From contig CAIZRK010000008.1 of NCBI GenBank assembly GCA_903935355.1, forward strand, positions 1 through 64,000: DNA of 64,000 nucleotides, read 5' to 3'. This document shows, piece after piece, positions 1 through 64,000 of the stretch. This DNA is from an uncultured beta proteobacterium. Lineage in GTDB: Bacteria; Pseudomonadota; Gammaproteobacteria; Burkholderiales; Burkholderiaceae. The position numbers and the translations under genes were made by a program. The stretch's first letter is position 1. Each line of letters opens with the position of its first letter. A model generated the notes under the pieces. That model was given only the letters and a program-made list of their open reading frames with translations. It was not told the origin of the DNA and ran no database searches.

Positions 1-134
1 GAGAATCGATCGATCTCAATCTCTGCAATATCTGGCTTTGCGGTGACAATCACATGGGGCACGCTTTGTGCATACACATTGCCGGCTACTAATAGTGAAG
101 CGGCGATTGCCAACTTAGTTTTATATAGATTCAT
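1..134 (-). CDS. N-terminus of a secreted or outer-membrane protein, possibly a TonB-dependent receptor (cut by window edge)
   Basis: Only the first 44 codons are inside the window. They read as a classical signal peptide (MNLYK, then a hydrophobic run ending VYAQ), followed by a mature start containing VIVTAKPDI. A short valine-rich VTA stretch right after the signal peptide is common at the start of TonB-dependent receptors, near the TonB box, so a second outer-membrane receptor of the copper cluster is the best guess. It starts 13 bases after the stop of the copper-uptake-associated gene and is probably the last or next-to-last gene of that operon. The signal peptide is clear. The receptor assignment is inference from a few residues and context. 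Confidence 0.5.
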   Translation of the reverse strand, partial: MNLYKTKLAIAASLLVAGNVYAQSVPHVIVTAKPDIAEIEIDRF

Positions 135-147
135 TTTTTATCTCAAA

Positions 148-630
148 TTAGTGTTTTGAATCAGATCCATGCTGCGTACCGTGACCCATCGTCACAACAC
201 CATCAAATGAATCCAGTTGTTTAATCTTCTGCGGGGAGAGTTTTGCCTCTTCGGTCTTGAGTTTTACTGTGATGTTGTTCGCGATTTCTTTAGAGATGCC
301 AGTCGCTGCAATAGCGCCAGAATCCTTGAATCCAGCACCGCCACAGGCAATGATTTCCCAATCAGAATGCTTTCTTCTCAGAAGTGCCCGACCACCCTTT
401 TGACCTTGAGTCCAATCCGCAAGCGCAACTTTTCCCTCAATCACAATCGGAGCGGTTTGCACCTTAAGATTGGGTTGATCAAACGTCTTTGAAATCAGCA
501 CCTTAATCTTTTCCTGAGACTCTGCCTCAGTCTGAGGGTGTGCAATAGCATTGGAAAACATGCAAATGGCTACAAATATGAATAATGAGATCTGCCTTAA
601 AAAAAGCCAATTCATTTGAATTGAAAACAT
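148..630 (-). CDS. Copper uptake system-associated periplasmic protein
   Basis: A 160-residue exported protein with a signal peptide ending NAIA-HPQ. The core motif ADWTQGQKGGRALL and the following Gly-Gly-Ala-Gly segment resemble the small family annotated as copper uptake system-associated protein, found next to TonB-type copper receptors in Burkholderiales. The C-terminus is His-rich (MGHGTQHGSDSKH), which would suit metal binding. A reading frame opens with GTG at 642, but the ATG at 630 has GGAG six bases upstream and is the better start. It sits between DUF2946 and the partial gene at the window edge, all on the minus strand. The molecular function is unknown; a periplasmic metal-handling accessory role is inferred. 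Confidence 0.75.
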   Translation of the reverse strand: MFSIQMNWLFLRQISLFIFVAICMFSNAIAHPQTEAESQEKIKVLISKTFDQPNLKVQTAPIVIEGKVALADWTQGQKGGRALLRRKHSDWEIIACGGAGFKDSGAIAATGISKEIANNITVKLKTEEAKLSPQKIKQLDSFDGVVTMGHGTQHGSDSKH

Positions 631-698
631 ATACTTCTCCACACAACATCACGACAACTTGGTTGCCAACTACATAGCTAGGCTATGCCCTAAAAGAT

Positions 699-1070
699 TT
701 AGGCTTGTGTAGGAGGTGCTGCTGAGGGAGGCATTACCCAAGCAGCAAGGGGCTTGGGAGATTGATAGAAAAGCTGTGGCAGCAAAGCCAGTGTTTGCGG
801 CGCTTGGAATGTGAGGTTCGTATTAAATGATGGAGTAATGCTTGTGTGAGCTACGCAGTATGGGCAAGGCTGAAATTCAGCACGGCTTGCCTGGTCTTCA
901 CTTTGAATATTGATCTGCAATTTACTTCCTTCAGCAGAGCAAATCTCCATCGCAAAACCCTGGCCATGCTTCGCTAGAGACACCGCTTGAGAAACTGCTG
1001 GCGCAAGCGCGCTCATTCCGATTGCTAGAGCAGCAATCCAGTGAATGAGGTGATGTTTGCGGAAATTCAT
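699..1070 (-). CDS. DUF2946 family protein (copy 1)
   Basis: A 123-residue protein with an N-terminal membrane or signal segment (HWIAALAIGMSALAPAVSQA), a central CPYC dithiol motif and a Pro-rich tail (PPSAAPPTQA). These match DUF2946, a family of small envelope proteins often encoded near copper transport genes; function unknown. A second copy at 3751-4125 has the same N-terminal pattern (MNxRKxHLxHWIA), the shared stretch SLAKHGQGF and the same CPYC, so the two are clearly paralogues. It lies 12 bases after the DsrE gene. A CPYC pair could bind copper or act in thiol chemistry; that is inference. Confidence 0.85.
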   Translation of the reverse strand: MNFRKHHLIHWIAALAIGMSALAPAVSQAVSLAKHGQGFAMEICSAEGSKLQINIQSEDQASRAEFQPCPYCVAHTSITPSFNTNLTFQAPQTLALLPQLFYQSPKPLAAWVMPPSAAPPTQA

Positions 1071-1082
1071 AATTGGATAATT

Positions 1083-1460
1083 CTATCTAGTATTTTGATG
1101 TTCCGCTCCAAGCACTACACCCTGTACTAAATTGATGCGGGTAAACCCGTGATCCCCTAAGCAAGTTGGGCAAATAATGACAGTTGCTCCGTTTGCAATT
1201 GCCTGCTTGATCGCCACTTGCTCTTTAGAAATACCTCCTGATGAGGTCTCAACCCCAAGAAGGACTGCTTTGTCATTGAGATAAATAACAATCGGATAAC
1301 CTTTTTCCGCATATTGCCGGCCCCCATCCAAAGCCATTGAGACCTTGACTGGATCATTGGTGGCAAGATTAATGTAAATAGGCTCTTTAGCTGCAAAAAC
1401 AGATAAAGGTAAAGCAATGACTGCTAGCACAGTCAATATTCTGAGTATTCTAGAAATCAT
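1083..1460 (-). CDS. DsrE-family protein with signal peptide
   Basis: A 125-residue protein. After a signal peptide ending SVFAAK comes a DsrE/DsrF-like fold: a short strand (IYINLATND), a helix with MALDGGRQYAEKG, the strand YPIVIYLND and a C-terminal CPTCLGDHG. The CxxC replaces the single cysteine of typical sulfur-relay DsrE proteins and may bind metal. The ATG has a strong GAGGGAAGCG upstream. The gene lies between the TonB receptor (36 bases away) and DUF2946 on the same strand, which ties it to copper uptake rather than cytoplasmic sulfur relay. Family membership is fairly sure; the role in this cluster is not known. Confidence 0.8.
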   Translation of the reverse strand: MISRILRILTVLAVIALPLSVFAAKEPIYINLATNDPVKVSMALDGGRQYAEKGYPIVIYLNDKAVLLGVETSSGGISKEQVAIKQAIANGATVIICPTCLGDHGFTRINLVQGVVLGAEHQNTR

Positions 1461-1496
1461 CGCTTCCCTCGTCTTTTATCTTAGGTAATTAACTGC

Positions 1497-3686
1497 TTAA
1501 AACTTCATATTGGCTGAGATATAGATAGTTCTTCCCATACCAGCAACCCCCGTACCCCAAGCTACGCCATTCATAGACATGGTGTTGCCTTGTCCTAAGT
1601 AAGCACCTCCTTGTGGCAATGCATAAAGCTTATTGAGTAAGTTCTCAATGCCAAAGTTCACACGGTATTTTTTATCATCATACGAAGCACGTAAGTTATA
1701 TAGCGAATATCCACCAGTAGCAATCTCATTTCTGACAGCATTGAGATTGGTCTTGGCCGCCACAAACTGACCTTCAACAGTATTGGTCCAATTTGCCCCT
1801 AAATACTGAACAAAACCTACTTTTCCATTAAGAGGCATGATGTTGTACAAATTTCCACCGGTAGTCACGTTTTGACCGCGCGTGTATGAAGCGATACCAG
1901 TCATTTGGAACTGACCTAATTGAGGTAGCTTGCCCAACATCACATTGCCTGATAAATCTAAGCCATAGAGTTGTGCATCTTGGTTGGCGTACTTCAGCAC
2001 ATTAAATTGATTTGATTTACAAGGCGCTGTAGATGATGAGGTATTGCAAATCGCATCAATATAGTTACTGACATAGGTGTAATAAGGATTTGTTTTAAAT
2101 CCCCAGAATTCTTTATTAGCATCATGCCAGTCACTAGCTAAACTCACGGTATTGGCCACTTCTGGTGCTAGAGTCACACTGCCAACGTATCCGTTACCAT
2201 CACCAACAAAGTTATTCATGATTGCAGACATGGGTGAAGTAGACCAAGAGTAACGCTCATAAAGATTGGGGGATCTGGTTTTGCGTGAGTAACCAGCCTC
2301 ATAATTTTGATTGTTATCAGGTTTGTATCTTGAAAGCGCAGTTAAGTCCCAGTTGTAATCCGTTTGTTGATGCTTTTGGGCATTAAAGGCATTTGCATCT
2401 CGAAGGTAATTGGTTTTCATCATACCCATTCCATTTGCATTGCTATACCCCTGTACATCACCTGCATTAGCTGCTACTTGCTCGACACGAACGCCGCCTA
2501 AGCTCATCCACTCTTTAGACCACTGCTGTTCTAGCTCACCAAAAAGCGCTAGTCGATCTCTAGTGCCGTTGCTGATATTTTCAAAGGTGTTTGGACTCAT
2601 CATGCCATTGGGCTTTGATGATGTTGGTGGCCACCAGTCGTTCAACTTGTATCCCTGCCACTCAGTTCCCACTCTTGCCAATTGGGTTTCTGAGATAGGC
2701 AGAGTACCTTTAATGATTGCCCCATTGGTAGAGCTAGAAGTCAACATAGGCATGGCTGGTGAGGTTCTTGCGCCAACGTTATCATCCATTTGATGGTTAA
2801 CCATTTGGTTATAGGCTTGAGCCTCCAAAGTTCCCCAATCATATTTACCGGTGTACTTTAAATTAAATTGAGCAGCAATATTTTTGGTCATATCCATCCG
2901 TTGGTTGGCATATCCTTCAAACGGAATAAATTGATAACCTGCCTTAAATTCAACAAGATGATTATCTTTTTGCCAAGCTAAGGAAAGCTGTTGATTGGTG
3001 GCAATATATTTGGTAGCTCCAACTGTACTTGGGGAGATACCATTTCCGGCTGGCTTAAAATTTCCACCAGCAGTGTAATTGCCTGCTTTTGTAGAATTGA
3101 CTGTGTAGTTAGCACTAAATTCATCGCCAGCAGCAGTTAGGTTTAAGTTCCCAGAAATAGCACTACCGTTGCTACTATAAGAAGCACCGATTTCACCTTG
3201 CTGGAGTGACTCACCCTTATTAGCAAATACTGGAGGTAAGGATTGAACTGAAACAACCCCACCTAAGCTATCACCTCCTGAACTCACTGGTGAAAGCCCC
3301 GTAATCACTTTCACACTCGCTATATTTGATGGACTAATATAAGAAAGGGGTGAGTTCATATGGTTAGGACAAGACGATAGAAGATCTAACCCATCCACCT
3401 TTGTGCGTACACGATCATCGCCAAGACCATGAATCACGGGCAATCCAGAAACGCCACCGCCGGTATACATACTCACACCCGGAATATTCAGAATGAGCGC
3501 AGCCGTATTATTTGTCATGGCTCGCTGTTGATCTAATTGAGAACCCGAGAGTGTAGTTTGAGTAAGTGGGGCCTCTTGTATTCCTGTCACAGTTAAAGTA
3601 TCAATACGTGGGCTAACCTGCGCATATGCCTCTGAAAGCATTAGTGAGGCCACCAACGCTATAGGCGTAATTTTTATTAATTTCAT
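1497..3686 (-). CDS. TonB-dependent copper receptor, OprC/NosA type
   Basis: A 729-residue outer-membrane receptor with signal peptide (ending EAYAQ), a TonB-box-like DTLTVTG, plug domain and 22-strand barrel ending in aromatic YISANMKF. It carries the methionine-thiol copper site known from Pseudomonas OprC: CPNHM (C106 and M110, a CxxxM) and NHQM (H298 and M300, an HxM). Met-rich loops (MNGMGMMKTN; NGMMSPN) are also present. The frame is open to 3719, but the ATG at 3686 directly precedes the signal peptide and has GGTGAT upstream. It sits between a DUF2946 gene and the DsrE gene. It most likely imports copper across the outer membrane, powered by TonB. Confidence 0.92.
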   Translation of the reverse strand: MKLIKITPIALVASLMLSEAYAQVSPRIDTLTVTGIQEAPLTQTTLSGSQLDQQRAMTNNTAALILNIPGVSMYTGGGVSGLPVIHGLGDDRVRTKVDGLDLLSSCPNHMNSPLSYISPSNIASVKVITGLSPVSSGGDSLGGVVSVQSLPPVFANKGESLQQGEIGASYSSNGSAISGNLNLTAAGDEFSANYTVNSTKAGNYTAGGNFKPAGNGISPSTVGATKYIATNQQLSLAWQKDNHLVEFKAGYQFIPFEGYANQRMDMTKNIAAQFNLKYTGKYDWGTLEAQAYNQMVNHQMDDNVGARTSPAMPMLTSSSTNGAIIKGTLPISETQLARVGTEWQGYKLNDWWPPTSSKPNGMMSPNTFENISNGTRDRLALFGELEQQWSKEWMSLGGVRVEQVAANAGDVQGYSNANGMGMMKTNYLRDANAFNAQKHQQTDYNWDLTALSRYKPDNNQNYEAGYSRKTRSPNLYERYSWSTSPMSAIMNNFVGDGNGYVGSVTLAPEVANTVSLASDWHDANKEFWGFKTNPYYTYVSNYIDAICNTSSSTAPCKSNQFNVLKYANQDAQLYGLDLSGNVMLGKLPQLGQFQMTGIASYTRGQNVTTGGNLYNIMPLNGKVGFVQYLGANWTNTVEGQFVAAKTNLNAVRNEIATGGYSLYNLRASYDDKKYRVNFGIENLLNKLYALPQGGAYLGQGNTMSMNGVAWGTGVAGMGRTIYISANMKF

Positions 3687-3750
3687 TTTTATCACCAAAA
3701 CAATGACCAATCTGGTCAATTACAAAACCCAAAAATGGGGTGAAGTATTG

Positions 3751-4125
3751 TTAGGTGATGCTAGGAGGCGCTGCTGAAGGAGGAGTAATCCAAACAGTCA
3801 GTCGTTTAGGTGATTGATAAAAGAGCTCTGGAAACAGCGCAAAAGATTGCGGTGCATGAAACTTTACATTGGCGCTAAAAGTGGGTACGAAGTCGCTATG
3901 GCTTACACAATAGGGGCAAGGCTGGATTGGCTCAGTTTGATCTGAAGAATTATCTCCCTGCATACTGATGTTCAGTTTGCTGCCATCAGTAGAACAAACC
4001 TCCATCACAAAACCTTGACCATGCTTGGCAAGCGAAACTGCCTGTGTGACAGCTGGCGCAAGTGCACTCATCACGATAGCCAAAATGGCAATCCAGTGAA
4101 CGAGGTGGCTTTTGCGAGAATTCAT
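3751..4125 (-). CDS. DUF2946 family protein (copy 2)
   Basis: A 124-residue paralogue of the protein at 699-1070. The two share the N-terminal MNxRKxHLxHWIA membrane segment, SLAKHGQGF, CPYC and a C-terminal PPSAAPP tail. The frame extends upstream to 4161, but that extension would run into the preceding terminator hairpin, and the ATG at 4125 aligns with the start of the other copy. It is the first gene of the copper cluster in transcription order, 64 bases before the TonB receptor. The CPYC motif and the position next to an OprC-type receptor suggest a copper-related envelope role, not demonstrated for the family. Confidence 0.85.
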   Translation of the reverse strand: MNSRKSHLVHWIAILAIVMSALAPAVTQAVSLAKHGQGFVMEVCSTDGSKLNISMQGDNSSDQTEPIQPCPYCVSHSDFVPTFSANVKFHAPQSFALFPELFYQSPKRLTVWITPPSAAPPSIT

Positions 4126-4161
4126 GATGGTAAATTTTAGCGGAGATTCTTTTTTTCCCAT

Positions 4162-4184
4162 AAAAAAGGGGCTTGCGCCCCCTT
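4162..4184 (-). terminator. Intrinsic terminator after tctA
   Basis: Read on the minus strand, GGGGC-GCAA-GCCCC is followed at once by TTTTTT, a compact rho-independent terminator. It lies about 65 bases after the tctA stop codon and separates the tctCBA unit from the copper cluster downstream. Confidence 0.75.
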
Positions 4185-4250
4185 CTCTTTGCTAAATCTT
4201 CGTTTTTGACTAGCTCAGCGGTATTTTTTCTTACTTTTTAACTCTTGAGC

Positions 4251-5750
4251 TTATGCTGCAACTGCCTTTTTCTTGCCAAACACCTTGCCAAACAATGGCC
4301 AGAGGAGCAATACCAGAGCAAGTCCAGTAATACTGCCCACTAAATAGTTCGAGAAAAATACATCGACACTACCTTGAGACATCAACATGGATTGACGGAA
4401 AGAGTCTTCCGCACGGTCCCCTAAGACCAAGGCTAAGACCATCGGCGCCATTGGGTAGTTTAGCTTTTTAAAGATGTAGCCAAGTACCCCAAAGCCCATC
4501 ATCAACCAAATATCAAAGCTAGCGTTATGAACGGTATAGGCACCTACTGCACAAATCACAATAATGACTGGAGCAATGATAGAGAACGGAATTCTCAAGA
4601 TAGAGGCAAACAAAGGGACGCAAGTGAGCACCACAAACAAGCCGGCCAAGTTACCTAAGTACATACTAGCAATCAAGCCCCATACAAAGTCTGGTTTTTC
4701 AACAAAGAGCAATGGTCCTGGTTGCAAGCCCCAGATCAACAAGCCACCGAGCAACACCGCCGCTGTTGGTGATCCTGGAATACCCAATGACAACATTGGT
4801 AATAAGGCAGCAGTGCCAGCAGCGTGAGCTGCGGTTTCTGGGGCAACAATGCCCTCCATCTCACCTTTACCAAAGTTTTCACTATTCTTAGAAACCCGTT
4901 TAGCCACGCCATAAGACATAAATGATGCTGGGGTGGCTCCTCCCGGAGTAATGCCCATCCAGCAACCGATTAAGCAACTGCGCAAGGATGTAGCCCAGTA
5001 CTTAGGCAATTTAGCCCAAGTCTCAAAAACCACTTGACGACGAATCTTTGCTGCCGCGCCATGGAAAGCTAAGCCCTCCTCCATCGAGAGCAAGATCTCA
5101 CCAATACCAAAGAGCCCGATTACGGCGATCAAGAAATCAAAACCACGCATCAACTCATGATTACCAAATGTCAGGCGCAGTTGACCTGTCACCGTATCCA
5201 TTCCTACGGTAGCCAAAGCAAAACCAAGCATCATCGCTGAAATCGTCTTAAAGGGTGAGCCTTTATTCATTCCCACAAAGCTACAGAAGGTCAGTAGGTA
5301 GACTGAGAAGAACTCCGGGGGCCCAAATTGCAAGGCGAACTTAGCCACTAGGGGGGCTAAGAAGGTGATCATCACAATAGCAAAGAAGGCACCCACAAAA
5401 GAGGATGTAAAAGCTGCTGTTAAGGCCTCGCCCGCTTTACCATTACGAGCCATAGGGTAACCATCAAAGGTAGTCGCAACCGACCAGGGCTCACCAGGAA
5501 TATTAAAGAGTACTGATGTAATCGCACCCCCAAATAGAGCGCCCCAATAAATACAAGAGAGCATGATGATGGCTGAAGTAGGTGGCATCGTGAACGTTAA
5601 AGGCAGCAAAATTGCAATGCCGTTGGCGCCACCTAAACCTGGCAATACTCCAATAATCACGCCCAGAGTCACACCAACCAACATTAACAGTAAGTTAAAG
5701 GGTGACATGGCAACGGCAAAGCCGCCAAATAGTGCGTTAATTTCTTCCAA
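4251..5750 (-). CDS. tctA: Tripartite tricarboxylate transporter, large membrane subunit TctA
   Basis: A 499-residue integral membrane protein with about ten to twelve hydrophobic segments. Family signatures include the Gly-rich motif near residue 30 (GVLPGLGGANGIA) and its repeat near residue 265 (GITPGGATPASFMSYG). TctA forms the translocation channel of the sodium-driven TTT system. The start is TTG with GGAG upstream at good spacing; no ATG in this stretch fits better. It is the last gene of tctC-tctB-tctA and is followed by a clear terminator. The substrate (citrate, another tri- or dicarboxylate, or an aromatic acid) cannot be told from the permease. Confidence 0.95.
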   Translation of the reverse strand: MEEINALFGGFAVAMSPFNLLLMLVGVTLGVIIGVLPGLGGANGIAILLPLTFTMPPTSAIIMLSCIYWGALFGGAITSVLFNIPGEPWSVATTFDGYPMARNGKAGEALTAAFTSSFVGAFFAIVMITFLAPLVAKFALQFGPPEFFSVYLLTFCSFVGMNKGSPFKTISAMMLGFALATVGMDTVTGQLRLTFGNHELMRGFDFLIAVIGLFGIGEILLSMEEGLAFHGAAAKIRRQVVFETWAKLPKYWATSLRSCLIGCWMGITPGGATPASFMSYGVAKRVSKNSENFGKGEMEGIVAPETAAHAAGTAALLPMLSLGIPGSPTAAVLLGGLLIWGLQPGPLLFVEKPDFVWGLIASMYLGNLAGLFVVLTCVPLFASILRIPFSIIAPVIIVICAVGAYTVHNASFDIWLMMGFGVLGYIFKKLNYPMAPMVLALVLGDRAEDSFRQSMLMSQGSVDVFFSNYLVGSITGLALVLLLWPLFGKVFGKKKAVAA

Positions 5751-5796
5751 CTTACTCTCCTTCTTTTTTAATTTTTATAATTTTTTTATTATTCTT

Positions 5797-6324
5797 TTAG
5801 TTAACACCAATAAATTCGAGCGGGTTAAACCATGAGCCGTGTGGCAATGGCACCTGAAACCAGTACTCAAACATGAGATACAAAGATGCGCTTACACCCA
5901 CCGCTACCCCAATAGCTTTCCATGCTGGATATTTACCAAGCCAAATCATGAAGACGGCGATATAAACCACTGCAGAAACATAAATACCAATTAACTGCAC
6001 ACCCAAAACAAATACGATAGCGGGTAACAATACTGCCATCACCTGCTTAAAAGCCTCTTTGTTTACAAACGATTCTGTTTTCTTTTTCTTATTCACAATC
6101 GCAGATTGGTAAAGCGTAATGGAACTCGAAAGCAAAATGATCAGACTAATGTAAAAAGGAAAATAGCCTGCTTCTGGGCCATCACTGCCCCAGCTAGCGC
6201 CTAATTTAAGACTTCCGGTCATGACCACCAAACCCACAGTAATAAACAAGAGGGAGGTAATGATATCCATCGCCCTTACGCTGATAACTGAGTCTTGATT
6301 TGAATTATTGGTTTGTTCAGACAT
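5797..6324 (-). CDS. tctB: Tripartite tricarboxylate transporter, small membrane subunit TctB
   Basis: A 175-residue protein with four predicted membrane helices, the usual size for TctB. It has the family-typical early GSWGSDGPEAGYFPFYI loop after the first helix and a C-terminal LPHGSW. TctB supports TctA in the membrane and is poorly conserved in sequence, so the call rests on topology, that motif and its place between tctC and tctA (46 bases before tctA). It is separated from tctC by a strong hairpin, which should lower permease expression relative to the binding protein. Confidence 0.92.
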   Translation of the reverse strand: MSEQTNNSNQDSVISVRAMDIITSLLFITVGLVVMTGSLKLGASWGSDGPEAGYFPFYISLIILLSSSITLYQSAIVNKKKKTESFVNKEAFKQVMAVLLPAIVFVLGVQLIGIYVSAVVYIAVFMIWLGKYPAWKAIGVAVGVSASLYLMFEYWFQVPLPHGSWFNPLEFIGVN

Positions 6325-6393
6325 ATGCTTAGATCGCTAATAAAAGGATTAATGAATACTGCTGCACTGGCTTGATGAGGGTGATCGATCTCA

Positions 6394-6423
6394 AAAAATA
6401 GGACCTTCACCAGAAGGTCCTAT
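6394..6423 (-). terminator. Hairpin with T-tract between tctC and tctB
   Basis: A perfect 11-base-pair stem (ATAGGACCTTC paired with GAAGGTCCTAT, four-base loop) is followed on the minus strand by TTTTTT. It lies just after the tctC stop and about 70 bases before tctB. It can act as a partial terminator or as an mRNA-stabilising 3' hairpin, giving more binding protein than permease, as is common in such operons. Confidence 0.75.
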
Positions 6424-6437
6424 CACCACACCCATGC

Positions 6438-7442
6438 TTACTTAGCTAAGAAACCTGCTTCAGTCATTAACTGTTTATGCAGGACTTCATTTAAGGTCAA
6501 CCAATTAGTGAACTCTTTGCCAGTCATGAAAGTTTGGTTAAATGCACCATCAGCCATGAACTTTTTCCACTCTGGAGTTGCACGTACCTTTTTGAACAAT
6601 TCGACATAAAAATCAACTTGTTCTTGGGTAACACCAGGCGCCATAAAAATACCACGCAACATCACATAGTCAGTTGGTACGCCTACCTCTTTACATGTTG
6701 GTACGTCATACCAAGATTGGGTTTCTGTAATCTTATCTTTGTATGGCATCCGAGTGTCGTCAAATACACACAAGGCACGTAATTTATTAGCGCGCCACTG
6801 AGCTACTGCTTCTATAGGATTGTTCACAGAAGAATCAATGTGATTACCCACAAGTTGAACAGCAACATCACCACCCCCTTTAAATGGGATGTAAGTGAAC
6901 TTTGCACCGGTAGCTTTTTCAAGGGCAACCGTAATGATTTGATCTTCTTGTTTAGAGCCAGTACCACCCATCTTAAATTTACCTGGCCCTGCTGCTTTAG
7001 CGGCATCGATATATTCTTTGGCTGTCTTATAAGGCTTATCTGCGTTATCCCACAATACAAACTGATCTAGCGCCAACATCGCCACTGGGGTAATGTCTTT
7101 CCAGTTAAAGGGAACACCAGTTGCCAATGGGGTAGTAAACAAGTTAGACAACGTAATAACAATCTTGTTTGGATCGCCCTTAGCATCTTTGATGGCCAAA
7201 AAGCCTTCAGCGCCGGCACCAGCAGACTTATTTACTGGAATGATGGCTTGCTTCATTAAATTATTTTTAGTGATGATGCCCTGGATCATCCGAGCCATTT
7301 GATCAGCTCCGCCTCCTGGGCCAGCGGGAATAATAAACTCTACTGGCTTAGTAGGCTCCCAAGCAGCAAATGCAGGTGAAACTCCAGTTACACCGAGGGC
7401 TAATGCGGTGGAAATCAAAGCCCCTTTTAATTTCATTTTCAT
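6438..7442 (-). CDS. tctC: Periplasmic solute-binding protein TctC (Bug family)
   Basis: A 334-residue binding protein. The signal peptide ends PAFAAWEP; the mature part starts with the Bug-family PVEFIIPAGPGGGADQMAR, the phosphate-like loop that grips the substrate carboxylate. A DI-type helix and GFLAIKDAKGDP follow. The frame is open to 7544, but the ATG at 7442 has GGAGG at ideal distance and begins a proper signal peptide. It is the first gene of the tct operon. Bug proteins bind tricarboxylates, dicarboxylates, nicotinate or aromatic acids; the ligand here cannot be read from sequence alone. Confidence 0.94.
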   Translation of the reverse strand: MKMKLKGALISTALALGVTGVSPAFAAWEPTKPVEFIIPAGPGGGADQMARMIQGIITKNNLMKQAIIPVNKSAGAGAEGFLAIKDAKGDPNKIVITLSNLFTTPLATGVPFNWKDITPVAMLALDQFVLWDNADKPYKTAKEYIDAAKAAGPGKFKMGGTGSKQEDQIITVALEKATGAKFTYIPFKGGGDVAVQLVGNHIDSSVNNPIEAVAQWRANKLRALCVFDDTRMPYKDKITETQSWYDVPTCKEVGVPTDYVMLRGIFMAPGVTQEQVDFYVELFKKVRATPEWKKFMADGAFNQTFMTGKEFTNWLTLNEVLHKQLMTEAGFLAK

Positions 7443-7653
7443 GAACGCTCCTCCAAAATTTGGTATACCAATATTACTTTGGCTTTTATTTGTTATGTGA
7501 GGATTTTTAAACAAGAATTCAAAGCAAGTCTTGATTGCCATCAATATTTTCTAAATCAATTATTAGGGGTAACGCTATCTAATGAGTGTTTACCCTAGTA
7601 AAGCCATTTAATCGCCACCAAAAGCGCATAAAAATCAGTGGAATCAATCCAAC

Positions 7654-8424
7654 TTATTGATAAAACTGCTTATTTGCAGCCTCAAGCAAAACATCGACTT
7701 CACCTGTTTTAACCGTTTTCGCTATTGCTTTTGAGAAGCCCGCTTCGAGTGAGGCATAGCATTTTGATTTTTTAGAAAACGCAACAAACATATCTGCAGT
7801 AAGCACATTCTTTGGTAGGAATTCAATCTTGGCAAGAATGTTTAATTTCTGAGCTTCCATCTTTCCTGGATACCTGCCAATGATGAGGTAGTCAGCCTGC
7901 TTATTTAATAATTGTGCAAAGGCTTTATCGACACCATCTGATCTTGCAACCGTTAACTTTTCTTTCATATAGGCATCAAATTGAGTGCCATAACTCTCGC
8001 CAAGGTTCGTTACCCCTTTTTTATTCTGAAGATCTGACCATTGTGTAAATGGCAACGCCTCTCCTTTTCTGATAACAATAGATACCGGATCAAGCATATA
8101 GGGCGGCTCGATATAGTGCATATAGGTCTTGCGGGTTTGATCTTGATATATTCCAAAAATAACATCGGCCCGACCTTCTTTGATTGCTTCTTGGGCTTTT
8201 TCCCAAGTTCCAAAATTAACAGAGCTCACTTTTTTCACCTTCAGCTCTTTCGCAATTTGCTCAACCATCTTAGGGGATGCCCCAATAATTTGATTTCCTA
8301 ATGCCCATGCCACTGGGGGGTAGGCTGGATGGCCTGTAATAATTAAGGTATCGCATGGCTCACTTGAATAAGCGTAGTTGCAGGTGGCAAAACAATAAAT
8401 AAAAATAAAGAGTAATTTTTTCAT
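7654..8424 (-). CDS. Orphan periplasmic solute-binding protein (SBP_bac_3 type)
   Basis: A 256-residue protein with signal peptide (MKKLLFIFIYCFATCNYAYSS) and the two-lobed fold of family 3 extracellular binding proteins: HPAYPPVAW in lobe 1, GRADVIFGIYQDQTRK at the lobe junction and SYGTQFDAYM in lobe 2. These proteins usually bind polar amino acids for ABC importers, but no ABC permease or ATPase is adjacent. The arginine of the usual carboxylate clamp is not obvious, so it could bind another ligand or act as a sensor. It stands alone between tctC and tRNA-Thr. Confidence 0.82.
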   Translation of the reverse strand: MKKLLFIFIYCFATCNYAYSSEPCDTLIITGHPAYPPVAWALGNQIIGASPKMVEQIAKELKVKKVSSVNFGTWEKAQEAIKEGRADVIFGIYQDQTRKTYMHYIEPPYMLDPVSIVIRKGEALPFTQWSDLQNKKGVTNLGESYGTQFDAYMKEKLTVARSDGVDKAFAQLLNKQADYLIIGRYPGKMEAQKLNILAKIEFLPKNVLTADMFVAFSKKSKCYASLEAGFSKAIAKTVKTGEVDVLLEAANKQFYQ

Positions 8425-8501
8425 TGGTAATCAGTAGCCCTAATTAAATAGCGGTAATGGAAGTCAATACAATAACCTTCACTAAGCACTCAAAGTCTAG
8501 G

Positions 8502-8577
8502 TGGTGCCGCTTGCCGGAATCGAACTGGCGACCTTTTCATTACGAATGAACTGCTCTACCAACTGAGCTAAAGCGGC
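8502..8577 (-). tRNA. tRNA-Thr (anticodon CGU)
   Basis: On the minus strand this folds as a 76-base cloverleaf: acceptor GCCGCTT with AAGCGGC, D arm GCTC-AGTTGGTA-GAGC, anticodon loop TTCGTAA, T arm GCCAG-TTCGATT-CCGGC and an encoded ACCA end. Anticodon CGU reads the threonine codon ACG. The imperfect first pair of the anticodon stem (G-A) also occurs in E. coli tRNA-Thr(CGU), as I recall it. It stands alone between the solute-binding protein gene and DUF1854. Confidence 0.97.
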
Positions 8578-8628
8578 GGTGTAGGGCTATGTTACTAGTC
8601 TTTTAGGCACTTATCTTGAGTCCTCATT

Positions 8629-9120
8629 TTAGCGGAAGCGGTCTAAAAGCTTCTTACTATGTTTATCTAAGGCGGTGGAATCTTTTATCAAGAATTGCAG
8701 GCCATTAGAATCGGCAATTAAAAGGGTATTGCCCGCAATTCGACGAATATCCTCCTCCCCTTTTAGGCGTATGCGGGTAGGGCCACGATTAGTTTCAATA
8801 TCCCAAATACTAGGAGTCGCGTAGGTAGATACCTGAATAATTTTTTCTATTACCGGCATGAACTCGCGCGCAGCTATTACTTCCTCAATCAAGGCAAGCT
8901 CCCCTTCAGGAATAGCGCCTATATCGGCAAACCAGCACAGCTCTTTACCGGCTTGATCCATTAATGAAAGACCACTACTAGGTGCTGTAATCGGAAAGGC
9001 CCTGACAGGATGAACATCGATATGGCGATTGCCAGCAGCATCAATCAAGACTAGCCGCCCTAAAGCATCGCGCTCTAATTGGTGAGGCTTTTGATAGGGC
9101 TTGATGGTTAATTTACTCAT
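8629..9120 (-). CDS. DUF1854 protein, cyanophycin-associated
   Basis: A 163-residue soluble protein matching the DUF1854 family: DALGRLVLIDAAG near the start, HPVRAFPIT, then the central WFADIGAIPE and a C-terminal FLIKDSTALDKHSKKLLDRFR. The family is annotated as cyanophycin metabolism-associated because it is fixed next to CphA genes and an ABC exporter, the arrangement seen here. Its ATG overlaps the stop of the ABC transporter gene by four bases (ATGA), so the two are translationally coupled. No catalytic motif is visible. It may be a cytoplasmic partner of the transporter; that is inference from coupling. Confidence 0.88.
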   Translation of the reverse strand: MSKLTIKPYQKPHQLERDALGRLVLIDAAGNRHIDVHPVRAFPITAPSSGLSLMDQAGKELCWFADIGAIPEGELALIEEVIAAREFMPVIEKIIQVSTYATPSIWDIETNRGPTRIRLKGEEDIRRIAGNTLLIADSNGLQFLIKDSTALDKHSKKLLDRFR

Positions 9121-11456
9121 ACCCCACCCCCAATTACCTTGGCAGCCTCTTGCAAGCGCTCTTCTTCTTGCTCATCCATACTCTCACCGATGGCACCCCC
9201 TTCAACCAATTCTGCAGCATGGCGAAGCTGGGCCTGATAGAGTGCATAGTAAGCGCCTTGCGCTGCCATCAAGTCATCATGAGATCCAATTTCTACTATC
9301 TCTCCTTTATCAAGCACTACTAAGCGATCCGCTTTTCTTAAGGTAGATAGACGGTGGGCAATCGCGATGGTTGTTCTACCTTTAACCAAATTATCTAAAG
9401 CGCGCTGAATTTCTTTTTCAGTAGTGGTATCTACCGAAGAAGTCGCTTCATCCAAAATTAAAATGCTTGGATTAATCAGCAGTGCTCGTGCAATAGAAAT
9501 GCGTTGCCGCTCGCCTCCAGATAAAGATTGACCTCGTTCGCCTACCAGAGAGTCATAACCTAGCGGTAGACGTAGAATGAATTCATGAGCATGAGCAGCG
9601 CGGGCAGCTTCAATGATTTCTTCACGAGTGGCCTCAGGTTTGCCGTAAGCAATGTTCTCTGCAATCGTGCCAAAGAATAAAAACGGCTCTTGCAAAACTA
9701 AACCAATGCGTTTGCGGTAATCGGCAATACCGATACTGCGAATATCACGACCATCTAAGGCAATCGAGCCAGAACTCACATCATAAAAACGGCAAATGAG
9801 GTTCACTAAGGTGCTCTTACCAGAGCCACTATGCCCTACTAAACCAATCATTTCACCGGGAGCAATATCAAGATCAATGCCTTTGGAGACAGCTCGGTTA
9901 CCATAACGAAAACCCACGCCACGTAGGGAGATGCGGCCCTTTACCTCACCTAAAGGTGCTGGATTAATAGGTTCGGGCACACTAGATACATGATCCAAAA
10001 TATCAAAGATGCGCTTAGCCCCTGCAGCAGCTTTTTGGGTATGCGAAACAATCCGACTCATTGAATCTAAGCGGATATAAAAACGTCCGATATACGCCAA
10101 GAAAGCAATCAGGACACCCACGGTGACTTTTTGATGAGCGACTTGCCAAATACCAAAACCCCACACCACTAGCAGACCGGTTTCAGTAAGCAAGGTTACG
10201 GTAGGAGAAAATAAGCCCCATACCCGATTTACGCGATCATTAATTTGAAGATTATGTGCATTTGAGTCCACAAAACGTTTGAGCTCACGATCTTCTTGCG
10301 CAAAGGCTTTGACCACCCGAATACCAGGAATCGTATCGGCTAAGATATTAGTGACTTCAGACCATATACGATCAATCTTTTCAAAACCAAAACGCAGTTT
10401 GTCGCGCACCACATGAATCATCCACACAATAAAGGGCAAAGGTGCTAGCGTTACTAAGGCCAGTAAGGGATCTATCGATGCCAAAATGATGGCTGTCATG
10501 GTGATCATCAGAACATCGGTTGCAAAGTCCAATGCGTAAAGCGAAAGGAAGACGCAAATTCGATCAGTCTCCGCACCAATCCGGGCGATGAGATCGCCCG
10601 TTCGCTTGCCGCCAAAATATTCCAAAGAAAGTTTCAGTAAATGCTCAAAGGTCGTATTACGTAAATCAGCGCCAATGCGCTCACTTACCAAAGCGAGAAG
10701 ATAAGTCTTCCACCAACCTAGCCCCCAAGCCACAATCGCAGCAGCAAATAAAGCAATTAGGTATTGGCTGGCCAGGTGAAAATCAATTGGGTTACCGCGC
10801 TCATAAGGAATCAAGACATGATCCATTAAAGGCATTGTGAGATAAGGCGGGATTAAGGTAGCACCAGTGGACAGCACAGTGAGCACAAAGCCCAGTAAAA
10901 GCTCCTTTTTATAGGGTCTGGCAAAACGCCAGAGCTTGAACAAGGTCCAAGTAGATGGAGGCTTATCGTCATCTGGATCACAAGTGGGGCAGATATCTGA
11001 GTTGGCTAACTTGGGGCTTAAGCAGACAGGGCAAACGAGTTGATCGTATTCAGAGACAAGGTCGACTGTCTCACCGAGCTTCTCACCACAAGCAAGTTGC
11101 TTAAAAGCGCCTTGCAAGCGTAAAACTTGGGGATTGACACCTAAGGTGAAATACCAAATCCGCAAGAGGCTTTCTGAGGACTCTAGCTTGAGATGGCCTA
11201 CGCCTGCATGATCTCCATGGATTAGTTGAGCTCCCAAGGCCATTGGCCAAGATTCAAATTGCTTAGCATCGGTCCATAGCAAGCCTTGCTGCGTTAAGCA
11301 AAGCAGGCTTTTTTCAAAGCGCATATCCCCATCTAAATCCAGCTGAACCCATGCCAGTATGGCGTCTAGGCTTTTGACAGGAGATTCGAAGGCTGCTAGT
11401 GCACTGTGCCAATTGCTTGGGACCGCAGAGGAGGAATAGGAAATTTCTGGCTTCAT
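9117..11456 (-). CDS. Cyanophycin-associated ABC exporter with N-terminal zinc-ribbon extension
   Basis: A 779-residue half-transporter with fused membrane and ATPase domains. Residues 1-165 form an unusual soluble extension ending in a CPVC-x10-CPTC four-cysteine ribbon (C142, C145, C156, C159). The exporter membrane domain spans about 180-470 with six helices. The nucleotide-binding domain has Walker A GHSGSGKST (541-549), signature LSGGERQ and Walker B ILILDEATSS. It is divergent from cphA' across 183 bases and coupled to DUF1854. This matches the ABC transporter class annotated as cyanophycin metabolism-associated. What it moves is unknown; an Asp/Arg peptide or a regulatory role would be guesses. 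Confidence 0.93.
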   Translation of the reverse strand: MKPEISYSSSAVPSNWHSALAAFESPVKSLDAILAWVQLDLDGDMRFEKSLLCLTQQGLLWTDAKQFESWPMALGAQLIHGDHAGVGHLKLESSESLLRIWYFTLGVNPQVLRLQGAFKQLACGEKLGETVDLVSEYDQLVCPVCLSPKLANSDICPTCDPDDDKPPSTWTLFKLWRFARPYKKELLLGFVLTVLSTGATLIPPYLTMPLMDHVLIPYERGNPIDFHLASQYLIALFAAAIVAWGLGWWKTYLLALVSERIGADLRNTTFEHLLKLSLEYFGGKRTGDLIARIGAETDRICVFLSLYALDFATDVLMITMTAIILASIDPLLALVTLAPLPFIVWMIHVVRDKLRFGFEKIDRIWSEVTNILADTIPGIRVVKAFAQEDRELKRFVDSNAHNLQINDRVNRVWGLFSPTVTLLTETGLLVVWGFGIWQVAHQKVTVGVLIAFLAYIGRFYIRLDSMSRIVSHTQKAAAGAKRIFDILDHVSSVPEPINPAPLGEVKGRISLRGVGFRYGNRAVSKGIDLDIAPGEMIGLVGHSGSGKSTLVNLICRFYDVSSGSIALDGRDIRSIGIADYRKRIGLVLQEPFLFFGTIAENIAYGKPEATREEIIEAARAAHAHEFILRLPLGYDSLVGERGQSLSGGERQRISIARALLINPSILILDEATSSVDTTTEKEIQRALDNLVKGRTTIAIAHRLSTLRKADRLVVLDKGEIVEIGSHDDLMAAQGAYYALYQAQLRHAAELVEGGAIGESMDEQEEERLQEAAKVIGGGV

Positions 11457-11621
11457 TGACCCTAAAAGTATAGTGGAGCTAGATTCTTTAGATTTACTAT
11501 CTCTGTCAACTTTTTAGCTGACAAAGCCGTTAGATCGAGGAAGTAAGCCTTTTTACGTATTTTTGCTAATTTTGTGGATTTCCAATAATTATTAGAAACC
11601 AAGAGACAGTCTGAGATTTCT

Positions 11622-11637
11622 GTACCCCTTTGGGTAC
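11622..11637. promoter_or_regulatory. Perfect inverted repeat abutting the cphA' start codon
   Basis: GTACCC-CTTT-GGGTAC, a perfect six-base-pair palindrome, ends two bases before the ATG of cphA'. No standard Shine-Dalgarno sequence is visible apart from the GGG inside the right arm. In mRNA the hairpin would hide that GGG and could limit initiation; in DNA it could be an operator for the divergent cyanophycin genes. Its function is inferred from position only. Confidence 0.4.
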
Positions 11638-11639
11638 TC

Positions 11640-13850
11640 ATGACTGCTATTCCACATATGCCCCAATTACTAGACAAAACCATTGAGATATTGAGCGTTA
11701 AGCATTTGCGCGGCCCCAATATGTGGACTTACCATCCCGTCATTGAAGTTTGGATCGATATTGGTGATTTAGAGGACTACCCTTCTAACCTCATTCCCGG
11801 CTTTTATGACCGCCTAGTTAAGGCTCTTCCTAGCCTTCAAGAACACCGCTGTAGCTACGGTGAGGCTGGCGGCTTTCTCAAGCGAGTAGAAGAAGGTACA
11901 TGGCCTGCCCATATTCTGGAGCACCTCACCTTAGAACTACAAAACTTAGCAGGTATTCCTGGGGGATTTGGTAAGGCTCGTGATGGTGATCGCCGCAGTG
12001 TTTACAAAGTGATGGTCAGCGCTATTAATGAAGAAGTTACCCTAACTGCCCTGAAGTACGCCAAAGATCTCTACTTGGCTCTAGCTCAAGACACCAAAGA
12101 TGGTCTTACCGAAGTTCAAACCATCATTGAAAATCTACGCGAACTAGGCGATGACCTCTTATTAGGCCCTAGCACAGCGTGCATTGTTAACGCAGCTGAA
12201 GAGCGTGGCATTCCCTCGATTCGTTTATCCGAAGGTAATTTAGTGCAGCTAGGTTATGGCGCAAAGCAGCGGCGTATTTGGACAGCAGAAACCGATCAAA
12301 CTAGCGCAATTGCTGAAACCATCTCTCGAGATAAAGATTTAACCAAGAGTTTGCTAGCGAGCGCTGGAGTGCCTACCCCTGAAGGTAGAACAGTTACTAG
12401 CCCTGATGATGCCTGGGAAGCCGCACAAGATATTGGTTTTCCGGTGGTCGTAAAACCCATTGATGGCAACCATGGCCGTGGCGTATTTATTAATCTATAT
12501 TCCCAACAAGAAATTGAAGCAGCCTATGCTGTCGCGATTAATGAAGGCAGCGAAGTTTTGGTCGAGCGGCACATCATCGGTGATGAGCATCGCTTACTAG
12601 TAGTTGGCAATAAGGTAGTGGCTGCTGCCAAAGGAGAAACCGTATGGATTACTGGCGATGGTAAACATACTGTTTTTGAGCTTATTCAGGTTCAAATTAA
12701 TTCTGATCCCCGGCGTGGAACAGCAGAAGAGCACCCCCTCAATCCTGTGCGCATTGACTCTGCAGTAGAGCTAGAATTAGCTCGCCAAAAACTCACTGGT
12801 AGCAGCATCCCTTCGGAAGATCAAAAAGTTCTTATTCAAAGCAATGGTAATGTTGCCTTTGATGTTACTGACCTAGTTCATCCTGATGTCGCTAGTCAAG
12901 TAGCCCTAGCAGCTCGTGTGGTCGGCTTAGAAATTGCGGGTGTTGACTTAGTGGCTCAAGATATTAGCAAACCCCTCGAATCTCAAAATGCAGCAATTGT
13001 AGAAGTCAATGCAGGCCCTGGTTTATTAATGCATTTAAAACCAGCCAGTGGCAAACCTCAACCAGTTGGCGTAGCAATTGCTAATCATTTGTTTCCGGTT
13101 GGAGTTCAATACCGCATTCCGGTGGTAGGTGTGGCCGGTGCGCGCGGTAAAACACCTGTCGCAGAAATGATCGCGCATTTCTTGCGCCTAAGCAATCTTT
13201 ATGTTGGCCTATCTTGCAGCAAGGGATTATTTTTTGGTCATCGCGCCATTCAGAAAAGTAATGCAGCTAATTGGGAAAACGCGCGCCGCACTTTACTAAA
13301 TCGAGCAGTTGAAGCAGCTGTTATTGAAAATAATCATTTATCCATGTTGATTGAAGGTTTGGCTTACGATCGCTGCCAAGTGGGCGTCGTGCTAAATGTA
13401 GATCCAAGCGCTAATTTTCCGCAATACGCCATTATTGATGAAGACCAAGTTTTTAGTATCGTAAGAACCCAGGTGGATGTGGTTTTACCCACTGGCGTTG
13501 CAGTACTCAATGCAGATGACCCGATGGTCGCGAAAATGGCAGAGTTGTGCGACGGTGAAGTGATTTTCTTTACCCAACATGCTAACTCTGCCTTAGCCCA
13601 AGAGCACCTGAAAAAAGGTGGTCGCATTGTCTGTGTGGGTAAGCAACAAATCACTCTTCAATCGGGTTTGAAAGACCAAAAAAGTATTCCTGTGCCACCT
13701 GATGCACAAGCAGTGGAAAACTCTTCATGGAAACCCATGAACTTAGGCGCAGCAATTGCTGCGGCCTGGGCTTTAGACATTCCATTTAACGTGATTGAAG
13801 CAGGTGCCCAAACCTTTGTTTCTGATCCACCCATTTCTGTAGGGGCTTAA
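11640..13850 (+). CDS. CphA' - shorter cyanophycin synthetase-like protein lacking the C-terminal Mur domain
   Basis: A 736-residue paralogue of CphA. The N-terminal domain (HLRGPNMWTYHP near residue 22), the ATP-grasp region (about 230-480, with VVVKPIDGNHGRG and IVEVNAGPGLLMH) and a Mur-ligase central domain are present. The Mur P-loop is GARGKTP (500-506) instead of the GTNGKTT of its neighbour. The protein stops about 120 residues short of CphA and lacks the C-terminal Mur ligase domain, including the DYGHNP motif. It abuts cphA with no spacer. A tandem cphA'-cphA pair is known in Cupriavidus/Ralstonia. A partner or regulatory role for CphA is likely, but independent ligase activity is doubtful. 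Confidence 0.9.
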   Translation: MTAIPHMPQLLDKTIEILSVKHLRGPNMWTYHPVIEVWIDIGDLEDYPSNLIPGFYDRLVKALPSLQEHRCSYGEAGGFLKRVEEGTWPAHILEHLTLELQNLAGIPGGFGKARDGDRRSVYKVMVSAINEEVTLTALKYAKDLYLALAQDTKDGLTEVQTIIENLRELGDDLLLGPSTACIVNAAEERGIPSIRLSEGNLVQLGYGAKQRRIWTAETDQTSAIAETISRDKDLTKSLLASAGVPTPEGRTVTSPDDAWEAAQDIGFPVVVKPIDGNHGRGVFINLYSQQEIEAAYAVAINEGSEVLVERHIIGDEHRLLVVGNKVVAAAKGETVWITGDGKHTVFELIQVQINSDPRRGTAEEHPLNPVRIDSAVELELARQKLTGSSIPSEDQKVLIQSNGNVAFDVTDLVHPDVASQVALAARVVGLEIAGVDLVAQDISKPLESQNAAIVEVNAGPGLLMHLKPASGKPQPVGVAIANHLFPVGVQYRIPVVGVAGARGKTPVAEMIAHFLRLSNLYVGLSCSKGLFFGHRAIQKSNAANWENARRTLLNRAVEAAVIENNHLSMLIEGLAYDRCQVGVVLNVDPSANFPQYAIIDEDQVFSIVRTQVDVVLPTGVAVLNADDPMVAKMAELCDGEVIFFTQHANSALAQEHLKKGGRIVCVGKQQITLQSGLKDQKSIPVPPDAQAVENSSWKPMNLGAAIAAAWALDIPFNVIEAGAQTFVSDPPISVGA

Positions 13851-16421
13851 TTGGAAATCACCCGTATTCGGATGCTCCGTGGCCCCAATTTATGGAGCCG
13901 CCATACTGCTTTAGAGGCAATTGTCTCTTGTGAAGCAAACGAACGATCGATTGACTCGATTCCTCAGTTCGAGATCAAGATTCGGGAGCGCTTTCCGCAA
14001 TTAGGAAGTATGCGTCGCGGTGGCCAAAACGAAATACTCTCTTTAGCGCATGCTTTAGAACATGCTGCACTCGGCCTTCAGTCTCAAGCAGGTTGCCCTG
14101 TTACTTTTAGCCGTACCGTACAAACCATTGAGCTTGGCGTTTATCAAGTGGTTGCGGAATACTCTGAAGAAGTCGTTGGTCGGATGGCATTTGACTTTGC
14201 CTTTGCTCTGATTCAGGCGACCTTAAATGATGCCCCTTTTGATCTTGCTGCCGCCCTTTCAGAATTAGAAGCCTTATATGAAGATGTGCGCTTAGGTCCT
14301 AGTACTGGCTCTATCGTCGATGCTGCCGTACAACGTAATATTCCCTATCGCCGCATGACCGAAGGTAGCATGGTGCAGTTTGGCTGGGGTAGCAAACAAA
14401 AACGAATTCAGGCTGCTGAAACTAGTGACACTAGCGCGATTGCTGAAGCGATTGCACAAGATAAAGAACTTACTAAAAATTTATTGTCTGCCGCAGGGGT
14501 TTCAGTTCCTATTGGTGAAGTCGTCACTACTGCAGACAATGCTTGGCTCGCTGCCCAAAAAATTGGTGGCCCAATTGTGCTAAAACCCAAAGATGGTAAT
14601 CAAGGTAAGGGTGTGGTTGCCAATATTCAGACAGAAGCCCAAGTACGCGCTGGCTTTATCGTGACCCAGGCTTTTGGTAGAGACACGATTGTCGAGCGCT
14701 ATGTTCCTGGTGCCGATTACCGCTTGCTGGTGGTTGGTAATCGCCTCTCTGCTGCTGCCCGCCGAGAGCCTGCTCAGATAGTAGGTGATGGCACCCATAC
14801 TGTTGCTCAATTAGTAGAACTTGAGAACAAAAACCCTTTGCGAGGTGATGGCCATGCTACGGCCTTAACTAAAATTCGCTTTGATGAAATAGCCTTGGCC
14901 CACTTAGCTAGCTCTAATCTCTCTCCAATCTATATTCCTAAAACGGGTGAGCGCGTGCTTTTACGCAATAACGCCAATTTAAGTACCGGTGGTACTGCTA
15001 CCGATGTCACCGATGATGTACACCCCGATGTAGCAGCTAGCGCTATTGCTGCCGCACAAATGATTGGCTTAGATATTGCGGGTGTTGATATTTTATGTGA
15101 GGCTATTTACAAACCACTAGAAACACAAGGTGGGGGGATTGTTGAAGTTAATGCAGCGCCTGGCTTACGCATGCATCTCAAACCTTCTTATGGTAAGAGT
15201 CGACCCGTCGGTGAAGACATCATCAATATGATGTATGCCTTGGGCGAGGATGGCCGCATTCCGGTGGTGGCAGTGACAGGCACTAATGGTAAAACGACAA
15301 CCGTGCGCTTGATTTCTCATTTACTCAATGAGACTGGGCTGCGCGTTGGCATGACGACAACTGATGGTGTTTATATTAATAATCGCTTAATAGACACTGG
15401 GGATTGCAGTGGTCCTAAGAGTGCCCGCAATGTCTTAATGCACCCCGATACGGATGCTGCTGTTTTAGAGACGGCTCGTGGTGGAATGCTGCGCGAAGGC
15501 CTTGGTTTTGATCGTTGTGAAGTAGCCGTGGTAACCAATGTTGGTGAAGGTGATCACTTGGGCCTAAATTACATTACTAGTGTTGAAGATCTGGCGATTC
15601 TTAAACGAGTGATTGTTCAAAATGTTGCCCCCACTGGTGCGGCAGTGCTAAATGCGGCCGATCCTATTGTTGTCAAAATGGGTGATGTATGTACCGGTCG
15701 AGTGATTTTCTTTGCTCAGAACCAACATCATCCAGTCATTGCTGCGCACCGCGCTAAGAACAAAAAAGTGATCTACTTTGATGGCACTGATATTGTGGCC
15801 TCCAAAGGCGCTCGTATTTTGTTTCGTTTTCCCGTCCGTGAAATTCCTCTGACTCAAAATGGCGTGCTGGGTTTTCAGATTGAAAATGTGATGGCCTCCA
15901 TTGGGGCAGCTTGGGCCTTAGGTTTAGATGCCGATAAGATTGCGAGCGGTCTTCATTCTTTTGAGAGTTCTGCCAACTCAGTACCAGGGCGCTTTAATCA
16001 GTTTCAACACAAAGGCGCTACGGTAATTGCTGACTATGGCCACAACCCAGATGCGATGCGCGCCTTAGCCAGCGCCATCTTGGCCATGAAACCCAATAAG
16101 AGCCATGTCGTCATTAGTGGTGCAGGCGATCGTCGTGACGAAGATATTCGTGATCTCACACGTATTTTGGGAAATAACTTTGACAACATCATTTTGTATC
16201 AAGATCAATGTCAACGCGGTCGCGAAGATGGTGAAGTCTTAAAACTTTTACAAGAGGGCTTAGTGGGCACCACCAAAGCAAAACAAGTAAAAGAAATCAC
16301 CGGAGAATTTTTGGCCATTGATACCGCCTTAAATGATTTGGCTAGTGGCGATATCTGTTTAATCTTGATTGACCAAGTAGCCGAGTCTTTAGCCTACCTA
16401 AAAAAACAAGTACGGCCTTAA
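13851..16421 (+). CDS. cphA: Cyanophycin synthetase
   Basis: An 856-residue ATP-dependent ligase that builds multi-L-arginyl-poly-L-aspartate, a nitrogen and carbon store, in the cytoplasm. The order is N-terminal domain (RMLRGPNLWSRH), ATP-grasp (about 205-470; PIVLKPKDGNQGKG and VEVNAAPGLRMH) that adds aspartate, then a Mur-ligase-like half with P-loop GTNGKTT (477-483), RPNVL-like SARNVLMHPD, and the C-terminal DYGHNPDAMRAL. All catalytic halves look intact. The start is TTG immediately after the cphA' stop, with AGGGG seven bases upstream; no ATG nearby fits the conserved MEIxRIRxLRGPN start. No cyanophycinase lies in the window. Confidence 0.95.
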   Translation: MEITRIRMLRGPNLWSRHTALEAIVSCEANERSIDSIPQFEIKIRERFPQLGSMRRGGQNEILSLAHALEHAALGLQSQAGCPVTFSRTVQTIELGVYQVVAEYSEEVVGRMAFDFAFALIQATLNDAPFDLAAALSELEALYEDVRLGPSTGSIVDAAVQRNIPYRRMTEGSMVQFGWGSKQKRIQAAETSDTSAIAEAIAQDKELTKNLLSAAGVSVPIGEVVTTADNAWLAAQKIGGPIVLKPKDGNQGKGVVANIQTEAQVRAGFIVTQAFGRDTIVERYVPGADYRLLVVGNRLSAAARREPAQIVGDGTHTVAQLVELENKNPLRGDGHATALTKIRFDEIALAHLASSNLSPIYIPKTGERVLLRNNANLSTGGTATDVTDDVHPDVAASAIAAAQMIGLDIAGVDILCEAIYKPLETQGGGIVEVNAAPGLRMHLKPSYGKSRPVGEDIINMMYALGEDGRIPVVAVTGTNGKTTTVRLISHLLNETGLRVGMTTTDGVYINNRLIDTGDCSGPKSARNVLMHPDTDAAVLETARGGMLREGLGFDRCEVAVVTNVGEGDHLGLNYITSVEDLAILKRVIVQNVAPTGAAVLNAADPIVVKMGDVCTGRVIFFAQNQHHPVIAAHRAKNKKVIYFDGTDIVASKGARILFRFPVREIPLTQNGVLGFQIENVMASIGAAWALGLDADKIASGLHSFESSANSVPGRFNQFQHKGATVIADYGHNPDAMRALASAILAMKPNKSHVVISGAGDRRDEDIRDLTRILGNNFDNIILYQDQCQRGREDGEVLKLLQEGLVGTTKAKQVKEITGEFLAIDTALNDLASGDICLILIDQVAESLAYLKKQVRP

Positions 16422-16431
16422 GTAGAGCCCT

Positions 16432-17445
16432 TCAAATAGCTTGAGAATGGTAGTGCTGCAAACGCTCGATCTCTTCCTTAGATCCCAACATGACTGAGAC
16501 ACGCTCATGTAAATCCGTCGGCAGCAAATCCATGATCAGTTGAGTGCCATTTGTAGAGGCACCACCAGCCTGCTCTACCAGAAAACTCATGGGATTGGCT
16601 TCGTACATGAGACGTAGTTTTCCTGGTTTATGAGGCTCACGTTGATCCCAAGGATACATAAAGATGCCACCACGCGAGAGCACGCGATGGACATCGGCCA
16701 CCATCGAAGCAATCCAGCGCATATTAAAGTCCTTATCCCGCTCCCCACTGACGCCAGCAAGGCATTCTTCAACATAGCGACGCACTGGCTGTGCCCAATG
16801 ACGCATGTTAGACATATTGATGGAAAACTCTTTAGTCGAATGTGCAATCTCGACTGCATGCTTGATTAAGACAAATTGTCCTGTGACCTTATTTAAGGTA
16901 AACATCGCCACACCATCACCTAAAGTTAAGGCCATGGTTGTTTGGGGGCCGTACACCACATAACCAGCTGCCACTTGGTGACGGCCTGATAACAAAAAGT
17001 CAGAAGTTTGCAAAGGCGCTGTAGGATCTTGCTTTTTCAGTACAGAAAAAATAGTACCAATGGATACATTGACATCAATATTTGAAGATCCATCTAATGG
17101 ATCAAACAGCAATAAATAATCACCAGTACCGCGCACTACCATCGGTAATTCTATTTCTTCAGAGGCTAATCCAGCCAATGATTGGCAAGCTTGCACACCT
17201 TCAATGAGTAAATCATTAGCAATCACATCGAGTTTTTGTTGAACTTCACCTTGGACATTACCAGTGCCAGCAGAGCCTAATAAGCCAATTAAGGCTCCCT
17301 GCGCTACTTCATGACTCAAGGTAGTACAGGTATCAGCCACAGCGATCAGCAGCTCTTGAAGACCAGCAGGCACAGCCACGCCCTTTACCTTGGCAGTCTC
17401 TAAATATTGCTTGAAATGGATATTGAAGTTAGGTGATGCAGTCAA
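16432..17445 (-). CDS. fbp: Fructose-1,6-bisphosphatase, class I
   Basis: A 337-residue cytoplasmic gluconeogenic enzyme that removes the C1 phosphate of fructose 1,6-bisphosphate. The metal site motif [17 protein letters not shown] and the substrate loop around YPWDQREP are intact. The frame is open to 17562, but a TTG at 17445 has GGAG eight bases upstream and leads straight into the conserved N-terminal helix ([10 protein letters not shown]), so I take it as the start. It converges on cphA with a 10-base gap. A housekeeping role is expected. Confidence 0.95.
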
Positions 17446-17586
17446 AGGGTGGTTCTCCGTAGATCTAATATTAGTGCCTATTTTGCCTTGTTCGAAATCA
17501 AAATGCCAAAACCAAAGCATTTTGACTATTAAATAGGAAATTAAGCACTTCAGCTTACTCAATCTGAACTAGATTGATGTTTTATT

Positions 17587-17604
17587 TGATGTTAATACAC
17601 ATCA
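17587..17604. promoter_or_regulatory. Inverted repeat upstream of vapBC, likely autoregulatory operator
   Basis: TGATGT-TAATAC-ACATCA is a perfect palindrome 19 bases before the vapB ATG. Flanking TTGATG half-sites occur again at about 17574 and 17608. VapB-VapC complexes normally bind such palindromes to repress their own promoter. The assignment is by position and symmetry only. Confidence 0.55.
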
Positions 17605-17623
17605 TTATTGATGAGGAAAGCAA

Positions 17624-17824
17624 ATGAGAACAACCGTCACAATGGATGATGACCTTTACCAAAGAGGGTTAGAGCTTGCAGACCCAGGCATGGGCAAAGC
17701 TGACCTTTTTCGCGAGGCAATGCATGTTTTTATCAGAGTGGAGATCGGAAAACGTCTTGCAGCATTGGGTGGAAAGGCGCCAGATATGAAAAATATCCCC
17801 CGCCGCAGATCAAAGAATGGCTAA
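17624..17824 (+). CDS. vapB: VapB-type antitoxin
   Basis: A 66-residue antitoxin. Residues 1-45 form a short DNA-binding region (MRTTVTMDDDLYQRGLELA, then a helix with ADLFREAMHVFI) typical of the VapB/type II TA antitoxins with a ribbon-helix-helix-like fold. The basic C-terminal tail (IPRRRSKNG) would neutralise the toxin. It has a good ribosome site (GAGGAAAGCAA) and ends five bases before vapC. The operator-like palindrome sits just upstream. The stable pairing of a tiny DNA-binding protein with a PIN toxin makes the call firm. Confidence 0.9.
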   Translation: MRTTVTMDDDLYQRGLELADPGMGKADLFREAMHVFIRVEIGKRLAALGGKAPDMKNIPRRRSKNG

Positions 17825-17829
17825 TAATA

Positions 17830-18213
17830 ATGACAATGGTTTTAGCTGATACTTCAGTATGGGTAGCGCATTTTAGGAAGGCTGGCATTTCTCTGCAATC
17901 ACTCTTAATTAATGACCAAATACTCTGTCACCCACTTGTCCTTCTTGAGCTTGCGTGTGGATCACCCCCATCCCCCAGAATAAAAACCTTGAACCAATTA
18001 AAAGATTTGCGACAGGCAACAGTAGCAACAACGCAAGAGATGCTAGATTTTGTGGAAAAAAATATGCTCTATGAATCAGGATGTGGAGCAATCGACATCT
18101 CAATGCTCGCATCAACGCTATTATCAGAAAATGCTCTCATCTGGACATTTGACAAAAAATTAGAGGCTCTCGCCGTTCGACTAGGCATTGCATATCAAGA
18201 GAGATTTCACTGA
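17830..18213 (+). CDS. vapC: VapC-type PIN-domain toxin (ribonuclease)
   Basis: A 127-residue PIN-domain endoribonuclease. The four acidic metal ligands are all visible: D7 (LADTSVW), E40 (LLELACG), D89 (GAIDISML) and D108 (WTFDKKLE), so the enzyme should be active. VapC toxins cut tRNA or rRNA when freed from VapB. ATG at 17830 or 17836 could start translation. It is the only toxin-antitoxin pair recognised in the window and lies between fbp and pepN, a typical small insertion between housekeeping genes. Confidence 0.93.
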   Translation: MTMVLADTSVWVAHFRKAGISLQSLLINDQILCHPLVLLELACGSPPSPRIKTLNQLKDLRQATVATTQEMLDFVEKNMLYESGCGAIDISMLASTLLSENALIWTFDKKLEALAVRLGIAYQERFH

Positions 18214-18264
18214 AATAAGCACCGATGCACAATGCAAGGGATGCCGTTTTCAGGCGATTTCTCT

Positions 18265-20901
18265 CTAGGGCCCTAAAGCCTTAGTAACGACTTCTTTCAC
18301 ATCAGCAGAGAGTGTTTGACAGTCAGCTACCTGCTGTAAAGCGTGATGCATATGAGCCTGATAAGGCTGTGCAAAGTGACGCCAGCGATCTAACCCTCTC
18401 GCTAAGCGAGCAGCAACTTGAGGATTAACTAGGTCTAAAGCTAAGACAGATTGTGCCCAAAATGCATACCCACTGCCGTCAGGCTGATGAAAGCTTGCGG
18501 GGTTGTTCATACAAAACGTATGAATCACACTGCGGACTCGGTTGGGGTTATTCATTTTGAATGCTTGATGGTGAACTAAGCGCTTGACCTCTTCTAGAGT
18601 GGATATGGCACCCTTGATTGGCGGGCGACTCGATTGCAAGGCAAACCATTTATCGATCACCAAAGCATCATCAGCAAAGCGAGTATGAAAGTCTTCCAAA
18701 CAAGCGCTTGCCAATACACTTCCATGAACGACTAAGGTCGCCAACGCAGCATAACGATCTGTCATATTGTCAGCCGTTTGATATTGATTTACTGCCATAG
18801 GCGCCCAAAGGAGGGGTTCAGCCTCTAGCAACATACTCAGAGCAAGATTTTTAAGAGCCCGCTTACCAGCACTGACTGCATCAGGGCTAAATGGTCCTGG
18901 TGTTTGCATCTGCTGATAGAGAGCAGCCCACTCTAACTTAAGCTCACTAGCCATTGCATGACCAAATGCTTTGCGAGAACGATAAATTTGTTGTGGATCT
19001 ACGCTGGTGCACTGCTCATATAAATAGGCTTGGGCTGGCAGCGTTAATGCCAACTCTTTAAATGCAGGATCTAAGTCAGGTTCAAGCAAAATTTGACGAT
19101 AGGCCTTCATCAGTGCCTTATCTGGTAAACGATTTTCTAGAATCATTTGCATTGCCAATTTTTGGCCTGCCTCCCACCGATTAAAAGCATCATCGTCACC
19201 TGAAAACAAAGTAATTAAATCGGTTTCGCTTTGATCAAAATCTAAATTAATCGGAGCTGAGAAATCCCGGTTAATCGACAACACAGGACGCTGAGTGATA
19301 TGGTCAAATGTCCATGATTGCTGCTCTTGAGTAAGCTCGAGTAAATGCTCTGGCTGATCTTTGGCAGATGTCAGCAAGCGTATTTTTAAGGGAATATGAA
19401 ATACTTTTTTTTCTAACTGCTCTAAATTCTCTAATCCCTCTAACTCGGCGCTGCTGACAGGGCAGCTTTGGGTTAAGCTTAAGTGGTATTGCAAGGTATT
19501 GACATCGTATCGTTCATGTACCGCCACGCGGGGAGTGCCAGCTTGGCTATACCAATGTCCAAATTGAGAAAGATCGCGCATATTCGCATCGGCCATGGCA
19601 GCTAAGAAATCATCGCAGGTCACGGCTTGACCATCATGGCGCTTAAAGTATAAGTCCATACCTTTGCGAAAACCCTCTACGCCTAATAGGGTTTGATACA
19701 TACGCACGACTTCAGCCCCCTTCTCATAGACCGTTACGGTATAAAAGTTATTAATTTCTTGATACTCATCGGGGCGGATGGGGTGAGCCATGGGACCGGC
19801 ATCTTCTGGAAATTGCAACTGACGTAATAGACGCACATCTTCAATGCGCCTTACCGCCCTACCCGATTGGCTAGCCATTTGATCAGCAGAGAACTCTTGA
19901 TCACGAAAGACGGTTAAACCTTCTTTTAAGGAAAGCTGAAACCAATCACGACAGGTCACCCGATTACCCGTCCAGTTATGAAAATACTCGTGCGCTACTA
20001 CGCTTTCAATATTGGCAAAATCAGCATCGGTGGCAGTTTGTGCTTGGGCTAATACGTACTTAGTATTAAAAATATTTAAACCCTTGTTCTCCATCGCCCC
20101 CATATTAAAATCACCTACCGCAACAATCATAAAGCGCTCTAAATCGAGCTCTAAACCATAACGTTTTTCATCCCAATGGATCGATGCAATTAAAGAATCC
20201 ATTGCATGACGGGTTTTTTGAAGATCGTGCGGCTCTACCCAGATTTGCAATAACTTCTTTGCACCACTGCTAGTGGTAATGCTTTCTTCGATGCATTGCA
20301 ACTTACCAGCGACTAAGGCAAATAAATAGGATGGTTTTGGAAAGGGATCTTCCCAAATCGCCAGATGCCATCCATTTGCCAGTTTTTCTGTGCCTACTAA
20401 GTTGCCATTCGATAACAAGACGGGGTAGGCCTGTTCACGGGCCCGTAGAGTGACGCGATAACGCGCCATGACATCAGGACGATCTAAAAAATAGGTGATC
20501 TTTCTAAAGCCTTCTGCTTCACATTGAGTAAAGAAGTTGCCATTAGAAACATACAAGCCCATCAAAGAAGTATTTTTCTCTGGCACGCAAATACAAATAA
20601 TTTCGACAATAAATGGAAGTTGCCCACCATTGGGAACAAAATGAACTGTGAGTGTCTCAGGTGTTAGCTCAAACTCACGGTGAGCCTGACCATTAACGCG
20701 CAAACTCACAAATTCCAGCTCATGGCCTTGTAAGACTAAAGAGGCACCCGTTTCATGACCAGCGCCAGGCAATACCTCCAAACGGCTCTTTACTATTGTT
20801 CTAGCAGGGTCTAAAGCGATGTCGAGTTCAACAAGTCCAAAGGTATAAGTAGGGGCTCGGTATTTAAGCCTGTGAAAGCTTTGCGCAAGATCAGTTTTCA
20901 T
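18265..20901 (-). CDS. pepN: Aminopeptidase N
   Basis: An 878-residue M1 zinc metallopeptidase of the bacterial PepN type. It has the exopeptidase GAMEN motif (268-272) and the zinc site HEYFH (304-308) followed after 18 residues by E327. Length and the C-terminal helical domain match E. coli PepN. It removes N-terminal residues from peptides in the cytoplasm. It follows the TMEM165-like gene on the same strand across a 57-base spacer that holds a strong hairpin. No clear Shine-Dalgarno precedes the ATG. Confidence 0.97.
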   Translation of the reverse strand: MKTDLAQSFHRLKYRAPTYTFGLVELDIALDPARTIVKSRLEVLPGAGHETGASLVLQGHELEFVSLRVNGQAHREFELTPETLTVHFVPNGGQLPFIVEIICICVPEKNTSLMGLYVSNGNFFTQCEAEGFRKITYFLDRPDVMARYRVTLRAREQAYPVLLSNGNLVGTEKLANGWHLAIWEDPFPKPSYLFALVAGKLQCIEESITTSSGAKKLLQIWVEPHDLQKTRHAMDSLIASIHWDEKRYGLELDLERFMIVAVGDFNMGAMENKGLNIFNTKYVLAQAQTATDADFANIESVVAHEYFHNWTGNRVTCRDWFQLSLKEGLTVFRDQEFSADQMASQSGRAVRRIEDVRLLRQLQFPEDAGPMAHPIRPDEYQEINNFYTVTVYEKGAEVVRMYQTLLGVEGFRKGMDLYFKRHDGQAVTCDDFLAAMADANMRDLSQFGHWYSQAGTPRVAVHERYDVNTLQYHLSLTQSCPVSSAELEGLENLEQLEKKVFHIPLKIRLLTSAKDQPEHLLELTQEQQSWTFDHITQRPVLSINRDFSAPINLDFDQSETDLITLFSGDDDAFNRWEAGQKLAMQMILENRLPDKALMKAYRQILLEPDLDPAFKELALTLPAQAYLYEQCTSVDPQQIYRSRKAFGHAMASELKLEWAALYQQMQTPGPFSPDAVSAGKRALKNLALSMLLEAEPLLWAPMAVNQYQTADNMTDRYAALATLVVHGSVLASACLEDFHTRFADDALVIDKWFALQSSRPPIKGAISTLEEVKRLVHHQAFKMNNPNRVRSVIHTFCMNNPASFHQPDGSGYAFWAQSVLALDLVNPQVAARLARGLDRWRHFAQPYQAHMHHALQQVADCQTLSADVKEVVTKALGP

Positions 20902-20918
20902 CTGAGGATTTTAAGTCT

Positions 20919-20951
20919 GATAGTCACCCTTCATCTAGGAGGGTGACTATC
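20919..20951. terminator. Strong hairpin between the TMEM165-like gene and pepN
   Basis: A perfect 12-base-pair stem (GATAGTCACCCT with AGGGTGACTATC, nine-base loop) fills the gap. It is followed by only a weak T-run on either strand, so it may be a weak terminator, a processing site or an mRNA-stabilising structure. A second, seven-pair hairpin (20952-20969) overlaps the stop codon of the upstream gene. Confidence 0.5.
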
Positions 20952-20958
20952 TTTGGGC

Positions 20959-21537
20959 CTAAGCCCAAATTAAGGTGGCAAGACCAATCGCAATGAAGGT
21001 GACAGCTGCGACAGCATGCACCCATTTAATCGGCATCCGCTTGGTAAATTTCTGGCCAATCCACACTGCAGGAGCATTGGCTAGCATCATCCCCAAAGTG
21101 GTGCCAATGGTGACTGACACCACATCTGCATAGCGAGCACCTAGGGCAATAGTGGCAATTTGAGTCTTATCGCCCATCTCTGCCAAAAAGAATAAGCCTG
21201 TGGTCAGAAAAAAGACCTGTAGAGCACGATCAGCTACTTTGGAGCCGGTAGCATCATCGATATGGTCTGGAACTAAGAGCCATAAGCCAATACCCAAAAA
21301 ACTCAGCCCTAGGACCCATTTGAGGACCTCTGGACTCATTAAAGTTGTTAACCACTGACCCAGAAAGGCAGCACAGGCATGGTTTGCGATAGTGGCAATG
21401 AAGATTCCAGCAATAATGGGCATGGCTTGCTTTGGATAGCGTGCGGCCAGCATCAGCGAGAGTAATTGGGTCTTATCACCCATTTCAGCTAAGGCGACTA
21501 CTCCAGTAGAGAGGGTTAAGGCAGAAAGGTCCATCAA
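20959..21537 (-). CDS. TMEM165/GDT1 family cation transporter (UPF0016), likely Mn2+ exporter
   Basis: A 192-residue inner-membrane protein with six predicted helices in two repeats. Each repeat carries the family signature E-x-G-D-K-T (LAEMGDKTQLLSL near residue 18 and LAEMGDKTQIATI near residue 120). Bacterial members have been linked to manganese efflux or homeostasis; eukaryotic GDT1 moves Ca2+/Mn2+. I see no manganese riboswitch (yybP-ykoY type) in the 124 bases upstream. The family call is sure; the ion is inferred. Confidence 0.92.
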   Translation of the reverse strand: MMDLSALTLSTGVVALAEMGDKTQLLSLMLAARYPKQAMPIIAGIFIATIANHACAAFLGQWLTTLMSPEVLKWVLGLSFLGIGLWLLVPDHIDDATGSKVADRALQVFFLTTGLFFLAEMGDKTQIATIALGARYADVVSVTIGTTLGMMLANAPAVWIGQKFTKRMPIKWVHAVAAVTFIAIGLATLIWA

Positions 21538-21621
21538 TTCTTATTTTAGGTTTTTACTATCAATATCGTTAATTAATACAATTTTGCTATCAATCCAGAG
21601 CACCCTACACTATACCCATTG

Positions 21622-21639
21622 TGCTGAGCATGGTTAGCA
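21622..21639. promoter_or_regulatory. Imperfect inverted repeat before the Fe-S protein gene
   Basis: TGCTGA-GCATGG-TTAGCA lies 22 bases before the ATG at 21662, with one mismatch in the outer six bases of each arm. Just upstream a TTGCTA / TACACT pair with 16-base spacing could be a sigma-70 promoter, so the repeat would fall near the transcription start, a plausible repressor site. Weak evidence. Confidence 0.3.
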
Positions 21640-21661
21640 TTAAAAATCATAGAGGATAAAT

Positions 21662-22999
21662 ATGACATTGCGTGAAGGTAGTTTAGAGGCTCCCACCCGC
21701 CACCCCTTGGATTGGAAAAATCCCCAGTTTTACGATAAAGCCGACCTTGAAACAGAAATGGAGCGGGTTTTTGATCTTTGCCACGGCTGCCGTCGTTGTG
21801 TCAGCCTGTGTGGTTCATTTCCGACCCTCTTTGATCTAGTCGATGCAACAAAAGACTTGGAGATGTCACAGGTGGATAAGGCCGATTATCAACAAGTGGT
21901 CGACCAATGCTATCTGTGTGATGTTTGTTACATGACTAAATGTCCTTACGTACCACCACATCCTTGGAATATTGATTTCCCCCATTTAATGCTGCGCGCT
22001 AAAGCACAGAACTTTAAAGAAGATAAAACCACTTTCCGCGACAAACTCCTTTCTTCGACAGATCAACTAGGGCACTTTGCTGGTATTCCGATCGTGACTC
22101 AAGCAGTCAATGCAGTTAATAGCACTGGTCTGGCACGTTTAGTAATGGAAGGTGCCTTAGGCGTTGATAAGAATGCTTGGATTCCGCAATACGCGACTAA
22201 GACTTTTCCTCAATTAGCCACGAAATCAGAAAACTTCTCGGTGATCGATGGTAAGAAAACGTCCGGTAAGGTGGCCATCTATGCCACTTGCTACATTAAT
22301 TACAACGAGCCTGGTATTGGTCAAGACCTCATTAAGATTTTGAAGCACAACCAAATTCCTTATCAGTTAGTTGATAAAGAAGCCTGCTGCGGTATGCCCA
22401 AACTAGAGTTAGGCGATCTAGAATCCGTAGCAGCTAATAAAGCAAAGAATATACCTAAACTTGCCAAGTTAGCACGGGAAGGTTATGCCATTCTGACTCC
22501 TATTCCTTCTTGTACTTTGATGTTTAAGCAAGAGCTGCCTTTGATGTTCCCAGATTGCACTGATACGCAGCTGGTAAAAGAAGCGATGTGGGATCCATTT
22601 GAATATTTCATGGCACGGAACTCTGATGGTCTTTTACATAATGACTTTACAAAAGAATTAGGGCACGTGAGCTATCACATGGCATGTCACTCTCGCGTGC
22701 AAAACGTCGGACAAAAGACCGCACAGACCCTCAGATTGGTTCCTGGCACCCAAGTCAATGTGGTTGAACGCTGCTCTGGGCACTCTGGTACTTGGGGAGT
22801 AAAGAAAGAATTTCATGAAACCGCAATGAAGATTGGCAAACCCGTCTTTAAAAGAATGGCTGAAGAAGAGCCCAATTACATTAGCTCAGATTGTCAATTA
22901 GCAGGGCATCATATTGAGCAAGGCATGGCGCAGCTTGGTTTACCTAAATCAGAAATGGCCCATCCACTCACCCTACTTGCTAAGGCTTACGGGATTTGA
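21662..22999 (+). CDS. HdrD/GlpC-like iron-sulfur protein (heterodisulfide reductase-related)
   Basis: A 445-residue protein with two [4Fe-4S] ferredoxin motifs near the N-terminus (CHGCRRCVSLC, CYLCDVCYMTKCP) and two CCG-type domains (ACCGMP; ACHSRVQNVG with a later RCSGHSG). This is the layout of GlpC/HdrD-like electron carriers. A strong AGAGGATAAAT site precedes the ATG. DUF3501 follows after 32 bases. In other betaproteobacteria I recall the same pair preceded by a rubrerythrin; none is present here. A role in peroxide or oxidative-stress electron transfer is suggested by that context but not proven. Confidence 0.88.
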   Translation: MTLREGSLEAPTRHPLDWKNPQFYDKADLETEMERVFDLCHGCRRCVSLCGSFPTLFDLVDATKDLEMSQVDKADYQQVVDQCYLCDVCYMTKCPYVPPHPWNIDFPHLMLRAKAQNFKEDKTTFRDKLLSSTDQLGHFAGIPIVTQAVNAVNSTGLARLVMEGALGVDKNAWIPQYATKTFPQLATKSENFSVIDGKKTSGKVAIYATCYINYNEPGIGQDLIKILKHNQIPYQLVDKEACCGMPKLELGDLESVAANKAKNIPKLAKLAREGYAILTPIPSCTLMFKQELPLMFPDCTDTQLVKEAMWDPFEYFMARNSDGLLHNDFTKELGHVSYHMACHSRVQNVGQKTAQTLRLVPGTQVNVVERCSGHSGTWGVKKEFHETAMKIGKPVFKRMAEEEPNYISSDCQLAGHHIEQGMAQLGLPKSEMAHPLTLLAKAYGI

Positions 23000-23040
23000 T
23001 TTGGATTGTCTAATAATTAATTAATAAAGGAATGATGGGT

Positions 23041-23625
23041 ATGGGAAAAATTACACGCGATAGCCTCTTAAGCCTAGAGGCTTATCACAAAGAGCGGCCA
23101 GTTTTTCGTGAGCAAGCAATTGCAGAACGGCGCTTGCGCACGGTTCATTTAGGTGATCATCTCACCATGATTTTTGAGAGTGAGTTTTTAATGCGCTATC
23201 AAATACAAGAAATGTTACGGGTAGAAAAGACCTATGAGGAAGAAGGCATTCAAGATGAATTAAATGCTTACAACCCTTTAGTGCCTAATGGCTCAGACTT
23301 TAAAGCCACCATGATGCTGGAATATCCTAATGAAGCTGACCGCAAAGTGGCGCTAGCGAAGCTAGTTGGCATCGAACACCAAATGTTTATTGAGGTAGAA
23401 GGACAAGCACGCGTGTACGCAATTGCAGATGAAGATCTTGAGCGCTCTACCGAAGAAAAAACTTCAGCAGTACATTTCATGCGCTTTGACCTAACAAGCG
23501 ACATGAAGAAAGCCTTGAAGGCTGGCGCTCAGATGATGGTGGGTTGTGACCATACAGAATACCCTATGCATGTCAAAACCCTTTCACCCGAAACGCTAGC
23601 CTCCTTGGTTGCTGATTTAAGTTAA
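23041..23625 (+). CDS. DUF3501 family protein
   Basis: A 194-residue soluble protein of family DUF3501. The N-terminus MGKITRDSLLSLEAYHKERP and the segment IFESEFLMRYQIQEMLRVEK are characteristic; a Cys-His pair (GCDHTEYP) lies near the end. ATGs at 23032 and 23035 are also in frame, but AAAGG is too close to them, and the ATG at 23041 matches the family start. It is translated right after the HdrD-like Fe-S protein, its constant partner. It overlaps the 3' end of the convergent ald gene by nine bases. Function unknown. Confidence 0.87.
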   Translation: MGKITRDSLLSLEAYHKERPVFREQAIAERRLRTVHLGDHLTMIFESEFLMRYQIQEMLRVEKTYEEEGIQDELNAYNPLVPNGSDFKATMMLEYPNEADRKVALAKLVGIEHQMFIEVEGQARVYAIADEDLERSTEEKTSAVHFMRFDLTSDMKKALKAGAQMMVGCDHTEYPMHVKTLSPETLASLVADLS

Positions 23626-24729
23626 AAGCTCTTCAGCCGAGACAAAATCAAGTTGCTGAGCTTGTGCTACGGGCGCTGAAGTAAGAACCCCGCGATGCAC
23701 ACTTAAACCATTGCGTAAGTGATGATCACCAGCCATAGCCATGAGTCCTCGATTAGCTAGTGCCTCAACAAAGGGATAAGTCGCATTGGTTAAGGCAAAT
23801 GTCGAGGTACGCGCTACGGCACCTGGCATATTGGCTACGCAGTAATGGACCACACCGTCTACTAAATAGGTGGGGTCTGTATGCGTAGTGGGTCTTGATG
23901 TTTCAAAGCACCCCCCTTGATCAATCGCCACGTCGACTACCACTGCACCTTTTTTCATCTTACGAACCATTTCTCGCGAGACCAACTTTGGTGCAGTCCC
24001 GCCTGGTAACAAGACTGCGCCAATCACTACATCTGCCTCACATACTTCAAACTCCACTAACAGGGGATCTGCATAAAAGGTTCTCACCCGATTACCGTAA
24101 AGCATATCTACCTGTCTTAAGCGATCAATATCTCGATCAAAGATACAAATATCCGCACCCATACCCACAGCCATTTGCAATGCATTGCGTCCAACAACCC
24201 CCGCACCTAAAATGACCACCTTAGCTGGTGATACGCCCGGCACTCCCGCCATCAAAATGCCTAAACCGCCATGTGTCTTTTCTAAATGCGCAGCTGCCGC
24301 CTGAATCGACATCCGACCGGCAACCTCACTCATGGGAGCTAAGAGAGGTAAGGCACCATTTATTGCGGTAACAGTCTCATAGGCAATACAAGTAGCACCA
24401 GAGTCAATCAATGCTTGAGTCTGTTTTGGATCTGGCGCGAGATGCAAATAGGTAAATAAAATTTGATCCTCACGCAACATTGCACACTCTTGTGCCTGTG
24501 GCTCTTTCACCTTCACCACCATTTGGGCTTTAGCAAAAACTTCAGCAGCGCTATTAATTAAGCTTGCACCAGCTAAGCGATAGGCCTCATCGCTAAGACC
24601 AATTTGCTCACCCGCACCGCGCTGCACCAAGACAGAGTGGCCTTGTTTGCATAAGCCCTTCACATTACCTGGGGTCAAGCCAACTCGAAATTCATTATTT
24701 TTTACTTCTTGAGGTAAGCCAATAATCAT
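23617..24729 (-). CDS. ald: Alanine dehydrogenase
   Basis: A 370-residue NAD-dependent enzyme that interconverts L-alanine and pyruvate plus ammonium. N-terminal MIIGLPQEVKNNEFRVGLTP, the substrate lysine region VKVKEPQ, the catalytic-histidine segment FTYLHLAPD and the Rossmann motif VVILGAGVVGRNA are all present. The ATG at 24729 has AAGGAG at ideal spacing, better than the upstream in-frame Met. It follows the amino acid permease by 10 bases, so uptake and deamination of an amino acid, probably alanine, are coupled in one operon. Confidence 0.95.
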   Translation of the reverse strand: MIIGLPQEVKNNEFRVGLTPGNVKGLCKQGHSVLVQRGAGEQIGLSDEAYRLAGASLINSAAEVFAKAQMVVKVKEPQAQECAMLREDQILFTYLHLAPDPKQTQALIDSGATCIAYETVTAINGALPLLAPMSEVAGRMSIQAAAAHLEKTHGGLGILMAGVPGVSPAKVVILGAGVVGRNALQMAVGMGADICIFDRDIDRLRQVDMLYGNRVRTFYADPLLVEFEVCEADVVIGAVLLPGGTAPKLVSREMVRKMKKGAVVVDVAIDQGGCFETSRPTTHTDPTYLVDGVVHYCVANMPGAVARTSTFALTNATYPFVEALANRGLMAMAGDHHLRNGLSVHRGVLTSAPVAQAQQLDFVSAEELLT

Positions 24730-24739
24730 TGATATCTCC

Positions 24740-26122
24740 TTATTTAAATTCACGACTATGTTTTGTTTTGCGATGCAGCCCCACGAGATAGAACATGACT
24801 AGATACACACCTAAAAGACATGGACCTAATATCAGCGCAATCCGTGCATCCTCATGAAAGCCCATTAAAACCACTACTAAGGCAATAAACGCTAAAGCAA
24901 ACCATGAGGAATAGGGCCACCAAGGGGTTCGATAAGCTAGCTGTGCAATCTGTGCTTTGCTTAATGAACGGCGAAACTGAAGTTGAGTAATCAAAATAGA
25001 AATCCACACCATCAAACCAACAAAAGTAACGGCGGCCATGATGTACTGAAAGGCTTTATCGGGCACAAAATAATTGAGCACCACACCAGTCATACTGACT
25101 ACGACCGTGGCAATCACAGCACGATGGGGTACACCCGACTTTGACAAACTTGCAAATGGTGCAGGGGCATAACCATTGACTGATAAGGCATACAAAAGTC
25201 GACCGCCACTAAAAATACCTGCATTACAGGATGACAAGGCAGCAGTAATCACCACAAAGTTGATCAAACCGGCAGCTTCACGCAAGCCAATTCTTTCAAA
25301 CATCACCACAAATGGGCTGCCGTGTTGCCCGACTTCATTCCAAGGGAAGATCGCCAGAATCACGAAGATTGCGCCCATGTAAAAAATCAAGATACGCCAT
25401 GCTAATGAATCAATCGCCATTGGAATGGTTTTGCGTGGGTTCTCAGCTTCACCGGCAGATAGCCCAATCATTTCAATTCCGACATAGGCAAACAAGACCA
25501 TCTGCAAGGAAAGCAACATGCCAGTAATGCCATTCGGAAAGAAACCGCCATGTATCCAAAGATTGCTCAAGCCAACAGGATTCCAATCATTAGTAAAACC
25601 AAAAAAGATTACTGATCCACCTAAAGCAATCATGGCCACAATGGCAACCACTTTGATTAAAGCAAACCAGAACTCAAATTCTCCGAAGACTTTGACCGCA
25701 ATCAGGTTAATTAAACCCATCATCACAATAGAAGAGAGTGCCCAGATCCACTGCGGGGTTTCCGGAAACCAGATGCCCATATAAATCCCCACGGCAGTGA
25801 CTTCAGCAATGCCCACGACGATCCAATAAGTCCAGTAACCCCAACCCACCATATAACCCGCAAGCGGACCAACGTAGGTATTAGCGTAAGCAGCAAAAGA
25901 CCCTGCTACTGGCTCATGTACTGCCATTTCACCGAGGGTACGCAAAACGATGAAAGCCACAATGCCGGCTAGTAAATAACCTAAAAGAATGGAAGGCCCG
26001 GCAATTTGAATTGCACTTGCTGAGCCAAGAAATAATCCCACGCCGATTGTTGACCCTAAAGCCATCAAGCGAATATGTCGTACTTTTAGGTGGCGTTTTA
26101 AGCCCGTATGTTCAGTCTGCAA
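24740..26122 (-). CDS. Amino acid permease (AAT/APC superfamily), probably for alanine
   Basis: A 460-residue permease with twelve predicted helices. It carries the AAT-family opening LKVRHIRLMALGSTIGVGLF, LGEMAVHEPVAGSFAAYA after helix 2, and GEAENPRKTIPMAI in the middle. The frame extends to 26161, but a TTG at 26122 lies six bases after a perfect AAAGGAGG and is taken as the start. The ald gene follows directly. Family members move alanine, proline, serine, GABA or aromatic residues. The neighbour makes alanine the leading candidate, by inference. Confidence 0.9.
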   Translation of the reverse strand: MQTEHTGLKRHLKVRHIRLMALGSTIGVGLFLGSASAIQIAGPSILLGYLLAGIVAFIVLRTLGEMAVHEPVAGSFAAYANTYVGPLAGYMVGWGYWTYWIVVGIAEVTAVGIYMGIWFPETPQWIWALSSIVMMGLINLIAVKVFGEFEFWFALIKVVAIVAMIALGGSVIFFGFTNDWNPVGLSNLWIHGGFFPNGITGMLLSLQMVLFAYVGIEMIGLSAGEAENPRKTIPMAIDSLAWRILIFYMGAIFVILAIFPWNEVGQHGSPFVVMFERIGLREAAGLINFVVITAALSSCNAGIFSGGRLLYALSVNGYAPAPFASLSKSGVPHRAVIATVVVSMTGVVLNYFVPDKAFQYIMAAVTFVGLMVWISILITQLQFRRSLSKAQIAQLAYRTPWWPYSSWFALAFIALVVVLMGFHEDARIALILGPCLLGVYLVMFYLVGLHRKTKHSREFK

Positions 26123-26367
26123 AAGAGACCTCCTTTCGATTTGTCGTTGGCAAATTACCAACGATGCAAAGTCTAGGGAGGAGTTTGAAGATGCACTAGG
26201 GGGTCAAAATACTTAAAGTGATAAAGCAGATAAATATGAGCGCCTAAAAAAACGTGTTTCATATCAATAGGGGCTCAGAGGGAAGCAACTAAATTAATGC
26301 TGACACGAGAATCAGTAATATCCTACAGGGATTCCCCTTAAGGAATTCACTACAATTTGCTCAGTTT

Positions 26368-27132
26368 TTAATTTTGCAGGGCAAGGAGATTCAAAATCTC
26401 GGCTGCTGCTGCTAAACCACAAGCGGCAGTTACCATCACAGTTGAGCCGTAGCCTGAACAAGCTAAACCGCCGGTAGACGCACCCGCACGAGGTTCATGA
26501 GAGTAAATCGCCCGTACGCCTATTTTCTTTTTCAGATTTCTGGAAAAACCATGATCTTGTCTTAGCCCTTGACGAACTTTTGCTAACAAAGCATCTTGCT
26601 CTGTTCTTGAAAGATCGTCACAACGTACCGAAGTAGGATCAGTCTTGCCACCAGCAGCCCCACACATCACCAAGGCGCGCTGATTAGCTACTGCCCAAAC
26701 AGCTAAAGCAATTTTAGTTTGTACTGAGTCAGTGGCATCTAATACCAAAGCATCGGCAGGAATAATCTGGTCCAGATTACCAGGCTCCAAAAACTCATCC
26801 CAAGATGTCAGTTTGATAGCGGGGTTAATTAAACGAACTCGCTCACCCATTGCTTGGACTTTGGCTTTACCGTACTCACCTTCTAGTGCATGCAATTGAC
26901 GATTGGTATTACCCTCAGAAATATGGTCAAGATCAACCAATACAAGGTGGCCAATACCAGTTCGTGCCAGCGCTTCAGCGGCCCATGAACCAACTCCTCC
27001 CAAACCAGCTACCACCACTGTCGCATCCTGAAAACGCTCGCGCAACTCTAGGCCGTAGAGCCGAGCTACACCCCCAAAACGACGATCTTCTGGTTGGTCA
27101 GGTGTACTGTCTTCTCTCTTGTCTTGCGTCAT
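26368..27132 (-). CDS. tcdA: tRNA threonylcarbamoyladenosine dehydratase
   Basis: A 254-residue E1-like ThiF-family enzyme that cyclises t6A37 of tRNA to ct6A using ATP. It has the nucleotide-binding motif GLGGVGSWAAEALARTG, the DLDHI/NTNRQ segment that binds ATP, and the family-specific KKKIGVRAIYSHE and STGGLACSGYGS near the end. Length matches CsdL/TcdA. It is divergent from pdxH with the two starts 22 bases apart. The roughly 245 bases upstream of the permease, before its own stop codon, hold no gene I can see. Confidence 0.93.
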   Translation of the reverse strand: MTQDKREDSTPDQPEDRRFGGVARLYGLELRERFQDATVVVAGLGGVGSWAAEALARTGIGHLVLVDLDHISEGNTNRQLHALEGEYGKAKVQAMGERVRLINPAIKLTSWDEFLEPGNLDQIIPADALVLDATDSVQTKIALAVWAVANQRALVMCGAAGGKTDPTSVRCDDLSRTEQDALLAKVRQGLRQDHGFSRNLKKKIGVRAIYSHEPRAGASTGGLACSGYGSTVMVTAACGLAAAAEILNLLALQN

Positions 27133-27154
27133 AACTTCTCTTTATACTGAACAA

Positions 27155-27790
27155 ATGGACTCTATTGCACAACTTCGCAAAAATTACACTCTTGGACAAC
27201 TCACTGAAACTGAGGTACCGCTCGATCCCTTAGCCTTATTTGAGGTTTGGTTTGATCAAGCCGTAAAAGCGCAATGTCCCGAACCCAATTCCATGACTTT
27301 GGCTACCGCCGATCAAGCAGGCAATCCATCTGCCCGTATTGTCTTACTAAAAGGCGTTGAGCAAAATGCATTTACCTTTTTTACCAACTATGAAAGTCAA
27401 AAAGGGCAAGAATTAGCGATTCGTCCCCAAGCCGCCCTTCTGTTTCATTGGCATGAGTTAGAGCGCCAGATTCGGATTAAAGGCGTAGTAGAGCGCCTGA
27501 CCCCCGCACAAAGTGATGAGTATTTTCATTCTCGACCAAGTGCCTCCAGAATTGGTGCTTGGGCCTCACCCCAAAGCACCAAGATTCCGAATCGAGAATT
27601 TCTTGAGCAATCTGAAGCAAAGTACCAGATGCAGTTTGGTGAGACACCACCTCGTCCTAAGCATTGGGGTGGTTACCGTTTGTGCCCAACCGAATTTGAA
27701 TTCTGGCAAGGACGGCCATCACGCCTACATGACCGTATCCTCTACCAGTTAGAAGGTAGTACATGGCGCATTGCTAGGCTAGCGCCTTAA
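27155..27790 (+). CDS. pdxH: Pyridoxamine/pyridoxine 5'-phosphate oxidase
   Basis: A 211-residue FMN enzyme that makes pyridoxal 5'-phosphate from PNP or PMP. The FMN-binding ARIVLLKGV and FFTNYESQKG motifs, the SRIGAWASPQS segment and the C-terminal WQGRPSRLHDR, which contacts FMN and substrate, are all intact. An upstream in-frame Met at 27119 would overlap tcdA, and the ATG at 27155 fits the family length. PLP is needed by the decarboxylase at the far end of the window. It ends 17 bases before the convergent msrA. Confidence 0.96.
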   Translation: MDSIAQLRKNYTLGQLTETEVPLDPLALFEVWFDQAVKAQCPEPNSMTLATADQAGNPSARIVLLKGVEQNAFTFFTNYESQKGQELAIRPQAALLFHWHELERQIRIKGVVERLTPAQSDEYFHSRPSASRIGAWASPQSTKIPNREFLEQSEAKYQMQFGETPPRPKHWGGYRLCPTEFEFWQGRPSRLHDRILYQLEGSTWRIARLAP

Positions 27791-27807
27791 GCTCGCATTC
27801 AGACTAT

Positions 27808-28380
27808 TTAAATAAATTCAGGGGCAATAAGCGCTTTAAATTTGGCTCTAAATTTTGCCAGCTTGGGCGCCACGACTGCCATGCAATAGCCTTGCCCTGG
27901 GTGCTGACGGAAATAATCTTGGTGATAATCTTCCGCCGGATAAATAGTGGGGGCTAACTCAATCTGCGTGACGATAGGCCTTGAATAAATACCTGATGCG
28001 ATGAGTTCGCCCACAATCTCATGAGCTATCTTCTCTTGTGCTTGGCTGTGCGTAAAAATCACTGAGCGGTATTGCGTGCCATGATCATTACCCTGATAGT
28101 TCAAAGTCGTAGGATCATGAATAACAAAAAAGATTTCCAATAAATCACGAAAAGAAACTATTTGGGGATCAAAGTACACATCCACAATTTCTGCATGGCC
28201 GCTCAAGCCACTACAGACAGACTCATAAGTCGGGTTAGGTCTAGCGCCACCCCCATAGCCCGAGACGACTGCTTTTACCCCAGAAATTTGCTGATAAACC
28301 GCCTCTAAGCACCAAAAACACCCCCCGCCAAGGGTGGCGCGCTCCAAGTGGCTCTCGTTTTTATGCTTGATTTCATTCAT
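27808..28380 (-). CDS. msrA: Peptide methionine-S-sulfoxide reductase MsrA
   Basis: A 190-residue enzyme that repairs methionine S-sulfoxide. The active-site motif GCFWC (C21 nucleophile, C24) is near the N-terminus; the segments YDPxxIS-like YFDPQIVSFRDLLEIFF and GNDHGTQYRSVIF define the fold. The C-terminus (PGQGYCMAVVAPKLAKFR) has one cysteine positioned as a resolving residue. It is a stand-alone MsrA without a fused MsrB. Convergent with pdxH. Confidence 0.96.
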   Translation of the reverse strand: MNEIKHKNESHLERATLGGGCFWCLEAVYQQISGVKAVVSGYGGGARPNPTYESVCSGLSGHAEIVDVYFDPQIVSFRDLLEIFFVIHDPTTLNYQGNDHGTQYRSVIFTHSQAQEKIAHEIVGELIASGIYSRPIVTQIELAPTIYPAEDYHQDYFRQHPGQGYCMAVVAPKLAKFRAKFKALIAPEFI

Positions 28381-28437
28381 GGCTTTATCCTAATGCCTTA
28401 TTCAATCGCTTGCTTGTAACCCACACGCCCAATACCC

Positions 28438-29835
28438 ATGAATCGTTTTACGCTCCAATTAGATGAAATCAAGGCAGCTTATGCTGCAGAACCCAACCCT
28501 AGTCTAGAGGTTCGACTAGAGCGTATCGGGCGCATTGAACAAATGCTCGAAGCAAACGAAGAAAAGATTTGCAAAGTACTAGAAGCCGATTTTGGGGTAC
28601 GGCATCCGCTAGAAAGTAGATTAGCAGAGTTTCAGATGGTGTATCAAGCGTGCAAATACACCCGCAAGCATCTCAAAGAGTGGCTCAAGCCTACTCTTGT
28701 AGAAACCCCACTCTCGATGGGCGCCTCCCATGCATGGACCCAAGCCCAATCGATTGGCGTGGTGGGCATCATGAGTCCTTGGAACTACCCAGTACAACTA
28801 GCACTGACACCAGCCATTGCTGCTCTTGCTGCAGGTAATCGCGTTTGGCTCAAGCCTTCAGAAAGAAGTTCGCGCACTTCAGGATTTTTAGCTAGCTTGA
28901 TTCAGGAGTACTTTCACCCTACTGAATTTTGTGTCACCACCGGAGATGCGCAAGTTGCGCAATCGTTTGCTGAACTTGCGTTTAATCATCTCTTTTTTAC
29001 TGGCTCAGAAAGCATTGGCAAAAAAGTTATGCTGGCTGCTGCAGAACATTTAACCCCAGTTACCTTAGAGTTAGGTGGCAAGTCCCCTGCCATCATTGAT
29101 ACTTCTGCCAATCTCAGAGATGCGGCAGGTAGCGTGATTTATGGGAAGTTACTAAATGGCGGTCAAACCTGCATTGCTCCAGATTATGTTTTAGTGCAAG
29201 CAAGTAATCGCGATGCCTTCATTGAGCAATTGCAGTTAGCAGCTCAAACGCAATTCTCAAGCCCTGCCCAATTAACAGGCCCCATTGATCAAGAGCAGTT
29301 ATTACGCTGGCAGCACTTAGTGCGCGATGCCGCTGATCGTGGCGCTCAAATCATTCCTTTGCTAGATTCCCAACACAGTCAATCAAATCCATTTGCGCCC
29401 GTCATCCTAGTAGATGTCTCTGAAGATGCCCTGATCATGCAAGAAGAGATCTTTGGGCCTATCTTGCCTTTGCTCACGGTTAGCGATACCTTAGCAGCCA
29501 TCGAGTTTATTAATAGAAGACCGAATCCTTTGGGCTTGTATTGGTTTGGTAAAGATAAAGCTAATCTGCAGCGTGTTTTAGATGACACTCGCTCAGGGGG
29601 TGTGACCATCAATGACACCTTATTACATGTGACTGTTGAAGGCCTACCTTTTGGTGGTATTGGCGCTAGTGGTATGGGGGCTTACCATGGCAAAGCGGGT
29701 TTTGAAACATTTAGTCATCGCAAATCTGTTTTAGAAGTACGTGGATTTTTTGGTCTCAAGCTCTTTAGCGGTACTAAGCTTGCACGCCCACCTTATGGAC
29801 CTAGGGTAGAGCGTTTGTTGCGATGGTTGCGTTGA
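28438..29835 (+). CDS. Aldehyde dehydrogenase, coniferyl-aldehyde/class 3 type
   Basis: A 465-residue NAD(P)-dependent aldehyde dehydrogenase. The catalytic pair is visible: E211 in TLELGGKSP and C245 in GGQTCIAPDY; the cofactor loop is FFTGSESIGK. The shorter N-terminus, PWNYPVQLAL and the C-terminal membrane-proximal tail (FFGLKLFSGTKLARPPYGPR) resemble class 3 enzymes annotated as coniferyl aldehyde dehydrogenase. The substrate cannot be set from sequence; fatty or aromatic aldehydes are both possible. It stands alone, divergent from msrA and convergent with leuE. Confidence 0.9.
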   Translation: MNRFTLQLDEIKAAYAAEPNPSLEVRLERIGRIEQMLEANEEKICKVLEADFGVRHPLESRLAEFQMVYQACKYTRKHLKEWLKPTLVETPLSMGASHAWTQAQSIGVVGIMSPWNYPVQLALTPAIAALAAGNRVWLKPSERSSRTSGFLASLIQEYFHPTEFCVTTGDAQVAQSFAELAFNHLFFTGSESIGKKVMLAAAEHLTPVTLELGGKSPAIIDTSANLRDAAGSVIYGKLLNGGQTCIAPDYVLVQASNRDAFIEQLQLAAQTQFSSPAQLTGPIDQEQLLRWQHLVRDAADRGAQIIPLLDSQHSQSNPFAPVILVDVSEDALIMQEEIFGPILPLLTVSDTLAAIEFINRRPNPLGLYWFGKDKANLQRVLDDTRSGGVTINDTLLHVTVEGLPFGGIGASGMGAYHGKAGFETFSHRKSVLEVRGFFGLKLFSGTKLARPPYGPRVERLLRWLR

Positions 29836-29868
29836 TTGCGATAATAATTTGTCAAATTGGAACTTGCT

Positions 29869-30534
29869 CTACAGCAGTAGTTTTCCGGCAAAGCCAATCA
29901 ATAGCACTCCAACAAAAGCCCACAGTAAGGCAGCATAACGTGGATGCTGTTCAAAGTATTTTAAAAAGAATTGCCCAGTAAAAATCAAGCCTATTAAATA
30001 AGTCATACTTAAAAACTGCAAGACAGTTGCTAGATATAAAAAGGTTTGTAACGGATGCGTATAAGCTGGTTGTATGAATTGCGCAAAAAAAGACACAAAG
30101 AAAAAGATTGATTTAGGATTGGTTAAAGATAAGGTCAAGGCTGCTAGCGTAGGATGCACACTGTCTAAGTAATTGTTACTTTTAAGTACATCAATTACCT
30201 GGGTAGATTTTTTCCAGCGCTCCATACCAACCCGAATTAAGCTATATCCCATAAAGGCCAGATATACCGCACCTAAAGTTCGCAAAATATTAAAAATAAC
30301 CGGCGAAGAATTTAGCAAAGTGGCAGCGCCCAACGCAACCGCTATCATCAAAATGGCATCGCCAATGAAGATTCCGAATGCAGCCCAGGCACCTGCTTGC
30401 CAGCCCCTACGCGAAGTAATCGTTAAGACATAAAGTGAGTTTGGGCCCGGAAACAAGATCGTAAGGATAGTTCCCAGCAGGTAAGTGGGGAAATCAATAA
30501 TGCCGAAATTTGAGGGTGTGAAAAGCCATTCCAT
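29869..30534 (-). CDS. leuE: Leucine/neutral amino acid exporter, LysE family (LeuE-like)
   Basis: A 221-residue RhtB/LysE-family exporter with six predicted helices. The N-terminal TYLLGTILTILFPGPNSLYVL contains the family PGPN signature, followed by GDAILMIAVALGAA and a C-terminal half with LSLTNPKSIFFFVSFFAQF. The opening resembles E. coli LeuE. Such proteins expel leucine or related amino acids. It is isolated between the aldehyde dehydrogenase and the helicase, so the substrate is inferred from similarity alone. Confidence 0.85.
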   Translation of the reverse strand: MEWLFTPSNFGIIDFPTYLLGTILTILFPGPNSLYVLTITSRRGWQAGAWAAFGIFIGDAILMIAVALGAATLLNSSPVIFNILRTLGAVYLAFMGYSLIRVGMERWKKSTQVIDVLKSNNYLDSVHPTLAALTLSLTNPKSIFFFVSFFAQFIQPAYTHPLQTFLYLATVLQFLSMTYLIGLIFTGQFFLKYFEQHPRYAALLWAFVGVLLIGFAGKLLL

Positions 30535-30687
30535 CGAGATATGATAATTAATTTGGGGAAAACCCTTGCATTAATCTTCTTAAAATGTCAAAATAAGAGG
30601 CTTTTTCAAGCAATTTGATTCATCGCCCCCAGCTATATTTCAGCAAGTAGTTTAGAAGTCATAAACACTTAACGCTGCCGCTTGTCT

Positions 30688-30732
30688 GATGGTCGATGCC
30701 TTTGACCATCGCACTCAAAAAAACAAAGAGTG
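30688..30732 (+). other. Two tandem hairpins in the leader of the RhlE-type helicase
   Basis: GATGGTC-N9-GACCATC (30688-30710) is followed two bases later by CACTC-N11-GAGTG (30712-30732), then GGAGAC. They lie in the roughly 190-base leader before the helicase gene. Many cold-inducible RNA helicases are controlled through structured leaders. Here only the hairpins are observed; regulation is inferred. Confidence 0.45.
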
Positions 30733-30771
30733 TACATACGGAGACATCCTTTAACAGGGATGAGTAATAGC

Positions 30772-32325
30772 ATGACTTTTTCTAAAGAAACTAAACACGA
30801 GTCCGCGGACTCAAAGCAAACTGGAGATTCATTTCAGTCTTTTGGCTTAGCAGCCTCACTTCTTAAAAACGTTGCTGACTTGGGTTTTACCCAAGCCACC
30901 GAAGTTCAGGCTCAGGTTATTCCTGCAGCGCTGACTGGGGTTGATTTATTGGTCAGCAGCCAAACCGGTAGCGGCAAAACCGCAGCCTTTTTATTGCCTT
31001 TAATTAATCAACTGATTGAAGAAATTCCTAAAAACTCACCTGCACCAGGTCGCGCACAACCTAAAGTATTAGTGCTCTGCCCTACCCGTGAATTAGCTCA
31101 ACAGGTTACCGCCGATGCAGTGAACTTAGTTCGCGGCCTTAAAGGTATCCGTATCGCTACGATTATGGGTGGTATGCCTTATGGCAAGCAGATCCAAGCT
31201 CTAAAAGGCGCATCCTTAGTGGTGGCGACCCCAGGACGTTTGCTCGACTTGTGCGATAGCAAAGCCATTCACTTAACAGATGTAAAACAACTCGTGATAG
31301 ATGAAGCTGATCGCATGCTTGACATGGGATTTGCTGACGATCTCGAAGCAATCGACAAACGCTGTTCTGGTCGTAACCAAACTTTAATGTTCTCTGCTAC
31401 TTTTGCGCCAAAAATTATGTCTTTGGCAAATGAGTTAACGACTAACGCTAAACGTATTGAGCTTGCTCATGCTGGCGATAAGCATGCCAATATTGAGCAG
31501 AAGTTACATTGGGCTGATAGCACATCGCATAAACATAAAATGCTTGAACACATTTTGGCGGATGCCTCTTTGGACCAAGCAGTGGTATTTGCTAGCACCC
31601 AAGTTGAAAGTGAAAAAATTGCTGACACTTTGCGTGCTAACGGTTACGAAGCAAGCGCCTTACATGGTGCCATGCCTCAAGCTGTTCGCATGCGTCGTCT
31701 TGAGTCCCTTCGTAAAGGTCATACCAAGATTTTGGTAGCAACTGATGTGGCTGCTCGCGGCATCGATGTGCCTCGTATTAGTCACGTGATTAACTTTGGC
31801 TTGCCCATGAAACCAGAAGACTATACGCACCGCATTGGTAGAACGGGACGTGCTGGTCGTAATGGAGTTGCAATCACCTTGGTTGAACATCGTGATCGTG
31901 CCAAGATTCGTAATATTGAGCGTTTTACACAGCAAGATATCGTTGCCTCAGTTATCGCTGGTCTTGAGCCACAAGCTAAACCTAGCTTTGGTGGCGGTGG
32001 TGGTCGCTCTGGTGGTGGCGGTGGTGGTGGTCGCTCTAGTGGTGGCGGTGGCCGTTATGGCTCTGGCGCACGTTCAGAATCTCGTTCTGGCGGCGGTGGC
32101 GGCAATCGCTCTGGCAACCATTACGAATCACGTTCATCGGATTCTCGTCCAGCATCTGCCGGTGACTCACGTCCAGGCAACCGTTTTGCAGATTCACGTC
32201 CTGCACGCTCTGCGGATTCACGTCCAAGTAGTGGCAACCGTTCTGGCGACTCGCGTCCGTCTGCTGGCCCCCGTTTTGCTAAACCCAAAACTGGTGGTCA
32301 ACGTAGAAACTTCAGCGGTAGTTAA
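30772..32325 (+). CDS. rhlE: DEAD-box ATP-dependent RNA helicase, RhlE type
   Basis: A protein of about 517 residues. It has the RecA-like helicase core: Q-motif FGLAASLLKNVADLGF, SQTGSGKTAA, PTRELAQQ, VIDEADRMLDMGF, SAT, and HRIGRTGRAGR. A long low-complexity tail follows: Gly/Arg/Ser blocks (GGGGRSGGGGG) and repeated DSRP units (five or more), typical RNA-binding, disordered tails of RhlE enzymes. ATGs at 30730, 30760 and 30772 share the frame; the choice is uncertain. Likely roles are ribosome assembly and RNA turnover, especially in the cold. ubiC follows after two bases but is probably unrelated in function. Confidence 0.93.
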   Translation: MTFSKETKHESADSKQTGDSFQSFGLAASLLKNVADLGFTQATEVQAQVIPAALTGVDLLVSSQTGSGKTAAFLLPLINQLIEEIPKNSPAPGRAQPKVLVLCPTRELAQQVTADAVNLVRGLKGIRIATIMGGMPYGKQIQALKGASLVVATPGRLLDLCDSKAIHLTDVKQLVIDEADRMLDMGFADDLEAIDKRCSGRNQTLMFSATFAPKIMSLANELTTNAKRIELAHAGDKHANIEQKLHWADSTSHKHKMLEHILADASLDQAVVFASTQVESEKIADTLRANGYEASALHGAMPQAVRMRRLESLRKGHTKILVATDVAARGIDVPRISHVINFGLPMKPEDYTHRIGRTGRAGRNGVAITLVEHRDRAKIRNIERFTQQDIVASVIAGLEPQAKPSFGGGGGRSGGGGGGGRSSGGGGRYGSGARSESRSGGGGGNRSGNHYESRSSDSRPASAGDSRPGNRFADSRPARSADSRPSSGNRSGDSRPSAGPRFAKPKTGGQRRNFSGS

Positions 32326-32327
32326 AC

Positions 32328-32903
32328 ATGTCTCACCGTAGTCGTCTCCGTTCTATATGGAATCGAGTCGATTCCGGTGAACTACATCAAGCGCCACGCA
32401 AGTGGCAGTCTTGGTTAAGCGACACTGGATCTTTAACCCAAAAAATTGAGCGGGCTATCGGCCACAAACTAGAAGTATTAGTTCTGAAAGATTCCCGCCA
32501 AAACCTCAATAGCGACGAAAGTCGCTATTTTCATTTCAGAATCAGACGCTGTCGGGTGCGCGAAGTATTACTTTGTTTAAACCAAGTACCGCTCGTGATG
32601 GCTCATAGCATCATTCCCACTACTAGTTCGTGTGGTAGTAATCACCCCATACTGCGTTTAGGCAAACGCCCTTTGGGAGCAGTGTTGTTTGCTAAGACTC
32701 ATCAGCACAGCAAACAAAAAGCGCGGCGTGAGATAGCCCATTTAGATCAGCACAATGTTCTTTGGAAAAAAAGCGCTAAAAGGTATCCCGACCTACCATC
32801 ACCAGTTTGGGGCCGGCGTACTCTCTATAGCTTAAAAGGCCGCCCCTTGCTAGTAACTGAAATATTTTTACCTAGCCTACTGAGCTATCAAGCCAAATCT
32901 TAG
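32328..32903 (+). CDS. ubiC: Chorismate--pyruvate lyase
   Basis: A 191-residue enzyme that removes pyruvate from chorismate to give 4-hydroxybenzoate, the first ubiquinone step. Family landmarks in order: WLSDTGSLTQKI near the start, VREVLLCLNQVPLVMAHSIIP in the middle, LGKRPLGAVLF and the C-terminal WGRRTLYSLKGRPLLVTEIFLP, which includes the glutamate that contacts the product. Identity is clear from this order. It follows the helicase gene directly and overlaps the 3' end of the convergent hemD by 32 bases. Confidence 0.9.
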   Translation: MSHRSRLRSIWNRVDSGELHQAPRKWQSWLSDTGSLTQKIERAIGHKLEVLVLKDSRQNLNSDESRYFHFRIRRCRVREVLLCLNQVPLVMAHSIIPTTSSCGSNHPILRLGKRPLGAVLFAKTHQHSKQKARREIAHLDQHNVLWKKSAKRYPDLPSPVWGRRTLYSLKGRPLLVTEIFLPSLLSYQAKS

Positions 32904-33705
32904 CTGCCTCAATTAATGCAGTATCTCCTGGCTCGCTAGTAAATACCTCACCAAATCCAATCTGCTCAGCCGCATCAGCAATCTGATGATGTGAACAGAT
33001 GGCGCTAGCCGTATGTAATGTTTGTAAGAATTGATCTTTCATTACCTTACCCAAGTAACGGACTGCCTCGGACGAAGTTAGCAACCACAGCGACTGAGAA
33101 AAATCCATCTCTTGAATAGCTTCCCAGACTGGGCTATCCAAATCCAAAGGGACTCTGGAATAAACCGAAATCGGCTCGATGCTAGCGCCGGCTTTCTTGA
33201 GGGTATCGGCTAACCATTCTCGCCCACCCTCACCTTTAAAAATAACGACTTTACGTCCAACCCAATCCCAATTGCGTTTTTGCAACTCTAACCAAAGTCC
33301 TTCAGAGTCCCATTGCTCATGGTGTTGGGGAATAATAATGGAAGTAGATGAACCAGCCAAGCCAATGCCATGGTTGCGCAATGCCTGCTCACTGCTACCG
33401 CCCATAACACCAATTGGAATCGGTTTTTTAGCCAACTCATCCCAAGACCTTTTGAGTAAACGCATAACGCATTCAATCGCATTGGGACTAACAAAGATCG
33501 CTAGGTCAGCATCGCTTAAGGCCACAGTGATGTGCTCAGTAAGTTGGTCATCATTTTTAGGAACGATGGTGAGTAAGGGTAAAGAGATGATTTTTGGAAA
33601 ATCTTGTCTACTGACCTCGCTATTGAGCAAACTCGCATTGAGCAACTCCAGCAATTGTTGCGCTTGCCCGCTAGGACGAGTGATCACAATGGTCTTGGTA
33701 CTCAT
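32872..33705 (-). CDS. hemD: Uroporphyrinogen-III synthase
   Basis: A 277-residue HemD that cyclises hydroxymethylbilane to uroporphyrinogen III in haem and corrin synthesis. HemD sequences vary widely. The call rests on the opening TIVITRPSGQA, the central FKGEGGREWLADTLKKAG, YSRVPLD, and LWLLTSSEAVRYL, which follow the family, and on its position right after hemC. The ATG at 33705 starts the conserved strand; an earlier in-frame Met at 33732 would overlap hemC. Haem supply fits the cytochrome b subunit NarI and the globin encoded further along. Confidence 0.92.
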   Translation of the reverse strand: MSTKTIVITRPSGQAQQLLELLNASLLNSEVSRQDFPKIISLPLLTIVPKNDDQLTEHITVALSDADLAIFVSPNAIECVMRLLKRSWDELAKKPIPIGVMGGSSEQALRNHGIGLAGSSTSIIIPQHHEQWDSEGLWLELQKRNWDWVGRKVVIFKGEGGREWLADTLKKAGASIEPISVYSRVPLDLDSPVWEAIQEMDFSQSLWLLTSSEAVRYLGKVMKDQFLQTLHTASAICSHHQIADAAEQIGFGEVFTSEPGDTALIEAAKIWLDSSVG

Positions 33706-33715
33706 CTTGCTTAAC

Positions 33716-34684
33716 TTACTTTGGCAAGCCATGAGGCAATAAACTCACCGCGCCCTGCGCAATTAAATCTTGCGCAACAGCCAAGCCTAAAGCTTCTGCA
33801 TCAGCCACCGTTGTTACCAATGATTGGGCATTAGCAAGGCAAATAGCAGAGCCATCGACACTGGCAACAAAGGACCGAATATGCATCTGATCTTGATCCC
33901 AAGAGGCGTAAGCAGCTAAAGGCACTTCACATGAACCGCCTAATTGACGCGATACCATCCGCTCGGCAGAAACGGCCAATAAGGTCGATAGGTCATTGAG
34001 TGGAGCAAGCCATTGCTTAATGTCAGGGTGCTTACACAAGGTTTCAATTCCGAGGGCACCTTGACCAGCAGCGGGGGTATAGGGGTCAAAGGGCAGCAAA
34101 GCTTTGATACGCACCTCAAGGCCTAAACGCTTTAAACCGGCGGCGGCCAAAATAATGGCTTGATATTGGCCACGATCAAGCTTTGCCATACGAGTATCTA
34201 AATTACCTCTTAAGGGCACAATCTCTAGATGAGGGAAATGGGCTCGCAAAACTGATTCACGGCGTAAGCTAGAAGTACCTACTACTGCGCCGATAGGCAG
34301 ATTTTCTAGGCTGTCATAGTCATTCGATACAAAGGCATCTCGGGCATCTTCTCGCGCCATCACACAACTTAAATCGAAGCCTTCTGGCATCACCATCGGC
34401 ACATCCTTTAGCGAATGAACCGCCAAATCAGCGCGCCCATCCTCTAAGGCAGCCTCGAGTTCTTTGACAAAGAGGCCTTTACCACCAACCTTGGACAGGG
34501 CCCTATCTAAGATTTGATCCCCTCGGGTAGTCATACCCAATATCTGGACATCGCAGTCTGGATAACACTTTTTAAGGCAATCTCGCACATGTTCGGCCTG
34601 CCACATGGCAAGACGGCTCTCCCGAGAAGCAATAATTAAGCGCCTTGGGGTACTCAGGGGGGTAGAAATATGGGTTTGGGACAT
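33716..34684 (-). CDS. hemC: Porphobilinogen deaminase (hydroxymethylbilane synthase)
   Basis: A 322-residue enzyme that links four porphobilinogens. It has the opening [19 protein letters not shown], the catalytic segment LKDVP, [12 protein letters not shown] [11 protein letters not shown], and the dipyrromethane cofactor cysteine in [12 protein letters not shown]. The frame is open to 34759, which would collide with argH; the ATG at 34684 gives the normal length. hemD follows 10 bases downstream. Divergent from argH, with 43 bases between the two start codons, so promoters for both lie in that gap or in the coding ends. Confidence 0.96.
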
Positions 34685-34727
34685 AACATTTAAAATAATC
34701 AAAGACCTACACCAATATACTGTGTTT

Positions 34728-36146
34728 ATGAGCTCATCAAAAAATTCCTTAGCCAACAAAGCCCAAGCTTGGTCGGCTCGTTTTACCGAACCCGTTGACG
34801 AACTGGTACAGCGCTATACCGCGTCTATCGGTTTTGATCAACGTTTTGCCCTAGTCGACATTGCAGGATCTTTGGCGCACGCCCAAATGCTGGCTGATAA
34901 AAAGATTATTAGCGCCCAGGATTTAGCGGATATTCAAAGGGGAATGGCGCAAATTGAGACAGAAATCCAAGCGGGGCAATTTAATTGGCAACTGGCCTTA
35001 GAGGATGTCCATCTTAATATAGAGGCCCGCTTAACCGAATTAGTGGGTGATGCAGGCAAGCGTCTTCACACTGGTCGGTCACGCAATGACCAAGTCGCTA
35101 CTGATTTACGTTTGTGGTTGCGTGCTAGCGTAGATGAAATCACCCTCTCTTTAAAAACCTTGCGCGAGGCTCTCTTAGATCTGGCCCAAAAGCATGCCGG
35201 CACAATCATGCCAGGTCATACGCATCTGCAAGTTGCTCAGCCCATTACTTTTGGTCATCACCTGATGGCCTATTTTGAAATGTTTAGCCGTGATGCCAGC
35301 CGCTTAGCCGATTTACGCGCTCGCTTTAATCATCTGCCATTAGGTGCAGCTGCTTTAGCTGGCACTACCTATCCAATTGATCGTGAGCAAGTAGCCCGTG
35401 CTTTAGGATTTGATGGTATCTGTAATAATTCTTTAGATGCTGTATCAGATCGTGATTTTGCTATCGAGTTCTGCGCTTTTGCTGCTATTTTGATGATGCA
35501 TGTCTCGCGCTTATCCGAAGAGCTTGTGCTTTGGCTTAGCCCACGCTTTGGATTTATTGATTTACCAGATCGCTTTTGTACTGGCAGCTCGATCATGCCG
35601 CAAAAGAAAAATCCTGATGTTCCAGAATTAGCGCGTGGTAAGACTGGTCGCGTCTATGGTGACCTGATCGCCCTGCTTACTTTGATGAAGAGCCAACCGC
35701 TGGCCTACAACAAAGATAATCAAGAAGATAAAGAGCCGCTCTTTGATGCGGTTGATACCGTACAAGATACCTTGCGCATCTTTGCTGACATGGTGCCCCA
35801 TATTGAAGTGAAAGCGGATGTCATGAAAGCTGCTGCGCAAGAAGGTTTTGCCACTGCCACGGACTTAGCAGACTACCTTGTTAAAAAAGGTTTGGCTTTT
35901 AGAGATGCCCATGAAGCTGTAGCACATGCCGTTAAAGCTTGCGTTGGCAGAGCTTGCATGTTAACTGACCTTAGCCTCTCAGAATTGCGCTTTGCCTGTG
36001 GATTGGATAATCGCCCTGAGCTGATGGGCGATGATGTTTTTGCTTTATTGACCGTAGAAGGCTCAGTAAATTCAAGGGTGCATGCTGGCGGAACAGCGCC
36101 TGCTCAAGTGCTTGCAGCAATTAAGCAGGGTCGGGCTGATCTTTAG
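34728..36146 (+). CDS. argH: Argininosuccinate lyase
   Basis: A 472-residue enzyme for the last step of arginine synthesis, releasing fumarate from argininosuccinate. It has the fumarase-superfamily signature [12 protein letters not shown], the conserved [13 protein letters not shown] and the third region [19 protein letters not shown]. The frame opens upstream at 34605, but the ATG at 34728 gives the standard N-terminus. Arginine is also a substrate for the cyanophycin synthetase encoded earlier. The TRAP genes follow after five bases on the same strand, which may only reflect compaction. Confidence 0.97.
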
Positions 36147-36151
36147 TTTGC

Positions 36152-36703
36152 ATGCAGTTCTGGGCAAAACTCTCCTCGTGTATTGATCAAATAAACCAAT
36201 GGCTGGGCAAGGCAGCGAGCATCATGATTTTGCTATCTTGCTTTGTATCTGCGTCTAATGCCTTACTGCGCTACAGTTTAGATATCAGCAATAACTGGCC
36301 CCTCGAACTACAGTGGTATCTCTTTGCTAGCGCTGTCATGCTTGGCGCCTCATATACCCTCAAACGCAACGAACATGTCCGGGTTGATCTAATTTATTCA
36401 CAACTGTCAGACCGAGGTCGTGTTTGGGTAGACCTGTTTGGACTGAGCTTATTTTTAATGCCTGCCTGTCTTTTATTTACTTGGCTGTCTTGGACCACGC
36501 TGTTTTATCCATCTTGGTTAGTGTCTGAGCACTCAGCAAATGCTGGCGGTTTAGCACGCTATCCAATTAAGTTTGTAGTGCCTTTTGGATTTTTCATGCT
36601 TAGCCTTCAAGGCCTTTCTGAAATCATCAAACGGATTGGTATGCTGCAAGGGAAAAATACCCTTCCTACTGCTGACTTTAAATACGAAAAGCCCATGCAA
36701 TGA
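36152..36703 (+). CDS. dctQ: TRAP transporter small permease DctQ
   Basis: A 183-residue membrane protein with four predicted helices and the DctQ landmarks NALLRYSLDISNNWPLELQWYLF and TLKRNEHVRVDLIYSQL. It is the small membrane subunit of a sodium-driven TRAP uptake system. It overlaps dctM by four bases (ATGA), so the two are translationally coupled. No periplasmic binding protein (DctP) is encoded beside them, which is unusual; it may lie elsewhere in the genome. Confidence 0.93.
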   Translation: MQFWAKLSSCIDQINQWLGKAASIMILLSCFVSASNALLRYSLDISNNWPLELQWYLFASAVMLGASYTLKRNEHVRVDLIYSQLSDRGRVWVDLFGLSLFLMPACLLFTWLSWTTLFYPSWLVSEHSANAGGLARYPIKFVVPFGFFMLSLQGLSEIIKRIGMLQGKNTLPTADFKYEKPMQ

Positions 36704-38232
36704 TTTCTTTGCAATGGATGCCCCCACTGATGTTTGGTGGCCTGATCCTTTTTATGCTCATTGGTTTTCCGGTAGCGTTTTCTTTAATGGCAGCTGGCCT
36801 CTTTTTTGCTGGTATTGCCATTAGCCAGAATTTTTTCGACCTAGTATTTTTGCAAGCCATTCCCCAAAGAATCTTCGGCAGTGTGCTGGCTAACGATCTA
36901 CTTCTAGCGATTCCCTTCTTCACATTCATGGGGGCTATTCTTGAACGCTGTGGTCTTGCAGAAGAAATGCTCGATTCTATGGGGCAACTGTTTGGACGTA
37001 TTCGGGGTGGCCTTGGTTACTCTGTCATCATCGTCGGATTTATTCTAGGGGCGATTACCGGTACGGTAGCTGCTCAGGTGATCGCCATGGCGATGATCTC
37101 CCTGCCTGTGATGATGCGCTACGGTTACAACATGCGCTACGCCACGGGCGTTTTAGCCGCTTCTGGGACTATCACTCAACTAGTCCCTCCCTCATTAGTA
37201 CTCATTGTGCTGGCGGACCAACTTAAAACCCAAAGTGGGAGTGCAGATGTTGGCAGTATGTATCTAGGTGCTTGGGGACCCTCACTTTTACAAATTGGTT
37301 TGTTTGCGCTTTATACCTTCTTTTTATCGCGCTTTCGTCCGAACTACTTACCAGCTGTTCCAGAAAATGAGCTCACCCTAAAAGGCTGGGCACTGTGGCA
37401 AAAATGCCTGATGGGTATTATTCCCTCCGCAGTACTGATCTTCTTGGTGCTAGGCACCATCATGACAGGAATCGCTACTCCTACTGAATCGGGTGCCATG
37501 GGAGCAGTGGGCGCCCTAGGTTTAGCCTGGCTGCGGCGTAATAGTATTTCTAATTTAAAGGGTTTAATTCAAGAGGCCTACCAAAACACCATGCGCATCA
37601 CCTCGATGGTGGTATTTATATTAATTGGCTCAACCTGCTTCTCGGTTGTCTTTCAGGGGGTCGATGGGGGATTTTGGGTGGAAGAACTCTTCTCTAATTT
37701 ACCAGGTGGTTGGATTGGTTTTTTAGTGGTCGTCAATCTTTTTGTTTTCTGCTTAGCCTTCTTCTTAGATTTCTTTGAGATCGCATTTATTGTGGTGCCC
37801 ATGTTGGCACCGGTTGCTGTCAAAATCCTCTCACCCGTACTTCTCGCTTCCATGAATGGCAACCCACAAGCTGCAGCGAGCGCAGCCCTCGTATGGTTTG
37901 GGGTAATGCTCTGCGTGAATATGCAAACTTCGTTTATGCACCCCCCATTTGGCTTTGCTCTTTTCTACCTCAGAGGTGTAGCCCCCAAGGAAGTCAAAAG
38001 CAGTGATATTTATTGGGGAGCATTGCCTTGGGTTGGCTTGCAACTCATCATGGTCGTTGTGGTGGCAGCTTTTCCTGCGCTAGTCACCACCTTACTAGAT
38101 AAGCCCGCTGCAGTAGTGCAAAGTGAAGAGTTTAATTTTTTGAATAACGAGCAAGCAAAACCAGAAATACCTTCAAAACCAGTAGATGAAGATGCCCCAG
38201 TAGTTTTTCAATTGGATAAACCAGTCAAGTAA
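36700..38232 (+). CDS. dctM: TRAP transporter large permease DctM
   Basis: A 510-residue membrane protein with about twelve helices, the transport subunit. Typical motifs include FPVAFSLMAAGLFFAG, GGLGYSVIIVGFILGAITGTVAAQVIAM, and the second-half repeat IATPTESGAMGAVGALGLA. The hydrophilic C-terminal tail of about 45 residues (from LLDKPAAVVQSEEF, rich in Glu, Pro and Val) is longer than usual and has no recognised motif. The large size and the lack of a neighbouring DctP resemble TRAP systems for carboxylates with separately encoded binding proteins. The substrate is unknown. Confidence 0.94.
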   Translation: MISLQWMPPLMFGGLILFMLIGFPVAFSLMAAGLFFAGIAISQNFFDLVFLQAIPQRIFGSVLANDLLLAIPFFTFMGAILERCGLAEEMLDSMGQLFGRIRGGLGYSVIIVGFILGAITGTVAAQVIAMAMISLPVMMRYGYNMRYATGVLAASGTITQLVPPSLVLIVLADQLKTQSGSADVGSMYLGAWGPSLLQIGLFALYTFFLSRFRPNYLPAVPENELTLKGWALWQKCLMGIIPSAVLIFLVLGTIMTGIATPTESGAMGAVGALGLAWLRRNSISNLKGLIQEAYQNTMRITSMVVFILIGSTCFSVVFQGVDGGFWVEELFSNLPGGWIGFLVVVNLFVFCLAFFLDFFEIAFIVVPMLAPVAVKILSPVLLASMNGNPQAAASAALVWFGVMLCVNMQTSFMHPPFGFALFYLRGVAPKEVKSSDIYWGALPWVGLQLIMVVVVAAFPALVTTLLDKPAAVVQSEEFNFLNNEQAKPEIPSKPVDEDAPVVFQLDKPVK

Positions 38233-38248
38233 GCCTTAGAGCTAAGCC

Positions 38249-38476
38249 TTAGAACTCATCTGGTTCGGTAAAGATTTTAGGAATTCGGGTAACTAAAATC
38301 TCCTTAGAAACTGCCATAGATTCATTGGAATTGGACTCTAATTTGTCACGCAAATGAATGCAATCTGCTCTGTGTTGGCAGTTAGGCAAAGTGCCATCTT
38401 GCAAGCGTGTGTGGTGGTCGACACAAAAATCCTGACTCCAACTACCGTCTAATGGACAAGAATCACTTTTTTTCAT
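38249..38476 (-). CDS. Small Cys/His-rich protein, uncharacterised
   Basis: A 75-residue protein I do not recognise. Its first half is rich in possible metal ligands: C7, C18, H21, H22, C33, H35, C39 and H41, in the order C-x10-C-xx-HH-x10-C-x-H-x3-C-x-H. The second half is plain. The ATG at 38476 has GGGAGG close upstream. A perfect FNR-type box (TTGATCTACATCAA) lies 120 bases upstream, with no other gene in between, so oxygen-controlled expression is plausible. It converges on dctM. It could be a zinc- or iron-binding regulatory protein; that is inference. Confidence 0.65.
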   Translation of the reverse strand: MKKSDSCPLDGSWSQDFCVDHHTRLQDGTLPNCQHRADCIHLRDKLESNSNESMAVSKEILVTRIPKIFTEPDEF

Positions 38477-38595
38477 ATGCCTCCCAAGGTCAATCCCCAT
38501 TTTCTTAAATAAGTGCAGAGATAGTGAATATGGAAAGTGTAAGTGTAAATTTTCGCTGGTGGTGCAGGAAAACCTAGGTGTTAACCGTTGCCCAT

Positions 38596-38609
38596 TTGAT
38601 CTACATCAA
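38596..38609 (-). promoter_or_regulatory. FNR/Anr-type binding site (perfect consensus)
   Basis: TTGAT-CTAC-ATCAA matches the FNR consensus TTGATNNNNATCAA at all ten positions. It lies in the non-coding stretch between the nitroreductase gene's 3' end and the small Cys/His-rich gene, 120 bases before the latter's start. A TAGGTT about 20 bases downstream is a fair -10 for a class II site. The only gene it can serve directly is the small one. Confidence 0.75.
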
Positions 38610-38671
38610 ATATGCTGCGCTGCTTTTCAAATAGACCATCCTTGCTTTAACTCTAGGGAGTTAATGAGTTA

Positions 38672-39262
38672 CTAAAATTTCAAAGTAGATACGAATTCAG
38701 ATGGCAGCAGCCGTGGCTTTGCTGGCGTTGATCGGTCAGGAGTGCCAATATTAATAAAACATAAAGGATCCTCGTATTCTTTTAGTTTAAATAGCTCTCT
38801 AATGGGATTCATATACATTGATTTGCCACTGGTAGGGCTAGCACCAAATCCCATTGCATGCGCCATCAAGAAGATATTTTGGATAGCACAACCCGCGCAA
38901 ATAATGCGCTCACTTAGGGGTACATCTGACTCAGTCCCCCTAGCATTTACAATCGCTAGCATCACCATGGGGGCTCGATGAGCTTTGACCATAGCATCTT
39001 GTACTTGCTGCTCAGTAGCTAGTGGATCTCTCTCTAACAAAGCCCTGGCAAAGGCATCGGCAAGCAAACCTCTGCTTTCTTGTGGGCAGATCACTATTCT
39101 CCAAGGACGCGTCAAATTATGGTCTGGCGCAGAGGCGGCCATAGTGAAAATCACCTCTAATTGGGCAGGGCTTGGGCCTGGCTGAAATAAGCGCTTAGGC
39201 AAAAATGATTGCCTAGAAGAGATTAGCGCTTCAGCCATTTCGGTTGTTTGTTTATTCAACAT
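38672..39262 (-). CDS. Nitroreductase family FMN oxidoreductase
   Basis: A 196-residue protein of the FMN nitroreductase fold, closest in outline to the small YdjA-like members. Markers are the N-terminal helix with MAEALISSRQSFLPKRL, the flavin-contact AASAPDHNLTRPWRIVI and the C-terminal IGTPDRSTPAKPR. Its ATG overlaps the end of the carbonic anhydrase gene by seven bases and has GGGGA nine bases upstream, so it is likely translated with the nar operon tail. The physiological substrate is unknown. Confidence 0.87.
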   Translation of the reverse strand: MLNKQTTEMAEALISSRQSFLPKRLFQPGPSPAQLEVIFTMAASAPDHNLTRPWRIVICPQESRGLLADAFARALLERDPLATEQQVQDAMVKAHRAPMVMLAIVNARGTESDVPLSERIICAGCAIQNIFLMAHAMGFGASPTSGKSMYMNPIRELFKLKEYEDPLCFINIGTPDRSTPAKPRLLPSEFVSTLKF

Positions 39263-39927
39263 GTTTTTGGATCCCCATCAAAATGATCGTCTGCGTAAGG
39301 GCCTGTACCGCAATTATCTGCATAGTGCGCTGGAATAAACTTTCCTTCGCTAACATCAAATACCTGGATTTCACCTTCTTCAATGACGTAATACCAACCA
39401 TGAAGAGTGAGCGCTTTCTTTTCTACTTGAGAACGCACCATGGGGTAGTCCATCAATCGCTCGAGCTGCAAAATAACAGAACGTTGCTCTACCCTTCGCA
39501 ATGCTTCAGGAGTTTGACAAACCGGCAATAAGGCCTCGTCAATTAATCCTAGCCAAGCGCTTAAGTTAATAGCTTCTTTTGGTACACCCTCATAAGCAGA
39601 TCTAACCGCCCCACAGTGGCTATGTCCACAGACCACAATACGACTGACTTTCAGTTGCATCACAGCAAACTCAATACCTGCAGCCGTACCATGGATACCA
39701 TAGGAACCGTCATAGGGAGGAACAATTGCTCCCACATTCCGAATAATGAATAAATCACCAGGACCAGTTCCCGTAAGTAGGTAAGGAACTATCCTAGAAT
39801 CTGAACAACCTAAAAATAAGGTCTTCGGAGTTTGCCCATTTTGTATTAGGGTAGTAAATTCATGACGATGCGCAGGAAAATATTCAGTTCGAAATTTTCT
39901 TAATCGTTCCAATAGCTCATCTGGCAT
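39256..39927 (-). CDS. Beta-class carbonic anhydrase
   Basis: A 223-residue zinc enzyme for CO2 hydration. The zinc ligands C41 (GCSDSR), H102 and C105 (CGHSHCG) and the Asp-Arg dyad D43/R45 are all present, so it should be active. The gene begins 14 bases after narI and overlaps the nitroreductase start, which places it in the nar transcription unit. That is an odd partner; bicarbonate supply or pH control during nitrate respiration is one idea, with no direct support here. Confidence 0.94.
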   Translation of the reverse strand: MPDELLERLRKFRTEYFPAHRHEFTTLIQNGQTPKTLFLGCSDSRIVPYLLTGTGPGDLFIIRNVGAIVPPYDGSYGIHGTAAGIEFAVMQLKVSRIVVCGHSHCGAVRSAYEGVPKEAINLSAWLGLIDEALLPVCQTPEALRRVEQRSVILQLERLMDYPMVRSQVEKKALTLHGWYYVIEEGEIQVFDVSEGKFIPAHYADNCGTGPYADDHFDGDPKTC

Positions 39928-39941
39928 CGTCAGCTCATCAT

Positions 39942-40649
39942 TTACGTTTTTTTGCGGCCAATTCCAAAGTGCTTACTCCGGACCACTTGATAAGGTCTTA
40001 CTAAATACCCTACCGAAGCGAAGCCACTCCATACATGCACTAAACGGGTGAATGGGAATATTAAAAAGATAGTCATGCCCAAGAACATGTGCAACTTAAA
40101 TACCCAGTCTACACCACTCAATAATTGAACTGCACCAGATTGAAAGGTCACAATATGTTGAGCCCAGCCAGCTAATTTCATCATCATCGAGCCATCTAAA
40201 TGCTGACCAGATAAGGGGATGGTGGCTAAACCGAGTAATAGCTGAAACCAAAGCACTAAGGCAATCAAAATATCGCTTGGCTTAGAGTTAATTCGAATGC
40301 GCTCATCCGTTAAGCGTCTATGTAAAAGAATAGTTAAGCCAATAAATCCAAATAATCCGGCAATACCACCACTAGCCATCGCCATTACTTGCTTTTGCCC
40401 GGCAGTGATAAAGGAGTCATACATGAAATGGGGAGTGAGCATGCCAAAAAAGTGGCCAAAAAATAAGAAGAGAACACCCACATGGAAAAATATGCTGCCA
40501 ATACGTAATTGCTTTTTACGTAAGAGCTGGCTAGAGTCACTCTTCCAAGTGTATTGATCTCGATCAAATCGTATTAAGCTACCTACGAAAAATACTGTAA
40601 GGCAAATATAGGGATATATTCCGAAAATAAATGTATCTAAATAGCTCAT
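39942..40649 (-). CDS. narI: Respiratory nitrate reductase, gamma subunit (cytochrome b)
   Basis: A 235-residue five-helix membrane protein that takes electrons from quinol and passes them through two b haems to NarH. Typical stretches include GIYPYICLTVFFVGSLIRFDRDQYTWKS, FFHVGVLFLFFGHFFG with haem-ligand histidines, and LHMFLGMTIFLIFPFTRLVHVWS near the C-terminus. It overlaps narJ by four bases. Length and histidine pattern match functional NarI. Confidence 0.96.
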   Translation of the reverse strand: MSYLDTFIFGIYPYICLTVFFVGSLIRFDRDQYTWKSDSSQLLRKKQLRIGSIFFHVGVLFLFFGHFFGMLTPHFMYDSFITAGQKQVMAMASGGIAGLFGFIGLTILLHRRLTDERIRINSKPSDILIALVLWFQLLLGLATIPLSGQHLDGSMMMKLAGWAQHIVTFQSGAVQLLSGVDWVFKLHMFLGMTIFLIFPFTRLVHVWSGFASVGYLVRPYQVVRSKHFGIGRKKT

Positions 40650-41326
40650 GGCTGAACTCCTTTGAATTCTTTTGTGGGTTTCACAAAATGAAGTGTTTGC
40701 TCTTCACCTGGTTTAGATTGGCCGCGAGTTGAGCAGCCATCAAACGCAGGCGGCTCTTCCCACTCTTCATCCATCGATTTTTCTTCAAACTTTAATTCAA
40801 CAATCTTGACCTTTTCCCCAGAAAACTCAATTGCTGCAGCAATTAACCAGGCATAGCGATTATTACGGCCAACCAAGGTTGTGTAGACCGCATTCAAAAT
40901 ATGCGCCATCTCCCCGATAAATTGCTTAGACTGCTCAAGAGGTAAGGTGGAAGCAAACTCTAAAATGATGGATAAATGGTCTGGTAACTCATTAGCACTA
41001 AGCGCCATCCCGCCGTCTTGGTAGGTTTGCAACAAATCGACCATAGCTTGACCGCGCTCTCTAGAATCACCATGCACATGCTCAAAAAGATGTAGAGAAG
41101 TAGCTCTACCTCGATCAAAGCATTCGACATACTCCTCTTGAAGCTCATATAAATCCGTGGATTGCAGATGGCTGGCAAAATCAGCAAGACCAGACTTGAT
41201 TTTTTTACTTTGCTTTGGTAGTTCTTGTAAAGCCTGAGTAATTTCTGATAGATGTGAGATAACCTCAGGCTCGGGGTACTGCAACAAGATTGACAATGCT
41301 CTTAGCGGTATAGAATGTTTCATCAT
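40646..41326 (-). CDS. narJ: Nitrate reductase molybdenum cofactor assembly chaperone
   Basis: A 226-residue NarJ that helps NarG receive its molybdenum cofactor and dock with NarI; it is not part of the final enzyme. Family markers: ALSILLQYPEPE at the start, DLYELQEEYVECFDRGRATSLHLFEHVHGDSRERGQAM in the middle and LPDHLSIILEFAS. It starts six bases after narH and shares ATGA with narI. The acidic, disordered C-terminus with FDGCSTRGQ is normal for the family. Confidence 0.95.
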   Translation of the reverse strand: MMKHSIPLRALSILLQYPEPEVISHLSEITQALQELPKQSKKIKSGLADFASHLQSTDLYELQEEYVECFDRGRATSLHLFEHVHGDSRERGQAMVDLLQTYQDGGMALSANELPDHLSIILEFASTLPLEQSKQFIGEMAHILNAVYTTLVGRNNRYAWLIAAAIEFSGEKVKIVELKFEEKSMDEEWEEPPAFDGCSTRGQSKPGEEQTLHFVKPTKEFKGVQP

Positions 41327-41332
41327 ATCTCC

Positions 41333-42856
41333 TTAAATAGCTGGCTTAATTGGGATGGTGCGACGCTTATTACCCCCAAATAAACTTGCTTCAGAATCAC
41401 CGTCAGAGCAACCATTGCCAAAAGTAAACCCGCAACTACCCTTCATCTCAAAAGTATTTTCTGCATATTCTTTATGGGATGTAGGAATCACAAAACGATC
41501 TTCGTAATTGGCAATCGCCATAATCTGATACATGTCTTCCACTTGATCTTCAGAAATTCCTGCCTGTTCTAAAGCGGCAAGGTTACGTGTGCCATCAACA
41601 TGCTTATCGCGTTGCCAAGCCCGCATAGCTAACATCTTTTCCAAAGCGGAGATCACTGGAGCCTCATCGCCTGCAGTCAACATATTGGCTAAATATTGCA
41701 CCGGAATACGTAATTGCTTTACATCCGGAATGTGGCCATTAATCCCCACAAATCCTGCCTCTACAGCTCCCGTAATTGGAGAAAGAGGTGGAACATACCA
41801 AACCATTGGGAGAGTTCTGTACTCGGGATGCAATGGCAACGCAATCTTCCAATCCATCGCCATTTTGTAGACCGGACTCTTCTTGGCTGACTCTAACCAT
41901 GAGGCAGGCACTCCATCTGCTAAAGCTTGTTTTTGAACCTCTGGATCATTTGGATCTAGAAAGACATTTAGCTGAGCTTGATAGAGGTCTTTTTCATTTT
42001 CCACGCTAGCCGCATTCTCAATCTGATCGGCGTCATAAAGCATGACGCCTAAATACCGAATACGACCTACGCAAGTCTCCGAACAAACAGTTGGCTGGCC
42101 TGATTCTATGCGGGGGTAGCAAAAAATGCACTTCTCTGCTTTGCCACTTTTCCAGTTGTAATAAATCTTTTTGTACGGACAAGCGGAGACACACATACGC
42201 CAGCCGCGACATTTATCCTGGTCAATCAGAACAATGCCATCTTCTTCACGTTTGTAAATCGAGCCAGATGGGCAAGATGCTACGCAAGCAGGGTTTAAAC
42301 AGTGCTCACAAAGACGAGGCATATACATCATGAAGGTATTCTCAAACTGACCATATACATCTTTTTGCATCTGGTCAAAGTTGGTATCCTTGCTGCGCTT
42401 AGAGAACTCACCCCCTAAAATTTCTTCCCAGTTTGGACCCCACTCAATTTTCTCCATCCGCTTACCGGTAATTAAACTTCTAGGGCGAGCCGTCGGAGTA
42501 GCCTTAGACTCTGGAGCGCTTTGTAAATGCTCATAATCAAAGGTAAATGGCTCGTAGTAGTCATCGATTTCAGGTAAATTGGGATTGCCAAACAAGTTCA
42601 TCCAAATTTTGGATTTACCACCTTGCTTAGGCTCAATCTTGCCGTTACTCTTACGAGTCCAGCCGCCCTTCCATTTGTCTTGATCTTCCCAATTTTTAGG
42701 ATAACCAATACCGGGCTTTGTTTCTACATTATTAAACCAGGCATATTCCATACCCGGACGATTTGTCCAAACCTGTTTGCAAGTAACCGAGCAAGTGTGA
42801 CAACCGATACATTTATCCAGGTTTAATACCATGCCTATTTGTGCGCGAATTTTCAT
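41333..42856 (-). CDS. narH: Respiratory nitrate reductase, beta subunit
   Basis: A 507-residue iron-sulfur subunit. It has four cluster motifs: CIGCHTCSVTCK near the N-terminus, CEHCLNPACVASCPSG, CRGWRMCVSACP (Trp in place of one Cys, typical of the 3Fe-4S site) and CIFCYPR with a distant CSETCVGR. It relays electrons from NarI to NarG on the cytoplasmic face. Its start lies 14 bases after narG. The C-terminal GSCGFTFGNGCSDGDSEASLFGG is family-typical. Confidence 0.97.
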   Translation of the reverse strand: MKIRAQIGMVLNLDKCIGCHTCSVTCKQVWTNRPGMEYAWFNNVETKPGIGYPKNWEDQDKWKGGWTRKSNGKIEPKQGGKSKIWMNLFGNPNLPEIDDYYEPFTFDYEHLQSAPESKATPTARPRSLITGKRMEKIEWGPNWEEILGGEFSKRSKDTNFDQMQKDVYGQFENTFMMYMPRLCEHCLNPACVASCPSGSIYKREEDGIVLIDQDKCRGWRMCVSACPYKKIYYNWKSGKAEKCIFCYPRIESGQPTVCSETCVGRIRYLGVMLYDADQIENAASVENEKDLYQAQLNVFLDPNDPEVQKQALADGVPASWLESAKKSPVYKMAMDWKIALPLHPEYRTLPMVWYVPPLSPITGAVEAGFVGINGHIPDVKQLRIPVQYLANMLTAGDEAPVISALEKMLAMRAWQRDKHVDGTRNLAALEQAGISEDQVEDMYQIMAIANYEDRFVIPTSHKEYAENTFEMKGSCGFTFGNGCSDGDSEASLFGGNKRRTIPIKPAI

Positions 42857-42870
42857 CTTTATTTTCTCCG

Positions 42871-45800
42871 TTACGCTTGAACTGTGTTGGCGTTTTCACT
42901 ATCAAGCCAGTCAATATTTCGCATCTTCCGAACAGTTACAAACTCATCACGGTTAGTTCCAATCGTGCCGTAATAGTTAAATCCATAACTTAACTGCGCA
43001 TAACCCCCGATCATATGGGTTGGCTTGAGCACAATTCGGGTAACCGAGTTATGAATACCACCACGTATGCCAGTAATCTCAGATCCAGGGGTATTAATAA
43101 TCTTCTCTTGAGCGTGATACATCATGATCATTCCTGGATTGACCCGTTGACTTACTACTGCTCGCGCAGCGATTGCGCCATTAGTATTAAATAATTCAAC
43201 CCAATCGTTATCCACAATTCCTGCTTTAGTGGCATCATCCTCACTCAACCAAACTACCGGCCCACCTCGATTTAATGTCAACATCATGAGGTTGTCGCTA
43301 TAGGTAGAATGAATTCCCCATTTTTGGTGTGGCGTAATGAAATTAAGCACAATCTCCGTGTTTCCATTGGGCTTAATGCCACGAATTTCATTAATGGTTT
43401 TCAGATCGACTGGCGGTCTGTAGGAGACAAATCCCTCTCCAAACGCACGCATCCACTTGTGGTCTTGATAAAACTGCTGACGACCTGTCAGAGTTCTCCA
43501 AGGAATGTATTCATGGACGTTGGTATAGCCTGCGTTATATGATACTTTTTCACTTTCCAGGCCAGACCAAGTAGGAGAGCTGATAATTTTCCTAGGTTGC
43601 GCCTGAATATCCCGAAAACGAATCTTTTCATCCTCACGATGAAGCGCTAAATGGGCATGCTCAAGTCCAGTGATTTTAGTTAAAGCATCCCATGCTTTTA
43701 CGGCAACATGGCCATTAGTTTCTGGTGCAAGCATCAGCACCACTTCTGCAGCATCAATATCAGTTGATATTTTTGCCATGCCTTTCATTTCACCATGCTC
43801 AACACGACCATTAAGCTCACGCAATTGCTCAACTTCCACTTTGGTATCCCAAGCGATTCCTTTGCCACCATTACCTACTTTATCCATCAAAGGACCAAGT
43901 GCGGTAAAGCGGTTATAGGTATTGGGATAGTCACGCTCGATTACCGCTATTTGTGGAGCTGTTTTTCCAGGTATGAGATCGCACTCACCTTTTTTCCACT
44001 CTTGTACATCAAAGGCTTGCGCTAACTCTGCTGGCGTGTCATGCATCAAAGGTGTCATGACAATCTCTTTTTCGACCCCAAGATGACCAACGCATACCTC
44101 TGAGAACTTCTTGGCAAAGCCTTTATAAATATCCCAGTCGCTGCGAGCTTCCCATGCAGGATCAACTGCAGTAGATAAAGGATGAATAAATGGATGCATA
44201 TCACTGGTATTTAAATCATTCTTCTCATACCAAGTAGCAGTTGGCAGAACAATGTCAGAGTACAAGCAAGTAGTGCTCATCCGGAAATCTAATGTCACCA
44301 ATAAATCTAATTTACCCTCAGGAGCTTTGTCATGCCATTCCACTTCAGATGGCCTTGCTTCATCTGTACCTAAATCTTTACCCTGAACCCCGTTGCTAGT
44401 ACCTAGTAAATGTTTTAAGAAATACTCATGGCCTTTGCCTGAGGATCCCAATAAATTTGATCTCCAGACAAACATATTGCGTGGCCAGTTATTGGGATGA
44501 TCCGGATCCTCACAGCTCATTTTTAAGGAGCCTGATTTCAAACTCTCCACCACATACTCTTTTGGATCTTTACCAGCAGCAATTGCCTCTTTTACCACCT
44601 CAATTGGATTGGTCTTCAGTTGTGGGGCCGAAGGTAACCATCCCATGCGCTCAGCACGCACGTTGTAATCAATCATGCTACCTTGGTATTCTTCCTTATT
44701 GGCTAAAGGAGATAAAACCTCTTCCATACCCAACTTTTCATAACGCCATTGATCTGTGTGGGCGTAGAAGAAGCTAGTGGAATTTTGTTGACGTGGCGGA
44801 CGAATCCAGTCCAGCGCAAAGGCCAATGGTGTCCATCCAGTTTGTGGACGAAGTTTCTCTTGGCCAACATAATGAGCCCAACCACCACCACTTTGGCCAA
44901 TACAGCCACATAACATCAACATATTAATAATGCCGCGGTAGTTCATATCGCAGTGATACCAGTGGTTCATAGCAGCGCCAATGATGATCATTGACTTGCC
45001 CTTGGTTTTTTCTGCGTTTTCGGCAAACTGACGTGCCACGGCAATTACCTGCTCTCGCTTAACCCCAGTAATCGACTCTTGCCATGCTGGAGTGTAAGGG
45101 ACATTGTCATCATAAGATTTAGCGCACTCACCACCTAGTCCGCGATCAATGCCATAGTTTGCGGCAAGTAAATCAAAGACGGTAGCAACCAACACTTCTT
45201 TCGTGCCACCGCCATCTACTAAAGTCATTTTTTTGGCTGGAATGTTTTGTACCAATACATCATTTTGTTTATTGGCATCAAAATACGGTGTATCAATACC
45301 ACCAAAGTAAGGGAAACCGACTGGTACCACTTCATGTAAAAGTTGGTCATCCATTAAAGATAGCTTGAGATTGACATCATTACCGTAGCGAGCTTCTTTA
45401 GACTCTAGATTCCACTTTCCTTGATCTTTACGACCTTCTGGGCCCCATCTAAAACCAATCGAGCCATTGGGCACAACCGGCTTACCAGCTGTATCTAGTG
45501 CAACAGTTTTCCAATCTGCTCCATTGGTTTGACCAAGACCACCTTCAAAATCACTGGAACGAGCATATCTGCCAGGAACCATGACGGTTCTGCCATCTTC
45601 TAGAACCTTCTCCTCGAGCAGCACTAAATTTGGCATATCTGTATAGCGACGCACATAGTCATCAAAATACTCAGTACGCTTAGTAAAATAAAACTCTTTT
45701 AAGATCACATGACCCATTGCCATTGCAATCGCAGCATCAGTACCTTGCTTTGGATGCATCCAAATATCGGCTAACTTAGAAACTTCTGCATAGTCAGGAG

Positions 45801-46644
45801 TAATGGCTACCGTCTTTGCGCCCTTATATCTAACTTCTGTAAAGAAGTGGGCATCTGGGGTACGAGTTTGAGGTACGTTTGAGCCCCAAGCAATGATGAA
45901 GGTTGAGTTATACCAATCGGCAGATTCTGGAACGTCGGTTTGCTCACCCCAGACTTGTGGACTAGCTGGCGGTAAGTCGCAATACCAGTCATAAAAGCTC
46001 ATGCAGACGCCACCAATTAAGCTTAAATAGCGTGAACCAGCTGCATAGCTGACCATCGACATTGCCGGAATTGGAGAAAAGCCAATAATGCGATCTGGGC
46101 CATGTTGTTTAATCGTGTAGACATTGGCTGCGGCAATAATTTCATTCACCTCATCCCATGAGGATCGTACAAACCCACCCTTACCTCTTAATACTTGCCA
46201 CTCTCTACGCTTGGCATTGTTTTCAACAAGATTAGCCCAAGCATCTACTGGTGATTTAGCCACTGCCTTTGCTTCACGCCACTGCTTTAAGAGGCGCCCA
46301 CGAATCATGGGATATTTAACTCGGTTTGCACTATACATATACCAGCTATAACTGGCACCGCGAGCACAGCCCCGAGGCTCATGATTTGGTAAGTCAGGGC
46401 GTGTACGGGGGTAGTCAGTTTGCTGGGTTTCCCAAGTAACAATTCCGCCTTTGACATAAATCTTCCAAGAGCACGATCCGGTGCAATTGGTACCGTGAGT
46501 GGACCGCACGATTTTGTCATGCTGCCAACGAGTCCGATAGGCATCTTCCCAAGTACGGTCTTCACCAACTGTGACTCCATGCCCATTGGAGAACTCTTCT
46601 TTATCTGCAGATAAAAACTTGAGGCGATCTAAAAAGTGGCTCAT
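42871..46644 (-). CDS. narG: Respiratory nitrate reductase, alpha (molybdenum) subunit
   Basis: A 1257-residue catalytic subunit that reduces nitrate to nitrite at a bis-MGD molybdenum site. The FS0 cluster ligands fit H50, C54, C58 and C93 (HGTNCTGSC ... RGCARG). The segment YDWYCDLPPASPQVWGEQTDVPES holds the presumed Mo-ligating Asp. No twin-arginine signal is present, so this is the membrane-bound cytoplasmic-facing Nar type, not periplasmic Nap. Length matches E. coli NarG (1247). It is followed by narH, narJ and narI and preceded 20 bases by narK2. Confidence 0.98.
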   Translation of the reverse strand: MSHFLDRLKFLSADKEEFSNGHGVTVGEDRTWEDAYRTRWQHDKIVRSTHGTNCTGSCSWKIYVKGGIVTWETQQTDYPRTRPDLPNHEPRGCARGASYSWYMYSANRVKYPMIRGRLLKQWREAKAVAKSPVDAWANLVENNAKRREWQVLRGKGGFVRSSWDEVNEIIAAANVYTIKQHGPDRIIGFSPIPAMSMVSYAAGSRYLSLIGGVCMSFYDWYCDLPPASPQVWGEQTDVPESADWYNSTFIIAWGSNVPQTRTPDAHFFTEVRYKGAKTVAITPDYAEVSKLADIWMHPKQGTDAAIAMAMGHVILKEFYFTKRTEYFDDYVRRYTDMPNLVLLEEKVLEDGRTVMVPGRYARSSDFEGGLGQTNGADWKTVALDTAGKPVVPNGSIGFRWGPEGRKDQGKWNLESKEARYGNDVNLKLSLMDDQLLHEVVPVGFPYFGGIDTPYFDANKQNDVLVQNIPAKKMTLVDGGGTKEVLVATVFDLLAANYGIDRGLGGECAKSYDDNVPYTPAWQESITGVKREQVIAVARQFAENAEKTKGKSMIIIGAAMNHWYHCDMNYRGIINMLMLCGCIGQSGGGWAHYVGQEKLRPQTGWTPLAFALDWIRPPRQQNSTSFFYAHTDQWRYEKLGMEEVLSPLANKEEYQGSMIDYNVRAERMGWLPSAPQLKTNPIEVVKEAIAAGKDPKEYVVESLKSGSLKMSCEDPDHPNNWPRNMFVWRSNLLGSSGKGHEYFLKHLLGTSNGVQGKDLGTDEARPSEVEWHDKAPEGKLDLLVTLDFRMSTTCLYSDIVLPTATWYEKNDLNTSDMHPFIHPLSTAVDPAWEARSDWDIYKGFAKKFSEVCVGHLGVEKEIVMTPLMHDTPAELAQAFDVQEWKKGECDLIPGKTAPQIAVIERDYPNTYNRFTALGPLMDKVGNGGKGIAWDTKVEVEQLRELNGRVEHGEMKGMAKISTDIDAAEVVLMLAPETNGHVAVKAWDALTKITGLEHAHLALHREDEKIRFRDIQAQPRKIISSPTWSGLESEKVSYNAGYTNVHEYIPWRTLTGRQQFYQDHKWMRAFGEGFVSYRPPVDLKTINEIRGIKPNGNTEIVLNFITPHQKWGIHSTYSDNLMMLTLNRGGPVVWLSEDDATKAGIVDNDWVELFNTNGAIAARAVVSQRVNPGMIMMYHAQEKIINTPGSEITGIRGGIHNSVTRIVLKPTHMIGGYAQLSYGFNYYGTIGTNRDEFVTVRKMRNIDWLDSENANTVQA

Positions 46645-46664
46645 ATCAATCCTTTAATATTTTC

Positions 46665-48047
46665 TTAGCAAGGCATAGGTGCATTTTTACGGCTGTAATA
46701 CCACCAAGTAATGACGGCACAGGTAACGTAAAAAATAATGAAGGCATACAAAGCGGCTTCAGGACCGCCAGTTGCAGCAATGGAAGATCCATAACTCTTC
46801 GGAATAAAAAAGCCGCCATAAGCACCAACCGCTGAACTAAAGCCTAGTACTGCCGCTGCCTCTTTATTGGCATCCCGAATGGCCTGATCTTTATCTGCCT
46901 GTGTGCTACCAGCAACACGCTGGCGCTCAGTTAGAAAAATGATCGGAATCATGCGAAAGGTTGAACCATTCCCGATTCCAGAAGTTGCAAACAAAATCAT
47001 GAAGGCGATTAAGAAGCCAAAGAACTCACCGCCATTACCTTGCACTGGCAAGTAATGCAGCACCCCAAAGACCCCGGCGCCCATCGCAATAAAGTTCCAG
47101 AAAGTCACCCGTGCACCACCGAGCTTGTCAGCTAGCCAGCCACCCAATGGGCGAGCTAATGCGCCAACCAAGGGGCCAAGCCAGGCATAACTTAATGCAC
47201 TGACACCAGGAAACTGACTCTTAATTAATAAAGGGAATCCAGCGGAATAACCAATAAAGGATCCGAAAGTACCCAGATACAACCAGCACATCAACCAATT
47301 ATGTTTACGCTTAAAAATAACTGCTTGATCAGCAAAAGAGGCCTTGGCTTGGGCCAAGTCGTTCATTCCAAACCATGCGGCAATTGCAGCTACTGCAATA
47401 AATGGAACCCATATAAAACCTGCATTTTGCAACCACATCGGAATAGGCTGACCTGCTTTCATCACCGTTTGTGAATCACCGCCAAGAGCGCCAAATACAC
47501 CAGCGGTAATTACCAAAGGCACTACCAACTGAACAATTGAGACACCCAAGTTACCTAAGCCAGCATTTAATCCCAAAGCAGTTCCCTTTTGCGCTTTTGG
47601 ATAAAAGAAACTGATATTGGCCATAGAAGAAGCGAAATTACCGCCACCCAAGCCACAGAGCAATGCCAAAATGATAAAGATTTCATAAGGGGTTGCAGTG
47701 TTCTGAACTGCAAAACCAATCCCAAGTGCAGGGATTAACAATGAGGCAGTTGAGATAGCAGTCCAGCGTCTGCCACCAAAAATAGGCACAGCAAACGAAT
47801 AAAAAATACGTAGGGTGGCGCCACAAAGCGCTGGTAAGGAAGCCAACCAAAAAAGTTGGTTAGTGGAGAATTTAAATCCCACATTGGGTAAATTAACAAC
47901 GACTACTGACCATACCATCCAAACCGCAAATGCTAGTGTCAGAGCAGGAATAGAAATGATGAGATTACGTTTAGCGATTGACTTTCCAGTCGAATCCCAA
48001 AACTGCTTATTCTCAGGTTCCCAATGATTAATTACGGTAGAGGACAT
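46665..48047 (-). CDS. narK2: Nitrate/nitrite transporter, NarK2 type (antiporter)
   Basis: A 460-residue major facilitator with twelve helices. The nitrate signature motifs are clear: GLGGGNFASSMANISFFYPK (helix 5) and GIGNGSTFRMIPIIF (helix 11). The opening LCGATLRIFYSFAVPIFGGRRW closely resembles E. coli NarK, a nitrate-in/nitrite-out antiporter, so I label it type 2. It lies between narK1 and narG. Tandem NarK1-NarK2 genes before narGHJI are known from Pseudomonas and other proteobacteria, where both are needed for full transport. Confidence 0.93.
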   Translation of the reverse strand: MSSTVINHWEPENKQFWDSTGKSIAKRNLIISIPALTLAFAVWMVWSVVVVNLPNVGFKFSTNQLFWLASLPALCGATLRIFYSFAVPIFGGRRWTAISTASLLIPALGIGFAVQNTATPYEIFIILALLCGLGGGNFASSMANISFFYPKAQKGTALGLNAGLGNLGVSIVQLVVPLVITAGVFGALGGDSQTVMKAGQPIPMWLQNAGFIWVPFIAVAAIAAWFGMNDLAQAKASFADQAVIFKRKHNWLMCWLYLGTFGSFIGYSAGFPLLIKSQFPGVSALSYAWLGPLVGALARPLGGWLADKLGGARVTFWNFIAMGAGVFGVLHYLPVQGNGGEFFGFLIAFMILFATSGIGNGSTFRMIPIIFLTERQRVAGSTQADKDQAIRDANKEAAAVLGFSSAVGAYGGFFIPKSYGSSIAATGGPEAALYAFIIFYVTCAVITWWYYSRKNAPMPC

Positions 48048-48062
48048 GGAGTCTCCCTTTCT

Positions 48063-49334
48063 TTACGATGAATAAATAACTGAGGGAATGGATTTAGCAC
48101 CCATCACTTCAGATTTGCGTACTTCTGTGAGATACATCCAAATCAAAGAAACCCAGACCACGCCGTACATCAACATGAATGCACTAGAACGAATACCGGT
48201 CAGATCTAAGATGGCGCCAAACATAATAGGGAGAACGAAACCTCCCAAACCACCTGCTAAGCCGACGATGCCAGAAATGGTGCCAATATTGTCTGGATAG
48301 TCATCACCGATATATTTGAAGACGCTAGCCTTACCGAAGGCCCAAGCGATGCCCAAGATAAACATCAGGCCAGTAAAAAAATAAATGTTCAGACCAATAT
48401 GAAATGTTTCTGGACCATTAATTGTCATAATGGTGAAGTCAGTTTGTGGATAAGAAAGTAAGAACAGACAGATCCAACTCACCCACATTACCCACCAGGT
48501 CACTTGATGTGCACCATACTTATCTGATAGCCACCCGCCAATTGCCCGCAATACACCACCAGGTAATGAGAAGCAAGCAGCCAAGAGTGCAGCAGTCCTA
48601 ATTTCTAGGCCAAATTCACCGACATAGTATTGAACCATCCACAGACTAAGACCGACATATCCACCAAACACAATGCTGTAGTACTGGCAGTAGCGCAGCA
48701 CCTTAGGATCTTTCAAGGCCTTGAGCTGGTCTTTAAATGAGATATTGGTCGACACTAAGTGAGAAGGCTCGCTAGCACTGAAGAACCAAAATAAAAGCGC
48801 AGCACCTAACATGACTGCGGCATAGACCTGAGGCACAAATGCCCAACCAAAACCAACTACTAAAGCTGGTGCAATGAATTTGTTCACTGCCGCTCCAGAA
48901 TTACCAGCGCCATAAACACCCATGGCAAAACCTTGGCGATTTTTTGGAAACCATCTAGCTACATATGGAGTACCAACAGAAAAAGATCCACCGGCCAATC
49001 CCACAAAGAGACCAATCACTAAAAAATGCCAGTAAGCCGTGGCATAACTCATCATCCAAATCGGGATCACAGTAGACATCATCAATAAAAACATGACAAT
49101 ACGACCACCAAATCGATCAGTCCAAATACCCAGTGGTACCCGAACGAGTGAGCCAGTCAAAATAGGCGTTGCCGTTAAGAGGCCAAATTCGGTAGCGCTA
49201 AGGCCTAGGGTCTTTTTGATTGGGATGCCGATTACCCCAAACATCAACCACACCATAAAACAGACAGTAAATGCAAAGGTGCTAACGATCAGAACCGAAT
49301 ATGCTTTAGAACTTGTTTTAACAATCGTACTCAT
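48063..49334 (-). CDS. narK1: Nitrate transporter, NarK1 type (nitrate/proton symporter)
   Basis: A 423-residue major facilitator protein. Its nitrate signatures are GLAGGSFSVGTPYVARWFP (helix 5) and GLAGGLGGFVLP (helix 11), close to NarK1/NasA-type carriers and different from NarK2. The first-helix region (MVWLMFGVIGIPIKKTLGLSATEFGL) also fits this group. It opens the nar structural operon, 127 bases after narL, and precedes narK2 by 15 bases. Proton-driven nitrate import is expected to start respiration before nitrite accumulates. Confidence 0.92.
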   Translation of the reverse strand: MSTIVKTSSKAYSVLIVSTFAFTVCFMVWLMFGVIGIPIKKTLGLSATEFGLLTATPILTGSLVRVPLGIWTDRFGGRIVMFLLMMSTVIPIWMMSYATAYWHFLVIGLFVGLAGGSFSVGTPYVARWFPKNRQGFAMGVYGAGNSGAAVNKFIAPALVVGFGWAFVPQVYAAVMLGAALLFWFFSASEPSHLVSTNISFKDQLKALKDPKVLRYCQYYSIVFGGYVGLSLWMVQYYVGEFGLEIRTAALLAACFSLPGGVLRAIGGWLSDKYGAHQVTWWVMWVSWICLFLLSYPQTDFTIMTINGPETFHIGLNIYFFTGLMFILGIAWAFGKASVFKYIGDDYPDNIGTISGIVGLAGGLGGFVLPIMFGAILDLTGIRSSAFMLMYGVVWVSLIWMYLTEVRKSEVMGAKSIPSVIYSS

Positions 49335-49338
49335 AAAT

Positions 49339-49465
49339 ACCCCTTCATCTTATGAGTGATTATCAAAACTATGGAGAGATAAAAATATCCCTCAAAAGAC
49401 CACTTTTAGAAAGCAGTCGAACTACCAAACATAAATACCAATAGTTCTTTAGACCTAGTACCTAT
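49339..49465. promoter_or_regulatory. Possible NarL heptamers before narK1
   Basis: TACCCCT (49339-49345) and TACCTAT (49459-49465) match the NarL heptamer TACYYMT fully; TACCAAA (49423) and TACCAAT (49436) match less well. They frame the region expected to hold the nar operon promoter. No good FNR box was found here by eye. Heptamers are short and occur by chance, so this is weak. Confidence 0.35.
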
Positions 49466-50121
49466 GATCCAATGCCCTGGGCACTAGCAAATACAGCCAC
49501 CTGTACGCGTGAAGAGAGATTGAGTTTGCGCAAAATATGTTGCACGTGAATTTTTACAGTAGTTTCAGCAATTCCTAATTGGCGAGCGATTTCTTTATTG
49601 CTTGAGCCTAATGCGATCAAACGCACGGTATCTATCTCCCTAGGAGATAAAGTGGCTGCTAAGGTAGTTGATTTAGTCTTCTCATCCTTCTTGGTATTTG
49701 ACTTAAAGGCACTAACTAACTTATGCGTCATTTCTTTACTAATAACTGATTCGCCATCAAATGCTTTGCGTATTCCTAAGAGTAAATCGTCTTTTTCGCT
49801 AGTTTTGAGTAAATAGCCTTGGGCGCCATTCTGTAGGGCCTGGATTAAATCACCTTCATCTTCGCTTACAGTGAGCATGATGACTGTAGACTCAGGAGAC
49901 GCCTGAAATAGATCCGGCAAAGACTGAATTCCGCTTGCGCCTGGTAAATGATTGTCGAGCAAAATGACATCTGGTTTGAGCGTTTTACACAATCGCAATG
50001 CCTCAATTGCATCGCCGGCCTCCCCTACAACTTCGAAGTCACTTGCCTGTGAAATCAGAGCAATCAAACCGCGCCTAAATAAGGTGTGATCATCAACTAC
50101 TAAAATCTGTATTTTTTCCAA
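49462..50121 (-). CDS. narL: Nitrate/nitrite response regulator NarL
   Basis: A 219-residue response regulator. The receiver domain (1-125) has the acidic pocket DDH and the presumed phospho-Asp in VILLDNHLPG, with the conserved TVS and K of YLLKTSEKD. A LuxR-type DNA-binding domain ends the protein (TLSPREIDTVRLIALGSSNKEIARQL). It is the partner of narX, 38 bases upstream, and precedes the nar structural genes. It should activate the nar operon in nitrate. Confidence 0.95.
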   Translation of the reverse strand: MEKIQILVVDDHTLFRRGLIALISQASDFEVVGEAGDAIEALRLCKTLKPDVILLDNHLPGASGIQSLPDLFQASPESTVIMLTVSEDEGDLIQALQNGAQGYLLKTSEKDDLLLGIRKAFDGESVISKEMTHKLVSAFKSNTKKDEKTKSTTLAATLSPREIDTVRLIALGSSNKEIARQLGIAETTVKIHVQHILRKLNLSSRVQVAVFASAQGIGS

Positions 50122-50159
50122 TTTATCCTACCTTCAATAGTCAGATCAATGAATATAAC

Positions 50160-52019
50160 TTATGCCGGCAGTGTTAAAGAAATACAAGTGCCAGTCAGTG
50201 CAGTAGAGGCGACCTCTAGTTGAGCGCCAATCTTAGCAGCCCGCTCGCGCATAATACTCATGCCAACGTGGGTACTATCAACAGAATTTGAAGTGATGGA
50301 GAAGCCTGTGCCATCATCAATCACTTTAAAAACCCACTGAGGAGACTCCTGAACCTCAACCTTCACAATAGAAGCTCTAGAGTGTTTTCTGGCATTAGAT
50401 AAGGCCTCTTGCAAAATATGCATCACTTGTATTTGAATATCTGGCCTGAGTGGTAAACCTTGGCCTGCAATCAATAATTCAGTCTTAATGCCAGACTGGT
50501 GCTCAAATTTTTGGAGTGTTGTTTTGATCGCTGGCTCTATATTTTCAGAGTTAGTACGAGTTCTAAAATGCAATAAGAGTTCGCGAACATCGCTGTAACT
50601 TTCACGCAACCCTTCATCTAATTCACCTAAAATAGTCTTTGCTCTAGTGCTAGCAGGCCCTACAATCTCATCGCGTAACATGCCTACTTGTATTTTCAGA
50701 AATGCTAAGGATTGCGCGATAGAGTCATGTAACTCTCTTGCTAGTAGACTACGCTCCTCCGAGATGGCGGCCTCCTTTTCTAATGCCTTAATACGAAGGG
50801 CCTCCATGGCACCCGCTAAATGATGGGCTAAGGTTTCTAATAAAGATTTTTGTTCAGCATCATTCTCATACTCATCAGCATAGAAAATATCAATCTCACC
50901 TAGCAAGCTCTGCTGAAAAAGAATCGGAACGGTAATGAGTGTTTTGTATCCAGCCTTCACGCAATGCCGCTCAAATTCTTCCTTAGGATTAAAGGTCACA
51001 ATTTGAATCTCTGTATTACCGGTGGATTGACCACAATAGCAATCCCCAGAAATGACACATGTCTCTTCATTCATAATAGAAGAAGGTAGCTTTGCACCGG
51101 CTAATAAAAAGTACCTCCGGTTTGCTTCATCTGTCCACCTAATTGCAATCGCAGAGGCTTTGCACAGAATCAAAATACGCTCTGAAAAACCTTTTGCCAA
51201 TTTTTCTAAATGACTTTCTGTCGACACAAATGAACTTAGATCATATAAAGCCTGCAAACGAGTTTGCCGCTCTTGCAAATGCAACGTCTTCTCTTTGACC
51301 TTGGCCTCAAGACCGCTATATAAATCACTTAAGTTTTCAGTCATGGCATTAAAACCAATTGCTAAATCACCGAACTCATCTTTGGCTTCAATTTGAACCC
51401 GTGTATTTAACTTACCTGACTTCACACTTTCAAAGCCTAGGCGTAATTTTTCTACTGGGTCCAAAATAACGGAATACCCTACATACATAATGACTAGGGT
51501 AGCAATGAGTGAAATGGCCAGCATGGCAAATTGGAATAAATGCAGCAAGCCTGTCCAATAGTCAACCTCGATCTCAATTGACCCCACAAATTGATCAATC
51601 TGGGCAATAAATTGATTGATATTGCCAATGCTCAGTACACTACTATTGCCCTTGACTACCCCCTCTTTAATATCCTCCCATTGATTTTGAATATGCGAAA
51701 AATACTGCCTATTCTGCCTATTCCATGGTACAAAAAGTGGTCTTGAGGGATCACCCATTTTCAATAAGCTAATGCTGTTATCAAACTTCATTAACAACTT
51801 TGTGCTTGCTACTTTGTCTTTTTCACTCACTAATAGTGCCAACTGATAGGTTTGCATCCTCATGCGTCCAGCTTCATTAATCGCAGCAGCACCGCCCTCT
51901 AATTTCCAGGTTACCCATAAGGTAAAACTAATCGAAATCATCGCCAACACCAAAAGAGTGGTGCCAATAATCATCAATTTGTTTTTTAAGGTAAATTCAG
52001 TATTGTTCATCTCTAACAT
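50160..52019 (-). CDS. narX: Nitrate/nitrite sensor histidine kinase NarX
   Basis: A membrane sensor of about 619 residues. It has two helices with a periplasmic domain that contains the nitrate-sensing P-box (AINEAGRMRMQTYQLALL), then HAMP, a GAF-like domain holding several cysteines (CVISGDCYCGQ), and a HisKA_3/HATPase kinase (phospho-His in LARELHDSIAQSLAFLK). TTG at 52022, ATG at 52019 and ATG at 52010 are all possible starts, and none has a clear Shine-Dalgarno. It is divergent from the TDT transporter gene with almost no spacer. Confidence 0.94.
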   Translation of the reverse strand: MLEMNNTEFTLKNKLMIIGTTLLVLAMISISFTLWVTWKLEGGAAAINEAGRMRMQTYQLALLVSEKDKVASTKLLMKFDNSISLLKMGDPSRPLFVPWNRQNRQYFSHIQNQWEDIKEGVVKGNSSVLSIGNINQFIAQIDQFVGSIEIEVDYWTGLLHLFQFAMLAISLIATLVIMYVGYSVILDPVEKLRLGFESVKSGKLNTRVQIEAKDEFGDLAIGFNAMTENLSDLYSGLEAKVKEKTLHLQERQTRLQALYDLSSFVSTESHLEKLAKGFSERILILCKASAIAIRWTDEANRRYFLLAGAKLPSSIMNEETCVISGDCYCGQSTGNTEIQIVTFNPKEEFERHCVKAGYKTLITVPILFQQSLLGEIDIFYADEYENDAEQKSLLETLAHHLAGAMEALRIKALEKEAAISEERSLLARELHDSIAQSLAFLKIQVGMLRDEIVGPASTRAKTILGELDEGLRESYSDVRELLLHFRTRTNSENIEPAIKTTLQKFEHQSGIKTELLIAGQGLPLRPDIQIQVMHILQEALSNARKHSRASIVKVEVQESPQWVFKVIDDGTGFSITSNSVDSTHVGMSIMRERAAKIGAQLEVASTALTGTCISLTLPA

Positions 52020-52035
52020 CAATATATAAAAAATA

Positions 52036-52998
52036 ATGCAAAGTGACCTCGAACCAAATTGGCTTCGCCGCCTTCATCCAGGCCTTTTTGGGATGTCCCT
52101 AGGGCTATTAAGCCTTTCATTTGCCTGGACTAAGTATTCCAAAATATCGGCTAGCACCACCCAGATAATGGAACTCTTCTTCCTTGGGCTCGGTTTGGTC
52201 ATTCTATGCCTACTGACAGTGCTCTGGAGCATAAAAGCCTTTTTGTATCCAAGCGCCATTAAAGAGAAATTCTTAAACCCTGTTTTAGGGCCAATGATGG
52301 CTTACTTCCCCATAAGCACTCTTCTTGCAGTCGCCCTCATTATTCCAAATAATCCCCAGTACGCCCTCTTTGGATACACCTTGACGGTGATTTCCCTCTT
52401 TATCCTAGTCCTAATAGCATGGCGAGTAGTCCACCTCTTATCAATGGGGGATATGCCAACTGACCAAGTAACCCCTGCACTGTACTTGCCGATTGTTCCG
52501 GGCGGCCTAGTGGGTGGCGCAGCCCTAAATGCGATCGGATTTTCCGGCTTTGGGTACTTAGTCTGGGGGATGGGTCTAGGGGGCTGGGCATTATTAGAAA
52601 TGCGCATTTTGCATCGTCTTTTTGCTGGTCCACTCCCCCCGCAATACCGCCCAACCATCGGTATTGAAATGGGGCCCGCTGCAGTAAGTACCATTACTGC
52701 CATTACGATCTGGCCCAATCTACCAGTTGATGTCATCTTGGTAGGTCTTGGCATTGCCTCTGGTCCTATTTTTGCTGTCCTAACCCGCTGGAGGTCTTGG
52801 ACGGCAGTGCCGTTTTCCTTTGGCTTTTGGTCGTTTGCATTTCCGGCAGCGGCAACTGCTTCATGTGTCATCGAAGCAGTAATCAGAGGTGGCTGGCCTC
52901 ATCAAGCGGCAACCATTGCAATTAGTAGTGCTACTGCCATCGTCCTATTTTTATTAACTCGCACAACTATTTTGCTAGTTAAGCGACAACTCTATTAG
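52036..52998 (+). CDS. TDT-family transporter (TehA/SLAC1-like)
   Basis: A 320-residue membrane protein with about ten helices of the tellurite-resistance/dicarboxylate (TDT) family, the TehA/SLAC1 fold. Markers are LRRLHPGLFGMSLGLLSLS at the start, PIVPGGLVGG and SFGFWSFAFPAAA in the later half. Family members are anion channels or carboxylate carriers, and plant SLAC1 conducts nitrate and chloride. It starts 13 to 26 bases from the narX start and converges on nrdJ. A link to nitrate or nitrite movement is an inference from position only. Confidence 0.85.
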   Translation: MQSDLEPNWLRRLHPGLFGMSLGLLSLSFAWTKYSKISASTTQIMELFFLGLGLVILCLLTVLWSIKAFLYPSAIKEKFLNPVLGPMMAYFPISTLLAVALIIPNNPQYALFGYTLTVISLFILVLIAWRVVHLLSMGDMPTDQVTPALYLPIVPGGLVGGAALNAIGFSGFGYLVWGMGLGGWALLEMRILHRLFAGPLPPQYRPTIGIEMGPAAVSTITAITIWPNLPVDVILVGLGIASGPIFAVLTRWRSWTAVPFSFGFWSFAFPAAATASCVIEAVIRGGWPHQAATIAISSATAIVLFLLTRTTILLVKRQLY

Positions 52999-53000
52999 CG

Positions 53001-56000
53001 CTATCCACAGCTACCTATAAATCCACAGTTGGTACAGTACTCACAGCCATCCCTTTTAATCAGCGCATGAGCACCACAATCAGGGCATTTTTTTCCTGCA
53101 ATTAAACTGCTGCTCATATTTTTTTGGCTATCGACCTCTCCAATAGTAAATTCTTCAGAGGATTTAAATTCAGTAATTCCTCTTTTAGCCAAGATATTCT
53201 CAATTGCAAAGGCAACTGCTGCAACTTCTGAGTCATGCCACATGGGAGCTAGAGCGCCATCTTGTTTTTTCTTGGTACCCAAGCGAACAGGGCCTCTATC
53301 CCATGCGACTTTTTTCATGTCACTAAGGGCTCTTGCTAAGAAACCGCCTCGAGCTGCTAGAGAAAGCATGCGCATACTCGATGTAATCCATTGCTGAGAC
53401 TCTCCACTTTGTCCAACTGGCATAAAGAACTCAATTGCCCGCTCAACACTAGATTTTTTACCATCCGTAATACCTTCTACCGTCAAGAAAGAAATAATGA
53501 GGTAAAGGGTTTTTTGGCCATCTTGTGTCCAATAGCTAATTTTTTCCGCAACAGCAGGGAGTTCCCCATTAGGTCTGCGATCCACCACTTTTTTAGATGG
53601 GTTACTTCTCCAATCTTCAGCGTCAATCTCAGCATCTGAAATTGCTTCTGAGGGGGTTGCTGTAACAGTAAGCACAGAACCCAAAATACTATTTGGACGA
53701 TAAGTGGCTAAACCTTTTAACTTAGCCTTCCAGGCAGTTAAATACAGATCTTTAAATTGCTCATATGGGTAATCTGCTGGCACATTGACAGTTTTAGATA
53801 TAGCCGTATCAATAAATGGCTGCACTGCCTCCATCATTAAGACATGATCTTGTGCTGACATCTCTAAAGCGGTAACAAAATACGCCGGTAGCGCATTAAC
53901 ATCGCCCCCTAATTGACGGTACATTCTCCAGGCATGGTCTTCAACCGCATATTCTTTTGAAGAGCCATCAGCCTCCCTTTTCTTTCTGGTGTACATCCAT
54001 GAAAAAGGTGGCTCGATTCCATTGGAAGCATTATCAGCAAATGCAAGACTCACAGTACCAGTTGGGGCAATAGATAGCAGATGGCTATTTCTTAATCCAT
54101 GTTTGCGAATACTAGCTTTAAGGTCTTCGCCTAGTCGACTAGCAAAATTTCCGCCAGAGAGATATTGATCAACATCTAACTTTGGAAATGATCCCTTCTC
54201 TTGGGCTAACTCTACTGATGCCCCATAGGAAAGGTCCCGAAGTTGCTGAGCAATTTCTGCAGCCTTTGAACGTCCAGCAGCACTGTTATACGGGAGCTTT
54301 AACATAATCAAGGCATCGCCTAAGCCTGTAAAGCCAACCCCAATCCGGCGCTTTGACTGCGCCTCAAGACCTTGCTCTTCAAGTGGCCAGTAAGTTACAT
54401 CTAAGACGTTGTCCAACATTCTGACTTGAGTCTTTACTACTTGTGCGAATTTGTCAAAATCAAAATAAGGCTCACCCTCAAATCCAAATGGATTAACTAC
54501 AAACTTAGGAAGAATAATCGGACCTAAGTCACAACAGCCATAAGGTGGCAATGGTTGCTCACCGCAATTGTGAACATATAAGCCATTAGCATCAAATGCA
54601 TTAACCCCTGGAATTTGCACGTCATAAACGGGCTCTGCACCATCATCAATCAAAGATTCAACAGTAGCAGTAAAGCGTTCTCGATTTAATTTTCTTGAAT
54701 AAGTCGATAGCCATTTATCAATCGTATTGCGTTTTTGCGCATCGGTAAAGCCTATCAGATCAGAAAATATTGCCATGTTATCGCCTGAAATAACGAGCTC
54801 ATGCTCTGGTTGGCAGGGGTTTTCAAAATTCCCTTCCAGTCCTTTTAGCATTAAACGAAGGGTTGGCTTATCACCGCGACGATTCTTATAAATCGTAGAC
54901 ATCACCCCCAAACGGGATAGCATCCGCTGCACCTTGGATAGGGTATCAAGATCTGACTGAACCAAGCGAATACTTATGCCCTTTTCTTGAGATCCCTGAA
55001 TAGACCCATCGGCATCGAAAAATCCACGTAAGCAGCCAATATAAAAATCAGAAGAGCTGAGCTCAAGAACATCAGTGATTTTTTTATTGTCAACAGACAT
55101 GCCTAGCTCTAATGCTAGATCTCGTAAAGCCGAACTACTTAAATGAAATTCATTTCTCTCTAAAATTGGACTAAACCCTTGATGGTCGAACCTTTGAGAC
55201 GCAAACGAAACCCCATTCACCACATTTAGCCGTACATCACAAACGTTCAATACGGCGTGCTCTGCTTGCAAGGATCCGTTACCTAGCAATAAGCCAATCA
55301 AATATCCCTGCTCCTCAGAATATTTCCCCTCCCAACCCGCAAATGCACGATGGTTATGAAGAACGATCTGCTCCCCTGGCTGTAGCTTGGATGCCTCTAC
55401 CCATTCATTGGTTTGTCGATAAGGTGTCTGTCCTATGACTTTGAGAACCAAGTGATTTCCAGTCAACCTGAGGGCGTGCCCCTCCTTGGTACTTAACTTT
55501 AAGATCGGCTTAATGCCTGTTTTAAAGAATCCCTGCTCGCCAGATAAATATTCTTGCCCGTTGACTATAGAAATAAACTGTTTGCCAATCAATCCTTTGA
55601 CTTGCTCTGGTCCATGAGCAGTAAGCACCCAAGTATCGGCTGTAACACATGGGTTGGTGGCATCAATATGCTCGCAGTAGTACAAATTATTATCGCGATT
55701 AATATTATCCAAAAACAAAATTCCGGGCTCCGCAAAATCATAAGCTGATTGCATTACCGCATCCCAGATTTCTCTTGCTTTTAAAGTTTTATAGACCCAC
55801 AGACCATCCGCTCTAAGGTGCGCTCCACTAGCAATAAATAATTCACCTGGCCTTGCTTTATGAATAAGCTCTACATCACCATCTTTTTCCACTGCCTGCA
55901 TAAACTCATCAGATACCCCCACTGAAACATTAAAGTTATTCCACCTACCAGGAGTTCTTTTTGCAGTAATAAATTCCAATACATCCGGATGGTCAATTCT

Positions 56001-56504
56001 CAGGACGCCCATTTGAGCGCCACGCCGAGCTCCTGCACTTTCCACAGTAGAGCAAGATTGATCAAATACATTGATGTAACTACAAGGACCAGAGGCAATC
56101 GAAGCAGTCCCCTTGACCTGCGCTCCTTTGGGACGAATTCTTGAAAAGTCATAACCCACGCCACCGCCCCGACGCATGGTTTCAGCAGCTTGCTTTAAGG
56201 CTTCATAAATTCCAGGATAACCATCCTCGTCTAAACCCTGAATACAATCTCCCACGGGCTGCACAAAGCAATTAATCAAGGTCGCCTTGATACCTGTACC
56301 AGATGAACTCATAATGCGGCCAGCACCGATTGCGCCAGCCTCAAAATTATTTAAAAATCGCTGTTCGATTTCTTTCTGAATCAAAGGGTCTTCTGCAGAC
56401 GCTAGATTTTTGGCGACTCGAGCAAAGATGGTTTGTGCATCTTGCTCCCCACTCTTTAGGTATTTTTCAGACAAAACATCTAGACTAATTGGCTGCATAA
56501 CCAT
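53001..56504 (-). CDS. nrdJ: Adenosylcobalamin-dependent ribonucleotide reductase (class II) with intein
   Basis: An 1167-residue precursor; without the 361-residue intein the mature enzyme is about 806 residues. It reduces ribonucleotides with B12 and needs no oxygen. The 10-stranded barrel core has NCFVQP, the glycyl/cysteine loop around [19 protein letters not shown] (split by the intein), and a late [20 protein letters not shown] zinc ribbon ends the protein (CPDCG ... CEYCTNCG). It overlaps the upstream flavin oxidoreductase gene by 20 bases and is last in that operon. No cobalamin riboswitch was seen upstream of the operon. Confidence 0.96.
54567..55649 (-). mobile_element. Intein with LAGLIDADG endonuclease in NrdJ
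   Basis: A 361-residue insertion (residues 286-646) interrupts NrdJ between ATNP and CGEQPLPP. It starts with Cys ([10 protein letters not shown]) and ends YVHN just before the extein Cys, the standard splice-junction residues. Blocks A, B (TGNHLV) and F/G ([21 protein letters not shown]) are present. The homing endonuclease has two LAGLIDADG motifs, [11 protein letters not shown] and [11 protein letters not shown]. In the first the usual catalytic Asp (GDG) is Asn. Splicing should work; DNA cutting may be lost or reduced to nicking. The insertion site is a conserved active-site loop, a common intein home in RNRs. Confidence 0.93.
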
Positions 56505-57729
56505 GATTCGATAGCTCCACTTCAGAAAGTAAACGCGTAATTAAATCCATTACAGGGCGGATTTCATTGCCAAAAGGCAGCACTCCCGCCCCTCTAAAAA
56601 ACAAGCCTTTTTGTACATTACCAGCAAGTGCACTTCCAAGTACTTTATCGATACAAAATTGCCCCCAAGCACCATTGCCATCGCGCAATCCACAGTCATG
56701 CAGACAATCAAAAATCATAGTGCAACGGGGTTTTTTGCGGGCACTGTCCTGAAGCTTACTCTCGACCTTTAAGTATTTACTAAGCCAAGGCGTTTTGACT
56801 GCTCTTGCAGGAAGCCCAGCAACACTTAAGAACTCGACTAAATCTTCTTTTTTTGCATTGGCTAATACCTGTTTAAAGACCTCATCGGCATCGCTCTCAC
56901 AGGTCACGGCAAACGCTGTCCCAAGTTGCACCCCAGATGCCCCAAGTGCTTGCAAGCGCTTGATATCTTGTAAGCTAGAGATGCCACCAGCAGGTATCAA
57001 CGGTATTTTCCCTTCAATTCCCATCGTCTTAAATATCTCTAGCACTTCTGGAATGACATTTTCAAAATTAAACTTTGGGTTATGAATATCAGCCACACTA
57101 GCTGCTCCAACGTGGCCACCAGCTAAACGGGGATTTTCAATCACGATGGCATCCGGTAGACGGCCTTTTTTTAGCCACTTTTTTACAAGCAACTGCACCC
57201 CTCTTGATTCAGAAAGAATCGGGATTAACATCGCATCCGGAAAATCTGCTGCTAAATCAGGTAAATCCAATGGCAATCCAGCGCCCACCACAATTGCATC
57301 TGCGCCGTTTTCAAGTGAACAGCGGATATAGGCCGCATATTCATTAACTGCTTTCATGACATTAACCGCCACTAAGCCAAATCCTTCCGAGTCTTTTTTT
57401 GCGAGCACAATCTCTCTTTTAAGAGCCTCTAGGTTGGCTCGATTGATTAGAACTTTACTATCAGAGCAAGGTAGTAAATATTGAGTTTCCTGCATAAGAT
57501 CAGGATGAAGGCGTCGTAAGTCAATTGATGAGATGGTGCCAACTGCTCCCGTTTTAGCAACCGCCCCTGCCAAATGATGCGCCGATACACCTACACCCAT
57601 ACCCCCCTGAAAAATGGGAAGAACTAGCTTACCTTTAATGATTAGGGGAGCGGCGCCACTCTTTGCAAGCAATGCTGCAAAATGGGGAGGAATCAAATTG
57701 GTCAATATCCTAGCCTGCCTGCCCATCAA
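56485..57729 (-). CDS. NAD(P)H-dependent flavin oxidoreductase, nitronate monooxygenase family
   Basis: A 414-residue TIM-barrel FMN enzyme. It has [11 protein letters not shown] near the N-terminus, [11 protein letters not shown] as flavin/phosphate contact and [30 protein letters not shown], the family signature. A C-terminal Cys-containing segment ([19 protein letters not shown]) is not typical of fungal nitronate oxygenases and may bind metal. Family members oxidise nitroalkanes or act as quinone or fatty-acid reductases; the exact substrate is unknown. It overlaps nnrS by 20 bases and nrdJ by 20 bases, so the three are translationally coupled. Confidence 0.87.
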
Positions 57730-58873
57730 GACGAGGTTTAATTAACCAAGGTAAATATTTATAAATATAGAGCCCAAAAGCGAGGCACCAACACACTCCT
57801 GCTAAACCAATCGTTATCTGAAACCACACTCCTGTTGTTAGATGGGCAAGCATCCAAATAATCGCGGTTACTTGAACTAAGCCATAACAAGTGGTTTCAA
57901 TCATGCCTGCTCTTAACTGACGGCCTGTATGTCCCATTGCCGTTCTAGTGATCATGCCGATAATTAAACCCCCTGTCGCCCCAATACCAAATGCATGTAA
58001 GGCTACATAGATAGAGAGGAGCCCTAAAGAGGATAGGCCTAAGAAAATAAACCCTAGAGGAATCCATAGATAAGCAGCATGTAATATCCACACAATGGGT
58101 TTAGAGATCGTTGCTAATGGCCGCCAACCCCATTGCAGCAGCAACTGAAGGAGCCCCGCCAAAATACACACTAGCGCGGTGATCCAACTATCCCTAGCAA
58201 ATATCCAAAGGAGAAAAGCGCTCGCACTACAGATCAATACCCAAGTTGAAAAGTGTTTATTTCTAAACTGGTGCAGACCTACAATTGCATTGGCCGTAAA
58301 ACTGGGAATCACACGACCACCAATCATGATCTCAATCATCACAATTAAAAATAAAGAAACTATTAAAATCGAGTTGGCATCTATATTGATGCGCCCATAG
58401 GCTGTTAGATAAAACAATCCATTAAGCATGCCAAGCACACTCAGAATAAATGGTAAGAACAGATTTCTAGTCATCTTTCGCTGTGTAATTAATTTACCGA
58501 TGACGATGGCAATCGTCGGCAAAAATAGCACATCTAAAATTGCCAAATAAGGACTAAGCAACGGTCCTAATCGGCCTGCAAACCAAAGCACAACAAGCAG
58601 CATCAATGCCGCCCCTGTGGGTGTATCTAGGCCAGTCCAAGAACGAACAGCGGTTAAAGCAAAACCGGTAATCACGGTTGCAGCAAAACCAAAAATCATT
58701 TCATGGGCATGCCATTGGATGCCAGGAATAGAGCCGATATTCCTCAATCCAGAGCCACTAAGCTCCATCAGCCATTCTAAAATCGCTACCACCGACCAAA
58801 AAGCCGCTAGTAAATAGAAAGGTCTAAAACCTAAAGCAAATAAAGAGATGGGTCGATGATTAATATCCTTCAT
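57710..58873 (-). CDS. nnrS: NnrS family haem-copper membrane protein
   Basis: A 387-residue membrane protein with about twelve helices, matching NnrS: LFALGFRPFYLLAAFW at the start, IQWHAHEMIFGFAATVITGF with probable haem-ligand histidines, and IGGRVIPSFTANA in the middle. NnrS proteins are induced by nitric oxide and protect against it. It lies three bases after the PAS gene and overlaps the flavin oxidoreductase gene by 20. Together with narGHI nearby, a role in nitrosative stress during nitrate respiration is well supported as a family trait. Confidence 0.93.
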   Translation of the reverse strand: MKDINHRPISLFALGFRPFYLLAAFWSVVAILEWLMELSGSGLRNIGSIPGIQWHAHEMIFGFAATVITGFALTAVRSWTGLDTPTGAALMLLVVLWFAGRLGPLLSPYLAILDVLFLPTIAIVIGKLITQRKMTRNLFLPFILSVLGMLNGLFYLTAYGRINIDANSILIVSLFLIVMIEIMIGGRVIPSFTANAIVGLHQFRNKHFSTWVLICSASAFLLWIFARDSWITALVCILAGLLQLLLQWGWRPLATISKPIVWILHAAYLWIPLGFIFLGLSSLGLLSIYVALHAFGIGATGGLIIGMITRTAMGHTGRQLRAGMIETTCYGLVQVTAIIWMLAHLTTGVWFQITIGLAGVCWCLAFGLYIYKYLPWLIKPRLDGQAG

Positions 58874-58876
58874 GAC

Positions 58877-59308
58877 TTAAGTCTTAGCCTCAAGTTCTGC
58901 AATGCGCATTTTCATAGTACGGTCGGTTAAAAAACGCTCTGTATCGTCTCTGACCACCGCAGCGATGCCTTGCGCCATGCCATCATTATTGGTCAATATC
59001 GCCACAGTAAAGGCAATCGATAAGGCTTTACCCTCCTTGTGTAGGGCTGGCACATTCAATAATGTGCTGCCATAACGAGTTATCCCTGTTTGCATCGATT
59101 TGGTATAGCCCTCCCAATGCCGCTCTCTAAAGCGCTCTGGAGTAATCATATCCAAGCTCTTACCCATCGCTTCGCTTGCAGAGTAGCCAAATATTCGTTC
59201 TGCCGCCTGGTTCCAAAAAACAATCTTGCCACTGGCATCGGAAATCACCACCCCATCACCCATTACATGAGCTAATTGCTCAAAATCAATCTGCGTATTC
59301 ACATGCAA
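58877..59308 (-). CDS. Single PAS-domain protein
   Basis: A 143-residue soluble protein made of one PAS domain (about 8-130: GVVISDASGKIVFWNQAAERIFGYSASEAMGK, then a PAC-like RFRERHWEGYTKSM ... AAVVRDDTERF) and a short helical tail that could form a coiled coil. It has no kinase, cyclase or DNA-binding domain. It is the first gene of the PAS-nnrS-oxidoreductase-nrdJ operon. It may sense redox, oxygen or NO through a bound cofactor and act on a partner; the ligand is not evident from sequence. Confidence 0.88.
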   Translation of the reverse strand: MHVNTQIDFEQLAHVMGDGVVISDASGKIVFWNQAAERIFGYSASEAMGKSLDMITPERFRERHWEGYTKSMQTGITRYGSTLLNVPALHKEGKALSIAFTVAILTNNDGMAQGIAAVVRDDTERFLTDRTMKMRIAELEAKT

Positions 59309-59453
59309 CTCCCATTATTTAGGTCAATAGACCAAAGTCTGATTGATTTTTAGTTGTATGGAATTTTCCCTTTAAGCCCTTTTTATTGAAATAGCTCTAT
59401 AGAACTATGTACAGATACTGCCATCATTAAATATCATTAAATGCGCTGATCTT

Positions 59454-59467
59454 TTGTTTTAAATCAA
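59454..59467 (+). promoter_or_regulatory. FNR/Anr-like site with a matching -10
   Basis: TTGTT-TTAA-ATCAA fits the FNR consensus at nine of ten positions. A TTTAAT at 59490-59495 (five of six to TATAAT) sits about 30 bases downstream of its centre, the spacing of a class II FNR promoter with start near 59502. It would drive the DUF3079-membrane protein-globin genes, and could also affect the divergent PAS-nnrS operon 150 bases away. Confidence 0.6.
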
Positions 59468-59511
59468 ATACAAGAGGAGCAATTTGAAATTTAATAAGAA
59501 AACATATTGGT

Positions 59512-59706
59512 ATGCAAAAAAAGTTTCCTTTAAATCCACCCCATCCTGAGCGCGTCTGCTGGGGATGCGATCGGTATTGCCCATCGCATTCAATGGTTTG
59601 TGGAAATGGTGCTGATCGCACCCAACATCCCCATGAGCTCTTTGGTGAGGGCTGGGAAACTTGGGGTCTTGATGATCGAGACACCTTTTTAAATGAAATT
59701 AAATAA
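59512..59706 (+). CDS. DUF3079 domain protein
   Basis: A 64-residue cytoplasmic protein that fills the DUF3079 family in length and motif: four cysteines in CWGCDRYC and MVC (C16, C19, C23, C30), then NGADRTQHPHELFGEGWETWGL. The pattern suggests a bound metal or Fe-S cluster. No strong Shine-Dalgarno precedes this ATG; a GAGGAG 33 bases upstream would instead serve a TTG-started 21-codon frame at 59484, which may act as a leader. It precedes the membrane protein and globin genes. Function unknown. Confidence 0.85.
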   Translation: MQKKFPLNPPHPERVCWGCDRYCPSHSMVCGNGADRTQHPHELFGEGWETWGLDDRDTFLNEIK

Positions 59707-59715
59707 GGTCCATCA

Positions 59716-60183
59716 ATGAACAGCTTAACAATAGCAAGAGCTATTCATATTCTTAGCATTGTGGTTTGGATTGGGGGAGTCTGTTTTGTTACTGCCATCA
59801 TTCTGCCAGCCATTAAATTGCAATTTAGCTTTGCTCAACAAGAATCTATTTTTCAACTGGTAGAGAACCGCTTTGCAAAGCTCGCAAAGTGGATGGTCGT
59901 AATCGCCGGTATTAGTGGCTTTTATATGGTTTACCTATTAGATGCCTGGGATCGCTTCTTTAGCCTGCAATTCTTTTGGATGCATGCCATGGTTTTGGTG
60001 TGGCTCATCTTTATGTTAGCGCTCTTTGTTGTTGAGCCACTGCTTGCCAAGAGTCATGGTGCTCACAATTCAAACCCCGAGCAATCTCTTAAACTGACCT
60101 TACGCCTACATATTGTTTTACTGACCTTTAGTCTTCTAACAGTCTTTGTGTCGGTACTTGGAGCACATGGTGCTTTTTACTAG
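59716..60183 (+). CDS. CopD-like small membrane protein
   Basis: A 155-residue inner-membrane protein with four predicted helices. The first helix (RAIHILSIVVWIGGVCFVTAIILPA) and the loop after helix 1 resemble the CopD/DUF family of haem- or metal-associated membrane proteins; histidines occur at H11, H101-like WMHAMV and LRLHIVLL, where they could bind haem. It lies 9 bases after DUF3079 and 15 before the globin gene. A partner of the globin or an electron-transfer membrane protein is possible; the exact family is uncertain. Confidence 0.7.
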   Translation: MNSLTIARAIHILSIVVWIGGVCFVTAIILPAIKLQFSFAQQESIFQLVENRFAKLAKWMVVIAGISGFYMVYLLDAWDRFFSLQFFWMHAMVLVWLIFMLALFVVEPLLAKSHGAHNSNPEQSLKLTLRLHIVLLTFSLLTVFVSVLGAHGAFY

Positions 60184-60198
60184 CGGAGCCACTTCATC

Positions 60199-60612
60199 AT
60201 GAAAACCATCAAACCCCACGCTCGTCTGACCATTGCTGACTCTATTGGCAAAGAAGGGATTGCCGATGTTGTCAATCAGTTTTACGATGCCATTCAGATT
60301 CATCCCACCCTAAGCACCCCCTTTTCTAAGGTAGCCAATTGGGAGGAGCATAAGGAAAGAATTACTGAATTTTGGTGGGCTGCCTTAGGCGGTAGACCAG
60401 TGGCATCACACTCTTATGATCCGGTGGGTAAGCATTTAGCAAGAGGCTTTAGCGCCGTCCTATTAAGTGATTGGCAAGACCTTTTTCTTAAAGTACTTTA
60501 CGAGCAATTATCTAAAAGTCTTGCAGATGCTTGGTATCAAAGAGTAGAGATGATTGGCTCTAATTTTGTGCGTCAAAATGATCGCCTAATAATGCATGTG
60601 AGTTCGCAGTAG
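60199..60612 (+). CDS. Group III truncated haemoglobin
   Basis: A 137-residue globin of the truncated group III (P) type. Typical stretches are the N-terminal IGKEGIADVVNQFYDAIQIHPTLSTPF, the core WEEHKERITEFWWAALGGRP, and a proximal-His region KHLARGF, followed by LFLKVLYEQL and the C-terminal helix. Such globins bind O2, NO or other small ligands at low oxygen; in Campylobacter a group III globin (Ctb) is NO-induced. Its place behind an FNR-like site and opposite nnrS suits a role in nitrosative stress. Confidence 0.92.
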   Translation: MKTIKPHARLTIADSIGKEGIADVVNQFYDAIQIHPTLSTPFSKVANWEEHKERITEFWWAALGGRPVASHSYDPVGKHLARGFSAVLLSDWQDLFLKVLYEQLSKSLADAWYQRVEMIGSNFVRQNDRLIMHVSSQ

Positions 60613-60663
60613 CATAGGCTCTCCATACTCTAAAGCGCTATCGAACCACTTTCACTGAGAGTG

Positions 60664-62931
60664 TCACAAGGTGATATCAGGCTCTTGCCTCACACAATCG
60701 ACATAGAACTCACTACGCCCATCAATCTCGCCTTTTACTAGGCCATGAATATCTGTTTCAAAACCAGGGAATTGTTCGTTAAAGTCACGTGCAAAGTAAA
60801 GGTAATCAATGATGCGTTTATTAAAGCGCTCACCAGGAATAAGGAGGGGAATGCCTGGTGGATAAGGCGTAACCAACATAGCAGTAACACGCCCTTCCAA
60901 ATGATCTAAGGGAACGCGATCGACCTCTTTATGCGCCATTTTTGCCCAAGCTTTAGAAGGCATCATGGCAGGCACCATGTCAGAGGTATACATCTCAGTA
61001 GTCATACGTGCCACATCACGGCTCTTATAGAATTCATGAATTTGCTGGCAAATATCTTTCAGGCCTACGCGCTCATAACGAGGGTGTTTTGCCACAAATT
61101 CAGGTAAGACTTTCCATAAAGGCGCATTTTTATCAAAGTGATCTTTGAACTGCTGCAACTCAGTTACTAAAGTATTCCAGCGACCTTTAGTAATGCCAAT
61201 AGTGAACATAATGAAGAAAGAGTACAAACCGCACTTCTCCACAATCACACCATGCTCTGCCAAGTATTTAGTCACAATACTCGCAGGAATACCCATTGAC
61301 CCAAAGTTACCTTCAATATCCAAACCAGGCGTAACAACAGTCGCTTTAATTGGGTCAAGCATGTTGAAATCTTTAGCCAACTTACCAAAGTCATGCCAGC
61401 TAGCTGAAGGCTCTAACACCCAATCTGAGCGTTCGCCAATCCCTTCTTCGGCTAGATGATCAGGGCCCCAAACCTTAAACCACCAATCAGCACCAAACTT
61501 TTCATCTACCTCACGCATGGCACGGCGAAAATCCATCGCTTCAGCAATAGATTCTTCTACAAGAGTGGTGCCTCCAGGAGATTCCATCATGGCAGCAGAG
61601 ACATCACATGAGGCAATGATGGCGTATTGCGGACTTGTAGAGGTATGCATCAAATAGGCTTCATTGAAACAATCACGATCAAGCTTCTGTTCTTGGGCAT
61701 CCTGGACCAATACCTGCGAGGCTTGCGAGAGGCCTGCTAATAACTTGTGAGTAGATTGGGTGGCAAACATCAAACTCTTTTTAGTACGCTTGCGATCTGG
61801 TCCAATTGCATGCATATCCTTATAGAAAGGATGGAATGCAGCATGTGGTAACCAAGCCTCATCAAAGTGCAATGAATCGACTTTGCCATCAAGCATCTCT
61901 TTAATCATTTCTACGTTGTACACAATGCCATCATAGGTACTTTGTGTGAGCGTCATCACGCGAGGAACAATATCCTTATTTTTGATAAAGGGGTTGGCGT
62001 CAATCTTTTTCTTGATGTTCTTCCACTCAAATTCCTCTTTAGGAATGGGGCCAATAATGCCAAGGTGATTACGAGTGGGCATTAAGAAAATCGGAATAGC
62101 GCCCATCATGGTAATTGAATGAATCACGGATTTATGGCAATTACGATCGACCAAAACGACATCGCCAGGAGCAACGGTTGAGTGCCAAACAATCTTGTTG
62201 GATGTGGAGGTGCCATTAGTAACAAAAAACAAATGGTCGGCATTAAAGATGCGAGCGGCATTGCGCTCACTTTGCAATACAGGGCCAGTATGGTCTAACA
62301 GTTGACCTAATTCTTCTACGGCATTACATACGTCCGCACGCAACATATTCTCACCAAAGAATTGATGGAACATTCTTCCTACTGGGCTCTTTAAAAACGC
62401 TACACCACCTGAGTGACCAGGGCAATGCCAAGAGTAAGAGCCTTCAGAAGCATAGTTGGTTAAGGCGCGGAAAAAAGGTGGCGCTAGGGAATCCAAATAC
62501 ACCTTAGCTTCACGAATAATATGACGGGCTACGAATTCTGGGGTGTCTTCATTCATATGAATAAAGCCATGCAATTCACGTAAAATATCGTTAGGCATAT
62601 GGCGTGATGTACGGGTTTCACCATACAAGAAGATAGGGATATCTTCATTACGCTTACGCACTTCAGTAATAAAGGCGCGTAAATTATTTAATGCTGGTAA
62701 ATCATGATCCTCGGAATCAGAAACAAATTCTTCATCATCGATAGAAACAATAAAACAGGAGGCTCGTGAGGCCTGCTGTGCAAAAGAAGTGAGATCACCA
62801 TAACTAGTTAAGCCAATAACCTCCATACCTTCATTTTCAATCGCTTCAGCTAAGTCACGAATACCCGAGCCTGAAATATTTTCCGAGCGAAAATCTTCGT
62901 CAATGATGATGATTGGGAAACGAAATTTCAT
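60664..62931 (-). CDS. Arginine/lysine/ornithine decarboxylase (inducible type, PLP)
   Basis: A 755-residue fold-type I decarboxylase with an N-terminal response-regulator-like wing domain (1-130), the PLP core and a C-terminal domain. The Schiff-base lysine is K396 in STHKLLAG, with HFDEAW upstream, and PGHSGG near residue 171. Length and layout match the inducible AdiA/CadA/SpeF group that consumes protons. Which amino acid it uses cannot be fixed by eye. Its ATG overlaps the Kir channel stop (ATGA) and it has GGAGAG upstream, so the two are co-translated. It is convergent with the globin operon. Confidence 0.92.
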   Translation of the reverse strand: MKFRFPIIIIDEDFRSENISGSGIRDLAEAIENEGMEVIGLTSYGDLTSFAQQASRASCFIVSIDDEEFVSDSEDHDLPALNNLRAFITEVRKRNEDIPIFLYGETRTSRHMPNDILRELHGFIHMNEDTPEFVARHIIREAKVYLDSLAPPFFRALTNYASEGSYSWHCPGHSGGVAFLKSPVGRMFHQFFGENMLRADVCNAVEELGQLLDHTGPVLQSERNAARIFNADHLFFVTNGTSTSNKIVWHSTVAPGDVVLVDRNCHKSVIHSITMMGAIPIFLMPTRNHLGIIGPIPKEEFEWKNIKKKIDANPFIKNKDIVPRVMTLTQSTYDGIVYNVEMIKEMLDGKVDSLHFDEAWLPHAAFHPFYKDMHAIGPDRKRTKKSLMFATQSTHKLLAGLSQASQVLVQDAQEQKLDRDCFNEAYLMHTSTSPQYAIIASCDVSAAMMESPGGTTLVEESIAEAMDFRRAMREVDEKFGADWWFKVWGPDHLAEEGIGERSDWVLEPSASWHDFGKLAKDFNMLDPIKATVVTPGLDIEGNFGSMGIPASIVTKYLAEHGVIVEKCGLYSFFIMFTIGITKGRWNTLVTELQQFKDHFDKNAPLWKVLPEFVAKHPRYERVGLKDICQQIHEFYKSRDVARMTTEMYTSDMVPAMMPSKAWAKMAHKEVDRVPLDHLEGRVTAMLVTPYPPGIPLLIPGERFNKRIIDYLYFARDFNEQFPGFETDIHGLVKGEIDGRSEFYVDCVRQEPDITL

Positions 62932-63848
62932 AAAAACTCTCCTGCTGGCTTATCCGAATCATTCGGAACCCACTTCTCAAAATTAGTCAGATCAATTACC
63001 CGACCCCCATCTGGCGCAACCGTGACTATATCGACAAAACTAGCATTTTGCCGAACATCTAAAGGCAAATACACGTGACGAGAATAAACTTGGTTAGCCA
63101 AGCTCTCATGGTAACCAGTAAATGTGATAAGTAGATGCCACTGTTGATCAGGCCCGCTTTGATTGAGATACTCAACTAGAGGACTTTCCTCGTCTAAGCT
63201 GTGCATTGCCGTCCAGGTTAAGGAAAAAACTGGGCTTTCAGCTCGATGTAATAGCAGCTCGACTGAACGGCGATAGCGCTCGCCTTCTACAGTCATACTC
63301 TCAGCAATCAACCATAAGCGGAGCTGGGCTTCAACAATATGAGAACTACGCTCATTAAGGACCCTGAACTTCAGAGTCTTAATCCCATCATGGTTACCCA
63401 CCACCGCCACCTTAGAAAAGCGCACCCCTGCAGTTGGCCTTGTAAAACGAGCAAATGCTAAACCAGTGGTTAAGGCAGAATACACAATGCCAAAAAAGGC
63501 CTCAAAAGTCACAATGCCATTAGGCCAATTGCCAACCGGCGTCATCCGACCATAGCCGATCGTAGCCATAGTTTGTACGCTAAAGTAAAAAACATCTAGC
63601 AAAGATCCAGGGACAGCATTAGTAATAGCCCCATCACCACAGGCTAAGTACATAAAGGCAAAAAGAAGATTGGTACCAAGGTATACAAAAATAACTAGTA
63701 TTAGGAACTTTAACCAAGAAGTACCTAAAAGCCAGTGATAAAAATTATTTTCAGGGCGCGCAATCGTAGAGCGGCTAAGGGTAGCTCGATATTCCTCTAG
63801 ATTAATCTGCTCAGGGCGGCGATTAAATCGATTGTCCTTCAATGCCAT
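62928..63848 (-). CDS. Inward rectifier-type potassium channel (KirBac-like)
   Basis: A 306-residue protein with two helices flanking a pore with the K+ filter TIGYG (96-100), followed by a large cytoplasmic immunoglobulin-like Kir domain (about 135-295; FSKVAVVGNHDG, FRVLNERSSHIVEAQLRL, VYLPLDVRQ). This is the bacterial Kir architecture. The cytoplasmic ligand is unknown. It lies just after dcd (about 7 bases) and is coupled to the decarboxylase by a four-base overlap, an unusual pairing that could balance charge during acid stress. That is inference. Confidence 0.93.
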   Translation of the reverse strand: MALKDNRFNRRPEQINLEEYRATLSRSTIARPENNFYHWLLGTSWLKFLILVIFVYLGTNLLFAFMYLACGDGAITNAVPGSLLDVFYFSVQTMATIGYGRMTPVGNWPNGIVTFEAFFGIVYSALTTGLAFARFTRPTAGVRFSKVAVVGNHDGIKTLKFRVLNERSSHIVEAQLRLWLIAESMTVEGERYRRSVELLLHRAESPVFSLTWTAMHSLDEESPLVEYLNQSGPDQQWHLLITFTGYHESLANQVYSRHVYLPLDVRQNASFVDIVTVAPDGGRVIDLTNFEKWVPNDSDKPAGEFL

Positions 63849-63855
63849 GAATAAC

Positions 63856-64000
63856 TTAAGTTTTAGGCAGGGTTACACCCACCTGACCTTGATACTTACC
63901 GCCACGATCTTTATAGGATGTACCACACACTTCATCACTTTCAAAGAAGAGGACCTGTGCACAACCCTCACCTGCGTATATCTTGGCTGGTAATGGCGTG
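63856..64000 (-). CDS. dcd: dCTP deaminase, C-terminal part (cut by window edge)
   Basis: The last 47 codons of a minus-strand gene run off the window. They end in GVTLPKT, the universal C-terminus of dCTP deaminase, and contain [36 protein letters not shown]. The enzyme turns dCTP into dUTP for thymidylate synthesis. It is upstream of the Kir gene by 7 bases, probably only by proximity. Confidence 0.93.

Follow-up and report, generated by a model that had tools for sequence, protein, structure and literature searches.

The nrdJ intein and its insertion site

An intein interrupts the ribonucleotide reductase gene nrdJ of an uncultured freshwater Polynucleobacter, and one of its two endonuclease motifs lacks the usual acidic residue, which raises the question of whether this element is still mobile or is a splicing intein with an endonuclease in decay. 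The gene lies at 53001-56504 on the minus strand, as do all of its features given below, within the 64,000-nucleotide stretch of DNA that was analysed (hereafter the window). It encodes a precursor of 1167 amino acids of the B12-dependent (class II) enzyme, which exceeded the cut-off of TIGR02504 in a profile search (556.7 against 399.95 bits) and matched the structure 1xje at E 1.2e-71. A preliminary description had placed an intein of 361 residues at 54567-55649, at the junction ATNP/CGEQ, and this was confirmed by the translation of the open reading frame together with profile matches. The intein, from Cys1 to His-Asn, corresponds to precursor residues 286-646, and it matched LAGLIDADG_3 (76.8 bits, cut-off 22.5), Intein_splicing (40.3, cut-off 35.8), the intein N-terminal domain (26.2, cut-off 24.5) and the C-terminal domain intein_Cterm (16.5, cut-off 15.6). 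Over its whole length it shared 70% identity with another intein of the genus inserted at this site and 50-55% with 78 others, indicating that the assignment is not due to chance. An N-extein ending in ATNP (55650-56504) and a C-extein starting with CGEQPLPP (53001-54566) were parsed from the translation, and the predicted mature NrdJ has 1167 - 361 = 806 amino acids.

The splice residues are intact, as the preliminary description had stated. Cys1 is present and invariant across 80 aligned inteins, Thr63 and His66 (TxxH, which we take to be block B) fall in invariant columns of the aligned inteins, and the intein ends in YVHN/C, that is, His360-Asn361 followed by Cys+1 (54564-54566). These are the features of a class 1 intein. 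The N-terminal splicing part (residues 1-108, 55326-55649) was delimited from invariant columns and modelled strands and the endonuclease part (residues 109-310, 54720-55325) from alignment, rates and the model, the limits of both being our own choice, while the C-terminal splicing part (residues 311-361, 54567-54719) was supported by a profile match, invariant columns and the model. When the protein was aligned with the Thermotoga maritima enzyme (1xje), its finger-loop cysteine, which directly follows the intein, fell on Cys322, as did Cys1 in the N-terminal piece. Cys+1 is presumably the thiyl-radical cysteine, and the Asn, Cys and Glu of NPCGE are assumed to be the catalytic triad; if these roles hold, the intein splits the triad and unspliced NrdJ cannot work.

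In the interval 42871-56504 of the window, nrdJ stands beside narG, two narK-like transporters and a NarX/NarL-like pair. Among the 186 genomes of the genus, narG was observed in 20, and 19 of these also carry NrdJ. A second intein was observed in the same genome, in DnaB at GK/T of the P-loop (G000:C31:25056-25205; L002:523-3018, minus strand). It starts with Ala-Gln-Pro and ends with HN before Thr, and we take it to be of class 3.

Catalytic residues across type-A inteins

The first LAGLIDADG motif (55269-55304) reads LIGLLLGNG, so that the catalytic position is Asn124 (codon AAC, 55278-55280), and the second motif (54999-55034) keeps Asp214 (55008-55010), in agreement with the preliminary description. 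To compare these positions, contigs were scanned with two patterns from intein residues 1-23, which lie outside the endonuclease; 437 relatives were obtained, and the best 80 of the 437 were kept. Like the window intein, all 80 of these beta- and gammaproteobacterial loci parse as NrdJ inteins flanked by TNP and C(G/A)EQ that start with Cys1 and end in Asn; they are referred to here, with the window intein, as type A. Together with the window intein and L004, the intein of another Polynucleobacter genome (G147), they form an alignment of 82 inteins, 81 of them distinct. Column 124 is Asp in 80 of the 82 and Asn in two, the window intein and L083 of Methylobacter marinus A45, and column 214 is Asp in all 82. 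Thus, 80 of the 82 keep both catalytic residues, unlike the window intein, and the alignment offers no alternative position for a true first catalytic Asp, the possibility that would have overturned the reading of the motif.

The comparison was extended to 116 distinct type-A inteins by adding loci from class and phylum samples to the similarity-kept set. The first Asp is present in 113 of the 116 and lost in three (Asn in the window intein and L083, Ala in L155), and the second is present in 115 and lost in L134 (Asn); because most of this sample was picked by similarity to the window intein, the counts are not unbiased frequencies. Five loci not parsed as full inteins (L126, L128, L149, L151 and L176) stand outside the counts of 116 type-A and 17 type-B inteins (type B is described below); L149 and L151 were later recognised as type-A inteins that keep both Asp residues.

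Deletion and accelerated divergence in the endonuclease

Besides the substitution, the window intein has 16 residues fewer than the intein L034 of Polynucleobacter sp. Latsch14-2 after the first motif (361 against 377 amino acids), and the deletion point falls between residues 152 and 153 (55193-55194). Nineteen majority columns after the first motif are missing in the window intein, and none of the other 115 type-A inteins lacks half or more of them. AlphaFold2 models of both inteins were built from the same 80 sequences, with mean pLDDT of 91.8 for the window intein and 91.0 for L034. A helix at residues 154-165 in the first repeat of the L034 model has no counterpart in the window model, although pLDDT was below 50 nearby, at residues 142-154 of the window model and 142-151 of the L034 model. 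An active LAGLIDADG endonuclease should have two complete repeats, and in the window intein the first is incomplete, its helix being missing relative to the L034 model; the acid at the end of the first motif is replaced by Asn124, and that at the end of the second is retained as Asp214.

The window intein departs from 15 columns that are conserved at 95% or more in the 82-intein alignment, 13 of them in the endonuclease, against five departures for L004; only L075 (28) departs more often than the window intein. A relative-rate comparison, polarised by 78 outgroups with one closest relative, assigned 14 endonuclease changes to the window intein and two to L004 (p = 0.004, from 16 decided sites, with 50 differing sites undecided), and in the splicing parts six and five changes, respectively (33 sites undecided). 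L075 was left out of these outgroups, as also of A2 and A4. Branch lengths for the window intein and L034 were 0.492 and 0.178 in the endonuclease and 0.186 and 0.244 in the splicing parts. The rates and branches are thus raised in the endonuclease and not in the splicing parts, so that decay appears confined to the former. The difference between endonuclease and splicing identity was the lowest of the 82 inteins for the window intein and the second lowest of the 116, after L155, although the deviation is moderate (z about -2.5).

L155 itself, a type-A intein of 361 amino acids with Ala at the first catalytic position, showed the strongest endonuclease-specific divergence of the 116. The Methylobacter marinus A45 intein (L083:4001-5131) has the same Asn as the window intein and no endonuclease-specific divergence (rank 57 of 116), indicating that the Asn substitution alone does not prove decay.

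The window intein retains the second Asp, most of the fold and an open reading frame. Endonuclease dN/dS between the window intein and L004 was about 0.10 at a near-saturated dS of 2.6, and on this basis the decay seems to be recent relative to the age of the allele.

The nrdJ site within Polynucleobacter

NrdJ was found in 31 of 186 genomes of the genus (the window genome and 185 others). Two sites hold type A (the window genome and G147), six hold type B (G136, G135, G142, G015, G143 and, in part, G139), 22 are empty and one lies at a contig edge (G137). The suggested look for the insertion in related genomes thus yielded intein-free NrdJ in 22 of 31 and a further type-A copy in G147. The DNA of the G147 intein (L004) equals that of L034 from Polynucleobacter sp. 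Latsch14-2, which is why the genus was identified as Polynucleobacter. Within the type-A clade the window intein pairs with L034 (pair support 1.0, midpoint-rooted FastTree). A family-level search with the window intein at E<=1e-5, in 398 genomes drawn from a larger group, returned only its own copy, G147 presumably not having been drawn.

An extein tree of 27 Polynucleobacter NrdJ sequences (from the 31 genomes) and L034, with five short-extein loci excluded, interleaves the site states. The window nrdJ stands beside the empty gene L010 and the type-B gene L005, with 90% extein identity to each, and L004 is surrounded by L028 and L031, which are empty, and by L008 and L009, which carry type B. 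Between L005 and L007, the inteins are 91% identical (pS 0.36) and the exteins 72% (pS 0.77); because the inteins are far closer than the exteins, type B has moved between the two nrdJ clades. For type A, which may have arrived in two nrdJ clades vertically or horizontally, the synonymous sites between L003 and L004 were saturated in both extein and splicing part.

The flanks of the insertion were compared in segments of equal size, the comparisons having been chosen after an earlier look at the data and the segments being overlapping and not independent. The 120 bases flanking the L004 intein are less like the empty gene L028 than any of 695 other segments, and their likeness to L008 is matched only by the top 4 of 695. 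When L004 is set against L028 and L008, a short stretch on either side of the insertion, about 60 bases each, has the look of gene conversion. The L004 pattern is as expected if co-conversion accompanied homing. No such dip was observed in the flanks of the window intein relative to the empty L010; for type-B L005 against L010 there was only a weak dip (99 of 697 segments as low or lower), and for L008 against L031 no dip to speak of (177 of 695). In the two empty genes L010 and L011, identity near the site was also raised (11 of 697 as high or higher), indicating that the site is conserved anyway. The type-B and empty-gene comparisons thus speak against conversion of the flanks by homing.

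A second intein lineage at the same codon

Type B (L005-L009, L116-L125, L127 and L156, with L025 and L126 in part) occupies exactly the same NrdJ codon as type A, has a similar length (374 amino acids in 13 of 17) and carries a LAGLIDADG endonuclease, and is only about 26% identical to the window intein. The ends also differ, being Gly-Gln in 16 of 17 and Ala-Gln in one (VTGQ or similar before Cys) for type B, against His-Asn in 115 of 116 and Ser-Asn in one for type A. A C-terminal Gln supports splicing elsewhere, for example in the ribonucleotide reductase intein of Chilo iridescent virus, according to PMC4031507. That the two types are homologous as inteins follows from an hhalign alignment along their length (probability 99.9, 25% identity).

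Type B is 36-37% identical to the NrdE inteins of SPbeta-type phages and Miltoncostaea and 30% identical to that of Brochothrix A9. In an IQ-TREE analysis with NrdA and DnaB inteins as outgroups, type B and NrdE inteins were separated from type A and the outgroups (SH-aLRT 98, UFboot 100), the root resting on these two outgroups in a tree with long branches, with the Proteus and Corynebacterium inteins left out. Type B and NrdE inteins were also joined in the midpoint-rooted FastTree (0.943), the place of type B among the NrdE inteins having support of only about 0.2. In contrast, IQ-TREE without an outgroup and with the long-branched Proteus phage intein put types A and B on the same side against NrdE (UFboot 100, as printed after midpoint rooting). 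These three trees included 32 of the 116 type-A inteins (seven chosen, 25 random), and the Thermus phage intein was in none. Since type B falls with the NrdE inteins of phages and bacteria and not with type A, the rooted tree suggests that the NrdJ site was colonised twice independently.

A type-B query run against a class sample of 369 genomes had hits in 43 of them (E<=1e-6), and 12 of the loci are type B (L116-L127, L126 in part); the other matches that were fetched and parsed are type A, except L128 and L176, the latter being the L126 locus. L128 is an NrdA-like class I reductase whose intein follows directly on the finger-loop Cys (SSNLC/C...N/T), one residue from the A/B position. The precursors L116, L117, L123 and L132 seemingly have a second, upstream intein that ends in VIHN before CGIG and carries the motif LAGLIDTDGT, starting outside the loci. 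Within type B the first Asp is lost in four of 17 (once to Glu) and the second in one of 17; decay therefore occurs in both lineages. Among the 133 inteins of both types, only the first Asp is lost in six, only the second in one and both in one, and no bias toward loss in the first motif is claimed from these numbers.

Comparison with known inteins

The closest known relative is the Latsch14-2 intein, which shares with that of the window the site ATNP/CGEQ, 70% identity, the ends and the splicing residues, but which keeps the first catalytic Asp and the following helix in its 377 amino acids and has flanks that look recently converted. A published beta-/gammaproteobacterial example, likened here by description, is the Azotobacter chroococcum NrdJ intein (residues 321-690; PMC4465626), and an intein in a ribonucleotide reductase of Methylococcus capsulatus is reported in PMC517821. 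The window model matches the structures of TliVMA, PI-PfuI, PhoVMA and PI-SceI (E 8.7e-18 to about 1e-12). In the Pyrococcus horikoshii VMA intein (PhoVMA, PDB 7qst; E 5.8e-14), too, a splicing fold is joined to a LAGLIDADG domain that is folded but without catalytic residues; this intein belongs to another host gene and, according to PMC8966425, neither of its motifs retains the active-site residues and its second motif helix is partly gone. The SPbeta BnrdE intein and its NrdE relatives (L114, L115, L178, L179 and L181) are likewise inserted before the homologous finger-loop Cys (SNL/C.E), but SPbeta and Miltoncostaea are only 24.6% and 26.2% identical to the window intein, and all five end in Thr-Gly-Asn.

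The idea that phages or plasmids spread type A was rejected, as no close relative was found in viral contigs, phages or plasmids. Neither the window intein nor A1 had a relative in scans of viral contigs; among phages 22 records matched, none reaching 60% identity (21.5-24.6% among the 20 matches listed), and the plasmids gave two matches, 24.6 and 26.2% identical to the window intein. A literature search with most subscription journals outside its scope found no paper pairing 'intein' with 'Polynucleobacter', and among the partial texts on same-site or allelic inteins within the same scope nothing was recognised as this case.

Probable decay in the homing cycle and alternative explanations

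The element is very probably a class 1 type-A LAGLIDADG intein at the finger-loop Cys codon of NrdJ that splices and no longer cuts both DNA strands, and that represents the 'Y' allele of the homing cycle. Judging from the intact splicing residues and the conserved splicing domain, splicing should still work and give NrdJ of 806 residues, while the endonuclease would no longer make double-strand breaks. Because the insertion splits the catalytic loop, splicing would be kept by selection, and the site would stay occupied while the endonuclease drifts, the allele moving under the homing cycle toward loss or a mini-intein. Degenerated endonucleases are expected under the homing-cycle model, which according to PMC3229294 has three alleles, the one with a dysfunctional endonuclease being immune to invasion, and such endonucleases are documented for PhoVMA in PMC8966425. 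The post-homing decay proposed in the preliminary description is thus well supported by the lost first Asp, the lost helix and the endonuclease-specific acceleration, whereas the deletion, the sister intein with an intact motif, the empty sites and the second lineage had escaped it.

The same description had offered a nickase instead. In that case the Asp214 site would cut one strand and nick-driven gene conversion would keep the element mobile. Such an enzyme has some appeal, as the second Asp is kept by 115 of the 116 type-A inteins and by 16 of the 17 of type B, against three and four losses of the first, respectively, and engineered LAGLIDADG nickases are known from PMC3943268, where an I-AniI nickase appears as a cited reference. 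A point change alone could make a nickase, but in the window intein the damage extends to the first half of the endonuclease fold, with the first-repeat helix gone and fast divergence only in the endonuclease. Moreover, no identity dip was observed beside the insertion relative to the empty L010, the excess of first-motif losses is small (six against one, with one intein lacking both, n = 133), and one of the changes (L127, Glu) is still acidic; a natural nickase is thus improbable. Asn-Gly is the fastest-deamidating pair, and an Asn-Gly at the catalytic position might also be read as a slowly self-activating endonuclease in which Asn turns to Asp, the same pair being present in L083 and type-B L124. 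Against this, helix ends are rigid and deamidation gives mostly isoaspartate, a lost helix stays lost, and the residues that otherwise replace Asp there (Gly, His, Glu and Ala) look like random decay, so that hardly any weight attaches to self-activation.

It could further be supposed that the Asn codon is a sequencing or assembly error or a strain-level variant and that the real population has an active endonuclease. The genome is a draft (44 contigs, 94.1% complete) and Asn124 is one codon, but the protein also has an in-frame deletion and 15 scattered departures from conserved columns, which a single error cannot produce; we regard this as very unlikely. Splicing as a redox control point, also raised earlier, would mean that a Cys1-Cys+1 disulfide keeps NrdJ inactive under aerobic conditions and lets it go once oxygen is absent. 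Both cysteines are present, nrdJ lies about 6 kb from narG in an anaerobic setting, and disulfides of active-site cysteines make intein splicing redox-sensitive according to PMC4031507; the same review states that, as of 2014, conditional splicing of physiological relevance had yet to be found. The cysteine pair occurs in all 82 parsed type-A inteins and so is not special to the window copy, 22 of the 31 NrdJ genes of the genus have no intein, and NrdJ splicing need not limit growth, as the genome encodes apparent class I subunits NrdA and NrdB. A redox switch accordingly has as slight a likelihood as a faulty codon. Decay of the endonuclease within the homing cycle remains the reading preferred here.

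Implications

Endonuclease decay in inteins is textbook knowledge, and the finding as given is ordinary; it is the two-lineage setting that is unusual. According to a 2009 paper (PMC2814812), inteins found at one site in orthologous proteins are close relatives of common descent, whereas the same-site inteins here are about 26% identical and the rooted tree joins one of them to inteins of another reductase class. One genus thus presents empty, intact-looking and decayed alleles of one lineage, a second lineage at the same codon, and exchange between diverged nrdJ genes. This setting would make the three-allele homing-cycle model (PMC3229294), and its extension to two elements, testable in freshwater bacteria with named isolates. 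A tentative extension, which we consider possible but doubtful, is that the radical-Cys codon of NrdJ is contested: types A and B, of separate origin, would replace each other and empty alleles within the genus, and the dead type-A copy would persist because an occupied site makes the gene immune to live type B as well as to its own kind. If this were true, a selfish element that is itself broken would be shielding the gene from a selfish element of another kind.
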